DNA of 64,000 bases. Source: Burkholderiales bacterium (GTDB taxonomy: Bacteria; Pseudomonadota; Gammaproteobacteria; Burkholderiales; UBA11063). The stretch's first letter is position 1. Each line of letters opens with the position of its first letter. Under the pieces are notes generated by a model. That model ran no database searches. It was given only the letters and a program-made list of their open reading frames with translations, and was not told where the DNA came from. A program made the translations under genes and the position numbers. This document shows, piece by piece, positions 1 to 64,000 of the stretch. Location of the stretch: the NCBI GenBank assembly GCA_019748155.1, contig JAIEPY010000022.1, forward strand, positions 16,444-80,443, given 5' to 3'.

Positions 1-28
1 GTAAAAATAAATAAAATGGAATGTTTTA

Positions 29-421
29 ATGGTAAGTGTACTGATAATTGCGCATTCAGAAATTGCGAATAGTTTTGCATATTGCTTGGAACATATCATG
101 AATAAGCGGGTGGATAATTTAGTTATTTTACCCATTAAGAAATCAGAAGCTCCGGATAGTATCTATCCGCGAGCTGAAGAAATCATAGAACGCCAGTTGC
201 GCAAAGCAGATGGCGTTCTTATTCTTTGTGATATATTTGGTGCTACTCCGAGCAATATCGCCAGCAAGTTAATTGAACCTAATCGCGTCGAGTTAATCAC
301 TGGTTTAAATTTACCAATGCTGATTCGAGCGATTACTTATTCAAATCAAAGCCTTGATGTTTGTGTTAGCAAGGCATTAGACGGTGGAATCTCTGGGATT
401 ATCCACTTGAAAGGAGAGTGA
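29..421 (+). CDS. PTS system mannose/fructose-type EIIA component
   Basis: 130 aa ORF with EIIA-Man-like N-terminus (VLIIAHSEIANSF) and 'LILCDIFGATPSNIA'; directly followed by HPr and EI. Confidence 0.85.
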   Translation: MVSVLIIAHSEIANSFAYCLEHIMNKRVDNLVILPIKKSEAPDSIYPRAEEIIERQLRKADGVLILCDIFGATPSNIASKLIEPNRVELITGLNLPMLIRAITYSNQSLDVCVSKALDGGISGIIHLKGE

Positions 422-425
422 TTTA

Positions 426-695
426 ATGCTAACTCACGAGTTGGAAATTATAAATAAATTAGGCTTACATGCCAGAGCTTCATCGAAATTAGTGCAGGTG
501 GCAAGTTCATTCAATTCAGATATTCATATTGAGCGTAATGGTCGTAAAGCAAATGCTAAGAGTATTATGTCTTTGATGATGTTAGCTGCTGCTAAAGGTA
601 GTCTTATTACCTTGATTTGTAATGGTGAAGATGAAGAGCAAGCGCAACAAAAAATAATTGAGCTATTTGCCGGGCGTTTTGGCGAAGCTGAATAA
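426..695 (+). CDS. ptsH: Phosphocarrier protein HPr
   Basis: 89 aa; 'NKLGLHARASSKLVQVAS' His-15 site and 'AKSIMSLMMLAAAKGS' motif. Confidence 0.92.
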   Translation: MLTHELEIINKLGLHARASSKLVQVASSFNSDIHIERNGRKANAKSIMSLMMLAAAKGSLITLICNGEDEEQAQQKIIELFAGRFGEAE

Positions 696-710
696 AAGAA
701 AAGGCATATC

Positions 711-2456
711 ATGAATATTGCATTGCACGGTATTGGTCTTGGTGGTGGTATCGCAATTGGTCAGGCTTTTATTTTAGATAAAGATCTTGAAGATGTTGCA
801 CAATTTACACTTGAAAATAGTGAAGTGGCAGCAGAGGTTTTACGCTTTGAAAATGCTTTAAGAACAACACGGAAAGAGTTGGAATATTTGCGTGGTAATA
901 TTCCTTACGATGCTCCTGCAGAATTGGGTGCGTTTTTATCACTTAATATTATGATGTTAAGTGATTCGCAAATTGCTCAAGCTCCTGTTGAATTAATTAA
1001 GCGCGAGTCTTGTAATGCTGAATGGGCGATTAAACTCCAAGCTGATTATCTTTCGCATCAATTTGATGAAATGGAAGACGAATATCTCAAAGAGCGTAAA
1101 ACTGATGTAGTGCAAGTACTGGAGCGGATTTTTAGAAATCTTGAAGGTAATAAATTTGACTGGGATGATGAAGGTAAGTTTGAACGTGGAATACTAGTTA
1201 CGCGAGATCTTTCTCCAGCAGATTTAATTCATTTTAAAGATTCTAATTTTGCGGGGTTTATTACTGATTTTGGTAGTCGTACTTCGCATACTGCAATTGT
1301 TGGAAGAAATCTAGATATTCCAGCCGTAGTTGGAGTAGCAAATGCGCGCCAATTTGTACGCGAAGATGAAATTATTATTGTTGACGGTATTCAAGGTGTG
1401 GTTATCATTAACCCGGATAAAATTGTACTTAGCGAATACAAACGGCGTAAAAAAGAATGGCTGGAATCCCGACAAAAATTAAGAGCCATTCGTAAAGATG
1501 AAACCGTTACTAAGGATGGGGTTAAGGTAGAAATATTTGCTAATATCGAAGTTCCTGATGATGTTGAAGATGTAAAGTATAATAACGCTGCCGGGATTGG
1601 ACTATTTAGAAGCGAGTTTCTATTCTTTAGTCAGGATAATCATATTGCAAGTGAGGAAGAGCAGTTTGAGGCTTATTTAAAAGTCGTTAAAGTAATGAAA
1701 AAGCTTCCAATTACGATCCGTACTGCAGATTTGGGTGCTGATAAAAATCCATTGTGGAATTCGACTCATGGTGAAGCAGAAAATCCAGCTCTTGGATTAA
1801 CTGGAATACGCTTGTCTTTGGCAGAGCAAGGTTTTTTCAGGACTCAGTTACGTGCAATTCTACGTGCTTCACATTATGGTAAAATTCAAGTAATGTTTCC
1901 GATGATTTCATCGGCATGGGAATTAAAACAGGCTGTAAATCAATTAGAAATGGCAAAAGATGAACTGCGTGAAGAACAAATTCCATTTGATAATGATATA
2001 AAAGTTGGAAGCATGATTGAAATTCCGGCAGCCGCACTTTCACTCAAAGGTATTTTAAATTATGCAGATTTTATTTCAATTGGAACCAATGATTTGATTC
2101 AATATTTGCTAGCAATTGATCGTAATGATGAGTCCGTTAGTTATCTTTATGATCCTTTGCATCCAGCGGTTTTGCAGGTGATTAGCCATGTAATCAGAAC
2201 TGCAAATAAGGAAAATATTCCTGTTTCTATTTGCGGTGAGATGGCAGGAAATGTTAAATTAACGCGCTTACTCTTGGGGATGGGTTTGCGGAGATTTTCT
2301 ATGTACTCGGCAAATATATTGAACGTTAAAAAAATTATTTTGAATTCAGATGTTGCAGATATTGCGGTCAAAGTTAGTAAAATTTTGCGAACTGGAAGCC
2401 GTGAGCGAATTTATGAACTAGTAGAACAGTTAAATGAAGATGTTGAATTATTTTAA
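711..2456 (+). CDS. ptsI: Phosphoenolpyruvate-protein phosphotransferase (EI)
   Basis: 581 aa; 'DFGSRTSHTAIVGR' active-site His region; 'GIGLFRSEFLF', 'GTNDLIQYLLAIDRND'. Confidence 0.95.
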   Translation: MNIALHGIGLGGGIAIGQAFILDKDLEDVAQFTLENSEVAAEVLRFENALRTTRKELEYLRGNIPYDAPAELGAFLSLNIMMLSDSQIAQAPVELIKRESCNAEWAIKLQADYLSHQFDEMEDEYLKERKTDVVQVLERIFRNLEGNKFDWDDEGKFERGILVTRDLSPADLIHFKDSNFAGFITDFGSRTSHTAIVGRNLDIPAVVGVANARQFVREDEIIIVDGIQGVVIINPDKIVLSEYKRRKKEWLESRQKLRAIRKDETVTKDGVKVEIFANIEVPDDVEDVKYNNAAGIGLFRSEFLFFSQDNHIASEEEQFEAYLKVVKVMKKLPITIRTADLGADKNPLWNSTHGEAENPALGLTGIRLSLAEQGFFRTQLRAILRASHYGKIQVMFPMISSAWELKQAVNQLEMAKDELREEQIPFDNDIKVGSMIEIPAAALSLKGILNYADFISIGTNDLIQYLLAIDRNDESVSYLYDPLHPAVLQVISHVIRTANKENIPVSICGEMAGNVKLTRLLLGMGLRRFSMYSANILNVKKIILNSDVADIAVKVSKILRTGSRERIYELVEQLNEDVELF

Positions 2457-2468
2457 AGATGAGGGATT

Positions 2469-3962
2469 ATGCGCTTAAAAACAATTAGTAAATTTGTACT
2501 TGGAGCTGTATGCGGCTCTTTCTTAACCATAAGTATTTATGCTACTGCTGATAGCGGTAACGATACTGCCATTGCTGCTGATTCTGCAGTTTCCAATAAT
2601 ATCCCAATTGATGAAGTTAATAATTTTGCCCGGGTTTATTCAATTACTAAAAATTATTACGTGGAAAGTGTAAATGATAGTAAATTAATGAAGGGTGCTG
2701 TGACAGGAATGTTAAGTAATCTGGATCCTCATTCAGATTATTTGGACGCAGAAGATTTTAAACAGTTGTCAGAAATGACTAGTGGCTCATTTGCCGGGCT
2801 AGGGATTGAAGTTAGTCGCGATAAAGGTGACAGCGGAGTGAAGGTAGTAGCGCCGATTTATGGAACACCAGCCTACACTGCCGGAATTAAAAGTGGTGAT
2901 TTTATTGTACGAATAGATGGTACACCGGTTAATGGCATGAGCTTAGATGATGCGATCAAAAAAATGCGTGGCAAGACTGGAACCAAGGTTCGTATAAGTG
3001 TTGCACGGGCAAATGAGCTAAAACCAATCGAATTTACGATTACTCGTGCTAAAATTGAAATTCATAGTATTAAATCTGCTATGTTAGCGCCAGATTATGG
3101 CTATATTCGAGTTACTAATTTTCAGGCAGATACCAGTAATGAGTTAGCAAAAGCGCTAAATAAACTTGCTGCAGCAGATCCAACAATTAAAGGGCTGGTG
3201 TTAGATCTACGCGATGATCCGGGCGGGCTTTTGCAGTCTGCAGTTGGAGTATCTGGAGCTTTTTTACCGAAAGACAGTCTAATAGTTTATACCGATGGTC
3301 GCATTGCTAGCGCAAAACAAAAATATTATGCGAAACCTGATGATTATGATGTCGATGGAACACAGGAGAAAAGCTTAAACAGTATCCCGGAAAAATTTAA
3401 AACATTGCCGATTGTTGTACTAGTTAATCAAGGAACGGCATCAGCGTCTGAAATTGTTTCCGGTGCATTACAAGATTATAAGCGAGCTAAAATTGTTGGG
3501 GTTAAGACCTTTGGAAAAGGTTCTGTGCAAACAGTTATTCCATTATCAAAAGATACCGCAATTAAATTAACAACGGCACTATATTATACACCTAAAGGTC
3601 GTTCAATTCAGGCAGAAGGTATTTCTCCGGATATTATTATACAAAGTGAATATAGTGATCTACTTGATAGTTGGGATGTTTCTGAAGCTAGTCTTGATAA
3701 ACATTTAAGTCATCCTGATAATGCGATTAAAACTAAAAATGCTGAGTCAGTTCCGGTAATTCGTCCACCAAAACAAATTGCAACTAAAGCTGAATTAAAA
3801 GCTAAACTTGATACTAAGATGAAACAAGTGCCAAAAGTAGTTGACCAAACTCAAGCACAGGTTGATTTAAAAGAAGACTTCCAGTTGCAATGGGCGCTCA
3901 ATATTCTTGAGGGCAAGCCATTGCCTAGCGATAGCTTACCTAAAGCAACTAAAGCGAATTAA
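2469..3962 (+). CDS. S41 family C-terminal processing peptidase (CtpA/Prc-like)
   Basis: 497 aa; signal peptide, PDZ domain, 'GTASASEIVSGALQDYKRAKIVGVKTFGKGSVQT' Ser/Lys catalytic region. Confidence 0.92.
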   Translation: MRLKTISKFVLGAVCGSFLTISIYATADSGNDTAIAADSAVSNNIPIDEVNNFARVYSITKNYYVESVNDSKLMKGAVTGMLSNLDPHSDYLDAEDFKQLSEMTSGSFAGLGIEVSRDKGDSGVKVVAPIYGTPAYTAGIKSGDFIVRIDGTPVNGMSLDDAIKKMRGKTGTKVRISVARANELKPIEFTITRAKIEIHSIKSAMLAPDYGYIRVTNFQADTSNELAKALNKLAAADPTIKGLVLDLRDDPGGLLQSAVGVSGAFLPKDSLIVYTDGRIASAKQKYYAKPDDYDVDGTQEKSLNSIPEKFKTLPIVVLVNQGTASASEIVSGALQDYKRAKIVGVKTFGKGSVQTVIPLSKDTAIKLTTALYYTPKGRSIQAEGISPDIIIQSEYSDLLDSWDVSEASLDKHLSHPDNAIKTKNAESVPVIRPPKQIATKAELKAKLDTKMKQVPKVVDQTQAQVDLKEDFQLQWALNILEGKPLPSDSLPKATKAN

Positions 3963-3967
3963 TAGTC

Positions 3968-4444
3968 GTGCGTAATCCTGCTGCGGTTTTACTTGGGTTG
4001 TTAAATAGTCATATTGTTCTAACCAAACGCTCGGCAGGGCTACGCAGCTTCTCACAGCATATTTGTTTACCAGGTGGAATGCAAGATTATTCTGATAAAA
4101 CTATGGTAAATACGGCAATTCGCGAATTTAATGAAGAGCTTATTTTTAATGGTAATCTCGAAACCGTGGCGTGTATGTATCCAGAATGTAGTATTGTTTC
4201 ACAGCAACAGGTGTACCCTGTGATTGCTCACTTAGATGGTGAAATTACTGGGGTTAATCAAGATGAGGTTGATCGCTTAATTATGCTGCCACTGGAACAG
4301 TTAGAAGATAGTAATTTCTATATTCACCCGCATTACCCGGATATTAAACATCGCTTTTGTCTCGACTATGATAATGAACTAATCTGGGGTTTAACCGCCT
4401 ATATTTTGTATAAATTTAAAGATATAAAGAGCTATATTAAATGA
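3968..4444 (+). CDS. NUDIX hydrolase, CoA pyrophosphatase-like
   Basis: GTG start; '[32 protein letters not shown]' resembles the NUDIX/CoAse signature. Confidence 0.75.
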
Positions 4445-5112
4445 CTAAAGGAATTATTGCGCCGAGTATTTTATCGGCAGATTTTGCCCGCCTTGGTGAT
4501 GAAGTTAAAACTGTAATTGAAGCCGGGGCGGATTGGATTCACTTTGATGTGATGGATAATCATTATGTTCCCAATCTAACTATTGGACCAATGGTTTGTA
4601 AAGCAATTAAACCATATTGTAGCAACGCATTAATTGATGTGCACTTGATGGTGAGTCCGGTTGATCGGATGATTGAAGAATTTGCCGCAGCTGGTGCGGA
4701 TATTATTACTTTTCACCCCGAGGCGAGTTTACATATTGATAGAAGCTTAGCGCTAATCAAAAGCTTTGGTTTAAAAGCTGGTCTGGTATTTAATCCAGCT
4801 ACGCCATTAAGTTATTTAGAGTATGTGTGGGATAAAATTGACGTAGTCCTGCTAATGTCAGTTAATCCTGGTTTTGGTGGTCAAGCATTTATAGAAGAAA
4901 TGTTAACTAAAGCTAAACAAGCCAAAAAACTAATTGACGCAGCAGGGCGCGACGTTATTTTGGAAATTGATGGTGGGGTTAAAATCGAGAATATTGCCCA
5001 AATTGCTGCAGCTGGTGTTGATGCATTTGTAGCAGGTAGTGCGGTATTTAACACCCCTGATTATGCTAAAACTATAGCAGCACTTCGCGCTCAGTTAAAT
5101 TTATGCAATTAA
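4441..5112 (+). CDS. rpe: Ribulose-phosphate 3-epimerase
   Basis: 223 aa; '[17 protein letters not shown]', '[17 protein letters not shown]', '[17 protein letters not shown]'. Confidence 0.95.
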
Positions 5113-5750
5113 GCGGGCAAAGTCTTACTTTTCAGCATTTTCTGATTGGAATTTTTGCGGTTGCCAATAATTTTCCGGCATTAGGTGCGTTTTTGCAAAT
5201 TTGCATTGGGCTTGAGCGTAAAGATCAATTGCGATTATGTAAAATTGCAACTTTTTCGTCTCTAGTGGTGATGCTGGTTGCATTGGTGCTGGGACGAGGA
5301 TTGCTGGATTTTTTTGGGATTTCAATCGAAGCATTTAGGATTGCTGGTGGATTATTACTTGGCGTTTCTGGTATGAATATGCTTAACTCCAAGCCTGATG
5401 ATGAAGATCAGCCAGCTAAAGCTAACACTTATTCTAAAGTTATTTCATTAGCTGTGATACCGATAGCAATCCCTTTGACTACTGGGGCAGGAACATTTTC
5501 GACTATCATTATTTTTGCTGATGAGGTAGGGTATAACTGGCTTGAGTTTGGTTTATTAGTTGCAGCAATTTTGGTTATTACCGCAGCTATTTATTTTATT
5601 TTTAAGTATTCAATGAAGCTTTTGGATGTTTTAGGGCATACCGGAATGAATGTACTTATTAAAGTAGTTGGACTATTTACCTTAGCTTTAGGTACTCAGT
5701 TTATTCTAATGGGGATTTCTGCAGCTTTCCCTGCTTTGGGAATAAAGTAA
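5103..5750 (+). CDS. MarC family integral membrane protein
   Basis: 215 aa multi-TM ORF with MarC-like '[15 protein letters not shown]'. Confidence 0.8.
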
Positions 5751-5787
5751 ATCTTACTAATTAACTATGTTATAATAATGTTGTAAG

Positions 5788-5937
5788 TCTTTCGGGGCGG
5801 GGCGTAATTCCCCACCGGCGGTGATGAGGTAGTGATACTTCTTAGTCCGTGACCCGTAGCAATATTCTGATATTGCTTACGGTGGATCTGGTGTGAATCC
5901 AGAGCCGACAGTTATAGTCTGGATGGGAGAAAGATAA
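5788..5937 (+). promoter_or_regulatory. FMN riboswitch (RFN element)
   Basis: 'tctttcggggcggggcgtaattccccaccggcggtgatgaggtagtgatacttcttagtccgtgaccc...ggtggatctggtgtgaatccagagccgacagttatagtctggatgggagaaaga' matches RFN consensus; upstream of rib genes. Confidence 0.95.
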
Positions 5938-6148
5938 GTGTATTTCAATGCTTTTATTGTATTGGAATTAGTTTTATACTAATGTCTATATCAATATTTG
6001 TATATTTTATCAATTCTTCTCTGTGATTAGATTGATAACCTTCTCCCTCTCCTCCCCAATATGTAAACAATAATATAAATATAGTTAAAGTAGTTATTTA
6101 TAGGCTTTTAACGATGTTTAAACTTTGATTAATCTGGGCAATTTATTA

Positions 6149-7243
6149 ATGTCAAACCATACTTATTATATGCAGCAAGTTTTGCAATTAGCGCGCATGA
6201 CTCCACGGCAAACTTTACCAAATCCTCAAGTTGCCGCTATTGTGGTTAAGGATCAGCAAATAATTGGGGTTGGTACACATCTATTTGCTGGCGGACCGCA
6301 CGCTGAAATATATGCACTTAATCAAGCTGGTGATAAGGCTGCTGGTGCTACTTTGTACGTTAATTTGGAACCTTGTGCTCACTTCGGGCGCACACCTCCG
6401 TGTGTTGAAGCGGTGGTTAAGGCTAAGGTTGCTAAGGTTTATGTGGCAAATTTAGACCCCAATCCTTTAGTTTCTGGTAAAGGGGTTGGGGCATTGCGTG
6501 CGGCTGGAATAGATGTTGAAACAGGGCTCTGTGAGTCGGAAGCAGTTGAAATAAATCGTGTTTTTTTTCATAATGTGCATAAGCAAATGCCGTTTGTTAC
6601 TTTAAAAGCAGGAATGAGTTTAGATGGTAGAATTGCAACTAAACAAAATCACAGCCAATGGATTACTGGTGCTGAATCGCGTACAGATGCACATCACTAT
6701 CGGGTAAATCATCAAGCTATTTTAGTCGGTGTAAATACGGTAATTACAGATAATCCAAGTTTAACGCCGCATATGCTTACTAATCCTGAAGCTTTGCCCA
6801 TTCGTATTGTTTTGGACCATAATTTACGTACCCCACTTGATGCAAAACTTATAAATGATGGTGCAGCACCAACTTGGATTGTAACTTCTAATCCTGATGC
6901 TACGCTTCATCAGCAATATGCTGTGCGCGGAGTGAAAATTTTGCAAGTTACAGAGTTAGCTATAAAAACCGTATTAACTACACTATATCAAAATGGAGTC
7001 TGTTCCTTGCTAGTTGAAGGTGGAGAGCAAATTTATTCAAGCTTTATTGATTCGGGCTACGTTGATCAATTAGTTTGTTATTATAGCCCACAGCTAATTG
7101 GATCGACTCAAGCAAAGCATTTATTTGCCGGAACTGGTTTTGCAGATTTACAGAGCAATATGAAATTTAATATTAGTGAAGTGAAACAGCTTGGTAATGA
7201 TGTAAAAATAGTTTGTGTTCGTGAGCATAAGGACGGTGTGTAA
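6149..7243 (+). CDS. ribD: Bifunctional diaminohydroxyphosphoribosylaminopyrimidine deaminase / 5-amino-6-(5-phosphoribosylamino)uracil reductase
   Basis: 'GGPHAEIYALNQAG', 'LYVNLEPCAHFGRTPPC' deaminase motifs plus RibD_C domain; internal ATG at 6149 preferred over the TTG at 6125. Confidence 0.94.
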   Translation: MSNHTYYMQQVLQLARMTPRQTLPNPQVAAIVVKDQQIIGVGTHLFAGGPHAEIYALNQAGDKAAGATLYVNLEPCAHFGRTPPCVEAVVKAKVAKVYVANLDPNPLVSGKGVGALRAAGIDVETGLCESEAVEINRVFFHNVHKQMPFVTLKAGMSLDGRIATKQNHSQWITGAESRTDAHHYRVNHQAILVGVNTVITDNPSLTPHMLTNPEALPIRIVLDHNLRTPLDAKLINDGAAPTWIVTSNPDATLHQQYAVRGVKILQVTELAIKTVLTTLYQNGVCSLLVEGGEQIYSSFIDSGYVDQLVCYYSPQLIGSTQAKHLFAGTGFADLQSNMKFNISEVKQLGNDVKIVCVREHKDGV

Positions 7244-7884
7244 TGTTTACTGGAATTATTGAAGAAATTGGTAGTATTGCCCAAATTAAGCGTGGTGGTA
7301 AAACCTTGGAATTAGTAATCAACGCCAAATTAATCATGAATGATATCAAACTTGGTGATAGCATCGCGGTAAATGGTGTTTGTTTAACCGTTACTCATCA
7401 TACTAAAACTAATTTTAGTGTTGATGTAATGCCTGTGACATTTAATGCTACTAATTTGGCTGAGCTAAGTAATGGCTCTATGGTTAATCTTGAACGTGCC
7501 ATGGCTGCCAATGGTCGCTTTGGTGGTCATGTAGTCAGCGGGCATATTGATGGAGTTGGTGAAATCATTGCTTGTAATCGTCTGGAAAACGCAATAGTTT
7601 ATAAGATAAGCTTAGCGCCAGATCTTGCTAATTTATGTGTCGCTAAGGGATCAATTGCTTTAGATGGAACAAGCCTAACTTTAGTTGAGGTTGGTGAAAA
7701 TTATCTAAGTGTGGCATTGATTCCGCATACCCAAAAAATGTCATTGCTAGGGCGTAAACAGATTGGTGATAGTGTTAATATCGAATGCGATATTTTAGTG
7801 AAACAAATGCAAAAGATGTATGCCAAGGCAGAAAAAAACTCCAAAATTACTAGTGGTTTTTTACTTGAGCATGGTTTTTTATAG
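7243..7884 (+). CDS. ribE: Riboflavin synthase alpha chain
   Basis: 'MFTGIIEEIGSI', 'GDSIAVNGVCLTV', duplicated lumazine-binding domains. Confidence 0.94.
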   Translation: MFTGIIEEIGSIAQIKRGGKTLELVINAKLIMNDIKLGDSIAVNGVCLTVTHHTKTNFSVDVMPVTFNATNLAELSNGSMVNLERAMAANGRFGGHVVSGHIDGVGEIIACNRLENAIVYKISLAPDLANLCVAKGSIALDGTSLTLVEVGENYLSVALIPHTQKMSLLGRKQIGDSVNIECDILVKQMQKMYAKAEKNSKITSGFLLEHGFL

Positions 7885-7893
7885 GATTAATAA

Positions 7894-9078
7894 ATGTTTA
7901 ATACAATTGATGAAGCGCTAGAGGATTTACGAGCAGGTAAACTTATTTTAGTCTGCGATGATGAAGATCGCGAGAATGAGGGTGATTTAGTCGGATTAGC
8001 TGATAAAATTACTCCCCAATCACTTAATTTTATGATAAATCATGGCAAAGGGTTGGTGTGTTGCCCTCTAAATCAAGAGTACGCTGCTAGATTGGGCTTA
8101 AAACCTATGGTCCATGATAATCAGGATAATCACCAGACGGCGTTTACTCAGAGTGTCGACTATATAAGCAGTACCACAGGGATCAGTGCAGCAGAACGCG
8201 CTCTTACGCTAAATAAATTAGCTAATCCAGCAAGTAAACGTACTGATTTTCGCGAACCTGGGCATATCTTTCCACTAATTGCCAAAAATGGTGGGGTCTT
8301 GGAGCGTGCAGGACATACTGAAGCTGCGGTTGATTTAGCTAGATTGGCTGGTGCTAATCCGGTTGGGGTGATTTGTGAGATGATTAATGTCGATGGAACG
8401 ATGTCACGTTTACCAGAATTGGTTCAATTTGCACGTGATTATGACTTAAAATTAATTCATATTCAGGCATTAATTACTTATCGGAAACGGAATGAGAAAT
8501 TAATTCAGCGTGAGGCAGTAACAAAATTACCAAGCAAATTTGGAATGTTTGAAATGTATGGTTTTCGCTCTTTAATTGATAATCAGGAAGCAGTTGCTTT
8601 GGTAAAGGGGGCATTAAGTGCAGCGAGTCAACCATTAGTGCGGATACATTCAGAGTGCCTGACAGGAGATGGTTTTGCTTCTTTACGTTGTGACTGTGGT
8701 GAGCAATTAGCCGCGAGCCTTACGCGAATTGAGCAAGAAGGGGGTATTTTAATTTATCTACGCCAGGAAGGGCGTGGAATTGGGCTGCTTAATAAGCTAA
8801 AAGCTTATGCTTTGCAAGATCAGGGAATGGATACAGTTGAAGCAAATTTGCATCTTGGTTTTGCCGATGATTTGCGTGATTATTACCTAGCAGCACAGAT
8901 TTTACGAGATTTGGGAATTACAAAAATTCGCTTACTCAGTAATAATCCGCGTAAACTAAATGCATTAGGTAGTTACGGAGTTGAAATTGTTGAACGACAA
9001 GAGTTAATTATAGCCGCAAATGCACTAAATAAAGATTATTTGGATACGAAAGTTACTAAACTAGGACATTTATTATAA
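7894..9078 (+). CDS. ribBA: Bifunctional 3,4-DHBP synthase / GTP cyclohydrolase II
   Basis: N-term '[15 protein letters not shown]' (RibB), C-term '[23 protein letters not shown]', '[14 protein letters not shown]' (RibA). Confidence 0.93.
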
Positions 9079-9091
9079 AAGGAAATAAATC

Positions 9092-9550
9092 ATGGTCTTT
9101 GAAGGAAATTTAATTGTTAGTAGCGGTAAATACGCGATTGTTGTTAGTCGGTTTAATGAGTTTATTACCAGTAAATTGCTTGGAGCTGCTGTGGATGGTT
9201 TGACTCGTCATGGGGTTGCAGAAAGTGATATTGATACGGCTTGGGTTCCCGGGGCGTTTGAGATTCCTTTAATTGCACAAAAATTAGCAGCAAGTAAAAA
9301 ATACGATGCAATTATTACGCTTGGTGCGGTAATTCGCGGCTCAACTTCACATTATGATTACGTGTGTAATGAAGTAGCTAAAGGCGTAGCTAAAGTTCAG
9401 CTAGATAGCGGTGTTCCGGTAATCTTTGGTATCGTTACCACTGAAAATATCGAACAAGCTATCGAGCGTGCTGGTACTAAAGCCGGAAATAAAGGTTACG
9501 ATGCCGCAGTTAGTGCGATTGAAATGGCTAATTTACTTAAAGGTATTTAG
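9092..9550 (+). CDS. ribH: 6,7-dimethyl-8-ribityllumazine synthase
   Basis: 152 aa; '[16 protein letters not shown]', '[17 protein letters not shown]'. Confidence 0.95.
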
Positions 9551-9673
9551 TTCTTAGTATATTTTGCCGCTTTGTTTTGATTGTATGATAAAATCGTTTA
9601 GTCATTGTACTATGAATGGTTTGCGGGCAAACCATTCCGATTAAATAATTATTTATTGTGGTTGTATAATTTA

Positions 9674-11344
9674 ATGAAAAGAAACGTTAAGAAGTTGTTA
9701 TTGCCACTAATTATTGCGTTGGGGCATGTTTCATTCAGCTACGCTGAAAATATAGATAATCTAGAATCAATGGCAATTGCCAATAAGGTTGGCGCCTTGA
9801 ACGGTTCAACTCGTATGATGTGCGGGAAGGTTACACGCTGTAGCTTAACGCAAACAACTCAATTTTATACTAACCATAAATACCTTCCAGTTTGGACGGC
9901 AGTCGGGCGGATTAAGCCCGAAGCTGACAGTTTATTGACTCTATTGCGGCATAGTTACCAGGATGGTCTAAATCCATTTGATTACCATACCAAAGAGCTA
10001 AAAGAAATGGAACAGCAGATTAATGAAGGTTTACAAAGCACTAATAGTGTTGATCCTGGTCTATTGGCAGACTTTGAGGTGACGATGAGCGATGCTTATC
10101 TACTATACGTGCGTCATATGGAGCTAGGGCGCGTTGATCCATTAGTTAGTTATCCTGATTGGCAGGTTAGCCGTCGCTCATTAAATATACTCGATTTTTA
10201 TAATCAGGCGATTGCGCAAAATAATTTAGTTACGAGCTTAGGTAAATTAACTCCAACTTATTCCGGTTATGCCGATTTAAAAGCTCAGCTAGCTAAATAT
10301 CAGCAAATCGCTAGTGATGGTGGCTGGCAAACTATTCCTGCTGGCAAAGACTTAAAAGCTGGCTCTGTTGATAGCCGGGTTGAAATTCTACAAAAAAGAT
10401 TAGCGGCAACTGAAGATTATAAATTAGATGATACTGATGAGCAAGCAGCAAAATATGATGATGACACCACAAAGGCAGTTAAGCAATTTCAACGTAATAA
10501 TGGTTTGAAGGCTAGTGGTATAGTAGATAAGACGACGCTCCAATCCTTAAATGTATCTGTTGAAATACGGATAAAACAAATTCAGTTAAATATGGATCGA
10601 CTGCGCTGGTTACCTAATAATATGGGTAATAAGTATCTAATGGTAAATATCCCAAGCTATTCTTTAGTGATAGTTAACGCTCAGCAAATTGACTTGGCTA
10701 TGCCTGTTATTGTAGGTGGCGGCGGTAATAATAAAACTTGTGTAGTTAATAGTAAAATAACTACTTTAGAACTCAATCCATTTTGGGGGATTCCTAATCG
10801 GATTGCAACTAAAGAATATCTATCTAAAATTCAAAAAGATCCATCTTATTTAGAACAACATAATATCAGAGTTTTTAATCCACAAAATAATCAGGAAATT
10901 GACCCCACTGGAATTGATTGGCAAAGAGTCACTCAAACTAATTTTAGTTATTTTTTACGCCAGGATCCGGGTAAAAAAAATGCATTAGGTAAGCTAAAAT
11001 TTTTATTTCCTAATGACTGTGGAATTTACTTACATGATACCTCGAATCCTAACCTTTTTGGTAAAAAAGCACGTAGTTTAAGTCATGGTTGTGTACGGGT
11101 TAGTCAACCCTTAAATTTAGCTGATTATTTAATTAGTTCGACACCAAATTGGGATGATGATAAACTTGAAAGCGCAATAAATACTGGCAAACATCGCTGG
11201 TTAAAACTAGCTGAACCACTTGAAATTCATATTGTTTATCAAACTGCATGGGTTGAAAGTAATGGACAACTACAGTTTCGGAATGATATTTATAAAGCAG
11301 ATAATGTCGATTATCCGATTTATATCCCTAAATTAGCAAAGTAA
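9674..11344 (+). CDS. L,D-transpeptidase (YcbB/LdtD-like) with peptidoglycan-binding domain
   Basis: Signal peptide after internal ATG at 9674; PG-binding repeat 'DDDTTKAVKQFQRNNGLKASGIVDKTTLQSLN'; catalytic 'YLHDTSNPNLFGKKARSLSHGCVRV'. Confidence 0.88.
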   Translation: MKRNVKKLLLPLIIALGHVSFSYAENIDNLESMAIANKVGALNGSTRMMCGKVTRCSLTQTTQFYTNHKYLPVWTAVGRIKPEADSLLTLLRHSYQDGLNPFDYHTKELKEMEQQINEGLQSTNSVDPGLLADFEVTMSDAYLLYVRHMELGRVDPLVSYPDWQVSRRSLNILDFYNQAIAQNNLVTSLGKLTPTYSGYADLKAQLAKYQQIASDGGWQTIPAGKDLKAGSVDSRVEILQKRLAATEDYKLDDTDEQAAKYDDDTTKAVKQFQRNNGLKASGIVDKTTLQSLNVSVEIRIKQIQLNMDRLRWLPNNMGNKYLMVNIPSYSLVIVNAQQIDLAMPVIVGGGGNNKTCVVNSKITTLELNPFWGIPNRIATKEYLSKIQKDPSYLEQHNIRVFNPQNNQEIDPTGIDWQRVTQTNFSYFLRQDPGKKNALGKLKFLFPNDCGIYLHDTSNPNLFGKKARSLSHGCVRVSQPLNLADYLISSTPNWDDDKLESAINTGKHRWLKLAEPLEIHIVYQTAWVESNGQLQFRNDIYKADNVDYPIYIPKLAK

Positions 11345-11350
11345 TAAAAT

Positions 11351-12793
11351 ATGGCGCCATTAATAGCACTAAAACAATTTGGAATTGAGCGTTTTAATAA
11401 AGAGTTGTTAAAATGTGATGAGTTGTCAATTAACCACGGTGAGCAGATCTTTTTAACTGGCGCCAGCGGTTCTGGCAAAACTAGTTTGGCTTTGGCACTA
11501 ACTGGGGAATTATATGCTTCTGGTGAAATCAAATTTAATTATCAAGCCAATGATTTAGCAGCCAAAATAACTTTGGTTAAACAATTTTTTCATTTTAAAA
11601 GTAATTGTGGACTAAGTGATTTCTATTATCAGCAGCGCTATAATAGTTATGATGCTGATGATGCTCCAAGTGTTAGACAGACTATTAGTGATGCTGTTGA
11701 TATCAATGACACTAAGACGCAACATCTTTTAACTCTATTAGGTTTTCATCATCGTTTGGATGCTGCCTTACTTCAGCTTTCCAGTGGTGAGCGCAAAAAA
11801 TTACAATTAATCCTAGCTTTAGCTAAACCATCACAAATAATAATTTTAGATAATCCTTTAATCGGTTTGGATGTTGCTACGGTTGAGCATTTGCACAAAT
11901 ATATGGCTGAATTAGCCCAAGCTGGCGTTTGTTTTATTTTGATTGGTGATAGTCACACTATCCCTAAATTTATTACTCATGTTTTGAGTATTTTACCTAA
12001 TCATGATTTAAATAAAACTAGGATAAATGATTACCATCCACAAACTACGCCTGTTGCAACAAGCTTTAATTATAGTAATCTGGAACTACCTGAATTTACC
12101 AGTGGGTTTGAAAATATTATAAAATTTAAAGCCGTAACTATCTCTTATGGTGAGAAAGTGGCACTGAATAATATTAATTGGCAAGTAATACCTGGTGATA
12201 AATGGTTAGTTAGTGGTGCTAATGGAGCAGGAAAGTCAACCTTGCTAAGTTTAATTAATGGAGATCATCCGCAAGCTTATGCGAATGAAATTTATCTCTT
12301 CGATCGTAAGCGTGGTAGTGGTGAAACAATTTGGGAGATTAAGCGTAATATTGGATTCATTTCGCCAGAGTTGCACTGGAATTTTGATGGTAGCATGACT
12401 TGTTTACAAACAATAATTTCCGGGTTTTATGATACTCCAAGTATGCATCGTAATCCAACTGATGAACAGATTAGTTTAGCTCAACAATGGCTATCTGGTG
12501 CTGGTTTGGAAAATTATGCCAATCAACGCTTTGCCAATGTTTCAAATGGGATACAAAGGATGTTATTGCTGCTTCGGGCAATAATTAAAAATCCACCATT
12601 ATTTATTTTTGATGAACCTTGCCAAGGCTTAGACGACAACCAAACACAACAGTTCCTTGCGTTAGTGGATTATTTGTTTGCTGATAGTCAACACACGATT
12701 ATTTATGTCAGTCACCGCGCGGATCAGATTCCTAGCTGTATTAAGCAACAACTAAATCTGGTTGGTGGTGTGGCAACAATTATATCCCAGTAG
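11351..12793 (+). CDS. Tandem ABC ATPase protein (ModF-like)
   Basis: Two Walker A motifs 'GASGSGKTS' and 'GANGAGKST' with two signature/Walker B regions; no TM segments. Confidence 0.8.
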   Translation: MAPLIALKQFGIERFNKELLKCDELSINHGEQIFLTGASGSGKTSLALALTGELYASGEIKFNYQANDLAAKITLVKQFFHFKSNCGLSDFYYQQRYNSYDADDAPSVRQTISDAVDINDTKTQHLLTLLGFHHRLDAALLQLSSGERKKLQLILALAKPSQIIILDNPLIGLDVATVEHLHKYMAELAQAGVCFILIGDSHTIPKFITHVLSILPNHDLNKTRINDYHPQTTPVATSFNYSNLELPEFTSGFENIIKFKAVTISYGEKVALNNINWQVIPGDKWLVSGANGAGKSTLLSLINGDHPQAYANEIYLFDRKRGSGETIWEIKRNIGFISPELHWNFDGSMTCLQTIISGFYDTPSMHRNPTDEQISLAQQWLSGAGLENYANQRFANVSNGIQRMLLLLRAIIKNPPLFIFDEPCQGLDDNQTQQFLALVDYLFADSQHTIIYVSHRADQIPSCIKQQLNLVGGVATIISQ

Positions 12794-12798
12794 AGGGA

Positions 12799-13959
12799 TT
12801 ATAATCTGGCGCAGTATTGCTTTACTTCTTGATCAAGTAATAAGAGTTCTTCAATATGAGTAGGCGTTGTGGCGGCAAATTTTTCAATAGCAGTTTCAAT
12901 CATTCGAGGGATATCATAAAACCCGTGTTCATTTGCCAAAAATTTAGCTACCGCAACCTCGTTAGCTGCATTAATAACTGCCGCGACATTACTGCTCTCA
13001 TCTAGTGCGTCTAGTGCAAGCTTCAGGCATGGAAAACGAACATAATCCACGTCACAGAAGGTTAAATTCTTTAAATTAGTAAAATTAAGTTGCTTACTTC
13101 CTGAGCTAATTCTTTCTGGTGCAGATAGGGCATACGCAATTGGAGTTTTCATATCGGGTGTACCCAGTTGAGCAATAATCGAACTATCGATGTATTCAAC
13201 CATAGAATGAATTATGCTTTGTGGGTGAACAACAACTTCAATCTGGGTTGGTTTAGCATTAAATAACCAATAAGCTTCAATTACCTCCAAGCCTTTGTTC
13301 ATAAGCGTTGAGCTATCAACAGAAATTTTTTGTCCCATGCTCCAGTTGGGATGCTTGACTGCTTGTGCAGCAGTAACTTTACATAATTCAGCATATGGTG
13401 TATTTAAAAATGGCCCACCGGATGCGGTAAGTATGATTTTATTTACGCCAATTTGATCGAGGCTAGTATATCCATAGGGTAGTGCTTGGAAAATTGCGCT
13501 ATGTTCGCTATCAACGGGAATAATCTGTGCATGATTAAATTTAGCTGTATCGGTGATAATTCTGCCACCAGCAACTAGAGATTCTTTATTAGCGAGTAGA
13601 ATTTTTTTACCGCTTTTTGCCGCATGGTAAGTCGGAATTAGTCCGGCACTACCAACAATTGCTGACATAATCAGATCAACTTCGGCATGTGCTGCAAGAT
13701 AGGCAAGGTCTTCAGATTTACATAATACCTGAGTGTTAGAATTAGCCTCTCTAAGGCGCTGTTGCAACGTCCTAGCTGCAGCATCACCATTAATGTAAGC
13801 ATAGCTAGGATTAAATTCTAAACATTGCTGGTACAGTAAACTTACATTGTTATTGGCAGTCAGGGCAAATACGGAAAATTTATCAGGGTGTAGCTTAATT
13901 ACTTCTAAGGTTGAAACCCCGATACTACCAGTTGCGCCAAAGATAACTATATTTTGCAT
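12799..13959 (-). CDS. dxr: 1-deoxy-D-xylulose 5-phosphate reductoisomerase
   Basis: 'FGATGSIGVSTLEVI', 'LLANKESLVAGG', 'PVDSEHSAIFQ', 'HPNWSMGQKISVDSSTLMNKGLEVIEA'. Confidence 0.95.
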   Translation of the reverse strand: MQNIVIFGATGSIGVSTLEVIKLHPDKFSVFALTANNNVSLLYQQCLEFNPSYAYINGDAAARTLQQRLREANSNTQVLCKSEDLAYLAAHAEVDLIMSAIVGSAGLIPTYHAAKSGKKILLANKESLVAGGRIITDTAKFNHAQIIPVDSEHSAIFQALPYGYTSLDQIGVNKIILTASGGPFLNTPYAELCKVTAAQAVKHPNWSMGQKISVDSSTLMNKGLEVIEAYWLFNAKPTQIEVVVHPQSIIHSMVEYIDSSIIAQLGTPDMKTPIAYALSAPERISSGSKQLNFTNLKNLTFCDVDYVRFPCLKLALDALDESSNVAAVINAANEVAVAKFLANEHGFYDIPRMIETAIEKFAATTPTHIEELLLLDQEVKQYCARL

Positions 13960-14753
13960 TATAACATTCCACGAATAATGGCAAAGGCAATCGCTAATAC
14001 GGCGATTAAACTATCAATTCGATCAAATACTCCACCATGACCAGGTAGAATTGAACCACTATCCTTAACCCCGCCAACGCGTTTTAACCAAGATTCAAAT
14101 AAGTCCCCCGCAATACTAATCACAGTCAAGATGGCGGCAAATTTAAATGCCATTGAGTAAGTAATTAAATAATCAGCCAGATTAAAATATTTTAAGGCGA
14201 CTAAGTAAATAATAACTAAAATCAAGCCACCAATTGCACCTTCAATGCTTTTTCCTGGGCTTATTCTTGGAGCAAGTTTATGCTTACCAAATTGTTTACC
14301 CACAAAATAAGCGCCGGTATCTGCGACCCAAGCAATCGCCATGATACTGATTAACTGCCATGGACCAAATAGCGCATGTAAAACCGTAAGCGCATAATAT
14401 GCCGGGATAAATAATAAGCCACTAAAAACTGCAATTGCAAATTTACTAAAATGCTTGGGAGTAAAAATTAAAACTAATGGTACTGCAAAACACCAGGTTG
14501 CAACACTAACAATTCGAATGATTTGACTTAGGTCATAGTTGACTTGTCCGATGCATACCGCGATCAAGGTGTTAATAACCATACTAACGGCTATTTGTAG
14601 CTTGTTAAAGCGATACATTTTAGCTAATTCATAATTGGCGATTAAACATAATAGCCAGCATGAAGCAGCAAAAACCAGCGGTGGAGTAAAAAATATAGCA
14701 GCAACAGCCAAGAAAAATAAGATTAAAGCAGTAATTGTTCGTTGTATAAGCAT
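13959..14753 (-). CDS. cdsA: Phosphatidate cytidylyltransferase
   Basis: Multi-TM; C-terminal 'SIAGDLFESWLKRVGGVKDSGSILPGHGGVFDRIDSL' CdsA signature. Confidence 0.94.
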   Translation of the reverse strand: MLIQRTITALILFFLAVAAIFFTPPLVFAASCWLLCLIANYELAKMYRFNKLQIAVSMVINTLIAVCIGQVNYDLSQIIRIVSVATWCFAVPLVLIFTPKHFSKFAIAVFSGLLFIPAYYALTVLHALFGPWQLISIMAIAWVADTGAYFVGKQFGKHKLAPRISPGKSIEGAIGGLILVIIYLVALKYFNLADYLITYSMAFKFAAILTVISIAGDLFESWLKRVGGVKDSGSILPGHGGVFDRIDSLIAVLAIAFAIIRGML

Positions 14754-14764
14754 AATTTTGATTT

Positions 14765-15463
14765 CTAAATTTGTTCAGAGATTTTGCCAAAGCGGCGCTC
14801 TCGGTTATTATACCACTCTATGGCTCGTTCTAGCTCGCTTGGCGTAAAATCTGGCCAATAAATACCACTAAAATAAAATTCACTGTAGGCTAATTGCCAT
14901 AACATGAAATTGCTGATCCGACTCTCGCCACTAGTTCGAATTACTAAATCTGGATTTGGCATTCCATCCGTTAATAAATAGTAGTTAAGTGTCTCTTCAG
15001 TTATTGGTGATTCAGGGCGTTCAGAAATTATCCTGTTTATTGCCTGAATAATATCATATTGACCGCTATAATCCAGACAAATGCTAAAATTTAACCCTGT
15101 GTTTTGTTTAGTTTTATTCTCTGCTGCAAGAATACTCGTTAATAATGCATTATTAATTCGCGCGCGATCACCAATAAATCTAATTACTGCGTTTTTACTA
15201 TGTAATTCATCAAGTTCTTTATCTAGGCGCTTGAGCATTAAACGCATCAAAAAACTAACTTCATCTTGTGGGCGATTCCAATTTTCACGACCAAAGGCAA
15301 AGACGGTTAGGTATTTAACACCTAAGTCATCACAATGATTTACAATGTTTTTTAGCGCATTAACGCCCTTAACATGTCCGGCAACACGAGGCAAAAAACG
15401 TTTTTTTGCCCAGCGTCCATTGCCATCCATGATAATTGCAATATGCTGTGGTACTTGTTTCAT
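14765..15463 (-). CDS. uppS: Undecaprenyl diphosphate synthase
   Basis: 'HIAIIMDGNGRWAKKR', 'FGRENWNRP', 'DLVIRTSGESRISNFMLWQLAYSEFYF'; internal Met start preferred. Confidence 0.95.
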   Translation of the reverse strand: MKQVPQHIAIIMDGNGRWAKKRFLPRVAGHVKGVNALKNIVNHCDDLGVKYLTVFAFGRENWNRPQDEVSFLMRLMLKRLDKELDELHSKNAVIRFIGDRARINNALLTSILAAENKTKQNTGLNFSICLDYSGQYDIIQAINRIISERPESPITEETLNYYLLTDGMPNPDLVIRTSGESRISNFMLWQLAYSEFYFSGIYWPDFTPSELERAIEWYNNRERRFGKISEQI

Positions 15464-15544
15464 TTTTCTATCATCTAAACACATAAAATGCAATGCTTGA
15501 GAGCATTGCATTTTATAAAGTTAGCCAGGAGTTAAGATATGCGA

Positions 15545-16102
15545 TTAAACAGTTAAAAGTTCTTTTTCTTTATCTGCAGTTAATTTATCAATTTCAGCAA
15601 TATATTTATCGGTAAACTTTTGAATCTCATCCTGAGCACGCTTATCATCATCCTCGGTAATTTCTTTGTCCTTTAATTTAGCTTTAAGTTCACTATTACC
15701 ATCACGACGCACATTACGAATCGCTACTTTAGCATCTTCGGCCTCATTTTTTACAACTTTAATCAGTTCTTTACGGCGCTCTTCAGTCAGTGCAGGCATA
15801 GGTACACGAACGGTATTACCATTAGTAGCTGGATTTAATCCTAAATCTGCATCACGAATTGCTTTTTCAATAACACCAGACATTTTAGCTTCAAAAGGCT
15901 GTACCGTTAAAGTGCGGGCATCACTGGCTGTTACAGTTGCAACTTGGTTGATTGGCATCATTGCGCCATAATAGTCGATTTGTACATGATCAAGTAAACC
16001 TGCATGCGCACGACCGGTGCGGATTTTTGTTAATGTATTTTTATAACTTTCCAAGCTTTTAGTCATCTTAGTTTCTGCTTGTTTTTTTATTTCACTTGTC
16101 AT
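15545..16102 (-). CDS. frr: Ribosome recycling factor
   Basis: 185 aa; '[15 protein letters not shown]', '[16 protein letters not shown]'. Confidence 0.95.
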
Positions 16103-16187
16103 TTTTGGTGTAACCTATAAAGAAGTATTTACTCAGGCGGTTATTATAGTAAAGTTTACTAGTTTTGTCAAAGGGATATAGTTAAGT

Positions 16188-16640
16188 CTAAAGGCGTTTA
16201 AACTCTTTAATTGCTTTGGCGGTTTCTTTTTTACCATCACGCTCTTTTTCTGCTGCGCGTTTGTCATAAAGTTTTTTACCTTTAGCCAGCGCTATTTCAG
16301 CTTTTACGCGCCCTTTTTTATAATGCAAATCAATTGCAATTAAACTATAACCTTTTTGTTCGACTTTACCGATAAGTTTATCAATTTCCCGGCGATGTAA
16401 TAGTAACTTTTTCAAACGCATTGCATCCGGATTAACATGGGTGCTAGCAGATAGCATTGGGGTTACCGTAAAACCAAGCAGCCAAACTTCATTATCTTTT
16501 ATTTTGACATAACTGTCTTTTAATTGTCCGTGACCTTCTCGAATTGCTTTAACTTCCCAGCCTTCAAGCGCGATGCCAGCTTCAAAAGTCTCTTCAATCG
16601 TGAAATCATGAAACGCTTTTTTATTCCGAATTATACTCAT
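16188..16640 (-). CDS. smpB: SsrA-binding protein SmpB
   Basis: 'NKKAFHDFTIEETFEAGIALEGWEVKAIREG', 'DKRAAEKERDGKKE'; internal Met start. Confidence 0.94.
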   Translation of the reverse strand: MSIIRNKKAFHDFTIEETFEAGIALEGWEVKAIREGHGQLKDSYVKIKDNEVWLLGFTVTPMLSASTHVNPDAMRLKKLLLHRREIDKLIGKVEQKGYSLIAIDLHYKKGRVKAEIALAKGKKLYDKRAAEKERDGKKETAKAIKEFKRL

Positions 16641-16785
16641 GTTTTTTAAAACCATATCTAAGTTGAATGCGCTGTATTCTAGCATAAACTTGAGATTACG
16701 ACATAAATTTCGGCGAAGGATGCGGAATTTTGCTAAAATCACCGGTTAATTGCAACAGAATTTTGCTTGAAAGAGATGAATAGTA

Positions 16786-17697
16786 ATGGCGGAAAGTGCT
16801 AACATATTGACATTCCAGGAAATTATACTTAAATTGCAGGCGTACTGGGCGCGTGTTGGTTGCGTGATATTGCAGCCTTATGACAAAGAAATGGGAGCTG
16901 GAACCTCTCACACTGCTACTTTTTTGCGTAGCATTGGTCCTGAGCCATGGTTTGCGGCATATGTACAACCATCACGCCGTCCAAAAGATGGGCGTTATGG
17001 TGAAAGCCCTAATCGCTTACAACATTATTACCAATTTCAGGTGGTGTTAAAGCCATCTCCGGATAATATTCAAGAGCTATATCTTGAGTCATTGCGTGAA
17101 CTTGGTGTTGATACGTTGGTGCATGATATTCGCTTTGTCGAAGACAACTGGGAAAATCCAACTCTTGGAGCGTGGGGGCTTGGCTGGGAAGTTTGGTTGG
17201 ATGGGATGGAAGTAACTCAGTTTACTTATTTTCAACAAGTTGGTGGTTTAGATTGTAAACCTGTCCTCGGTGAGATTACTTATGGGCTTGAACGATTGGC
17301 AATGTATCTGCAAGGCGTTGATAGTGTCTATGATTTAGTCTGGGCGCGGACTTTGGATGGGCGTAATGTAACTTATGGTGATGTATTTCATCAAAATGAA
17401 GTTGAACAATCCAAGTATAATTTTGAACATAGTAATAGCGAATTATTATTTAACAATTTTAATAACTTTGAAAGTGAAGCTAAGCGTCTACTTGAAATAG
17501 AGTTAGTTTTACCGGGTTATGAGATGATATTAAATGCAGCACATGCCTTTAATATGTTAGATGCTCGTGGGGCGATCTCGGTAACAGAGCGGGCTACTTA
17601 TATCGGACGAATTCGCAATTTGGCGAAATTAGTTGCTGAGAAATACTATGCTTCACGTGAGCAATTAGGTTTTCCACTAATTAAATCTGCAAACTAG
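16786..17697 (+). CDS. glyQ: Glycyl-tRNA synthetase alpha subunit
   Basis: '[40 protein letters not shown]', '[25 protein letters not shown]'. Confidence 0.95.
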
Positions 17698-17706
17698 GGC
17701 ACACTG

Positions 17707-18159
17707 ATGAAATGTCCTTTTTGTAATTATGATGATACCCAAGTCATTGATACTCGACTTAGCGATGATAAAATGATTGTTAAGCGTCGCAGAAAGTGTG
17801 TCCACTGTGATCGGCGTTTTAATACTTTTGAAAAAATTGAATTACAACTTCCTGCGGTGGTTAAAACAGATGGTTCGCGACAAGAATATGATGAATCCAG
17901 AATCCGCATTAGCTTTATGAAAGCATTGCATAAACGCCCGGTAGCAATGGATTTAGTTGATAATGCGATTGAAGCCATTCGTCAGCAAGTCTTAATGCAT
18001 CATGAGCGCGAAATCAATAGCCGGGTGATTGGCGATTTGGTGATGGAACAACTATCTAAATTAGACAAAGTAGCCTATATTCGCTTTGCCTCAATTTACC
18101 GGAGCTTTAAAGATGTAACTGATTTTACCGATATTATTAAACAAGTAGACGATAAATAA
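17707..18159 (+). CDS. nrdR: Transcriptional repressor NrdR
   Basis: '[17 protein letters not shown]' zinc ribbon and ATP-cone domain. Confidence 0.95.
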
Positions 18160-18178
18160 CGATAGGAAAATAAATACC

Positions 18179-19645
18179 ATGTTAAAAATTTTGCAAAAAG
18201 CTTATGCTTTTGATGATGTTTTATTAGTACCGGCACATTCTGAAGTTTTGCCTAAAGATGTTAGTTTGACGACCAAATTAACGCGTAACTTAAATTTAAA
18301 TATCCCGCTAGTCTCTGCGGCTATGGATACTGTTACGGAAGCAAGAATGGCGATCTCTTTGGCGCAAGAGGGAGGAATTGGTATCATTCATAAAAATATG
18401 ACACCAGAACATCAGGCCAGTCGTGTTGCCAATGTAAAACGTCATGAATCAGGTATTGTAAAAGATCCAATCACGATTGGTCCAGATGCCAGTGTTCGCG
18501 AATTATTAGCAATTACACAACGGCGTAAAATATCTGGAGTTCCGGTAATTGAGCATGGTAAAGTAGTTGGTATCGTTACTAATCGCGATGTGCGTTTTGA
18601 AACTAATTTAGAACAAGCTGTACGTAATATTATGACACCGCGTGAGCGTTTAGTTACAATATTAGAAGGTGATTCAGTTAATTATGCCAAAGAACTAATG
18701 CATAAACATCGTCTTGAACGAGTTTTGGTGGTGAATCAAAACTTTGAACTACGCGGTTTAGTTACGGTTAAAGATATCACTAAAAATGTGGCTTATCCAT
18801 TGGCAAGTAAAGATGATTTAGGGCGTTTGCGAGTAGGTGCGGCGGTTGGTAGTGGTGGTGACACAGAAGAACGTGTATCTCTATTGGCCGCTTCTGGGAT
18901 TGACGTTATCATTGTTGACACTGCCCATGGACACTCGCAGGGGGTAATAGATCGTGTGCGCTGGATTAAAAATAATTTTCCGCATATTGAGGTTATTGGT
19001 GGAAATATCGCAACTGCTGCTGCAGCAAAATCTTTGGTTGATGCAGGAGCTGATGGGGTTAAAGTTGGAATTGGTCCAGGATCTATTTGTACCACGCGTG
19101 TGGTTGCTGGAGTAGGGGTGCCTCAATTATCAGCAATTGCCAATGTCGCCGATTATTTGGCTACCTCTGGAGTTCCGGTAATTGGTGATGGTGGGATCCG
19201 TTTTTCTGGTGATGTAGCTAAAGCTCTTGCTGCTGGTGCGGCTTGTGTTATGCTCGGTAGTATGCTTGCTGGTGCTGATGAAGCTCCCGGTGAAATTGAG
19301 CTTTACCAAGGGCGTAGTTATAAATCTTATCGTGGTATGGGATCGCTTGGTGCAATGAGTAAAGGTTCTGCTGATCGTTATTTTCAAGAAAAAGATGCTG
19401 GAAATGATAAATTAGTCCCAGAAGGGATTGAGGGACGGGTTCCTCACAAAGGTTCTTTAAATTCAATAGTTCATCAACTTTTAGGTGGTTTACGGGCATC
19501 AATGGGCTATTTGGGTTGTGCAACAATTGCAGATATGTATCGCTATGCAGAGTTTGTTGAAATTACTGCTGCAGGGATAAAAGAATCACATGTTCATGAT
19601 GTGCAGATTGTTAAAGAAGCTCCAAATTATAATATTGGTAGCTAG
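18179..19645 (+). CDS. guaB: IMP dehydrogenase
   Basis: '[18 protein letters not shown]', CBS pair, '[21 protein letters not shown]'. Confidence 0.96.
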
Positions 19646-19698
19646 AGTTAAATTGGTTTATTTATTTTATTAAATTAAATTTTAGATAGGGTTTAAAG

Positions 19699-21558
19699 AT
19701 GTTTAATGTTGTTGAGAAACACCAGAAGGTGGTCAAAGGGATTATGATTGTGATTGCTAGTACTTTCGTGGTATGGGGCGTTAGCGGTTATTTTGGTATG
19801 GGTGGCGATGATGGTTATGTTGCTAAAGTTGGCAGTAATAAGATTTATTCGCAAGATATTGATCGGGCAATGGATCAGTCACAAGGTCAGCAGCCAGATA
19901 AAATGCAAGTGCTTTTTGGTCTGATTAATCGTCAATTATTATTAAATTCTTTTGATGACCATCATCTAAGTGTAACTACAATGCAATTGCAAGATGCAAT
20001 TGCAGCAATTCCTGCATTTCAAACTGATGGCAAATTTGATATAAACAAGTATCAGGAATTTCTTAAACAACGTTATACAACTTCAGCTAAATTTGAACAA
20101 GATATGCAACAGCAAATTTTGATCAATCAAGAACTTGATTTCTTCAAGAATTCATATTTTACCGCGCAAACTTTTCAAGATAAATTTGCAGCGCTGCTAA
20201 GTCGTGAGCGTAATGTTTCACGTTATGTGATTGACCCTAAGCAGTTTTATGCCAAAATTAGTATTTCTGAAAGTGATATAGCCGCTTACTATCAGCAAAA
20301 TATTGCTAAATATACTGTTGCAGAGCAAGTTAAATTACAATATATTCAATTATCTGCGGATAATATAGCAAAAACGATTAAGGTTAGTGATGCGGATGTG
20401 ACTAAATATTTACAGGATCATCCAAATGCCAGCAATAACGAGCAAATTGATGTTTCACATATATTGTTTACGGTTGCGGCTGATGCAACAGCGGCTCAGA
20501 AAGCGCAAGTAAAGGCTCAGGCTGAAAAAGTATTAGCGCAAGTAAAAGCTAATCCGGCTGACTTTGCCAAGCTAGCAAAACAATATTCCCAAGATCCTGG
20601 TTCTGCTGCTAATGGTGGTGATTTGGGCTTCTTTGGGCATGGGGTAATGGTTAAACCATTTGAAGATGTTGCCTTTACCATGAAAAAAGGTCAAATTAGC
20701 GATTTAGTTGAAACTCAATATGGCTTCCATATTCTTAAATTAAATGATATTAAGGGTAATGACGAGGCTTCGAAGAAGGCGCTGGTAGTACAGCAGCTGC
20801 AAAAACAAAAAGCACAACAGCAATTACCAGCAATGATTGATCAATTGAATGACTTAACTTATAATAAGGCTGATTCATTGGAGCCGGCGGCACAAAAACT
20901 TGGAATTAATATCCAAAATAGTGACTGGGTAAGTAAAGGGGCTGCAGCTACAGGACTATTTGCTAATCCTAAATTACAAAAAACAGTTTTTAGTGACGAA
21001 GTGCTTAAACAACATCATAACAGTGAAGTTGTTGATTTAGGGGACGGTAGTTATGTGGTGGCGCGTTCTACTGAATTTAAACCAGCGACTATGACAGCGT
21101 TACAAACTGTTAAATCTCAGATCATTGATGCGTTAAAAGCACAACAAGCAAGCCAAATGGCTTCAGGACTTGGGCAACAAGATTTAGCTCAATTACAACA
21201 AGGTAAATTAAAACTTAATTTTGCTAATCCTGAAAATGTAACTTTACTTGGGCAAAGTAAAACTGTTGATCCAATGGCGGTTAAGCAGATTTTTGCAGCA
21301 CCTGCAAATTTCCCTAGCTATACCGGAGCATTAGCGCAAGATGGTTCTTATGTTCTATACCAGATTAATAGTCAAGCTACAGATAAAGGCTTAGATGCAC
21401 AAAATGAAAAAGTTGTTTCACAGTTAGCAGAGCAATACTCAATGATGAATCTAAATGCTTATGTAGGATCGCTAAGAAGTTTATACAAAGTAAATTATAA
21501 GCTTGATCGGGTGCAAAATACTGGTGGTGATCCTGCGCCAGCACAAGTAAGTCAATAA
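19699..21558 (+). CDS. SurA_N/PpiD-type periplasmic peptidyl-prolyl isomerase
   Basis: N-terminal membrane anchor, parvulin domain 'HILFTVAADATAAQKAQVKAQAEKVL...YSQDPGSAANGGDLGFFGHGVMVKPFEDVAF'. Confidence 0.88.
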   Translation: MFNVVEKHQKVVKGIMIVIASTFVVWGVSGYFGMGGDDGYVAKVGSNKIYSQDIDRAMDQSQGQQPDKMQVLFGLINRQLLLNSFDDHHLSVTTMQLQDAIAAIPAFQTDGKFDINKYQEFLKQRYTTSAKFEQDMQQQILINQELDFFKNSYFTAQTFQDKFAALLSRERNVSRYVIDPKQFYAKISISESDIAAYYQQNIAKYTVAEQVKLQYIQLSADNIAKTIKVSDADVTKYLQDHPNASNNEQIDVSHILFTVAADATAAQKAQVKAQAEKVLAQVKANPADFAKLAKQYSQDPGSAANGGDLGFFGHGVMVKPFEDVAFTMKKGQISDLVETQYGFHILKLNDIKGNDEASKKALVVQQLQKQKAQQQLPAMIDQLNDLTYNKADSLEPAAQKLGINIQNSDWVSKGAAATGLFANPKLQKTVFSDEVLKQHHNSEVVDLGDGSYVVARSTEFKPATMTALQTVKSQIIDALKAQQASQMASGLGQQDLAQLQQGKLKLNFANPENVTLLGQSKTVDPMAVKQIFAAPANFPSYTGALAQDGSYVLYQINSQATDKGLDAQNEKVVSQLAEQYSMMNLNAYVGSLRSLYKVNYKLDRVQNTGGDPAPAQVSQ

Positions 21559-21564
21559 ACACAC

Positions 21565-21588
21565 AGCCACTTTCGGGTGGCTTTGTTA
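21565..21588 (+). terminator. Rho-independent terminator after the PPIase gene
   Basis: 'agccac-tttcg-ggtggct-ttgtt' hairpin plus T-rich tail directly after stop codon. Confidence 0.7.
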
Positions 21589-21638
21589 ATTATTTATAGC
21601 CATGTGTTAAAATGGCTCTAGTTTTAGATTGAAGAATT

Positions 21639-23060
21639 ATGACAAATCAACAAGTGGTAGATTGTTTATTAACTAATAATGGTTTTGATGCAAATTTTTT
21701 AAATGTACAATTAAATCAGCTCTCAAGACGAGGGATTGATTTTGCTGATTTATATTTACAAAATACGGCTAGTGAATCATGGGTAATTGATGAAGGAATT
21801 ATTAAATCTGGAAGTTACGCAGTTAATCAAGGAATTGGTGTGCGTGCGGTATGTGGTGAGAAAACTTTTTTTAGCTATGCTAATGCCTTAGACCCACGCG
21901 TAATTAAAGATTTAGTTGATAATTTATACATTGAGTCGGTGAATAAACATAATCAAGGTTATTCAACCGTAAATAATAATGCGCTTAATCTGCACACTTT
22001 TGAAAACCCGCTCCAAAGTTGGGTGAGTTGCAAAAAAATTCAATTATTACAAAATATAAATCAAATTGCACGAACTAAAAACTATGTAACGAATGTTATT
22101 GCAAGTATTAATCTTGAGTATGATCAAATTTATTTGGCGCGGAGTGATGAGCAACATTTTAGTGATATTCGTCCGCTGATTCATTTGAGTATTACTATAA
22201 TTGTCAATAAAGATGGCAAAATGGAACGTGCTGCTGCGGGTGGTGGCGGAAGATACTCTCTGGATTATTTTAGCATAGAAATGGTGACTAGTTATATTGA
22301 GAAAGCTTACACTCAGGCACAATTAAAATTGGAAGCAAAGCCAGCGCCAAGTGGTGAAATGCCTGTGGTTTTAGGAAATGGTTGGGCAGGGGTTATTTTA
22401 CACGAGGCGGTTGGACACGGACTTGAGGGAGATTTTAATCGCAAGGGTAGTTCTGCTTTTAGTGGAAAAATTGGTCAGCAAGTTGCCAGTAAAGGTGTTA
22501 CCGTAATTGATGAAGGATGCATTAGTGATCGTCGTGGCTCAATGAATATTGATGATGAAGGTAATCCAAGTTCGCGCACGGTCTTGATTGAAGATGGTAT
22601 TCTCAAAGGTTATTTATTTGATGAATTAAATGCACGGCTAATGAATACTCACTCAACCGGTAACGGACGGCGTGAATCTTATGCCAGCAATCCTATCCCA
22701 CGAATGACGAATACCTATATGTTGGGCGGCAATCATACACCTGAGGAAATTATTGCCAGTGTTGATTATGGTTTATTTGCAGAAAATTTTGAAGGTGGGC
22801 AAGTTGACATAACTTCGGGACAATTTGTGTTTAATGCATCGGTTGCGTGGGTGATTGAAAAAGGTAAGCTTGCATACCCCGTGAAAGGTTGTGCTTTGGT
22901 CGGAAATGGTCCTGAGTGTTTGCAACATGTAACAATGATTGCTAATGATCTGGCGTTAGATAGCGGTGTTGGTGTGTGTGGTAAAGATGGACAATCGGTG
23001 CCGGTTGGAGTTGGGCAACCTACAATGCGTTTAGACGGTGGTTTAATCGTTGGTGGTTAA
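21639..23060 (+). CDS. tldD: TldD family metalloprotease
   Basis: 'HEAVGHGLEGDFNRKGSSAFSGKIGQ' HExxxH-type motif; 'MTNTYMLGGNHTPEEIIASVDYGLF'. Confidence 0.93.
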   Translation: MTNQQVVDCLLTNNGFDANFLNVQLNQLSRRGIDFADLYLQNTASESWVIDEGIIKSGSYAVNQGIGVRAVCGEKTFFSYANALDPRVIKDLVDNLYIESVNKHNQGYSTVNNNALNLHTFENPLQSWVSCKKIQLLQNINQIARTKNYVTNVIASINLEYDQIYLARSDEQHFSDIRPLIHLSITIIVNKDGKMERAAAGGGGRYSLDYFSIEMVTSYIEKAYTQAQLKLEAKPAPSGEMPVVLGNGWAGVILHEAVGHGLEGDFNRKGSSAFSGKIGQQVASKGVTVIDEGCISDRRGSMNIDDEGNPSSRTVLIEDGILKGYLFDELNARLMNTHSTGNGRRESYASNPIPRMTNTYMLGGNHTPEEIIASVDYGLFAENFEGGQVDITSGQFVFNASVAWVIEKGKLAYPVKGCALVGNGPECLQHVTMIANDLALDSGVGVCGKDGQSVPVGVGQPTMRLDGGLIVGG

Positions 23061-23196
23061 ATAGTTCCTAGAAAATAATGACGAAGTTTTATCTAAAATG
23101 ATGCGCTTCGTTCTACATTTTAAGCGCCAAAGCTGCCAAAAACACCGGTAATTTATGATAAAATAACGCCAAAATTAGTTTATAAAGGATTGGGTT

Positions 23197-23928
23197 GTGG
23201 CAGGACATAGTAAATGGGCAAATATTAAGCATCGTAAAGCAGCGTCTGATGCGAAGAAAAGTAAAATTACCACTCGTATGGTTAAGGAAATCACTATTGC
23301 TGCCAAAATGGGCGGTAGTGATGTAGGTTCTAACCCGCGTCTACGTTTAGCGGTAGAAAAAGCCCGCGAGAATAATGTTCCTAAAGATAATGTAGAACGT
23401 GCAATTAAGCGAGGGTCTGGTGAACTGGAAGGCGTCGATTATGTCGAGCTACGCTTTGAAGGTTATGGTATTGCTGGCGCTGGGATTATTGTTGATTGTC
23501 TGACGGATAATAATACCCGGACTGTTGCAGAAGTTCGTCATGCGTTTAATAAATATCATGGAAACATGGGAACAGATGGCTGCGTATCATTCCAATTCAA
23601 GCATTGTGGTCAATTAATTTTTGCACCAGGCACAAATGAAGACGCATTGATGGAAGCTGCTTTGGATGCCGGAGCAGAAGATGTGATAACTAATGATGAT
23701 GGTAGCTTGGAAGTAATTACTGCACCACATGATTACGTTGAAGTTAAAAATGCTCTTGAAGCTAAAGGATTTAGCGCAGAATTAGCCGAAGTTACAATGA
23801 AGCCAAATACGGAAACTGAACTAACCGGTGAAGATGCAAAAAAAATGCAGCGCTTATTAGATGCTTTTGAAGAGCTGGATGATGTACAAGATGTTTACAC
23901 TAACGCAGTGATGAATGAAGAAGAGTAA
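23197..23928 (+). CDS. YebC/PmpR family protein
   Basis: GTG start; '[23 protein letters not shown]'. Confidence 0.95.
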
Positions 23929-24005
23929 TCAATATACTTTGAATGCTCACTATCTGAGCTTTGATGTATATACTCTTAGCAATAATGATGAATGCGACGA
24001 GTATA

Positions 24006-24033
24006 CCCACCTTTTAAACGGTGGGTTTGTTTT
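24006..24033 (+). terminator. Rho-independent terminator after yebC
   Basis: 'cccacc-ttttaaac-ggtggg-tttgtttt'. Confidence 0.75.
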
Positions 24034-24048
24034 ATGGAATAGTATTGA

Positions 24049-24933
24049 ATGAGTTCAAGTTATATACAGAAATTTATCTTTGAGAATTTACCTGTCAAAG
24101 GGTCTTTAGTGGTATTAGACGATGCCTGGTTAACGATTGCGGAGCAAAAAATATACCCAGATGGACTTAGACAACTTTTGGGGAAGTTATTAGCCGCAAA
24201 TGTGCTTTTAACCAGTAACCTAAAATTTGATGGTAAGGTTATTTGCCAAATTCAAGATAATCCACATTTTAATTTGGTTGTTAGCGAGTGTAGTAATCAA
24301 TATCATATCCGCGCAACCGCCAAATTTACAGCCAAGGATGAAGCGATGCTTGATTACTCTAACTATTTACAAGAAGGGCGATTGGTAGTTAGTATCGATT
24401 CAAAGACGGAGGGTAATTTATATCAAAGTATCATTGCTTTTAATGGTTCTGAAGTTAGTGAAATATTGAATAATTATATGATACAGTCAGAGCAACTTAA
24501 AAGTTGGTTTTTTTTGGCATACACTGAAAACAAAGTGGTTGGTTTTATGTTGCAGCAGTTACCTGATACCCATCAGTTACATTTAGATGATATTGAACGA
24601 GTTTTTATGCTCGCCAGCACCTTAACTACTCATGAACTATTGCTTGATGATTTAGAACGTATTATTACTAAACTATTCAACGAAGATAATGTAGTTGTAA
24701 TGCCACAACATCCGGTAACCTTCGCTTGTAGTTGTAGTCGACAACGCGTGGGTGAAATTTTACGCAACCTAGGTAAAGATGAGTTAACGACTTTAATTCG
24801 TGAACAAGGTAATATTTCCGTCGACTGCGATTATTGTAATACAGAATATCGCTTTACTGAATATGAACTTTCTCAGTTTATTCTTCAATTATCAATTGAA
24901 GATTTGGCGCCTATTTCTACCCAAATTAATTAA
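24049..24933 (+). CDS. hslO: Redox-regulated chaperone Hsp33
   Basis: C-terminal CxC...CxxC zinc/redox switch 'FACSCSRQRVGEILRNLGKDEL...ISVDCDYCNTEYRF'. Confidence 0.9.
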   Translation: MSSSYIQKFIFENLPVKGSLVVLDDAWLTIAEQKIYPDGLRQLLGKLLAANVLLTSNLKFDGKVICQIQDNPHFNLVVSECSNQYHIRATAKFTAKDEAMLDYSNYLQEGRLVVSIDSKTEGNLYQSIIAFNGSEVSEILNNYMIQSEQLKSWFFLAYTENKVVGFMLQQLPDTHQLHLDDIERVFMLASTLTTHELLLDDLERIITKLFNEDNVVVMPQHPVTFACSCSRQRVGEILRNLGKDELTTLIREQGNISVDCDYCNTEYRFTEYELSQFILQLSIEDLAPISTQIN

Positions 24934-24958
24934 AGCATGAGACGTATATGGTAAAACT

Positions 24959-26152
24959 TTATTTACCAAATTTTTTTATCGTCTCATCATGTCGCGAGTC
25001 AGCCTCAGTATGTTGGTATTTCATCGTTGTTTCCAGCATACTGTGGCGTAGATTTTCTTTGACAACCCGAATATCGATTCCTGCATCCACTTGGTGTGTC
25101 GCTGAAGTATGTCGCATCCAGTGAGTTGATACTCGCGCAATCACAAAGGCACTTGCTGGATCATTGGCTTTAAGCTCATCCGCTAGGTTATTGCAAGTAG
25201 TTTTAATAATTTTATAGAGCATGGAGTCGCTAATTGGCTTTAATTTACCATATTTACTATAGATTAAGGGTAATTCAGTTTCTAGCGGATTAGGATATTC
25301 TGCTAAACCAAGTGACTTGCGATAACGAATTAATGCACTGAGCAGCTCATTCGGGACCGGTATTTCTCCGTACTTATTGCCTTTACCGACAACCTTTAAC
25401 CACCATTGACTACGTTTACTTACAAAATCTGCCATGCGTGCATTGATTACTTCACTACGTCTGCAGCCAGTTAGATAAAGTAAGCTAAATATCCATCTTG
25501 TTCGTTCATATTCAAATTTACTCTTTGCATTATCTTGTGGTAAAGTTTCAATGAATTCACGCAGATAATCCCATTCACGAACAGTTAGGAAGCGTTCAAC
25601 GCCATGCGGGACTTTGATTTTTTGGCGAATCAAACGGAAGGGGTTGCGTGTCAGATATCCTGCATCAATTAGGTACTGATAAAGACTACCTAAAATTTGT
25701 AAATTTAACTTAACACTAGAATTAGATAAACCTTTTACAAATGGTTTCCATTCCGGGTGCGTCCGTGGTTTTGATGGACCACACCAAAAGTCTTGTGGAG
25801 TTGGCATTTGTAAAAAATCCTGATATTCCTGAATTGCTTCACGGCTTACTTGCTTTAAACTAAGATTTTCATGCATTAACCACATTAAAAAACGCTCAGA
25901 ACTTTGCCGATACGAAGTAAGAGTATGTTGGCTATGGCGAAACTCCATCAGCCATGTTCTGACTGCCTCGATATCATTGGTTGCATTAATACTACTATTT
26001 TGTGAAAATAATTTCACATCATCAAGCTGCTGTGCCACATTGTGGATAATTACGTTATTGTCGGTATTCATAAGAGCCCCATGCATTATTGAGTCGAATA
26101 AGTCGCATTTTATCATTATCAATAGTCTCGTTGTTATATAAATTGTATCCAA
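24959..26152 (-). CDS. Tyrosine-type site-specific recombinase/integrase
   Basis: 'LTGCRRSEVINARM' (Arg I), 'HWMRHTSATHQVDAGIDIRVVKENLRHSMLETTMKYQH' (HxxR...H...Y); exact start uncertain. Confidence 0.88.
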   Translation of the reverse strand: MDTIYITTRLLIMIKCDLFDSIMHGALMNTDNNVIIHNVAQQLDDVKLFSQNSSINATNDIEAVRTWLMEFRHSQHTLTSYRQSSERFLMWLMHENLSLKQVSREAIQEYQDFLQMPTPQDFWCGPSKPRTHPEWKPFVKGLSNSSVKLNLQILGSLYQYLIDAGYLTRNPFRLIRQKIKVPHGVERFLTVREWDYLREFIETLPQDNAKSKFEYERTRWIFSLLYLTGCRRSEVINARMADFVSKRSQWWLKVVGKGNKYGEIPVPNELLSALIRYRKSLGLAEYPNPLETELPLIYSKYGKLKPISDSMLYKIIKTTCNNLADELKANDPASAFVIARVSTHWMRHTSATHQVDAGIDIRVVKENLRHSMLETTMKYQHTEADSRHDETIKKFGK

Positions 26153-26419
26153 AAATTGACAACATTTGTTTGCTTTTTAGTTCATCATAACCATCTGTAA
26201 TAGTTATGTTCTAAAATAAGACAAAGCTTATATATACTCGCCATCTTTGAACCTTGGAACTTTGTCACATCTCAAAAAAGACTCGTCACCTACTACTGAG
26301 AATACTACATTCTTATTTCGGGTTGATAATGCGAATCAGTTCTTTCAAAGATAAATGGCAATGTGCTATAATCGCGTGTATTAATAAGCCTGTTTTTATG
26401 AAATGAAACCACCAGAACT

Positions 26420-27085
26420 ATGATAGCCAGCAACAGTATCAAACTTAATTCTGCTAATTTTGATTATTATATATTGCGAATTAGCCCGACAACCGAACTG
26501 GAACAAATTGCCAGTAAACTTGCAACCTTGCGTGAATTTGATGCTACTGGTAAATATTTGGTTTTAGAATGTGATGCTAAACCTGATATGAATCAATTCT
26601 CGACTCATTTGAGAAAGATTGATGAACTAGCGGCTAAATTTGCTTTAGAGGTTAAGTTTATTGTTGCGAATCAGTTTATTTCAGCGGATAAAATTGATGG
26701 GCGAGCTGTTGTAAATCTTCCCGCGACTATTCAGTCCAAGCCGATATTAAACCAAACTTTGTTGATTGAAGAACCTGTACGTAGTGGAATCAAAGTTGAA
26801 AATAATGGTGACGTAATTATTACTACTTTAGTTTCACACAATGCGGAGATAATCGCTAGTGGTAATATTCATGTATATGGTGATTGCCGAGGGCGGGTAT
26901 TAGCGGGTAACGGTGGTAATAAAAAAGCCAAAATTTTCATTGCGCGTTTTAATGCTGAGTTAATTTCGATTGCAGGAATTTATCGGGTTATTGAAGATAA
27001 ATTACCCGATAATCTACATAATAAAGCAGTTCAGATATTTTTAGATGAAAAAGAACGGCTAAATGTAATACCTTTAGCCGTGTAA
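26420..27085 (+). CDS. minC: Septum site-determining protein MinC
   Basis: C-terminal 'GDVIITTLVSHNAEIIASGNIHVYGDCRGRVLAG'; followed by minD/minE. Confidence 0.9.
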   Translation: MIASNSIKLNSANFDYYILRISPTTELEQIASKLATLREFDATGKYLVLECDAKPDMNQFSTHLRKIDELAAKFALEVKFIVANQFISADKIDGRAVVNLPATIQSKPILNQTLLIEEPVRSGIKVENNGDVIITTLVSHNAEIIASGNIHVYGDCRGRVLAGNGGNKKAKIFIARFNAELISIAGIYRVIEDKLPDNLHNKAVQIFLDEKERLNVIPLAV

Positions 27086-27183
27086 TAAAAAAATAGACAA
27101 ATTTTTTGAAGTTATGATAATTAATGAGTATAAAGATGCGTGGCGGTACTAATCGCCATAAAATGCAATTTTTAGGAGCAAGT

Positions 27184-28005
27184 ATGGCTAAATTGGCAAG
27201 AATTGTTGTAGTCACATCAGGTAAGGGTGGAGTAGGTAAAACAACTACTTCCGCCAGTTTTGCGACTGGTTTAGCTCTAAAAGGGCATAAAACGGTGGTA
27301 ATTGATTTTGATATTGGTCTTCGTAATCTTGATTTGATTATGGGCTGTGAACGGCGAGTGGTTTATGATTTTGTCAATGTCATAAATGGTGAAGCAACAC
27401 TCCATCAAGCACTAATTAAAGATAAAAACTGCGATAATTTGTACGTGTTGGCTGCTTCACAAACTAAAGATAAAGAAGCGTTAACGCAAGATGGCGTTGA
27501 AAAAGTATTGGAAGAGCTTAAAAAAGATTTTGAATTCATTGTTTGTGATTCACCGGCAGGGATTGAAATGGGTGCGTTTATGGCATTATATTTTGCCGAT
27601 GAAGCATTGGTAGTAACTAATCCCGAAGTATCTTCAGTACGTGATTCTGATCGCATATTGGGGATTTTAGCTTCGAAGGCTAAGCGGGCAGTTGATGGGC
27701 GTGAAAAAGTTAAAGAGCATTTGATTATTACGCGTTATAATCCAGAGCGCGTCGAAAATGGTGATATGCTCTCAATTACTGATATTCAGGATATTCTACG
27801 AATCCCAGTTTTGGGTGTAGTTCCGGAATCAAAGGATGTTTTACAAGCCTCAAATACTGGCTCTCCTGCAATCAATTTAAGAGGAACGAATGTTTCTGAA
27901 GCTTATTTTGATTTGGTCGCACGATTTTTGGGTGAGGATAAGCCGATGCGTTATACTACGGCTGAAAAAAAAGGATTGTTGAAACGCATCTTTGGAGGAA
28001 ACTAG
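27184..28005 (+). CDS. minD: Septum site-determining ATPase MinD
   Basis: '[23 protein letters not shown]' deviant Walker A; C-terminal amphipathic '[11 protein letters not shown]'. Confidence 0.95.
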
Positions 28006-28006
28006 C

Positions 28007-29235
<1,229 letters not shown>

Positions 29236-29246
29236 TCTAGAGAATT

Positions 29247-30200
29247 ATGATGGCTGCTTCACGACGCTTGTCGATTCTAAGTGCGGGTTTTCTCGCACTT
29301 TTATTATCTTCATGTAGTTTACTGGGTACTAAGACTGTAACAAAGTCTTTAGTTACGAGTAAATATGTGGTAATTGGAGATAATGGCGTAATCAAAATGT
29401 CTGATGATGGACATATTTGGACTAACGATAACTCAAGTGAAAGTAATCTTTGGAATTCTTTAAATATTGCCAATGGACAGTTTATCGCAGTTGGTATGAA
29501 TGGCGCGGTTAGCTATTCAGCAGATGCAATCAATTGGTCAGATGTGTATAGCCATGATCACCGGGTTTGGCTTTATGATGTTATTTTTGCTAATAAACGC
29601 TATGTTGCGGTAGGTATGGGTGGCATGGTTGTTAGTTCTACTAATTTACATGATTGGCAGCAAGCCAAGACTAATTCTAAATCATGGTTAACCAGTGTCA
29701 GTTATGGTAGTGGTTCTTTTATTATTAGTGGCGCTAATGGTACATTACTTAAATCACAGGATGGCTTGGCTTGGCAGCTTGAAAGTTCTCCTACACAAGA
29801 ATGGCTAAGTACAGTTCGGTTTGTGAATAATAAATTTTTGGTACTTGGTTCAAGCGGTACAATATTAAGCTCCGCTACGGGTGAATCATGGCAGCTTTTA
29901 TCTTCTCCAACCAAAGCTTGGCTTTATGGTATTAGCTATGGAGCCGGTCGCTATACTATTGTTGGTGAAAACTCAACTATTTTAAGTTCTGAAGATGGTA
30001 AAAATTGGTCAATTGTAAGACATAAACTAGCCAAAAATACCACCTTGCGTTCTATTATCTACGCGGATAACCAGTTTATTGTGGTTGGTGCCCATGGTTT
30101 GATTGCCACTTCACATGATGGTTTAATCTGGCAGAAACAACACTCAGAAACAACGCGAGGACTATATTCAGTTGTTCATTATTCTGACCAGATCAAATAA
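29247..30200 (+). CDS. Predicted lipoprotein with WD/YCF48-like beta-propeller repeats
   Basis: Lipobox 'LLLSSC'; repeated 'S.DG..W....' and 'G.NGT(I/L)L.S.DG..W' units of about 40 aa. Confidence 0.7.
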   Translation: MMAASRRLSILSAGFLALLLSSCSLLGTKTVTKSLVTSKYVVIGDNGVIKMSDDGHIWTNDNSSESNLWNSLNIANGQFIAVGMNGAVSYSADAINWSDVYSHDHRVWLYDVIFANKRYVAVGMGGMVVSSTNLHDWQQAKTNSKSWLTSVSYGSGSFIISGANGTLLKSQDGLAWQLESSPTQEWLSTVRFVNNKFLVLGSSGTILSSATGESWQLLSSPTKAWLYGISYGAGRYTIVGENSTILSSEDGKNWSIVRHKLAKNTTLRSIIYADNQFIVVGAHGLIATSHDGLIWQKQHSETTRGLYSVVHYSDQIK

Positions 30201-30225
30201 AGCCATAATCTTTTTGCAAAATTAA

Positions 30226-33048
30226 TCAATGAGCGGCACCCCAATTATTTGCGGCTTTAACTTCAACTTCCAGCGGAACGGCTAATTGCGTTTTTTCATT
30301 CATTAAGCGTGCTAGATTGGCCATAACAATCTCAACTTCATTATTTGGTACCTGAAAGATTAATTCATCATGTACTTGCAATATCATTTTAGTTTGTAAA
30401 TCTTCCTGAGCTAACCATTGATTAACATTGAGCATAGCGATTTTAATAATATCAGCAGCAGAGCCTTGCATCGGTGCATTGAGTGCTAAACGTTCTTCAG
30501 CCTGGCGCAGGATATTATTACCAGAATTAATGTTTGCCAGATAGATTTTACGACCATAGATGGTTTCTACATAGCCATCACGATGGGCAAATTTTTTGAT
30601 GTTTTCCATAAAGGCACTCACGCTAGGGTACTGAGCAAAGTAGTTATCAATGTATAGCTTAGCTGCAGCACGTTCAATTTTTAATTCTTTAGCCAAACCA
30701 AAAACTGATTTACCATAGATTAAACCAAAATTAATTGATTTGGCATAGCGCCGTTCATCTTTGCTAATCTCTTCAATGGGTTTATGAAAGATTTGGCTAG
30801 CTGTGGCTAAATGAATATCAGCTCCGCTATTAAACGCAGCAATCAAGTTTTTATCCTGACTGATGTGGGCTAATATTCTAAGTTCTATCTGTGAATAGTC
30901 GGCACAAATTAGCTGACAGCCATCTGGTACAATAAAACACTCACGAATTGCTTGCCCATAGTCACTCCGTACTGGAATATTTTGTAAATTGGGATCCTTG
31001 GAAGATAGTCTGCCGGAGGTTACAATAGTCTGCTCAAGTGAAGTATGAACTAATTGCTCGCTATCTGCATATTCCGGGAGTCTATCAATATAGGTATTAA
31101 GGAGTTTATTTAGATAGCGGTATTCCAGCAATTCATCCGCAATGCTAAAACCAGCAGCTGCTAAAATGGATAATGATTCTTCATCCGTAGAATAGCCACT
31201 GGTATTTTTTTTAATTCCATTGGTAGGTAGTTTTAATTGATTGAATAAAATATCCTGAAGCTGCTTAGGTGAATTGACATTAAAGACGCACTTTGCCTGC
31301 ATTTGAATTGAATCTTCCAACTTACGCAATTTATCATGCATTTCCTGTGATAAAAGCTTTAAACGAGTAATATCAATTTTCATCCCGACTTTTTCCAGCT
31401 GAAATAATAGTCCGGCAAGTGGTAATTCCACTTGTAAATAAAGCTTTTGTTCTTCTTGGCTTAAAGATAAAAGAATATTCTGGTGCACTTCCAATATGTT
31501 TTGTGAGTTAGCGGTGATAAAAGTTAGCTTTTCTTGTGCTCCGAGAGTACTAAAGTTAATTCGTTTGGCGCCTTTACCTAAAAATTCAGCATAACTTTGA
31601 CATTGAGCTTGAGGAATAATACGGTTAATGATTGAGGCTAAATCATTAGTTTGTAGTGAGTTTTGAATATAACTAGCAAGTTGCAGATCTCCAGTTACTG
31701 AATTTAGACTGATATTATATTGTGCTAAGATATAAAGTTGTTTTTTATAATCAAAACAGATTTTGGGTAATTCACTTTGCCAGTATTTAGCTAAAATTAA
31801 TAACTTTTGTTGAGTTTCGCTATCATCTGCAAAAAGTAATTCTTGAGTATTTGTATTAGACAGCTCAATTAGATAAAGGGTAGTGTTGCTGATGATTGCG
31901 ACGGCACACAGTTGTGAGCTTGTGTTGCTATTATCATCAAGATAAATATTAAACGCAGTTTCTTTAGCTTCAGCAATCAGCATGCTAATCACGCTTTGTA
32001 GTTCGGCTACGGTTTGTATCTTAGCAATATGCTTATTTTGTGGTGCAGGCGCTATGTTTTGCTGGTAATCACTGTTCGCATTACTCGAAAATAGATCGCT
32101 ATCTTCTTCTATTGAGTCGCTGGTAGTGCTTACTATGCTACTTGAGTTACTAACGAGGGAAGCAGTCGCTGGTGTAATTGTTGCAAGTTGTGCTTCTGCT
32201 TCTTTTAACCAGGTGCGGAAATTTAATTCACGGTAAACCTCAGCAAGTTTACTCCAATTCGCTGATTTTAACCGGAGATTTTCAAGTCTATTAATATCAT
32301 AACTATCAATGTTAACCTGACAGTCAATTGTAATTAGTTTTTGTGCGGTTGGTAGCCATTCAATTGCCTGACGGAAATTTTCGCCAACCACTCCGGATAG
32401 TTTCTCTTGATTGATGATTAAGTTAGCGATTGAGTCAAATTCTGTTAACCATTTTTGTGCAGTTTTAGGGCCGCATTTATGTACACCTGGCACATTATCA
32501 ACACTATCGCCAATCAGCGAGAGGTAGTCAATTATTTGATCAGGGCGCACGCCAAATTTGTCAATAACTCCATGATGATCCAAGATTTCATTAGTCATGG
32601 TATTTACCAAAATAATCTTATCATCGACAATCTGTGCAAAATCCTTATCGCCAGTTGCAATTAAAATCTGGTAACCTAATGCTGCGTATTTTTTAGCAAT
32701 AGTTGCAATTACATCATCGGCTTCGACGCCATCTTGGATAATTACCGGAATCCCCAGATCTGCGATTAATTCATGGATATATGGGAATTGAACTTTGAGC
32801 TCATCTGGCGTTTCGCGGCGGTTGGCTTTGTATTCAGGATAAATTTCGTCTCGAAAAGTTTTACCTTTGGCATCAAAAACACAGACCCAGTTGGTGGTGG
32901 TATATTTCTTCTGCATTTGTTTAAGCATGTTAACAATGCCATAAATTGCATTGGTTGGCATTCCATTCGGTGCGCTTAGGTTTTTAACGGCGTAGAATGC
33001 GCGAAAGATAAATGATGATCCGTCGATAAGTAAAATTGTCTTATTCAT
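30226..33048 (-). CDS. polA: DNA polymerase I
   Basis: 940 aa; 5'-nuclease 'LLIDGSSFIFRAFYAVKNLS', polymerase 'QLICADYSQIELRILAHIS', 'LQVHDELIFQVP'. Confidence 0.96.
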   Translation of the reverse strand: MNKTILLIDGSSFIFRAFYAVKNLSAPNGMPTNAIYGIVNMLKQMQKKYTTTNWVCVFDAKGKTFRDEIYPEYKANRRETPDELKVQFPYIHELIADLGIPVIIQDGVEADDVIATIAKKYAALGYQILIATGDKDFAQIVDDKIILVNTMTNEILDHHGVIDKFGVRPDQIIDYLSLIGDSVDNVPGVHKCGPKTAQKWLTEFDSIANLIINQEKLSGVVGENFRQAIEWLPTAQKLITIDCQVNIDSYDINRLENLRLKSANWSKLAEVYRELNFRTWLKEAEAQLATITPATASLVSNSSSIVSTTSDSIEEDSDLFSSNANSDYQQNIAPAPQNKHIAKIQTVAELQSVISMLIAEAKETAFNIYLDDNSNTSSQLCAVAIISNTTLYLIELSNTNTQELLFADDSETQQKLLILAKYWQSELPKICFDYKKQLYILAQYNISLNSVTGDLQLASYIQNSLQTNDLASIINRIIPQAQCQSYAEFLGKGAKRINFSTLGAQEKLTFITANSQNILEVHQNILLSLSQEEQKLYLQVELPLAGLLFQLEKVGMKIDITRLKLLSQEMHDKLRKLEDSIQMQAKCVFNVNSPKQLQDILFNQLKLPTNGIKKNTSGYSTDEESLSILAAAGFSIADELLEYRYLNKLLNTYIDRLPEYADSEQLVHTSLEQTIVTSGRLSSKDPNLQNIPVRSDYGQAIRECFIVPDGCQLICADYSQIELRILAHISQDKNLIAAFNSGADIHLATASQIFHKPIEEISKDERRYAKSINFGLIYGKSVFGLAKELKIERAAAKLYIDNYFAQYPSVSAFMENIKKFAHRDGYVETIYGRKIYLANINSGNNILRQAEERLALNAPMQGSAADIIKIAMLNVNQWLAQEDLQTKMILQVHDELIFQVPNNEVEIVMANLARLMNEKTQLAVPLEVEVKAANNWGAAH

Positions 33049-33111
33049 GTTTGGGTGTTTCTTTATTAGATTCGAAGCTGATCTTATTTTATTTGGGTTT
33101 TATTTGATGTA

Positions 33112-33187
33112 TGGTGGGGCGTGTCGGATTCGAACCGACGACCAACGGATTAAGAGTCCGCTGCTCTACCAACTGAGCTAACACCCC
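33112..33187 (-). tRNA. tRNA-Lys (anticodon CTT), CCA encoded
   Basis: Reverse complement GGGGTGTTAGCTCAGTTGGTAGAGCAGCGGACTCTTAATCCGTTGGTCGTCGGTTCGAATCCGACACGCCCCACCA folds as a full cloverleaf; loop CTCTTAA. Confidence 0.95.
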
Positions 33188-33409
33188 ATAGAGACGTAAT
33201 TTTAGCATGTGAGTAAATTTATGTGCGACTTTAATCTGCACCATAGCACTAAAATGGGACAAATTGAAAGTACTCTTTATTAAAAACCATCTCTAAAGTC
33301 TAATTTAAACAAGCAGCCCCATGATTATCTTTTCTTAGAGTTTCGAGCCTGTCCGAGTATAGTATAATTATGCGTTATTCTTTTTATAAAAAAATTGAGG
33401 TTTTAACTT

Positions 33410-36400
33410 ATGGCACAAAATGAATTGATTTCTGCATATCAGAATTTAGATCCATTACGTAAACGAATTTTACAGGTGGTTGCATTAGCTTATCGTGTAC
33501 CAACTGAACGTTATTATTATGGTTTTGATATAGTAAATTCTCATGGTCTATTTCTAAAATCATTATTAACACAATTGTCAGTCGATAACAAAGGTAAAGT
33601 CGTTACTGAAAAAGAGTATAAGCTATTAATAAATAGCTTGATAAAAGAGAAATTTTTATTAAACCGTCATGGTGATTGTGAGATTAATTTTGTGTTTTAT
33701 TTGTGTAAAGAAGCTCTAAGTCCTGAAAATATTAAACAGTCGCTTCCTTTGATTAGCGAGAATATGAGTTTCAACTCAAAAGTTAAATTTAATAGTTGGC
33801 ATAAATTTAATCTCTACGATGAAACCACAGTCTCACATGATGATATGCGACTCTTGAACATTGCAATTCATACCAATGATGTGAAAATTTTTGAAGCGAC
33901 TTGGAATGAAATGCAACAGCTTCAGGTTTTAACTATGTTTCGTCATTTATTTTATCGGGTTACGCTAGATGATGAATGGGTAAAATCACGTTTGGCGATT
34001 TATCAACAGATTTTGTGCGTGGTTAAATTAACTAGCGACGTTGGTTATGCTGCAGATCAGGTAAAAGATTATGATTGTTGGGTTAAATTATTTTTAACAC
34101 TACCACAGCCCAAAGAGCGCAAAAACTTTCCACTATTAAGTGCGCAATTAAATCAACTAAATATTCATTATGCGAATTATTCAATTATCGTGGGGCAAGA
34201 GACTAGCAATCAATGGGCAAAAAATTTTAGTGCTGCTCGTGAGTCATTAATCTTGGGTGAAGCTATTGATGCAGTTAAGAAATTTGAGTTATCAATTCGT
34301 GAATTTAGTACATTCGCGCCGCGTGATCATTGGTTTTGGCTAAGCGATGCGAGCATTTTATATATGATTGGCTTAATTCGTAGTGGCAAGGTAAGTAAAA
34401 TTGCGTCAACAATTGTTAACCGTCTGGATAAGCAACCACATTTGCAGGTGCTTACTATCATATTTGCGGGGATAAATTCGCTGGTTAATAATGATCTGGA
34501 AGCTGCCAAACATTATATTGCAATAGCTCGACCATTTTTTCTAAATTTGGCAAGTACTAACTTACGTAATATTACCGAATACGCACTTTACAGTTGGCTA
34601 TGTTTATTAGTGACGCCAGCGGAGCTTAAATGGGATACAGTTAAACATTATTTCAAAATATGTCAGGAGCAAAATTCCCCATTAGCTAAAACTATCTATA
34701 GCGAACTAATTTTAAATCATGAGCCTGATAACACGGCTGCGCAAGAAGCATTAAAACACTCTCCATATAATGGTTTGAATTTATTAGAACTAGTTTCGAT
34801 AAAAAAAGAATGGGAATATACGGTTGATAAATTAGCTGCATTACTTGCAACTAATGACGATGCTAAGGCTAAGAAGATTGCAGGCGCGGATAAGCGGTTA
34901 ATTTGGCTGTTAGATCCACTCAAAAGTGAGGTTGTGGTATTAGAACAGCAAGCCAAAAAAAATGGTGGCTGGACTGGTGGAAAAAATGTTACTACTACAC
35001 GCCTAGCCAAGCGAACCGATCTTGAGTATATTACACCGCAAGATAATGCGGGGATTTTTGCGCTCGAGCCAGACCCGTACCGTAAGAATAGTTATATTTG
35101 GAACTACTCACGCCTATTACTAAATTTGGTGGGGCATCCTAATTTGTTTGACTATAATAATCATGAGCTTCAGCTTGAGTTAATCAAAGATAATCCGGAA
35201 TTGATTGTTAAATCAACTAAAGATGGATTTAAATTACAGCTTTCACATATTGCTAAACAAAGTGGGATTGGCATTGAAAAAATTAGCGCGAGTAAATATA
35301 AATTGATTGAGTTTGATGAGCAAATGGTTAATCTTGGGCAATTGATCAATAAAGGGGTTACACTTCCAGTGGTAGCCAAAGATCGTTTATTGGATATTGT
35401 GTGTAAAACGAACCCAAATCTAAAAATTAATGCGGATATTGTCGATGAAAATTTACCGACGGCTGATGCTAATAGTACGCTGCATGTCCAATTAACTCCG
35501 AGTGGGGAAGGGTTGTTACTTAATGTGTTTATGCGTCCGTTTGGAACTAAAGGTGGCTATTATTTACCAGCGCAAGGTTTGAGCGCGCAAGTAACGCAGG
35601 ATAATAATGGTAAGCCAGTTAAATTAGTGCGTAAATTTAAGCTAGAAACTAGCCAATATAATGAGCTAGTTGATGGTTGCCCAATTCTAAATTTAGCTCA
35701 GCTAAGTAATTATGAATGGGACTTTGATGACCTTGAGCAAGCTTTACAGCTATTATCTGAGCTTCATACATATAAACAACAGGGGCATGCACTAAATATC
35801 GAGTGGCCAAAAGGTGAATCACTGAAATTCAAGGGAAATTTATCTACTCAAGGTTTGAAAATCAAGATTAAGAGTCAGCAACAATGGTTTGAATATGATG
35901 GCGAAATTGAGATTAATGACAATGAGGTGCTAAATTTAAAAACATTATTAAGCTTACTGGATGGAGACAATGGTAGTCGTTTTGTTAAGTTAGAAGATGG
36001 GCAATTCGTGGCGCTTACTGAGAGTTTTAGACTGCAATTAGCAGAATTAAAAACGATTAGTGAGGGTGATAAAGTCTTTAACTTAGGTAGCGGAGTTTTG
36101 GATGATTTGGCGAGTGAGGCAAATGAGGCTAAAGTTGATAAAAAGTGGCAAGAGCATATTAAAAATGTTCGGGCAAGAAGCCAGTTTACGCCAGTTCTTC
36201 CAACTACTTTGCAAGCTGAACTTCGCGATTATCAATTAGAAGGATTTAATTATTTATCGCGCTTGACTAACTGGAATATTGGTGCTTGTTTAGCCGATGA
36301 TATGGGATTGGGTAAGACGGTGCAGGCAATTGCCTTATTGTTGGAACAAGCAGAATATGGTCCAAGTTTGGTAATTGCGCCAACTTCAGTGTGTTTTAAT

Positions 36401-37588
36401 TGGGTGGATGAGCTGAATAAATTTGCTCCAAGTCTAAATGTTTCACTACTTCATAATGAGAATCAACGCGAACAATCAATTGCTGGGGTCACTGCTGGTG
36501 ATGTGCTGGTCTGTAGCTATAATCTTTTACAATATGAAAGTACACCCCTGCAATCCCAAGAGTGGAATTTATTGGTTCTTGATGAAGCCCAAAATATTAA
36601 AAATCACACCACCAAGCGTTTTAAAGCAGCCTGTGAACTAAATGCCAAACGCCGAATTGCTCTATCTGGTACGCCGATTGAAAATCATCTGGGTGAATTG
36701 TGGAGTTTATTTAGATTTTTAAATCCGGGCCTATTAGGTAGTTTAGATAAATTTCAGAAGAAGTTTATTACCCCAATTAGTAATAAAAATAAGATTGCCA
36801 AACAAACGCTAAAAAATTTGATTCAACCGTATGTGTTACGCCGGACGAAAACTCAAGTATTGAGTGAGTTACCACCAAAAATTGAACAGTCGATTTATGT
36901 TGAGCCAAGCAATGAAGAAATGGCATTTTATGAAGTGGTAAGGCAAAGAGCATTGGCTAATATTGCCAACTTAAATGCCGATGAAAATAAACGCTTCAGT
37001 ATTTTGGCAGAGATTACCCGCTTACGTCAGGCTTGCTGCCACTCATCACTGGTTGATGAAAATATAAAATTAGAAAATAGTAAACTCACCGCCTTTTTAG
37101 AATTAGTGCAGGAATTAATCGAAAATAAACATAAGGTCTTGGTATTTAGTCAATATGTGCGTTATCTAGAAATCGTCCAGCAAACGCTACGTGATAATAA
37201 GATTGACTATCAGTATATTGATGGTTCAACAGCGATTAATCAACGTAAAACTGCCGTGGCAGAATTCCAAAGCGGTAAAGGTGGCGATGTCTTTTTAATT
37301 AGTCTTAAAGCTGGTGGTACCGGGCTTAATCTTACTGCGGCGGACTATGTGATTATCCTTGATCCATGGTGGAATCCGGCGGTTGAGGATCAGGCGGCTG
37401 ATCGGGCGCACCGGATGGGGCAACAACGTCCGGTTACCGTTTATCGCTTGATTATGAAAAATTCAATTGAAGAAAAAATTATTCATATGCATAAAGATAA
37501 GCGTGATTTGGCTGGTGATTTATTATCTGGTCAGGATGTGGCTGGAAAATTAAGCGAAGATGATTTAATTAATCTGATGAAACTCTAG
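33410..37588 (+). CDS. SNF2-family DEAD/DEAH helicase with long N-terminal region
   Basis: 1392 aa; 'LADDMGLGKTVQAIALLLE', 'LVLDEAQNIKN', 'ALSGTPIENHLGELWSLF', 'LKAGGTGLNLTAADYVIILDPWWNPAVEDQAADRAHRMGQ'. Confidence 0.92.
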   Translation: MAQNELISAYQNLDPLRKRILQVVALAYRVPTERYYYGFDIVNSHGLFLKSLLTQLSVDNKGKVVTEKEYKLLINSLIKEKFLLNRHGDCEINFVFYLCKEALSPENIKQSLPLISENMSFNSKVKFNSWHKFNLYDETTVSHDDMRLLNIAIHTNDVKIFEATWNEMQQLQVLTMFRHLFYRVTLDDEWVKSRLAIYQQILCVVKLTSDVGYAADQVKDYDCWVKLFLTLPQPKERKNFPLLSAQLNQLNIHYANYSIIVGQETSNQWAKNFSAARESLILGEAIDAVKKFELSIREFSTFAPRDHWFWLSDASILYMIGLIRSGKVSKIASTIVNRLDKQPHLQVLTIIFAGINSLVNNDLEAAKHYIAIARPFFLNLASTNLRNITEYALYSWLCLLVTPAELKWDTVKHYFKICQEQNSPLAKTIYSELILNHEPDNTAAQEALKHSPYNGLNLLELVSIKKEWEYTVDKLAALLATNDDAKAKKIAGADKRLIWLLDPLKSEVVVLEQQAKKNGGWTGGKNVTTTRLAKRTDLEYITPQDNAGIFALEPDPYRKNSYIWNYSRLLLNLVGHPNLFDYNNHELQLELIKDNPELIVKSTKDGFKLQLSHIAKQSGIGIEKISASKYKLIEFDEQMVNLGQLINKGVTLPVVAKDRLLDIVCKTNPNLKINADIVDENLPTADANSTLHVQLTPSGEGLLLNVFMRPFGTKGGYYLPAQGLSAQVTQDNNGKPVKLVRKFKLETSQYNELVDGCPILNLAQLSNYEWDFDDLEQALQLLSELHTYKQQGHALNIEWPKGESLKFKGNLSTQGLKIKIKSQQQWFEYDGEIEINDNEVLNLKTLLSLLDGDNGSRFVKLEDGQFVALTESFRLQLAELKTISEGDKVFNLGSGVLDDLASEANEAKVDKKWQEHIKNVRARSQFTPVLPTTLQAELRDYQLEGFNYLSRLTNWNIGACLADDMGLGKTVQAIALLLEQAEYGPSLVIAPTSVCFNWVDELNKFAPSLNVSLLHNENQREQSIAGVTAGDVLVCSYNLLQYESTPLQSQEWNLLVLDEAQNIKNHTTKRFKAACELNAKRRIALSGTPIENHLGELWSLFRFLNPGLLGSLDKFQKKFITPISNKNKIAKQTLKNLIQPYVLRRTKTQVLSELPPKIEQSIYVEPSNEEMAFYEVVRQRALANIANLNADENKRFSILAEITRLRQACCHSSLVDENIKLENSKLTAFLELVQELIENKHKVLVFSQYVRYLEIVQQTLRDNKIDYQYIDGSTAINQRKTAVAEFQSGKGGDVFLISLKAGGTGLNLTAADYVIILDPWWNPAVEDQAADRAHRMGQQRPVTVYRLIMKNSIEEKIIHMHKDKRDLAGDLLSGQDVAGKLSEDDLINLMKL

Positions 37589-37676
37589 GGAGCTAAGATG
37601 TATTTATTTTGTTTTGCAAAAAGAAGATGAATAGATTAAAAATTAATTGCTTATGATATTGTGAGGTTCGTTGGAT

Positions 37677-39086
37677 ATGAGTTTAATTGAGCAAATTGCA
37701 CTAGGTGAAAGTAAGACCTTGGAATTAAAACAGGAGTTACCAAGTTCAGAACAAATTGCGAGAACTATACTTGCCTTTGCGAATACCAGTGGTGGTAAGC
37801 TGGTGATCGGTGTTGATGATCAGCGGCAAATTATTGGTATTGCCACCGATGATATTTTTGCGTTGCAAGATAAAATTACTTCTATGATTTTTGATGGCTG
37901 TCATCCAAATATTTTACCTGAAATTTATACAATTAATCATGAAGATAGGTTATTGCTGGTTATCGAAGCATTTCGTGGTAATTTGTTACCCTATTATCTT
38001 AAAAAAGATGGTAAAAATAATGGTACTTATATACGGATTGGCGCAACGAATCGCAGAGCGAGCTTAGAAAATATTATTGATCTAGAGCGGCAACGGCTTA
38101 ATTTAGCTTATGATGAAGAAATTAATTACGATGTGGAATTTTCAAGTTTGGATTTAGCGCCACTGGCGAAAGTATTTAAAGAGCAGGATAAGAGCCTAGA
38201 TGAGCAAAAATTGTTTAGCTTAAAGTTGGCAAAAGAGGAAAATAATGTATTGTATCCAACAAATGCGCTTTTAATCCTGCTCGGTAAATTCGAGCATTGT
38301 CAAGTCAAATGTGCCCGCTTTAAGGGTACGACGATGGATGTATTCATCGATAAAAAAGAATATAGTGGTGATATGTTTTCTATTTTGGAGTATACACAAA
38401 ATTTTATTTTAAATCATATTAATTTGCGCGGTGAAATAAGCAGTCTGTATCGTAAAGATACTTATGAAATACCACCTGTTGCACTACGCGAAGCATTGAT
38501 TAACGCGCTGATACACCGTGATTATACCAATGGTGGGCGTGATATTAAAGTTGGTGTTTATGATGATATTGTGAATATTGTGACACCGGGTGGTTTTCCA
38601 AATACGATTACGGCTAGTGATATTGAAGCTGGACGCAGCGAAGCACGCAACAAGGTAGTTGCCAATGTTTTTAAAACCTTGGGCTTGATTGAGCAATGGG
38701 GGAGCGGAATTAAACGGATTAAATCCAGTTGCTTGGAGCATGGTTTATTTATACCACAAATAGTTGAGAGTGGGGATTTTGTTGATGTTGAAATCTATCG
38801 TCCATTAAACCCGATACTATCCGATACTAAGAAAGTATCGGATAGTATCGGGTTTAATGGTATAGTATCGGAAGCCGATAATCACAACGAACAAGAGCAG
38901 TTAATTATTAACTATTTGCGTAGTAATAACCGAATTACATCAAAGGGTGTAGAATCTATTTTGCTGGTTAAAGAGGCTAGAGCAAGAAGATTGCTAATGA
39001 CTATGGTTTCGCAAAAAATTATCTCACGTAAAGGTAGCGGGCCCAAGACCTATTATGTTTTATATGAGGTTAGCAATGCCAGCTAA
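37677..39086 (+). CDS. ATP-binding AlbA_2/Schlafen-type putative transcriptional regulator (COG2865-like)
   Basis: 'ESKTLELKQELPSSEQIARTILAFANTSGGKLVIGVDD', 'ALREALINALIHRDYTNGG', 'QWGSGIKRI', C-terminal wHTH; first ATG at 37677. Confidence 0.85.
   Translation: MSLIEQIALGESKTLELKQELPSSEQIARTILAFANTSGGKLVIGVDDQRQIIGIATDDIFALQDKITSMIFDGCHPNILPEIYTINHEDRLLLVIEAFRGNLLPYYLKKDGKNNGTYIRIGATNRRASLENIIDLERQRLNLAYDEEINYDVEFSSLDLAPLAKVFKEQDKSLDEQKLFSLKLAKEENNVLYPTNALLILLGKFEHCQVKCARFKGTTMDVFIDKKEYSGDMFSILEYTQNFILNHINLRGEISSLYRKDTYEIPPVALREALINALIHRDYTNGGRDIKVGVYDDIVNIVTPGGFPNTITASDIEAGRSEARNKVVANVFKTLGLIEQWGSGIKRIKSSCLEHGLFIPQIVESGDFVDVEIYRPLNPILSDTKKVSDSIGFNGIVSEADNHNEQEQLIINYLRSNNRITSKGVESILLVKEARARRLLMTMVSQKIISRKGSGPKTYYVLYEVSNAS
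38802..38860. repeat. Perfect inverted repeat (27 bp arms, 5 bp loop) inside the AlbA_2 coding sequence
   Basis: ccattaaacccgatactatccgatact-aagaa-agtatcggatagtatcgggtttaatgg; arms are exact reverse complements. Confidence 0.97.
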
Positions 39087-39175
39087 TCATAAAATAAACC
39101 TAGTGGAATTTAGACAGGCTTTTATGCTAATATACTAAGTTGATTGATAAATAATTATTGTTTTAGGAGCAAGTT

Positions 39176-40156
39176 ATGAATGATAAATCTCAAATTTCAT
39201 TAAAAAATACTAAAGAACAAATACTAGCTGCATATAATGAAGCTTTGGAATTGGTAAAGAAAAAAAGTCAGGAAACACCTGCACAGCTACAAACTAAGCA
39301 GGAAAAACAAAAGCAGGTTGATGAGGTAAAATCAACTGGTTATGAACAAATCGTTAATCAGCTAGGCGAATTAAAAGCTAGCTGCACCAATTCGATTGAC
39401 GAATTTATGCAAACTATCGGTCGTGAGTTTGAGCGGTTTAACAAATTGGAAGCTGCGATTAATTTGGAGCAACAACATTTAGATTCCTTATATAGTATAA
39501 AAACAGAGTCCGATACCTTGTCTGCGATAATGCTTGCCCATCAAAAAGAAAAAGATGATTTTAAATCAAAAATGTTAGATGATGAGATTGCTGGGCGCAA
39601 TAAACTCAGTCAATTAGAAAATGACTACAAAGAGCATAAAGCGGAATTGGATAAACAGCGCAAGCGTGAAGAGGAGGAGTATACCTATAATTTAAATCAA
39701 ACACGTAAAATAGATAAAGATAAATACGAGCAGCAAAAACAAATTGCACTGCAAGAGATTACGCTTAAAAAGCAGGAGCTTGATACTCGGGAAAAAGAAC
39801 TAGCTACTAAAGAGCAAGAGTTTATCTCATTGCAACAGCGTGTAACTAATTTAGAGCAAGAAATTAATGTTAGAGTTGCGGAAGCTGAAGCAGTCACAAC
39901 TAAAACGCTGCAAACTGAGTTTAAATATACACAAGCACTGACTGAAGAGCAAAATAAACGTAATGTAGAATTATTACAGCAGAAAATTGAGCTCTTAGAG
40001 CAAAAAAATACCGAGCAAGCCAAGGTAGTTGAGGCTCTAAATAACAAGTTGCAACAGGCACAAGAACAGACCCAAAGCATAGCCCATAAAGCATTGGAAA
40101 CCGCTGCGCAACGTTCAATCTACATTAGCCCCAATGAAATTAGTAATAAGGCATAA
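39176..40156 (+). CDS. Hypothetical coiled-coil protein
   Basis: 326 aa, K/E/Q-rich heptad-like sequence throughout; no recognised catalytic motif. Confidence 0.7.
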   Translation: MNDKSQISLKNTKEQILAAYNEALELVKKKSQETPAQLQTKQEKQKQVDEVKSTGYEQIVNQLGELKASCTNSIDEFMQTIGREFERFNKLEAAINLEQQHLDSLYSIKTESDTLSAIMLAHQKEKDDFKSKMLDDEIAGRNKLSQLENDYKEHKAELDKQRKREEEEYTYNLNQTRKIDKDKYEQQKQIALQEITLKKQELDTREKELATKEQEFISLQQRVTNLEQEINVRVAEAEAVTTKTLQTEFKYTQALTEEQNKRNVELLQQKIELLEQKNTEQAKVVEALNNKLQQAQEQTQSIAHKALETAAQRSIYISPNEISNKA

Positions 40157-40180
40157 GTGTAACTAATTTATATTGTGCAT

Positions 40181-40246
40181 ATAACCATAAACATGTCATC
40201 CTCGCCTATGCGGGGATCTATCTATAATATAAAAACAGATGGTTAT
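40181..40246. repeat. REP/dRS-like intergenic hairpin element
   Basis: Inner hairpin atcctcgc-ctat-gcggggat (40198-40217) nested in ataacca...tggttat (40181-40187/40240-40246); followed by 'ggattcccgc'. Confidence 0.5.
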
Positions 40247-40371
40247 AGCACATGGATTCCCGCTTCTTTTGTAGTGTTGTGTTGATTACAGGCAGAAATT
40301 ACAAAGTGCGCAATATCGGATTATACGTTTCAGACTTGAGTGGCGTTGGTGTAAAGAAAATACCGTAAATA

Positions 40372-40386
40372 TGGTAAAATTTACCA
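40372..40386. promoter_or_regulatory. Palindromic operator-like site upstream of the methyltransferase
   Basis: tggtaaa-a-tttacca, 22 bp before the ATG, overlapping an additional tacc...ggta half-site pair. Confidence 0.4.
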
Positions 40387-40407
40387 ATAAAATCTATTTA
40401 TAAAACA

Positions 40408-42438
40408 ATGGTGGCTATGAATATCACTCAAATCGAACACAATATCAAAAAATTACTTGAAAGCTTTAATCAAGATACATTTATCTATGACCTACTACTG
40501 GCATACGGATTACCTAAAGCATCAATCAGCCGTCTGCAAAAAGGTAGTCTGAACCTCTCTAAAAATGAAGCTGAAATACTCTGGAAAAAGAAGCTGTTTT
40601 TTAAAGTAGTAACGACAGATGAGCTCTATAGCACTACCGATAGCTATAAAAATCAACCTGATTTAATCAAACACGATCCACGATTTATTATCATAAGCGA
40701 TTATCAGCAGCTACTAGCCATCGATACTAAAACCTTTGAAACTCTTGATAGCAAAATCACTGAGCTGGATAAATGCTTTGATTTCTTTTTGCCGTGGGCG
40801 GGGATGGAAAAAGCTACTTATCAAGGTGAAAACCCTGCGGATGTTAAAGCTGCCGAAAAAATGGCAAAACTCTTTGATGAGATACGCAAAGATAATCCCA
40901 CACTCACCAGCAAAGAACAACTGCATAGTCTAAATGTATTTTTATCACGGTTACTATTCTGTTTTTTTGCCGAAGATACCGGGATATTTGAAGCCAAACA
41001 GTTCACCAATGCGCTAAAAAATTATACTCAGCCCGATGGCTCAGATTTACATGAGTACCTCGCTAAAATTTTTGTAGTAATGAACCAAAAAGAGCGCAAT
41101 GAGTTACCTGACTATATCGGCAAATTTCCCTATGTCAATGGTGGCTTATTTAGAAATAATCACCCAGTACCGCAGTTTAGCTTCAAATCACGCCAATTAC
41201 TCCTTGAAAATGGTGATCTTGATTGGTCGGTAATTAATCCTGATATATTTGGTTCAATGATGCAGGCGGTAGTGGATAGCGCACAGCGTAGTGGTCTTGG
41301 GATGCACTATACCTCGGTACCCAATATCATGAAAGTTATTGAGCCGTTATTTCTCAATGATCTCAAAGAAGAATTTGAGAAATCACAAGATAGCAAATCT
41401 AAACTAGAAAAACTACTTGCCAGAATCGCCAAGATCAAGATTTTTGACCCTGCTTGTGGTTCGGGTAACTTCTTGATTATCGCCTATAAAGAATTACGTA
41501 ATCTTGAAATAGCCATCATGCAGCGCATTGATGAGCTAACTGGTAAACCATCAATGATGTTTTCACAAATCCATTTGAGTAGTTTCTATGGGATTGAAAT
41601 CGATGATTTTTCCCATGAAATAGCCAAATTATCATTATGGCTGGCTGAACATCAGATGAATCTATGCTTTGAAAAAGAATTTGGCAGAACACTACCAGCT
41701 TTACCTCTCAAAGATAGTGGTAATATTGTCTGTGCTAATGCGTGCCGTATCAACTGGGAGACAGTTTGTCCCAAAACTCCAGATGATGAGATTTATGTGT
41801 TGGGTAATCCCCCGTATTTGGGGTTTAATGAGAGAAATAAATTAGGTAGTTCAAACGAAGATATGGAGATTGTATTTGAAGCACTAGGAAATGTTAAACG
41901 CCTAGATTATATTTCATGTTGGTTTAAATTAGCTACAGATTACATACATAACACTGTTAATAAATATGTATTTGTTTCAACAAACTCAATATGTCAAGGC
42001 GAGCAGGTTGCAATGTTATGGCCGTATATATTTCAAAATAACCAGGAGATATTTTTTGCTCACCAATCTTTTAAGTGGGGGAATAATGCAAAATTAAATG
42101 CAGGGGTTACTTGTGTAATTATTGGCATTCAAATGAAGTCTGTATCTACTAAATATATATATCAGCATAACCAATCTATTACAGTCAGCTATATAAATCC
42201 ATATTTAACAGGTAGTAGAATAACATTTATTTCACCAAGCACAAGCTCTATTTCGAACCTGCCAACAATGATACTCGGTAGTAGCCCCATTGATGGCGGG
42301 CATTTAATGTTGAGCATACATGAGGTGAATGAAATCTTACTTAATTATCCAGAAGCTAAAATATTCATTAAGTCTTACGTAGGTGGTGAAGATATATTAC
42401 ACCGCAATAAAAGATTCTGCTTATGGATTGAAGATTAA
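40408..42438 (+). pseudogene. MmeI-like/type IIL DNA (adenine) methyltransferase, N-terminal part; reading frame interrupted by TAA at 42436-42438
   Basis: 'KIFDPACGSGNFLIIAYKELR' SAM motif, 'VLGNPPYLGF' catalytic motif; ends '...RFCLWIED*' in the middle of a conserved block and resumes in the same frame. Confidence 0.8.
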
Positions 42439-42441
42439 CAA

Positions 42442-43065
42442 TTGGAAACGGCATTAAAGATTCCACCGATCAAATTAAAAATCGAAAAGTGCAAAAATTA
42501 TCGAACAAGTGGCGGACGTGATGCGAAAAAAGGGATCAATATTCCACATAGATTCTTTTATAAAAAATATCAACCAGATGAATCTTTAGTTATTCCGATG
42601 ACAAGCACCGAAAATAATCTTTATATACCAGCAAGTCACCTCACAAAAAATACAGTACCTAGCAATGGCGTATGTGTAATTTATAACCCACAAATTACGC
42701 ACTATGGAATTTTGTCTTCAAGAATGCATTATATTTGGGTAGAAAGTGTTACTGGAAAGTTAGAGTCTCGAATTAGGTACTCAGTAAACTTAGCATATAA
42801 CACCTTTCCATTCCCCAATATAAGTGAAGATCAAAAAAAACGCATAGAAATGTATGTTTTAGAAGTTTTAGATATGCGTGAACGACATTCTGAGAAAACC
42901 CTTGCTGAGCTGTACCACAAAGACAAAATGCCAAATGGCTTGCGCCAAGCTCACCATAATCTAGATATTGCGATAGAACAATGCTACCGCCTTAAACCGT
43001 TTGCCTCCGATGAAGAGCACCTCTTTACCCTCTACGAGCAAATGACTGCAAAAGGCTCTAAATAA
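42442..43065 (+). pseudogene. C-terminal (target recognition) part of the same MmeI-like methyltransferase
   Basis: Same frame as 40408..42438 after TAA; 'YIPASHL...FGILSSRMHYIWVESVTGKLESRIRYSVNLAYNTFPFP' type TRD (LSSRMH/YNTFPFP) plus C-terminal helical region. Confidence 0.8.
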
Positions 43066-44534
43066 TGCAACGTAAAGTTTTAGAGTTAGCTAAAAAATGC
43101 GATGACGTCATTATTACTAATGATCAAGATAGGATTAATAAGCAAATTGTTAGTTGTTTTGAAATGATAGATAGTCTATCCGATAAGAATGAAATAGGTT
43201 ATATCTATTATTGTATCGGTAATTTATATGCCACACTAGGCAATCATGAAATCCAAGCATTGAACTCGTTTAGGTTAGCAAAAAAAAATATTTCGACTAA
43301 TAGATTTGATCTTTATGACCTAATTTGTCAAATAGAAACAAATGAAGCTAATCAACTAGCAAAAATGGGAAGATTAATCGAAACCATTTCTATTTATTAT
43401 CAATTTATCACTCACGTCAAACCGAGTGAAGCTAAAATTGTTAGTTTGATACATGCTATCAACAATCTATGTGAGCTTGGACATATTATTAATAACAAAA
43501 ATGTTGCACAATATTATTTTGTTAAAGCAATCATACTTAAACGGCTATTATTCGATATTCAGACCTCCCCACTCATTGATACATATCAACAGCAAATAAT
43601 CAATGACTTTCTAATTAGACACCCTTTGCAAGAAAACAATGATGTTGAAGATGGAATTAGCGCATTACAAGATACAGGCTCAAAAGACTCATTTAGAAAA
43701 TCTGAGCAGCAATATCGTACATGGTGTTTAGAAAATATTTTATTCTTAAATCATATGAATGATTTAGCGTTTTCATATTTTGATGCTAAAGATACAATTA
43801 CTTTTCCAGATTATCAAATTAATTTAGCGAGCGACTGTTCATCTAAACCTCATTTTGCAATAGCTTTTGCAAATATTAAACGTGAATTTTGCTTTGCTAG
43901 ATATTTAGCATACGAAGGAATCAGCAAAAAATATCCTAAATTTGAGGGAAAAAGCTTATATCTTGCATCAGATTATTATAACTCTGACTATTCAGGTAAA
44001 ACAGAAAGGTTAAAAACATCATTTAGATTAGCTTTGGGAGTCTTAGATAAATTAATTAATCTACTGATTTCATATTTGAAATTAGATAAAGAAAAGATAA
44101 AAAAAAATAGAAGCTGTAGTAAAATAGAAATTAAACCTGAATTTTTTGAAACTTATTTAACAAACTATCTCCACACTAACAAATATATAAAAGCATTATA
44201 TTATGTTTCATGTGACCTAAACAATGGATATAACGCTCCAGAGGCTCAAACTGAAAAACTAATTGCAGAATCAAAACATTTGAAAAAATTACGAAATGAT
44301 TTAGAACATAACTGGGTACATGTATTAGAGTTTATTTTAGATGATTCAAAATGCTGTGATCAAGATTACGCAAACTATATAGAGACTGAACAATTAGAGT
44401 CAGACACCATCAAAGTATTAAAATTAGTGCGGTCATGTATTATATATTTAGTCTTTGCTGTACAACTAGAGGAAAATAACCGACAATCAGACGGCAAGTC
44501 AATTAGTTTAGAAATACCAATTTGGAGTAAATAG
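43065..44534 (+). CDS. LA2681-like HEPN-domain protein (putative RNase effector)
   Basis: 'YRTWCLENILFLNHMNDL' and 'SFRLALGVLDKLINLLISYLKL' resemble the LA2681 HEPN family; 'LRNDLEHNWVHV' fits the HEPN RX4-6H motif; N-terminal TPR-like helices; ATG overlaps the MTase stop (TAATG). Confidence 0.65.
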   Translation: MQRKVLELAKKCDDVIITNDQDRINKQIVSCFEMIDSLSDKNEIGYIYYCIGNLYATLGNHEIQALNSFRLAKKNISTNRFDLYDLICQIETNEANQLAKMGRLIETISIYYQFITHVKPSEAKIVSLIHAINNLCELGHIINNKNVAQYYFVKAIILKRLLFDIQTSPLIDTYQQQIINDFLIRHPLQENNDVEDGISALQDTGSKDSFRKSEQQYRTWCLENILFLNHMNDLAFSYFDAKDTITFPDYQINLASDCSSKPHFAIAFANIKREFCFARYLAYEGISKKYPKFEGKSLYLASDYYNSDYSGKTERLKTSFRLALGVLDKLINLLISYLKLDKEKIKKNRSCSKIEIKPEFFETYLTNYLHTNKYIKALYYVSCDLNNGYNAPEAQTEKLIAESKHLKKLRNDLEHNWVHVLEFILDDSKCCDQDYANYIETEQLESDTIKVLKLVRSCIIYLVFAVQLEENNRQSDGKSISLEIPIWSK

Positions 44535-46172
44535 ATGTTTTTTTTAAGATTAAATCAAACGCGTTGGCTAGATAAAAAACTAGCTAGGATATGCTTATTT
44601 ATTTATCATGGATGGATTACAGGTAAGAAGTCATCAATCATTTTTTTTATTACTAATTTATTTGGTCTTATATTATCTTTTATTATGATGTTTCGCTCCG
44701 ATTTATTCCTAGGTTTAGATGAAACATTTGATGGAACTCTTTGGAGTGGATTGAATAGCTTTTTAGCTGCAATCTGGACAGGGCTATTAATGTTGGCAAT
44801 ATATATCACAACTTCTTTGTACCCAGAAATACAAAAAGATTTATATGACCTAGATGATGAGACAATAGCTATACAATTGTTAGATATCAATCCTGTAACA
44901 ATGCTATTTTTTCAAACATCAATAGCACTAATATCTTTATCTATTACTTCTCTAGTTATATTTATCGAAAAATTTTCAGATGAGAGTGTAATTAAATATT
45001 ATGTATTTTTTTATTTATTCTTTATAGTAGAAGCTTTATGTATTGAGTTATTTAATATTAGAAAAGTCTTCTTTAAAAGCAAAAATTACACGTATGATCT
45101 TTTAAAGCTTGCTAAATATGATGTTCAAAATAGGAATAAGTTTATTAATGCGCTAAAAAGCTTTATGAAAAAAGACTTCAATAAAAGCATGCATAATAAA
45201 TTATCAAAAGATTACTGCTTAATCAATAAAAAATGCCTAATATCAAAAGATTATGAATTTGTACAATTAATTATAAAAGAATGTTATATTGAATTGCTGG
45301 TAGATTTTAATCGGGAAGATAACCAAAAATACATTAATTTGCTATACTTATTACAGCCTGTACAAGAAAACTTATTAGAAATAGATAACCAATATGTAAC
45401 CAATTACTTTTGTAAAATTATTGAATTAAATTTAGTTTTGGATAAGCGTAGTCAAAATCAATTAGTCGATTATTATATTCAAACAATACAACAGCTTGTA
45501 ACTTCCAAAGCTAAAGAATGGAATAAATCAGAATTTATTAAAGGAATATTAGCTACTTATAAGAGTACTAACTCATTATATCAAATAGTCTTTAGAAGTA
45601 ATATATTTGATGAGTTTATTGAACAGCAAAATTATGCTCCTGCGGCTAGTGGTTTAGCGTATGGATTTTTTCTTAATCTTGCATATAAATCAAATATGAA
45701 GTATTTCAAAAAACATGGGTTTCTATGTGCTGATTTATTAAAATTAATGATTGCGGTTGAGTTGGCTGAACCAATTGGTGACTTTATACCATTAAATTTA
45801 TCTATTAATTGCTTACCTGAAATTTTAACCAAATGTATTGAATGTGACGATTCTTTATTTGTCCATTTTGTTATTTTTGTATTCTACTATAATAAATTAT
45901 TTCCTACCCAATCAATTAAAATTGATCAATTCGTTAAAATCTTAAATAATTATAATGATTCGTATTATAACTTATTAAATGAGATGATTATACTATCTAC
46001 CAATAATGTTGAAATAATTGAGATTGAAGAAATTAGTGGTGGTAATTTCATGAATAAAGATGGACACTTCGATCTGTACAGGACTAGAGAAATGGATTCT
46101 TTTCTAGGAAGTAATTTATGTAATGATCTGAATAATAGAGATATTTTCAGAACTTGTGGCATAATTTATTGA
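44535..46172 (+). CDS. Uncharacterised protein with N-terminal transmembrane segments
   Basis: 545 aa; hydrophobic stretches 'IIFFITNLFGLILSFIMMF', 'LAAIWTGLLMLAIYITTSLY', 'LFFQTSIALISLSITSLVIFI', 'YYVFFYLFFIVEALCIELF'; ATG abuts the HEPN stop codon. Confidence 0.6.
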   Translation: MFFLRLNQTRWLDKKLARICLFIYHGWITGKKSSIIFFITNLFGLILSFIMMFRSDLFLGLDETFDGTLWSGLNSFLAAIWTGLLMLAIYITTSLYPEIQKDLYDLDDETIAIQLLDINPVTMLFFQTSIALISLSITSLVIFIEKFSDESVIKYYVFFYLFFIVEALCIELFNIRKVFFKSKNYTYDLLKLAKYDVQNRNKFINALKSFMKKDFNKSMHNKLSKDYCLINKKCLISKDYEFVQLIIKECYIELLVDFNREDNQKYINLLYLLQPVQENLLEIDNQYVTNYFCKIIELNLVLDKRSQNQLVDYYIQTIQQLVTSKAKEWNKSEFIKGILATYKSTNSLYQIVFRSNIFDEFIEQQNYAPAASGLAYGFFLNLAYKSNMKYFKKHGFLCADLLKLMIAVELAEPIGDFIPLNLSINCLPEILTKCIECDDSLFVHFVIFVFYYNKLFPTQSIKIDQFVKILNNYNDSYYNLLNEMIILSTNNVEIIEIEEISGGNFMNKDGHFDLYRTREMDSFLGSNLCNDLNNRDIFRTCGIIY

Positions 46173-46203
46173 TAATAAAACCTATTAAAGTACAAATAAA
46201 TAT

Positions 46204-46474
46204 ATGAACATTAAAAACTACATCTCCGGCGAATTACGCCAAGAAGACCTATACAAAAGCTTTGTGCCATACCTTTACTTGGGATGAGCCGCAAATTAAT
46301 ACATTGCTGGAAGATGCAACTCGTGCATTGGGTGAACTTAATGCGTTTACTATGATAGTGCCAAATGTGGATATTTTTATCTAGATGCACATCACCAAGG
46401 AAGCTAATACCTCCAGCAAGATAGATGGCACCAAGGCTGAGATTAATAATGTTTTATATTTAGACGCTATTTAG
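46204..46474 (+). pseudogene. Decayed Fic-family protein (N-terminal fragment)
   Basis: MNIKNYISGELRQEDLYKSF // frameshift // TFTWDEPQINTLLEDATRALGELNAFTMIVPNVDIFI*MHITKEANTSSKIDGTKAEINNVLY; Fic N-terminal signature with frameshift and stop. Confidence 0.75.
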
Positions 46475-46506
46475 GTATTTATAACAAAACTTAGAGTAAG
46501 CGGAGG

Positions 46507-46662
46507 TTATAATTAAAGTTAGAGCTCTAACTTTAATTATAAAAAACCTTAGTAAAATATGGAGGCTCAACTTTAACTAAGGAATCTGCTTAGTAAAGTT
46601 TAGAGGCTTAACCTTTACTAAAAAAGTCCATAGTCAACGTTAGAGTTCTAAGCTTGACTATG
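46507..46662. repeat. Array of four ~34-36 bp palindromes spaced about 40 bp centre-to-centre
   Basis: 46507-46542 perfect 36-bp palindrome ttataattaaagttagag|ctctaactttaattataa; imperfect palindromes 46547-46582, 46590-46621, 46629-46662; centres ~46524.5, 46564.5, 46605.5, 46645.5. Confidence 0.9.
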
Positions 46663-46681
46663 AAAATAAAAAGAGAAATTT

Positions 46682-48151
46682 ATGACACTCGAACGCACCA
46701 ATGAATATTTGATCAGTTTACTTCATGAGCTAATCAAACTGCCACAAGAAACTGAATGGCTCGAATTTAAAACCAATAAAGCCAAACCAACAGACATTGG
46801 CGAATACATCTCTGCATTGTCAAATTCTGCGGCGCTCAAAGGTAAATCTCATGGTTATATGATTTGGGGTATTGAGAATAATAGCCATGATATTGTTGGA
46901 ACGACCTTTGATCCATTTGCCGAAAAAATCGGCAATGAGGAGTTAATCAATTGGCTAATACAACGGTTATCACCACGAATTTATTTTTGCTTTTATAACG
47001 TAAATTATGATGGTAAGCCAGTTATAATACTTGAAATAAATAGCGCAAGTAATACACCGGTTAAATTCACGCATACAGAATTTATTCGCATCGGAAGTTA
47101 TAAAAAGCCACTCCATGATCATCCTGAAGTAGCTAAAACGTTATGGCGGATATTAGACCAAATTCCCTTTGAATTACAGCCAGCAGCAGAGCTTGTGAAC
47201 GAAGATGAAATTTTACAATTACTAGATTATCCAGCATTCTTTGATTTAATTAATTTATCATTACCAGAGAATCGCAACGGAATAATTAGCCGTTTAGCCG
47301 ATGAAAGACTAATTATTGCTAGTGCCATAACTGGAAAATGGACAATTACTAATTTAGGCGCAATTTTATTTGCTAAAAAATTAAAGCAATTTAGACATCT
47401 TGAGCGTAAATCAGTCCGGGTTATTTTGTATCGAGGGAATAGCCGTCTTGAAACAATCAAAGAATTTGAATTAAATAAAGGTTTTGCAACTGGTTTTGCT
47501 GGACTAATTGAATTTATAAATTCACAACTTCCACATAATGAAGTAATCGGTACGGCATTGCGCAAGAATGTGTTAATGTATCCTGAACTAGCGGTTCGTG
47601 AGTTAGTTGCCAATGCCATAATTCATCAAGACCTGACTATTACTGGTGCAGCTCCAATGATTGAAATATTTGTGAATAGATTAGAGATAACCAATCCTGG
47701 TGCCCCGATAGTCGATGTTATTCGCTTTTTAGACGCGCCACCGCGCAGTCGTAATGAATTAATGGCGGCTTTTATGCGTAGAATAGGTATTTGTGAAGAA
47801 CGCGGTAGCGGTATTGATAAGGTGGTTTCACAAACTGAACTATATCAGCTTCCTGCTCCGTTATTTACTGTAATTGATGATAATACTAAAGCTGTTTTAT
47901 TTTCTCATAAGACCTACAATGAAATGGAAACTCACGAGCGAGTAATGGCATGTTATTTACACTGTTGTCTTAAATTTGTTAATCATGAGTCGATGAATAA
48001 TGCTTCATTAAGAGAGCGCTTTGGAATTAAAGATGGAAATAGTGCAATAGTTTCTAGGATAATAAAACAGGCTATTGAAGATGGATTGATTCGCTTACAC
48101 GATCCATTAGCAAATCGTAAATCATGGAGATACGTGCCTTTTTGGGCTTGA
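46682..48151 (+). CDS. ATP-binding AlbA_2-domain putative regulator (COG2865-like), second copy
   Basis: 'ETEWLEFKTNKAKPTDIGEYISALSNSAALKGKSHGYMIWGIENN', 'YPELAVRELVANAIIHQDLTITG', 'CEERGSGIDKVV'. Confidence 0.85.
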   Translation: MTLERTNEYLISLLHELIKLPQETEWLEFKTNKAKPTDIGEYISALSNSAALKGKSHGYMIWGIENNSHDIVGTTFDPFAEKIGNEELINWLIQRLSPRIYFCFYNVNYDGKPVIILEINSASNTPVKFTHTEFIRIGSYKKPLHDHPEVAKTLWRILDQIPFELQPAAELVNEDEILQLLDYPAFFDLINLSLPENRNGIISRLADERLIIASAITGKWTITNLGAILFAKKLKQFRHLERKSVRVILYRGNSRLETIKEFELNKGFATGFAGLIEFINSQLPHNEVIGTALRKNVLMYPELAVRELVANAIIHQDLTITGAAPMIEIFVNRLEITNPGAPIVDVIRFLDAPPRSRNELMAAFMRRIGICEERGSGIDKVVSQTELYQLPAPLFTVIDDNTKAVLFSHKTYNEMETHERVMACYLHCCLKFVNHESMNNASLRERFGIKDGNSAIVSRIIKQAIEDGLIRLHDPLANRKSWRYVPFWA

Positions 48152-48152
48152 T

Positions 48153-48259
48153 TTTCATTTGATGGTCATTTGATGAAATTATCTAATTTGCCTTGCGAAT
48201 GTCTTGTTTTATAATTATAACAGTGAGTTATATTGATGGTTTCATTTGATGGTCATTTG
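48153..48259 (+). repeat. Pair of 20-bp direct repeats tttcatttgatggtcatttg
   Basis: Identical copies at 48153-48172 and 48240-48259. Confidence 0.85.
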
Positions 48260-48327
48260 CATGGATTAGACTAAATGGCATAAATACATATTAAGGTAAG
48301 ATATTTTAGATAAAAAAGGAAGCACAA

Positions 48328-49218
48328 ATGAAGCAAAATACTAACATAATAGCACCTATTACCGATAATGGTTATCATTCGATTGAATCTATTGCCGAGA
48401 AGTTAAAGTATTTCAGTCGGCCATTTCCACTCGCAACAGTGGAAGAAGCAATAAAGCACAAAAATGAAATAACGCCCAAATTATTGGAGTACTTGGACTA
48501 TGCATATAAGCACCATTTAACGCTAGATGAAGATTATATGGGGCATACATATGCATTATTTTTATTGGCTGAATTTAAAGAGAAGCGTGCATTTACTACC
48601 GTTATGAATATTCTGGAGCTACCTGAAGAATCGTTGGATTTATTATTGGGAGACTCTTTGACTGAAGGTTATGCCAAGATAATTACCTCGCTATATAATG
48701 GTGATTTAGCTGCCATAAAAAGAGTTATTGAAAATCCTGATGGTTATTTATACGCAAGAACAGCAGCATTCAATAGCCTAGTTAGTTTGGTCAAAGTATC
48801 TGTTCTAGACCAAGAGGAAATAATTCAATACATAGCCTCATTATTTCTAGTGGAGAACTTTAGGTGTGATCCAACGTTAATGGCATTTTTAGTAGCTAGT
48901 GCATGTCACTTACAATCCGATAGCTTATATGCTACGATTGAAGAATTATTCAAATTAAACTTAATCGACGAAGAAATTATCAACTTAAATGATGTGGAAT
49001 ACTATAAATCTAAAATTTATAATAGCGATGTTAATGAACATAATATTGGTTATATTGATAGTGCCATTGAGAGTATGAGTTGGTGGTATTGTTTTAAGGA
49101 AGAGGAACGGTTTATTCCTCAAATTCCGGTGGCTCGTGGAGTAAAGATTGGTCGAAATGATCCTTGTCCATGTGGTAGCGGCAAAAAATATAAAAAATGC
49201 TGTGGCAGCAATTTATAA
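48328..49218 (+). CDS. DUF1186-like protein with C-terminal SEC-C motif
   Basis: C-terminus '[20 protein letters not shown]' is a canonical SEC-C zinc motif; helical repeat-like body. Confidence 0.75.
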
Positions 49219-49321
49219 CATCGTCAATGTTATCCGCTTATCTTTGACGATGAAGTAAAACGTGCTAATTTACCACGTAGTACACGGCGAATTTATTAAC
49301 CATTAACAAAATGCGATACAA

Positions 49322-50314
49322 ATGGAAACAAATAATACTCAGATACTAATTTATCAAAGTAATGATGGCAGTATAAAGCTAGATGTTCATCTTGAAGATG
49401 AAACAGTATGGCTTACACAAGAACAAATTGCGCAATTATTTGGTAAAGCTAAATCAACAATCAGTGAACATATTAAAAATATATTCAATGAAGGTGAATT
49501 GCTAAGAGACTGTTCCACACATAAGTTCGGAAATTCCGAATTTATGCAAAAACCAAGTACATACTACAATTTAGAGGTAGTTATTGCCGTTGGTTACCGT
49601 GTTAAATCCCAGCAAGGTACACAATTCAGAATTTGGGTGACACAACGCCTAAAAGAATATATCATCAAAGGCTTTGTACTTAATGATGAGCGTTTCAAAT
49701 CTGGTTCATCAATGAATTATTTTGATGAGTTACAACAACGCATTCGGGAAATACGCTTATCAGAAAGATTCTTTTACCAAAAAATAAAAGATATTTATAC
49801 CACCAGTATTGACTATAGCGCTAATGATGAAAAAACTACCCAGTTTTTCAAAATTGTACAAAATAAATTATTATGGGCGGTTAGCCAAAATACAGCTGCA
49901 GAGCTGGTTTATCGACGTGTTGATGCAACTCTTCCATTAATGGGTATGCAATCTTTTGGTAAGTTAGTTGCTCAGGCTAAAAAGTCAGACGTTAGTATTG
50001 CGAAAAATTACCTAAATGAAGATGAAATAAAATTACTCGGTTTATTGGTTGAGCAATATCTAGCCTTTGCTGAAACGATGGCGCAGCAACGTACCCCAAT
50101 GTATATGGATGATTGGATCAAACGTCTTGATGTTATTTTACAACTAAACGGACGTGAGTTATTAACTCATGCGGGTAAAATCAGCCATAACATGGCACTT
50201 GAAAAATCTAGTATTGAGTATGAAACATATAAGAAACAGCAACAACAATTAGAGTATCAAAATAATATCAATGAATTAGAACAAGATATTAAACAATTAA
50301 GCTGCGCAGTCTAA
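49322..50314 (+). CDS. RhuM family protein (virulence RhuM/COG3943-like)
   Basis: 'DETVWLTQEQIAQLFGKAKSTISEHIKNIFNEGEL', 'TYYNLEVVIAVGYRVKSQQGTQFRIWVTQRLKEYIIKGFVLNDERFK'. Confidence 0.88.
   Translation: METNNTQILIYQSNDGSIKLDVHLEDETVWLTQEQIAQLFGKAKSTISEHIKNIFNEGELLRDCSTHKFGNSEFMQKPSTYYNLEVVIAVGYRVKSQQGTQFRIWVTQRLKEYIIKGFVLNDERFKSGSSMNYFDELQQRIREIRLSERFFYQKIKDIYTTSIDYSANDEKTTQFFKIVQNKLLWAVSQNTAAELVYRRVDATLPLMGMQSFGKLVAQAKKSDVSIAKNYLNEDEIKLLGLLVEQYLAFAETMAQQRTPMYMDDWIKRLDVILQLNGRELLTHAGKISHNMALEKSSIEYETYKKQQQQLEYQNNINELEQDIKQLSCAV
49520..49546. repeat. In-frame palindrome within rhuM
   Basis: cataagttcggaa-a-ttccgaatttatg, 13 bp arms with one mismatch; encodes HKFGNSEFM. Confidence 0.8.
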
Positions 50315-50477
50315 CCAAGCCGATGGTCTAGATGAAAATATTGAAGCTGGAAAACGAGGTGGTAAAATTGCTAAACGAGCCAAAGATGATTTTGAACAAG
50401 AAACAGGACAAAAAGTTATCAGTGGTGAAAATTTTTTACCGCCACAGACACAAAATAAAAAATTAAAAAACAAATAG
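50303..50477 (+). pseudogene. Out-of-frame antirepressor (Bro/KilA-like) C-terminal remnant
   Basis: Shifted frame after rhuM reads AQSNQADGLDENIEAGKRGGKIAKRAKDDFEQETGQKVISGENFLPPQTQNKKLKNK*, resembling phage antirepressor C-termini. Confidence 0.5.
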
Positions 50478-50546
50478 CATGACTAATTTAGTACACGTAA
50501 GCTATGTACAAACAAGACAAATATTTAGTTGGAACAAACTATACTT

Positions 50547-53500
50547 ATGAATAACACACTTCACCCATTGCAGCAAATTAGCTTTAACCATGCCAATCAG
50601 GCTTATGTGGTTGAAGCTAGTGCCGGAACTGGTAAAACCTGGACTATTGAACGCCTCTATATCAAAGCCTTGCTTGAATCCAGTCAGCCATATGATGTTA
50701 GCCTACCATTAAGTGTTGAAAATATCTTAGTGGTAACCTTTACCAATGATGCGACCAATGAGTTAAAGCAACGGATTGCAACCCAGATTCAAACCACGAT
50801 TAATGCTCTGATTGTTATGAATAAGCAGGGCTTAGATATTGGGGAAGATATTTTTTTAGCATATCTCGCAACACGGGCAGAGCTGTTTGAGAAAGATGTA
50901 ACGTTGTTGAGCCGCGCTTTACAAAATTTTGATCAATCAGCGATTTACACGATTCACGGTTTTTGCAAGCGGATTATTGAAGATTATCAGTTTGAATGTA
51001 AAACCCCGAGTCAGTTTGAATTAGTTGCAAATAAAGGTCGCTTGATAGAAAATCTGGTTGTTGATTTTATGCGTAGTGAGATTATCAATAATCCACAATT
51101 TAAGGACTGTATTGCCGAGGTGTTGAGTAATTTAGAGCAACTCTTTAATAGCAGCGATTTTCAGCAAAGCTTAGTTGAAAAAATCAGTGCTAAATTACCC
51201 AAAGATATGTTTGAACTACTTGATAATGGCTACCAACTTAAATATAATTTAAGCAATGTCCCGGCAAGTTTGGCGTTACTAAGTCAGAGTGAACTTAGCG
51301 AAGAGGATAAACGACAGGCTAAAGCGCAATTTTTAGCGTATTTGATGCAGCATCTGGCAGCCAAATTTCCAGCAGTTAATGAATTATCGGGCGTTTTATC
51401 TTATGATGATTTAATTCAGAAAGTTGCCGATAGCCTCAAAGCAAATTTGATTGATACTGACTCTAGCTCTTCCAATATATTGGCGGATAAAATATATCAG
51501 CAATTTCCCGTTGCCTTTATTGATGAGTTTCAAGATACCGATAGTTTACAGTGGCAAATTTTTAACCAGATCTATCACTTGCAACAATCTACTCGGCGCG
51601 GTAATGTCGTGGTAGTTGGTGATCCCAAACAGGCTATTTATCGTTTTCGTGGTGCAGATATTGATACTTATCTCGCTGCACGTTCTCAAATTGGCACTAA
51701 ATTAGAATTAAAGCATAATTTTCGTTCACATCCGGAGATTATGAATTTTGTTAATCAGCTTTTTAGTCTGGATAATCAAAATTGTACGAGTGAGACTAGT
51801 TTTCTGGGGAGTGGTATTGATTATAGTGAAGTAGTGGCAGCAGCAAGTAACAATGAGTTGTATTTACCAGAGCGGCATGAGCTGAATACTTTAGCACGAG
51901 ATAATTCGATAAATGTTGAATTTAGTGATGCACCGGTGCAACTTGTTGCGATTAATGGCGTTTCAGCTGATGAACGGCGTAAGCGTTTGTTGATGGCAAT
52001 TAGTTTTGAAATTTTAGCCTTATTAAAATTAAATCCCGAACTCAAAGGCAAGATTGCAATTTTAGTTTCCAAAAATAGTGAAGCCAACGAGTTGGTTAAG
52101 TTTCTGGCTAAATATGGCTTAAAAGCAGCCGAACTAAAATTAGGTAATATTTTTGCTACTAGTAGCGCGCTAGATTTATATCATATTTTATTAGCGATTA
52201 GTGATCTCAATAATCGTAAAAATTTTATGCGCGCGCTGAGTACGCAATTACTTAATCTTGATTTAGCTAGTTTGAATCTTGAAAGTAACCCTGATAATAA
52301 TCTGTTTGAACTATTACAGCAACAATTCTTTACTTATAAGGAGATTTGGGAGCGACAGGGGATAATTTCACTTGTATACCACTTGATTCAGGATGTGATT
52401 GCCAACCACTCTAGCACCAGCGCGATTGTTTCACACCGTGAGCTTGCCAATATTTGGCAATTGGCTGAGTTACTCAATAAGCAAGCGAGTAAATTACATA
52501 ATCAAGCCGAGTTGCTGTATTGGTTTTTACATAAGACCCACGATGCACAAAGCAATCTGGAGAGCGATTTGGATGGCAATAATGAAGAGTTGGTACGCTT
52601 GGATAATGATGATGAGCAGATTATCATTACGACCCAGCACAAAGCCAAAGGGCTGGAATACGAAATCTTATTTTGTCCATTTTTCAAAAGCGGGATAAAG
52701 CTTGATGGAACCTATGATTTTAACTATCGCCGCCCATTTTTTAGTAATTTCCGCGATGAGAATGGGATGCGCTCGGAATTAATCATGGATACCATGCTTG
52801 GTACTCAGATTATTGCCAATGACAACAAGGAAGCTCATCGACTAAATTATGTTGCGCTTACGCGTGCCAAGCAGCGGTTATATATTTATCTCAAACAGCC
52901 TACCATCACCAAAAGCACAGGCAAATATAATAGCAATCAACGCCCGGATAAAATTGGCGAATTATTTGGCTATGTCGAAAAAGATCCACAGGATAATAGT
53001 CATAATTTATTTAGTTATGCCAATTTTTTTGCCGAAGATCCTAGTTTGGCACTCAAACAGCCGGCCTTATTACCGGGAGTAGCTGTTTATAATCGCAATA
53101 GTTTGCGTGAAGAAGACTTGCAGGCATTAAAATTTACTGCGCCACCGCGCACTGCTAGTGCTAATGAGTTTTATACGATGTATGCTGAATTTAATGCGCA
53201 AAGGTGCTATACCCGTCAGAGTTATACTGCCTTGACTACTCATGGAGCCGAGGATTTTGATATTAGCGATTATTTTGTTAAAAATGAAGCCCAGCAAATA
53301 GCTACACCGAATTATCGTTATTCTATTTTAAGTGATGGACAGCTCCGTGGTGCAAGTTTTGGAGTACTTTTTCATAGTTTGTGTGAAGCTTATCCGTTTA
53401 GTCCGACTCAGCTGCAGCAACTTTTGCAGCAAGAGAATCTGAGCGCCGATGATGAACATGATTATCCAGCGCAGTTTAGTGCGATGCTTGAAGAAACTTT

Positions 53501-54071
53501 TAGTTATCCTTTAATCGATGATCTGTGTTTGCGTGATTTACGCGAGAGAAGCTTGCATGAGTTAGAATTTAACTTGCTGATTAAAGATAGCCATTCATTA
53601 CGTGAACAGATTGCTGATTTATTGGCTAGGTATTATGGTGATACACATCCATTTACGCGCTCTTGCCGGATGCTGGATAAAGTTGAAGCTGGGTTTTTAG
53701 TTGGATTTATTGATTTATTTTTTGAATATCAGGGCAAATATTGGATATTGGATTATAAAACCAATACCTTAACTGATTACACCCATGCGAAAAATCACTT
53801 GGCAATTGAAAGTCAGTTGGTGGAATCAATGGCAGATCATCATTACTATTTACAATATTTACTCTATCTGGTGGCGGTAAAACGCTATCTGGAGCAGCGT
53901 TTAGGTCTTGCTGATGCAACTGAACTTTTAGGGGGAGCTGTGTATTTTTACGTGCGGGGCATATTTACCGAGCAGCTTAGCTCTGGAGATGGAATTTACC
54001 TGGATACGGGGTGCCAAAATTTAGTCCGTGAATTAGACCTATTGTTTCGTGGAGTAAGCAATGCTGAATAA
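50547..54071 (+). CDS. recB: Exodeoxyribonuclease V subunit beta (RecB)
   Basis: 'VVEASAGTGKTWTIERLYIKALLE', 'VTFTNDATNELKQRI', 'FIDEFQDTDSLQWQIF', 'VVVGDPKQAIYRFRGADI', nuclease motif 'GFIDLFFEYQGKYWILDYKTN'; ATG at 50547 preferred over TTG at 50529. Confidence 0.93.
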   Translation: MNNTLHPLQQISFNHANQAYVVEASAGTGKTWTIERLYIKALLESSQPYDVSLPLSVENILVVTFTNDATNELKQRIATQIQTTINALIVMNKQGLDIGEDIFLAYLATRAELFEKDVTLLSRALQNFDQSAIYTIHGFCKRIIEDYQFECKTPSQFELVANKGRLIENLVVDFMRSEIINNPQFKDCIAEVLSNLEQLFNSSDFQQSLVEKISAKLPKDMFELLDNGYQLKYNLSNVPASLALLSQSELSEEDKRQAKAQFLAYLMQHLAAKFPAVNELSGVLSYDDLIQKVADSLKANLIDTDSSSSNILADKIYQQFPVAFIDEFQDTDSLQWQIFNQIYHLQQSTRRGNVVVVGDPKQAIYRFRGADIDTYLAARSQIGTKLELKHNFRSHPEIMNFVNQLFSLDNQNCTSETSFLGSGIDYSEVVAAASNNELYLPERHELNTLARDNSINVEFSDAPVQLVAINGVSADERRKRLLMAISFEILALLKLNPELKGKIAILVSKNSEANELVKFLAKYGLKAAELKLGNIFATSSALDLYHILLAISDLNNRKNFMRALSTQLLNLDLASLNLESNPDNNLFELLQQQFFTYKEIWERQGIISLVYHLIQDVIANHSSTSAIVSHRELANIWQLAELLNKQASKLHNQAELLYWFLHKTHDAQSNLESDLDGNNEELVRLDNDDEQIIITTQHKAKGLEYEILFCPFFKSGIKLDGTYDFNYRRPFFSNFRDENGMRSELIMDTMLGTQIIANDNKEAHRLNYVALTRAKQRLYIYLKQPTITKSTGKYNSNQRPDKIGELFGYVEKDPQDNSHNLFSYANFFAEDPSLALKQPALLPGVAVYNRNSLREEDLQALKFTAPPRTASANEFYTMYAEFNAQRCYTRQSYTALTTHGAEDFDISDYFVKNEAQQIATPNYRYSILSDGQLRGASFGVLFHSLCEAYPFSPTQLQQLLQQENLSADDEHDYPAQFSAMLEETFSYPLIDDLCLRDLRERSLHELEFNLLIKDSHSLREQIADLLARYYGDTHPFTRSCRMLDKVEAGFLVGFIDLFFEYQGKYWILDYKTNTLTDYTHAKNHLAIESQLVESMADHHYYLQYLLYLVAVKRYLEQRLGLADATELLGGAVYFYVRGIFTEQLSSGDGIYLDTGCQNLVRELDLLFRGVSNAE

Positions 54072-55860
54072 TTCTCAGTTACCAATTACTACTCAGCTGC
54101 TAACTTTAGCAAATCCAATGTCAGAAGCTCAGAGTACGCAATTAGCTAAAATAATTGATGCTTTATTTAATGATCTTGATGAAGGGCATAGCTGTAGTCT
54201 GGTTATGGATTTGGCTTTGCGCTTAGAGTGCGATGCGATTGAAATTAATGAATGCCTTCTCGCTAGTGGTTTATGCGCGCTATATCAAAACAAAATAATT
54301 AGTGAGTATGATAGCAAACCTTTTAGCATAGTCAATACTGATAGTGCATCATTGGTTTATATTAGCAAATATCTGAATTATGAACAAAGTATTGTTGCTA
54401 AAGTAAAACAACTAATGACTATGCCTGAAACTGATAATGTTGGTGTTAGTTATCAGCAAGGATTACAACAATTACAAACTTTATCCACGGCGGAAAATCG
54501 TCCAAATAGCGAGCAATTAGCCGCAATTATTGCCGCTAGTTGTCAAAAATTCAGTATTATCACTGGTGGTCCAGGTACTGGTAAAACCACTACGGTTACA
54601 CTGCTATTGTGGCTGCTTTATCAAACTTATGGTGCTGATTTAAAGGTACAAATTTGTGCGCCGACTGGTAAAGCAGCAATTCGCGTCCGCGATTCAGTGA
54701 GTAATACCTTGCGTTCTTTAGAACAAAGTTCATTGATTGATTTTGATAGTAATCTTTTTGCCGGGCTATTGAGAGAGGGAAATAATTTCTTAACCATTCA
54801 TAAGTTGCTCGGTTATCAGCATAATAGCATTTATTTTAAACATAATGCTCATAATCAGCTTGATTTAGATGTTTTAATTATTGATGAATCTTCAATGATT
54901 AGTTTGCCATTATTCAGCAAATTATTTCAGGCGCTTAATCTGGATAAATTAAAACATATTATCTTCTTGGGTGACAAAAATCAGCTGTCTTCAGTTGAAG
55001 AGGGCTATGTTTTTGCCTCGTTGGTGGCACTGCACAATGATACGTCAAATAATAATGATGTTTATGATTTATTTACTCAGATTCAAGAGCCAAATATCAC
55101 TCATGAGCTGTTGATTAGTAATCGTAATCAGGGAATAATCCATGAGCTGGCACAAGCAATCTTAACCCAAAATGAATCAGCACTGACAAGCTGTCTTGAA
55201 TCCTCAGAACAAGTTGAAGTTTTTGCTCCTGAACTTAAATTAGTTTTACAGCATGTGCTAGGTGATGCACATTCGACGTTCCGCCAATTTTTAAGCTTTG
55301 CACAAAATGCCAATAATGAGCATGATTCTGCTGAATTGTTCCGTTTATTTAGCGCTCAGACGATACTTTGTCTAACTAATGGTGGGGTATTAGGCTGTGA
55401 TAATCTCAATACTCGGCTTGAGCTGCAGATTAAGCGGATACTTGGAGTCAATGATGAATGGTATAACGGGCGGGCGATAATTATTTTACAAAATGATTAT
55501 AATCTGGAGTTGTTTAACGGTGATATTGGGATTTGTGTGTTAAAAGATGATCGCGCGCGCGTGGTATTTGAGAGTGGACGGGAGTTTATTCCCGAGGTAC
55601 TACCGAACTATACTCTTGCTTATGCGATTACGATTCATAAATCACAGGGTTCTGAATATCAGCAGGTTAGTATTGTTTTACCTACCCAGCAATCAGCTGA
55701 TGCTAGTGCCGGGCGCTTACTCAGTCGCGAATTACTCTATACGGCAGTGACGCGTGCCAAAAGTAATATTCGTTTGTATTGTGAACAGGAAACACTACTT
55801 GCCGCGATTAAACAGCAGACCGTACGCAATAGTGGCTTAGCAATATTTTTAACTGCTTAA
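54061..55860 (+). CDS. recD: Exodeoxyribonuclease V subunit alpha (RecD)
   Basis: 'IITGGPGTGKTTTVTLLLWLL', 'LIIDESSMISLPLFSKL', 'YAITIHKSQGSEYQQVSIVLP'; overlaps recB end. Confidence 0.93.
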   Translation: MLNNSQLPITTQLLTLANPMSEAQSTQLAKIIDALFNDLDEGHSCSLVMDLALRLECDAIEINECLLASGLCALYQNKIISEYDSKPFSIVNTDSASLVYISKYLNYEQSIVAKVKQLMTMPETDNVGVSYQQGLQQLQTLSTAENRPNSEQLAAIIAASCQKFSIITGGPGTGKTTTVTLLLWLLYQTYGADLKVQICAPTGKAAIRVRDSVSNTLRSLEQSSLIDFDSNLFAGLLREGNNFLTIHKLLGYQHNSIYFKHNAHNQLDLDVLIIDESSMISLPLFSKLFQALNLDKLKHIIFLGDKNQLSSVEEGYVFASLVALHNDTSNNNDVYDLFTQIQEPNITHELLISNRNQGIIHELAQAILTQNESALTSCLESSEQVEVFAPELKLVLQHVLGDAHSTFRQFLSFAQNANNEHDSAELFRLFSAQTILCLTNGGVLGCDNLNTRLELQIKRILGVNDEWYNGRAIIILQNDYNLELFNGDIGICVLKDDRARVVFESGREFIPEVLPNYTLAYAITIHKSQGSEYQQVSIVLPTQQSADASAGRLLSRELLYTAVTRAKSNIRLYCEQETLLAAIKQQTVRNSGLAIFLTA

Positions 55861-55867
55861 GTTATTA

Positions 55868-57361
55868 CTATTTATCTTTGCGGAAAAATTCCAAAAATTG
55901 TGCACCATATTTTTCTAACTTACGCGCGCCAACTCCAGAAATAGCGAGGAGTTGTTCATTGTTTTGCGGAAGTTTTTCTGCCATTTCCTGTAGCGTGGTG
56001 TCACTAAACACAATATATGCCGGAAGTTTTTCGCTATCTGCGATCTGACGGCGTAATTTACGTAACTCTTCAAAAACCTCTGGTGAATAATTCCCGCGGT
56101 ATTTACTTTTACTTTTGCTTGCGCTTTTGGCTATTACTGAAGTTGTTGCTACCGTACTAACAATATTTTCTTGAGGGTTACATACATCGCAATTACCACA
56201 ATTATCTGCGCTTGATTCGCCAAAGTAATTTAGCAAGATCCTGCGGCGGCAATAATTGGTCTCGGCATAACGTTTGACATGGTTAAGATTGGCTAAATTA
56301 AGTTGACTCTGGTTGCTGTTTTCAGCAAATGACTGTAGTAGTTTAAAATCAGCATAGCTAAAATAGATTAAGGTATCGCTGGCAAGCCCATCGCGTCCCG
56401 CCCGCCCAATTTCCTGATAATATCCCTCAAGACTCTTGGGTAAATTAAAATGGATGACATAACGAACATTAGATTTATCAATACCCATGCCAAAAGCGAT
56501 AGTCGCGCATACCACTTGAACTTTGTCCTGAATAAAATCCAGCTGTGCCGTGTGTCGCTCTTCAGCGGGTAATCCAGCATGGTAACTTGCGGCTTTAATT
56601 CCTTGTGCCTGTAATTCCTGTACCAGCTTGTCGCAACTATTGCGGCTTAGACAATACACAATCCCAGACTCCTGAGGTCGATCTTTGACAAATGCAATTA
56701 TTTCATTGGTACGCTCGCGTGGTTTGATCTCGCGCCTCACGGTAAGGCTCAAATTAGGGCGGTCAAATGACGCAGCAAAAATTTCAGGATTTGTGAGTCC
56801 TAATTGCTGGATAATATCCGTGCGTGTTTGTGCATTTGCGGTCGCGGTTAAGGCAATTAATGGAATATGGGGGAAATTAATTTTTAAGCTACCAAGTTTG
56901 GTATATTCTGGGCGGAAATCATGTCCCCAGCTCGAAACACAATGTGCTTCATCAATTGCAAATAAGCTTACAGGTAAGCGTTTTAATAAAAAATCAAGTT
57001 CCTTGCTAACTCGTTCGGGCGAAATATAGAGAATTTTAATTTCATTATTGAGGCATTTACGCGTTATAGTGTTTTGAGTGTCAAAATCAAGACTGCTATT
57101 TAAAAAGGCAGCCGCGATACCATTAGCATTTAAACTATCAACCTGATCTTTCATTAGTGAAATAAGCGGCGAAACCACAACACATAACCCGGGAAGCAAT
57201 AATGCTGGAATTTGAAAACAGATTGATTTACCACCACCGGTTGGCATGAGAACTACGGCATCTTTTTTAGCTAGAATTGATTGAATAATCTGTGCCTGCA
57301 TTGGGCGGAAGCTGTCATAGCCAAAATACTGTTTGAGTAAACTCTCGGGAGTATGATTCAT
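55868..57361 (-). CDS. recQ: ATP-dependent DNA helicase RecQ-like
   Basis: 'FGYDSFRPMQAQIIQSIL', 'MPTGGGKSICFQIPALL', 'DEAHCVSSWGHDFRPEY', zinc-binding Cys, C-terminal HRDC-like. Confidence 0.92.
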   Translation of the reverse strand: MNHTPESLLKQYFGYDSFRPMQAQIIQSILAKKDAVVLMPTGGGKSICFQIPALLLPGLCVVVSPLISLMKDQVDSLNANGIAAAFLNSSLDFDTQNTITRKCLNNEIKILYISPERVSKELDFLLKRLPVSLFAIDEAHCVSSWGHDFRPEYTKLGSLKINFPHIPLIALTATANAQTRTDIIQQLGLTNPEIFAASFDRPNLSLTVRREIKPRERTNEIIAFVKDRPQESGIVYCLSRNSCDKLVQELQAQGIKAASYHAGLPAEERHTAQLDFIQDKVQVVCATIAFGMGIDKSNVRYVIHFNLPKSLEGYYQEIGRAGRDGLASDTLIYFSYADFKLLQSFAENSNQSQLNLANLNHVKRYAETNYCRRRILLNYFGESSADNCGNCDVCNPQENIVSTVATTSVIAKSASKSKSKYRGNYSPEVFEELRKLRRQIADSEKLPAYIVFSDTTLQEMAEKLPQNNEQLLAISGVGARKLEKYGAQFLEFFRKDK

Positions 57362-57420
57362 AAACTTTTATCTCAATAACTTAATTTATTAAACGACATA
57401 TGCAACAACTGCGGTCAAAA

Positions 57421-58113
57421 TTAGCTTAATTTAACTGAAGCTAAATTATTTTTTAAAGCTTCAAATTTACCTTGATCTAATCTACCGTTAGTTCTGACGC
57501 CCGTGCCAAGGTGAATTTCACTAACTTTGCTTATGCTAATTAAATCTGTAGCATTTTCCGGCGTGATTCCTGCGCCAGCCAGTAAAATTACACCGCGGCT
57601 ACCTTGTTGCATCTCAGCTAATTGTTTTGAGCCACCTATGGCATTATCCTTACCACCTGAAGATAAAACCCGAGTGAGGTGTGGCGTATAGTTTTGTAGT
57701 TCTTGATAGGCGGCAACTACATCACTGCTAACGTCAATTGCGCGGTGAAAGGTTAGACCAACTCCCGTATTTTCCAATAATTTAATTACGGACTCCAGTT
57801 GTCTGAGGTTAATCACTCTATTTTCAGTTAATGAGCCAAAAACAATTGAACTAACCTTGCTATTACTAAGTAAATAGTCAATCTCGTGCAAAATTGTTGT
57901 CATATCCTGAGGCGTATAAATAAAGCTTTCACCATGCGGGCGCACCATCACATTAACCGGAATATTGACTGCTGTACATACATCACGGGCTAGTTCTAAT
58001 TTAGGCGATAAGCCACCTAGCTCAAAATCATGAATAAGTTCGAGGCGATTAGCACCATATTGTTCGGCACAGATTGCTTCTTCAAGATTAGTGGCAATTA
58101 TTTCAATTAACAT
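57421..58113 (-). CDS. cutC: Copper homeostasis protein CutC family
   Basis: 'AICAEQYGANRLELIHDFELGGLSPKLELA', 'VMVRPHGESFIY', 'LTFHRAIDV'. Confidence 0.92.
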   Translation of the reverse strand: MLIEIIATNLEEAICAEQYGANRLELIHDFELGGLSPKLELARDVCTAVNIPVNVMVRPHGESFIYTPQDMTTILHEIDYLLSNSKVSSIVFGSLTENRVINLRQLESVIKLLENTGVGLTFHRAIDVSSDVVAAYQELQNYTPHLTRVLSSGGKDNAIGGSKQLAEMQQGSRGVILLAGAGITPENATDLISISKVSEIHLGTGVRTNGRLDQGKFEALKNNLASVKLS

Positions 58114-58119
58114 TTTTTA

Positions 58120-59316
58120 TTACTCAGTAAAAGTCTGATTTTTGCGCAGTAATTGTCGTGTAAAGATTACACCAATAATTCCCTGTAGGATAATTAAAAT
58201 TCCTAAACATTCTTGTGGCTGTCCATAGTGAGTCATCAAGGAAATCATTCCACTTCCAGCAGCACCGCCCAACATTTGGATACAGGCATAAACCGCACCA
58301 GCAGTTCCGGCATTTTTGCTGAATAAGCTTAGTCCGCCTGCACTGGCGTTGGGATAAATAAACCCACAGCCACAGATGAGGATAACCAACGGAAGCATTA
58401 TAGTATAAAGATTAGTGAAATTAAAGACACCACCAATCAGGAAAAGTATCCCCGCAACTCCCAATAATCTTACGCCAAGCTGTAACATTTGATCAATACC
58501 GCGATGATAAATCATCTTACTATTTACATAGCTTGAGATAACTAAGGTGGCAGCGATAGCTAAATTGGTATAACCAAATTCCTCTGGCGAAAGGCCAACC
58601 TTAACCTGTAAAATATATGGCGATATAGTGACGTAAGCAAACATAGAGCATAGCGCAAACGCAGTTATTGCATTATAACGGAAGAATGCTCCATTGGTTA
58701 AAACTTCTTTATAATCGATAAGCATGTATTTTAGTGGTCGGTCAAGAAGATCATGGTTGGTTTCAGGTAGTGCTTTGACCGTATAAACTAAAAACACCAA
58801 AATATAAACTAATAAAAAAGCAAAACTTACCCGCCAGTTAAAATAATGCTCAATATAACCACCAATTACCGGAGCAATTGAAGCTGCAATCGGAATTACA
58901 ATACCTAAAACAGCACCAAAGCGCGCCATTTCTTGTTTATCCGGGCAGACATCTTTGGTAACTGCGCGCATAGTAGAACCAACCCCAACTAAGGCAACTC
59001 CCTGTATAAAACGTGCAATAAACAAGATGTTTAAGCTGGTAGCGATTAACGCAATCAGACTCCCAATTGCAGCAATCAACAAACTCCATAAGATTACAGG
59101 TTTGCGCCCGACCCGATCTGAAATTGGACCAAAGAATAGCGCACCTAAGCTAAATCCGACGGTGTAAAAGAAGATGGTATATTGAACCATGCTAATGCTG
59201 GTATGGAAATAATTCGCCATTGCTGGCATGGATGGCAAGTAAATGTCGGTAGACATTTGCGGTAATGCCCAAACTAATATAATAACTAATTTAAATCTGA
59301 GTGATAGAGGTTTCAT
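58120..59316 (-). CDS. MFS multidrug transporter, Bcr/CflA type
   Basis: 12-TM-like; 'MSTDIYLPSMPAMANYF', 'FGPISDRVGRKPVILW', 'IARFIQGVALVGVGSTMRAVTKD'. Confidence 0.88.
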   Translation of the reverse strand: MKPLSLRFKLVIILVWALPQMSTDIYLPSMPAMANYFHTSISMVQYTIFFYTVGFSLGALFFGPISDRVGRKPVILWSLLIAAIGSLIALIATSLNILFIARFIQGVALVGVGSTMRAVTKDVCPDKQEMARFGAVLGIVIPIAASIAPVIGGYIEHYFNWRVSFAFLLVYILVFLVYTVKALPETNHDLLDRPLKYMLIDYKEVLTNGAFFRYNAITAFALCSMFAYVTISPYILQVKVGLSPEEFGYTNLAIAATLVISSYVNSKMIYHRGIDQMLQLGVRLLGVAGILFLIGGVFNFTNLYTIMLPLVILICGCGFIYPNASAGGLSLFSKNAGTAGAVYACIQMLGGAAGSGMISLMTHYGQPQECLGILIILQGIIGVIFTRQLLRKNQTFTE

Positions 59317-59524
59317 GATGTATAGCTTTATTTGTAATTTTGAGATGAAGAATTGCAGATTTTACCACGTAATTACTTTAATTTGGAAATCAAGATTGCT
59401 ATAAAATATTTGCTTAAACCCAGATGCTTAAGCTGCGTTGTATCACTAAACAGTATTAGCTATCAGGAAAACTATAGTATAATTTACGATTAATCAATAT
59501 TTTTAGCTGAATGTTAGGTTTATC

Positions 59525-60319
59525 ATGCATGTTTTTTTTGAACAACATCAGATGGTTCTTTATGGGTTTTTGATATCAATGGGCTTTTTAGCTGGTTTTA
59601 TTGATGCTATTGCAGGCGGTGGTGGATTAATCAGCGTACCAGCGCTAACCTTAACAGGAATGCCAATTCCGCTGGTATTAGGTACAAATAAATTACAAAG
59701 TAGTATTGGAACAAGTATTGCAGTATATAAATATTATAAAGATGGTTTGATTAATTTCCGTACGGTTTACCGTGGTTTGGTGATGGGGTTTATTGGTGCT
59801 TTCGCAGGAGCAACGCTGGCTAATCACATGTCTAGTAAATTTATGAGTTATATTGTACCTTTTTTAATGCTGTTAGTATTTATCTTTAATCTATTTAATG
59901 AATCCTTGGGTGTAGAAAAAGGCAAGCAGCGTATGAGTGAGCTAGCTTTTTTTTCGATCTTTGGCTTTATATGGGGATTTTATGATGCGTTTTTTGGACC
60001 AGGGGTGGGGAATTTCTGGATAATTTCAATAGTGTTTTTCTTGGGGTATACATTTTTAAATGCTTCAGGCTATGCTAAGGTATTGAACTTAAAAAGTAAT
60101 TTATTTTCTTTAGCTATCTTTTTATATTATGGTAAAGTAAATTTTGTAATCGGATTGCTAATGGCTTGCGGGTCATTATGTGGTGGCTATCTGGGTGCCA
60201 AAATGGTTATTTTGCGCGGGTCAAAATTAGTTAGGCCATTTTTTATGATTATTGTTGGGGTTAATGTCGTGATATTATTTTATCAAATGATATTTAGCCG
60301 TGTTGGAAGTTTAGGTTAA
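59525..60319 (+). CDS. TSUP/TauE-SafE family membrane protein
   Basis: 'GFLAGFIDAIAGGGGLISVPAL', 'LGTNKLQSSIGTS', 'GFYDAFFGPGVGNFW'. Confidence 0.88.
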   Translation: MHVFFEQHQMVLYGFLISMGFLAGFIDAIAGGGGLISVPALTLTGMPIPLVLGTNKLQSSIGTSIAVYKYYKDGLINFRTVYRGLVMGFIGAFAGATLANHMSSKFMSYIVPFLMLLVFIFNLFNESLGVEKGKQRMSELAFFSIFGFIWGFYDAFFGPGVGNFWIISIVFFLGYTFLNASGYAKVLNLKSNLFSLAIFLYYGKVNFVIGLLMACGSLCGGYLGAKMVILRGSKLVRPFFMIIVGVNVVILFYQMIFSRVGSLG

Positions 60320-60327
60320 TTTACAAA

Positions 60328-61068
60328 ATGAAGGATGTAATAAATATGAAGATTAATAAAATTAATATATTGGTATCGAGTGCGATATTTTCTGGCTTAC
60401 CGTTATTTGCTCATGCCGCAGACTCTAATTTAAAGGAACGTAATATTATAGCAACCGGACATGCTCAGGTTTTTATTCCTGAAACGGTAGCAACTACGCA
60501 ATTAGCAATTAATGAAAATGGTAAAAATGCTGATGATATTCAAAAAAATGTTCGGGTTAAAGCTGATAAATTAGTTAAGGCTTTAAAATTCAGTCAACTA
60601 ACTACGAGTATCGAAACAATGTATTTTAGTGTGAATCCGCAGTGGTCTTATCCAAATAATGTGGCTAAGTTAGATGGCTATTCAGCTAGTTATAGCTTAC
60701 AGGTTAAGTCATCGTTAACTGATGCGGGTAAAATTATTGACTTAGCGATGGATAATGGGGCAACTTCAGTTAATGGTCCAAGTTTATCAGCAAGTGATAA
60801 AGAACGGAGTTCTGCTGAGTTGGAAGCAATTAAGCTTGCAACATTAGACGCTAAAAAACAGGCTGAAGCTAGTCTTAGCGCACTGGGGCTTCATTCTACT
60901 ACGGTGAAACAAATTACCGTGGTTAATGCTGGCAGCCATAATCAACCTCAGCCACGTTACGCAGCAATGAGCATGGCAAAACTAGATAATCAATCGGCAG
61001 CAACCACCCCTATTGAGGGAGGCAAAGAGGCGATTAGTGCTGAAGTTAGCCTAACAACAGGCTATTAA
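60328..61068 (+). CDS. SIMPL (DUF541) domain periplasmic protein
   Basis: Signal peptide; '[28 protein letters not shown]', 'Y(S)[35 protein letters not shown]'. Confidence 0.8.
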
Positions 61069-61610
61069 TCCCAGTTGATAGTCTCTATTAAATGATTTTG
61101 ATTGGTGTAGATACAAACATCACCAGCAATTTCCAGCGATTTTTTTACGATCTGTTCTGCGCTCAAGTGCTCGGTATTGTCCGTGAGCGCTTTTGCTGCA
61201 GAATAGGCATACGAACCACCAGAACCAATTGCTGCGATATTGTACTCAGGTTCTAAAACATCTCCCGTACCTGTAATAATCAGGCTATGTTCTTTATCGG
61301 CAACAATTAACATTGCCTCTAATTTTTGTAACATCCGATCAGTACGCCATTCTTTAGCTAGCTCAACCGCTGAACGCATTAGCGCTCCATTGTGCATTTC
61401 TAATTTGGCTTCAAAACGCTCAAAGAGAGTGAAGGCATCGGCAGTGGCTCCGGCAAAGCCGGCAATTACCTGAGATTTATACAGCCGGCGAATTTTTCGT
61501 GCGGTTGACTTAATTACTACGTGTCCTAATGTTACCTGACCGTCGCCACCTACTGCCACTTGATTACCTTTGCGTACTGCTACAATGGTTGTACCGTGAA
61601 ATTGTTCCAT
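61065..61610 (-). CDS. hslV: ATP-dependent protease subunit HslV
   Basis: '[26 protein letters not shown]', '[21 protein letters not shown]', '[16 protein letters not shown]'. Confidence 0.95.
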
Positions 61611-61720
61611 ATTGATTCCTTTTGATTCGCGAAATGCTAAGTGATTATAGCCTAATTATGCTAAAATATAAGCCCTAAATCTATTTATTCAATAGTTATT
61701 TTGTAATTTAAGGAAAATAA

Positions 61721-63610
61721 ATGTTAAAAATTACTTTGCCGGATGGTTCAGTACGCGAATTTGAGAACGCGGTAACTGTCCTTGATGTCGCTAAAAACAT
61801 CAGTTCAAGTTTAGCCAAAGTTACTTTGGCTGGAGTAGTTAATGCCAATTTAGTTGATGTATCACATACAATTACTGCTGATTCAACATTGTGCTTGATT
61901 ACCGATAAAGATCCTGAAGGTTTAGAAGTAATTCGTCATTCTACCGCGCATTTATTGGCTCAAGCGGTGAAGCAACTTTATCCATCCGCTCAAGTTACCA
62001 TCGGTCCAGTGATTGAGAATGGTTTTTACTATGACTTTAGTTTTGAGCGTCCGTTTACACCTGAAGACTTGCTAGCGATTGAAAAGAAAATGGCGCATTT
62101 GGTTGATCAAAATATTGCTGTTGAACGGGTAGAGATGCCGCGTGAGGAAGCCATTCGTTTTTTTGATTCGCTCGGTGAGAAATATAAAGTTGAAATCATT
62201 AGTGCGATTCCTGAAGGACAAACTATTTCTTTATATCGTCAAGGTGATTTTATCGATTTATGCCGCGGTCCGCATGTTCCAAGTACCAGCAAATTAAAGT
62301 CTTTCAAACTAATGAAAGTAGCTGGTGCCTATTGGCGTGGTAATTCGGATAATGAAATGTTGCAACGTATTTATGGTACTGCGTGGCGCAATAAAGATGA
62401 GCTCAAAGATTATTTATTTATGCTTGAGGAAGCCGAGAAACGTGATCACCGCAAGATTGGTAAACAACTTGACTTATTTCATCTGCAGGACGAAGCGCCG
62501 GGTATGGTCTTCTGGCATCCTAAGGGCTGGGCTTTGTGGCAAGTGATTGAGCAATATATGCGCAAAGAGCTTGATGCTGATGGTTATCAGGAAATTAAGA
62601 CTCCGCAAATTGTTGATCGTAGCTTATGGGAAAAATCTGGACACTGGGATATGTATGGTGAACTAATGTTTTCAACTCACTCAGAAAATCGCGATTATGC
62701 AGTTAAGCCAATGAATTGCCCATGTCATATTCAAGTATTTAATCAAGGTTTAAAATCTTACCGTGATCTACCTATTCGCTTAGCGGAATTTGGTTCTTGT
62801 CATCGCAATGAGCCATCAGGATCATTACATGGGATCATGCGCGTGCGTAATTTTGTGCAAGATGATGCGCATATTTTCTGTACTGAAGAACAAATGGAAT
62901 CTGAGTCAATCAAATTTATTGACCTGGTTTATCGTGTTTATCAACGTTTTGGTTTTGACAAAGTGGAAGTTAAATTATCAACTCGTCCTGCAAAACGGGT
63001 CGGTGATGATAATCTGTGGGATGCTGCGGAACAAGCTCTAGCAGCGGCATTGAATAATAAAGGTTTAGCTTTCACTTTACAAGCAAGTGAGGGTGCTTTC
63101 TATGGTCCTAAGATTGAGTTTGCATTAAAGGATTGCTTGGGTCGCGAATGGCAATGTGGTACGCTGCAATTAGACTTCAATCTGCCAACCCGCTTAGGCG
63201 CGACGTATGTTGCTGAAGATGGTAGCAAAAAAATTCCGGTGATGTTGCATCGTGCTGCTTTAGGATCATTAGAACGCTTTATCGGGGTGTTGATTGAGCA
63301 TTATGCGGGTAATCTACCATTCTGGTTAGCTCCGGTACAAGTAGTGATCTTAAATATCTCTGAGAAACAGGCTGACTATGCGGCTTCAGTTTTGAGCGCG
63401 CTTAAAGCTCAAGGGGTTCGCGCTGAAATTGATTTATCCAATGAAAAAGTTGGATATAAAATTCGTCAGCACTCCATGCAAAAAATTCCATACTTGTTAG
63501 TTGTGGGTGATAGCGAAGTTGAAAATCAACAAGTAACTGTTCGTAAGCAAGATGGTTCAGATCTTGGTGCGATGAGTTTGGCTGATTTTTTGGCTGTCTG
63601 TAATGCGTAA
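61721..63610 (+). CDS. thrS: Threonyl-tRNA synthetase
   Basis: 629 aa; TGS domain, '[17 protein letters not shown]', '[10 protein letters not shown]', '[25 protein letters not shown]'. Confidence 0.96.
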
Positions 63611-63627
63611 CTATTCTCATAGGTGGT

Positions 63628-63657
63628 AAAACAGGAGGTTGTATAGCCTCCTGTTTT
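63628..63657. terminator. Strong hairpin terminator (likely bidirectional) after thrS
   Basis: aaacaggagg-ttgtatag-cctcctgttt followed by T-rich sequence. Confidence 0.75.
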
Positions 63658-63961
63658 ATTTTTGGTTGCTAGCTAAAAGCTTTTCACAGCCATCAAGCAT
63701 AATATTGATACCAAATTCAAACATTTCATCATGTTCTTTTTCTGTTAACAAATTATAAAACTGCTGGTTTAATTCAAATTCTGGTTTTATATTTTCTGGT
63801 AAACCTGAGTGCTCTCTAATCGTGAGAGTGCTATGAGTTTCAAATGTTACATTACCAATGACAAATATGCGTAAATTCCTACCAATGTAACCAGCTTGCT
63901 TTAATGTAAAACCAAATGACATCATTTTGCATCCGCAGAAATCAGGTGCACCAAGAGGCAA
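63656..63961 (-). CDS. Hypothetical protein
   Basis: 101 aa ORF running left from near the window edge; no recognised motif; start uncertain. Confidence 0.35.
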   Translation of the reverse strand: MPLGAPDFCGCKMMSFGFTLKQAGYIGRNLRIFVIGNVTFETHSTLTIREHSGLPENIKPEFELNQQFYNLLTEKEHDEMFEFGINIMLDGCEKLLASNQK

Positions 63962-64000
63962 TCTCTTGAGCTACCATCTCATTTGGACTTTTAAACCCAA
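63942..64000 (-). mobile_element. Possible C-terminal end of a transposase running off the window
   Basis: Minus-strand reading ...GFKSPNEMVAQEIASWCT* resembles the 'LGxKTPNE' tail of IS3/IS30-type transposases; very short. Confidence 0.3.

Follow-up and report, generated by a model that had tools for sequence, protein, structure and literature searches.

Four regularly spaced palindromes stand directly in front of a gene for an AlbA_2 protein, raising the question of which regulator, if any, they serve. In the 64-kb window, i.e., the whole stretch of DNA analyzed here, four palindromes of 36 bp are centered at 46524.5, 46564.5, 46605.5, and 46645.5, with spacings of 40, 41, and 40 bp, exactly as the initial annotation had described. 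Unit 1 (46507 to 46542) is a perfect palindrome, and units 2 (46547 to 46582), 3 (46588 to 46623), and 4 (46628 to 46663) are imperfect, matching the unit model with 43.3, 48.0, and 47.1 bits, respectively; none is assigned to a strand. Palindromes of this kind appeared on average 0.09 times, and at most twice, in 2,000 mononucleotide shuffles of positions 46401 to 46700, compared with the four observed. The suggestion that arm sequences vary while pairing is kept was also upheld, with genuine compensatory changes across the 19 genus units known at that point (covariation score of 0.292 versus 0.163 ± 0.019, with 0 of 500 shuffles reaching 0.292). A scan of 46180 to 46760 for promoter and terminator consensus sequences gave no match above chance.

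The array adjoins a phage-defense island. A degraded fifth unit, missed by the initial annotation, lies at 49218 to 49253 (CATCGTCAA...TTGACGATG; no strand assigned), where the model match was weak (16 bits, E 1.5) and where sequence comparison revealed a flank like that of the last pre-RhuM array unit in another genome of the set (G007:C31). It is found 5' of a gene encoding a RhuM-family protein (49322 to 50314, plus strand; PADLOC candidate defense PDC-S05), which adjoins the array in several genomes, and the AlbA_2 and DUF1186 genes sit between units 1 to 4 and unit 5. On the other side of the array, the window encodes an MmeI-type IIG restriction-modification gene as two same-frame ORFs (40408 to 43065), with a stop codon in the target-recognition domain, followed by a HEPN_LA2681 protein and a 545-aa protein with no Pfam or PADLOC match (43065 to 46172), the last two possibly forming an uncharacterized defense pair.

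The initial annotation had offered a cooperative operator array autoregulated by the AlbA_2/wHTH protein itself. This 489-aa protein carries SLFN_AlbA_2 and HATPase_c_4 domains (Pfam) and is encoded at 46682 to 48151 on the plus strand. Its ATG is indeed close to the last unit, the gap being 18 bp rather than the 19 bp first given, since unit 4 ends at 46663, and proteins of the AlbA_2/HATPase type often end in a wHTH; both points favor the proposal. However, no array was found 5' of the AlbA_2 gene in relatives with 93% (G002), 88% (G007), 65% (G022), and 38% (G014) identity, and arrays are widespread in the absence of AlbA_2. In G002, an array does occur on the contig of the AlbA_2 ortholog, but on the opposite side of AlbA_2 and behind another Fic fragment. 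Because orthologs lack the array, we rejected AlbA_2 autoregulation, which we regard as extremely unlikely; on present sequence comparisons, the AlbA_2 protein is probably a neighbor of the array and not its cognate regulator. The operator part of the proposal stands as the best-supported reading, with arrays tracking Fic-wHTH proteins across phyla. In the same genome (G002:C42; L023, 6838 to 8502), a second Fic fragment (aa 33 to 92) is located directly 5' of the AlbA_2 ortholog, hence Fic and AlbA_2 were probably adjacent before Fic decayed.

Just 5' of the array, and likewise overlooked at first, is the relic of a SoFic-type Fic gene (46204 to 46494, plus strand), in which the N-terminal part is fused to the last codons and the catalytic center is absent. 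Translation of 46201 to 46500 placed Fic aa 13 to 89 at 46229 to 46456, with a broken frame and an internal stop, and the C-terminal end, FRRYLGIYNKT followed by a stop, at 46459 to 46494. In a tblastn-type comparison, the relic matched an intact Fic at 79% over aa 15 to 90, with another match at 75%. No intact SoFic gene with an HPFxxGNGR motif was present at the window locus, only these N- and C-terminal relics, and the array there would be orphaned. Intact close counterparts are encoded in three genomes of the genus (G006, G008, and G023), all with the array at the Fic 3' end, and a further three (G000, G007, and G002) carry a Fic relic plus array. In G009 and G011, an apparent Fic end is followed by unit 1 and a truncated AlbA_2, with a junction between unit 1 and mid-AlbA_2. 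Single units occur next to parA beside an EcoO109I restriction-modification system or a RhuM remnant (G012, G001, and G010), as well as 5' of an hsdR-like gene in G003 and of an MmeI-type gene in G006; in G001, G010, and G012, no Fic match was detected at 1e-15. Across the epimerase to parA interval of the latter three (L080, L081, and L082), an EcoO109I-type system (G012 and G001; its restriction endonuclease is degraded in G001) is swapped for a RhuM remnant (G010), and the right border in all three is a single TAGTCAA palindrome. Beside the palindrome 5' of the hsdR-like gene, two direct repeats, TGTCGAAAATTTC..TTTTTTCACCATGAG, were observed (L087, 60 to 140; G003:C42).

To determine the distribution of the array, we scanned 85,488 species with a degenerate pattern of one and a half units, leaving position 8 free and making no reference to Fic. 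This recovered 70 loci, mostly clear tandem palindromes, 36 of which had a Fic-HMM match within 300 bp and most of these within 60 bp. Palindromes beside a Fic gene with a C-terminal wHTH were thus found in 36 of 70 loci, the Fic of the window being a relic, and the Fic-linked loci belonged to Campylobacterota, Bacteroidota, Ignavibacteria, Francisella, Betaproteobacteria, and Neisseriaceae. Intact SoFic-matching Fic genes were accompanied by two to six palindromes each, with a period of 40 to 41 bp. Array placement relative to Fic is stereotyped, with the first unit overlapping the stop codon of the gene (Campylobacterota, Francisella, and several Proteobacteria) or with the array about 12 to 60 bp ahead of its start (Bacteroidota, Ignavibacteria, and others). 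In Staphylococcus massiliensis, a more distant Fic is followed after 35 bp by six units of a TAGTGAAG variant. Three-unit TAGTGAAG arrays with no Fic nearby, between an integrase-like gene and a 271-aa gene, were also observed in Allofustis seminis (L162, 5559 to 5675) and at L132 (1246 to 1356). Of the 34 non-Fic loci, about 13, from Omnitrophota and some Bacteroidales, were set aside by judgment as an apparently different element with one palindrome and another gene neighbor (L166, L170, L172, L173, L175-L178, L199, L202, L206, L215, and L229). Those from Omnitrophota (L166, L170, L172, L173, L177, L199, L206, and L229) share a conserved TAGTAAAATTTTACTA-like palindrome and TTAGTCAAG near an AMP-ligase-like gene, and this palindrome is probably an unrelated conserved operator. 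Arrays that are likely real but had no nearby Fic numbered about 20 and were found with RhuM, HsdR/HsdM, and other genes. Several pattern matches in viral contigs were dismissed as chance or single hairpins, and phage records contained no match to Fic.

The half-site reads WTAGTNAA, paired as TAGTNAA-N16-TTNACTA every 40 to 41 bp, and the linked Fic proteins of the TAGTNAA class have a wHTH helix of the form [ST]xXTA. Where X was Gln, position 8 was C in 20 of 22 half-sites (L085, L086, L163, L164, L194, and L220), with loci spanning Neisseriaceae, Campylobacterota, and Bacteroidota, i.e., three phyla. Where X was Pro, C occupied position 8 in 7 of 74 half-sites, and T or A in the remainder. 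Counted by locus, C was found in six of six Gln and one of 22 Pro loci (Fisher p = 1.9e-5), a post hoc value, as the correlation was noticed by inspection, for loci that are related by descent. Seven later loci agreed, six combining Pro with T (L231, L232, L246, L234, L343, and L233) and one Gln with C (L263, two imperfect units 41 bp apart, 5' of Fic); the flanks examined for L342, which has a Gln-like helix, and for L262 contained no array. Operator sequence and recognition helix therefore shift together, post hoc in the first set and consistently in the later loci, and the arrays beside intact SoFic genes suggest which DNA letters SoFic may read.

Palindromes of the same size class were also scored around Fic genes gathered by protein similarity alone, with palindromes disregarded. 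Around 29 Fic loci, 14 palindromes were found nearby versus 0.54 in shuffled flanks, and none within genes; around 66 dereplicated Fic loci from viral contigs, the corresponding figures were 38 versus 2.1, with three within genes. Palindrome-positive loci numbered 28 of 66, with two expected, the other 38 having no palindrome at the threshold used. The palindrome sequence varies by Fic clade and many copies lie 20 to 110 bp 5' of the start, for example, TTTCTGACATA...TATGTCAGAAA at L250, of a kind that goes with an NTAA helix, CCTTTAATA...TATTAAAGG at L292, in two copies 42 bp apart, and ATGAAATAACA...TGTTATTTCA at L308. These patterns suggest that Fic-HTH autoregulation, demonstrated for CccR, may be general.

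We consider the four palindromes a likely operator array for autorepression by a SoFic-type Fic-wHTH protein, orphaned in the window. A dimer of such a Fic would bind the units cooperatively through its C-terminal wHTH and silence its own gene, the adjoining restriction or helicase genes, or both; in intact loci, this repression would keep a toxic adenylyltransferase silent. In the window, Fic would have decayed, leaving an array, presumably inactive at present, that merely happens to precede the AlbA_2 gene. The array, its Fic linkage, the Fic relic, the differing palindromes at other Fic genes, and the helix/base correlation are all read directly from the DNA, and from them we infer binding, repression, and cooperativity. 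Several findings count against the operator reading, namely arrays without Fic, an N16 spacer versus the N26 of the CccR operator, the 38 of 66 distant Fic loci with no palindrome, and a within-unit matching of position 8 in the genus that exceeds what independent half-sites require. Furthermore, in Proteobacteria and Campylobacterota the array is found at the Fic stop codon and not at the promoter, an uncommon arrangement for autorepression, except where genes further downstream are the ones controlled. This placement may reflect such downstream control, or the array may act on the enzyme directly as a DNA effector. Developed further, the latter idea would have the array at the fic end hold several SoFic dimers in a low-toxicity deAMPylating state, serving as a DNA antitoxin whose destruction or occlusion upon phage attack frees active SoFic, a scenario we judge unlikely.

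Three further readings were weighed against autorepression by Fic. A tandem-hairpin RNA, either a type III antitoxin-like RNA as proposed initially or an mRNA stabilizer, would account for the fold z score of -6.4 and for the covarying arms within the genus. Yet, once oriented by the Fic strand, arm mismatches comprised 25 G-U versus 40 A-C pairs, the wrong direction for an RNA helix, and this lack of G-U excess disfavors a hairpin; the predicted fold pairs unit 2 with unit 3, no Rfam family was matched, arrays occur at either gene end, and the next gene varies by locus (AlbA_2, RhuM, helicase, or HsdR-like). Across taxa, symmetry beyond column composition was confined to positions 8 and 11 to 14, and weakly 3, being absent at positions 1 to 2 and 15 to 18. 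As this symmetry is largely common to all half-sites of a locus and not a property of the unit, it is no proof of a hairpin, and the pattern fits symmetric protein contact better. An RNA role is, accordingly, very unlikely, and a type III toxin-antitoxin repeat RNA was rejected on the lack of a downstream ToxN-like gene pattern, Rfam match, and G-U tolerance. Within the genus, position 8 is matched within a unit and different between units, which may stem from quasi-palindrome correction or from selection for matched half-sites. The former would suit a neutral REP/MITE-like repeat whose symmetry is maintained by such correction during replication, but array copies in the window's genome amount to a single locus and relatives carry few units each, so that the many copies of a dispersed REP/MITE repeat are lacking. 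Given also that the array keeps its place beside Fic across phyla, and given the helix/base correlation, we hold a neutral origin to be very improbable.

More can be said for the palindromes as boundaries of defense cassettes, attC-like sites that recombine and allow the intervening genes to be exchanged. The payloads that differ at one chromosomal site while sharing an end unit by parA (EcoO109I restriction-modification in G012 and G001, the RhuM remnant in G010), the AlbA_2 and DUF1186 genes enclosed by units 1 to 4 and unit 5 in the window, and the G009/G011 junction between unit 1 and mid-AlbA_2 all point this way. However, no integrase was consistently linked among the listed neighbors and, by inspection, the 36-bp units do not have the R/L box order of attC, hence an integron attC array was rejected. 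Recombination would also explain neither why arrays are linked to Fic nor why operator and helix correlate, and other Fic clades have unrelated palindromes, many 5' of the start. As the primary function, it is therefore improbable; as a side effect, the palindromes may additionally serve as break or exchange points for defense genes.

Autorepression by Fic can be compared with known systems. SoFic-type proteins combine an adenylyltransferase domain with a C-terminal winged HTH, and the array-linked Fic proteins match the anti-phage protein SoFic (3EQX and 3ZCN) over nearly its full length, e.g., that of L212 at residues 43 to 377, C-terminal region included, with 1.7e-125 against the PADLOC SoFic profile. 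The parts of the SoFic study consulted report that the protein is toxic and that cloning it is difficult unless expression is tightly repressed, which would make a strong operator worthwhile. They attribute its control to a 47-aa antitoxin and an inhibitory helix, and the paper, searched by term, returned no operator for Sofic itself (PMC12249575). As far as consulted, work on the AbiEi antitoxin describes a wHTH regulator of a toxin locus that binds several inverted repeats, although the proteins are unrelated and the regulator is a separate antitoxin, whereas here it would be the toxin itself (PMC7319586). CbFic2 of Coxiella burnetii, a class II Fic of 378 aa, binds DNA via its wHTH with nanomolar affinity, and DNA-induced dimerization switches it from AMPylation toward deAMPylation; it differs in that no specific site is known, binding having been assayed with random DNA only (PMC10628234). 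The literature we found reports no DNA target for a SoFic-type wHTH, and the arrays provide a concrete predicted operator, TAGTNAA-N16-TTNACTA every 40 to 41 bp in several phyla, together with a one-residue/one-base prediction for recognition, making the silencing of SoFic toxins directly testable. The experimental precedent is CccR of Yersinia pseudotuberculosis, which, like the array-linked Fic proteins, is a Fic of about 380 aa with a C-terminal HTH and an inverted-repeat operator near its gene. In the promoter of its own gene, CccR protects AGATAATCAT-N26-ATGATAATCT; autorepression has been demonstrated by footprint and reporter, and the dimer is required (PMC9755527). Its operator is a single promoter palindrome of 10-bp half-sites separated by N26, whereas the arrays consist of two to six tandem palindromes, with TAGTNAA half-sites separated by N16 and a period of 40 to 41 bp, and often lie at the 3' gene end.
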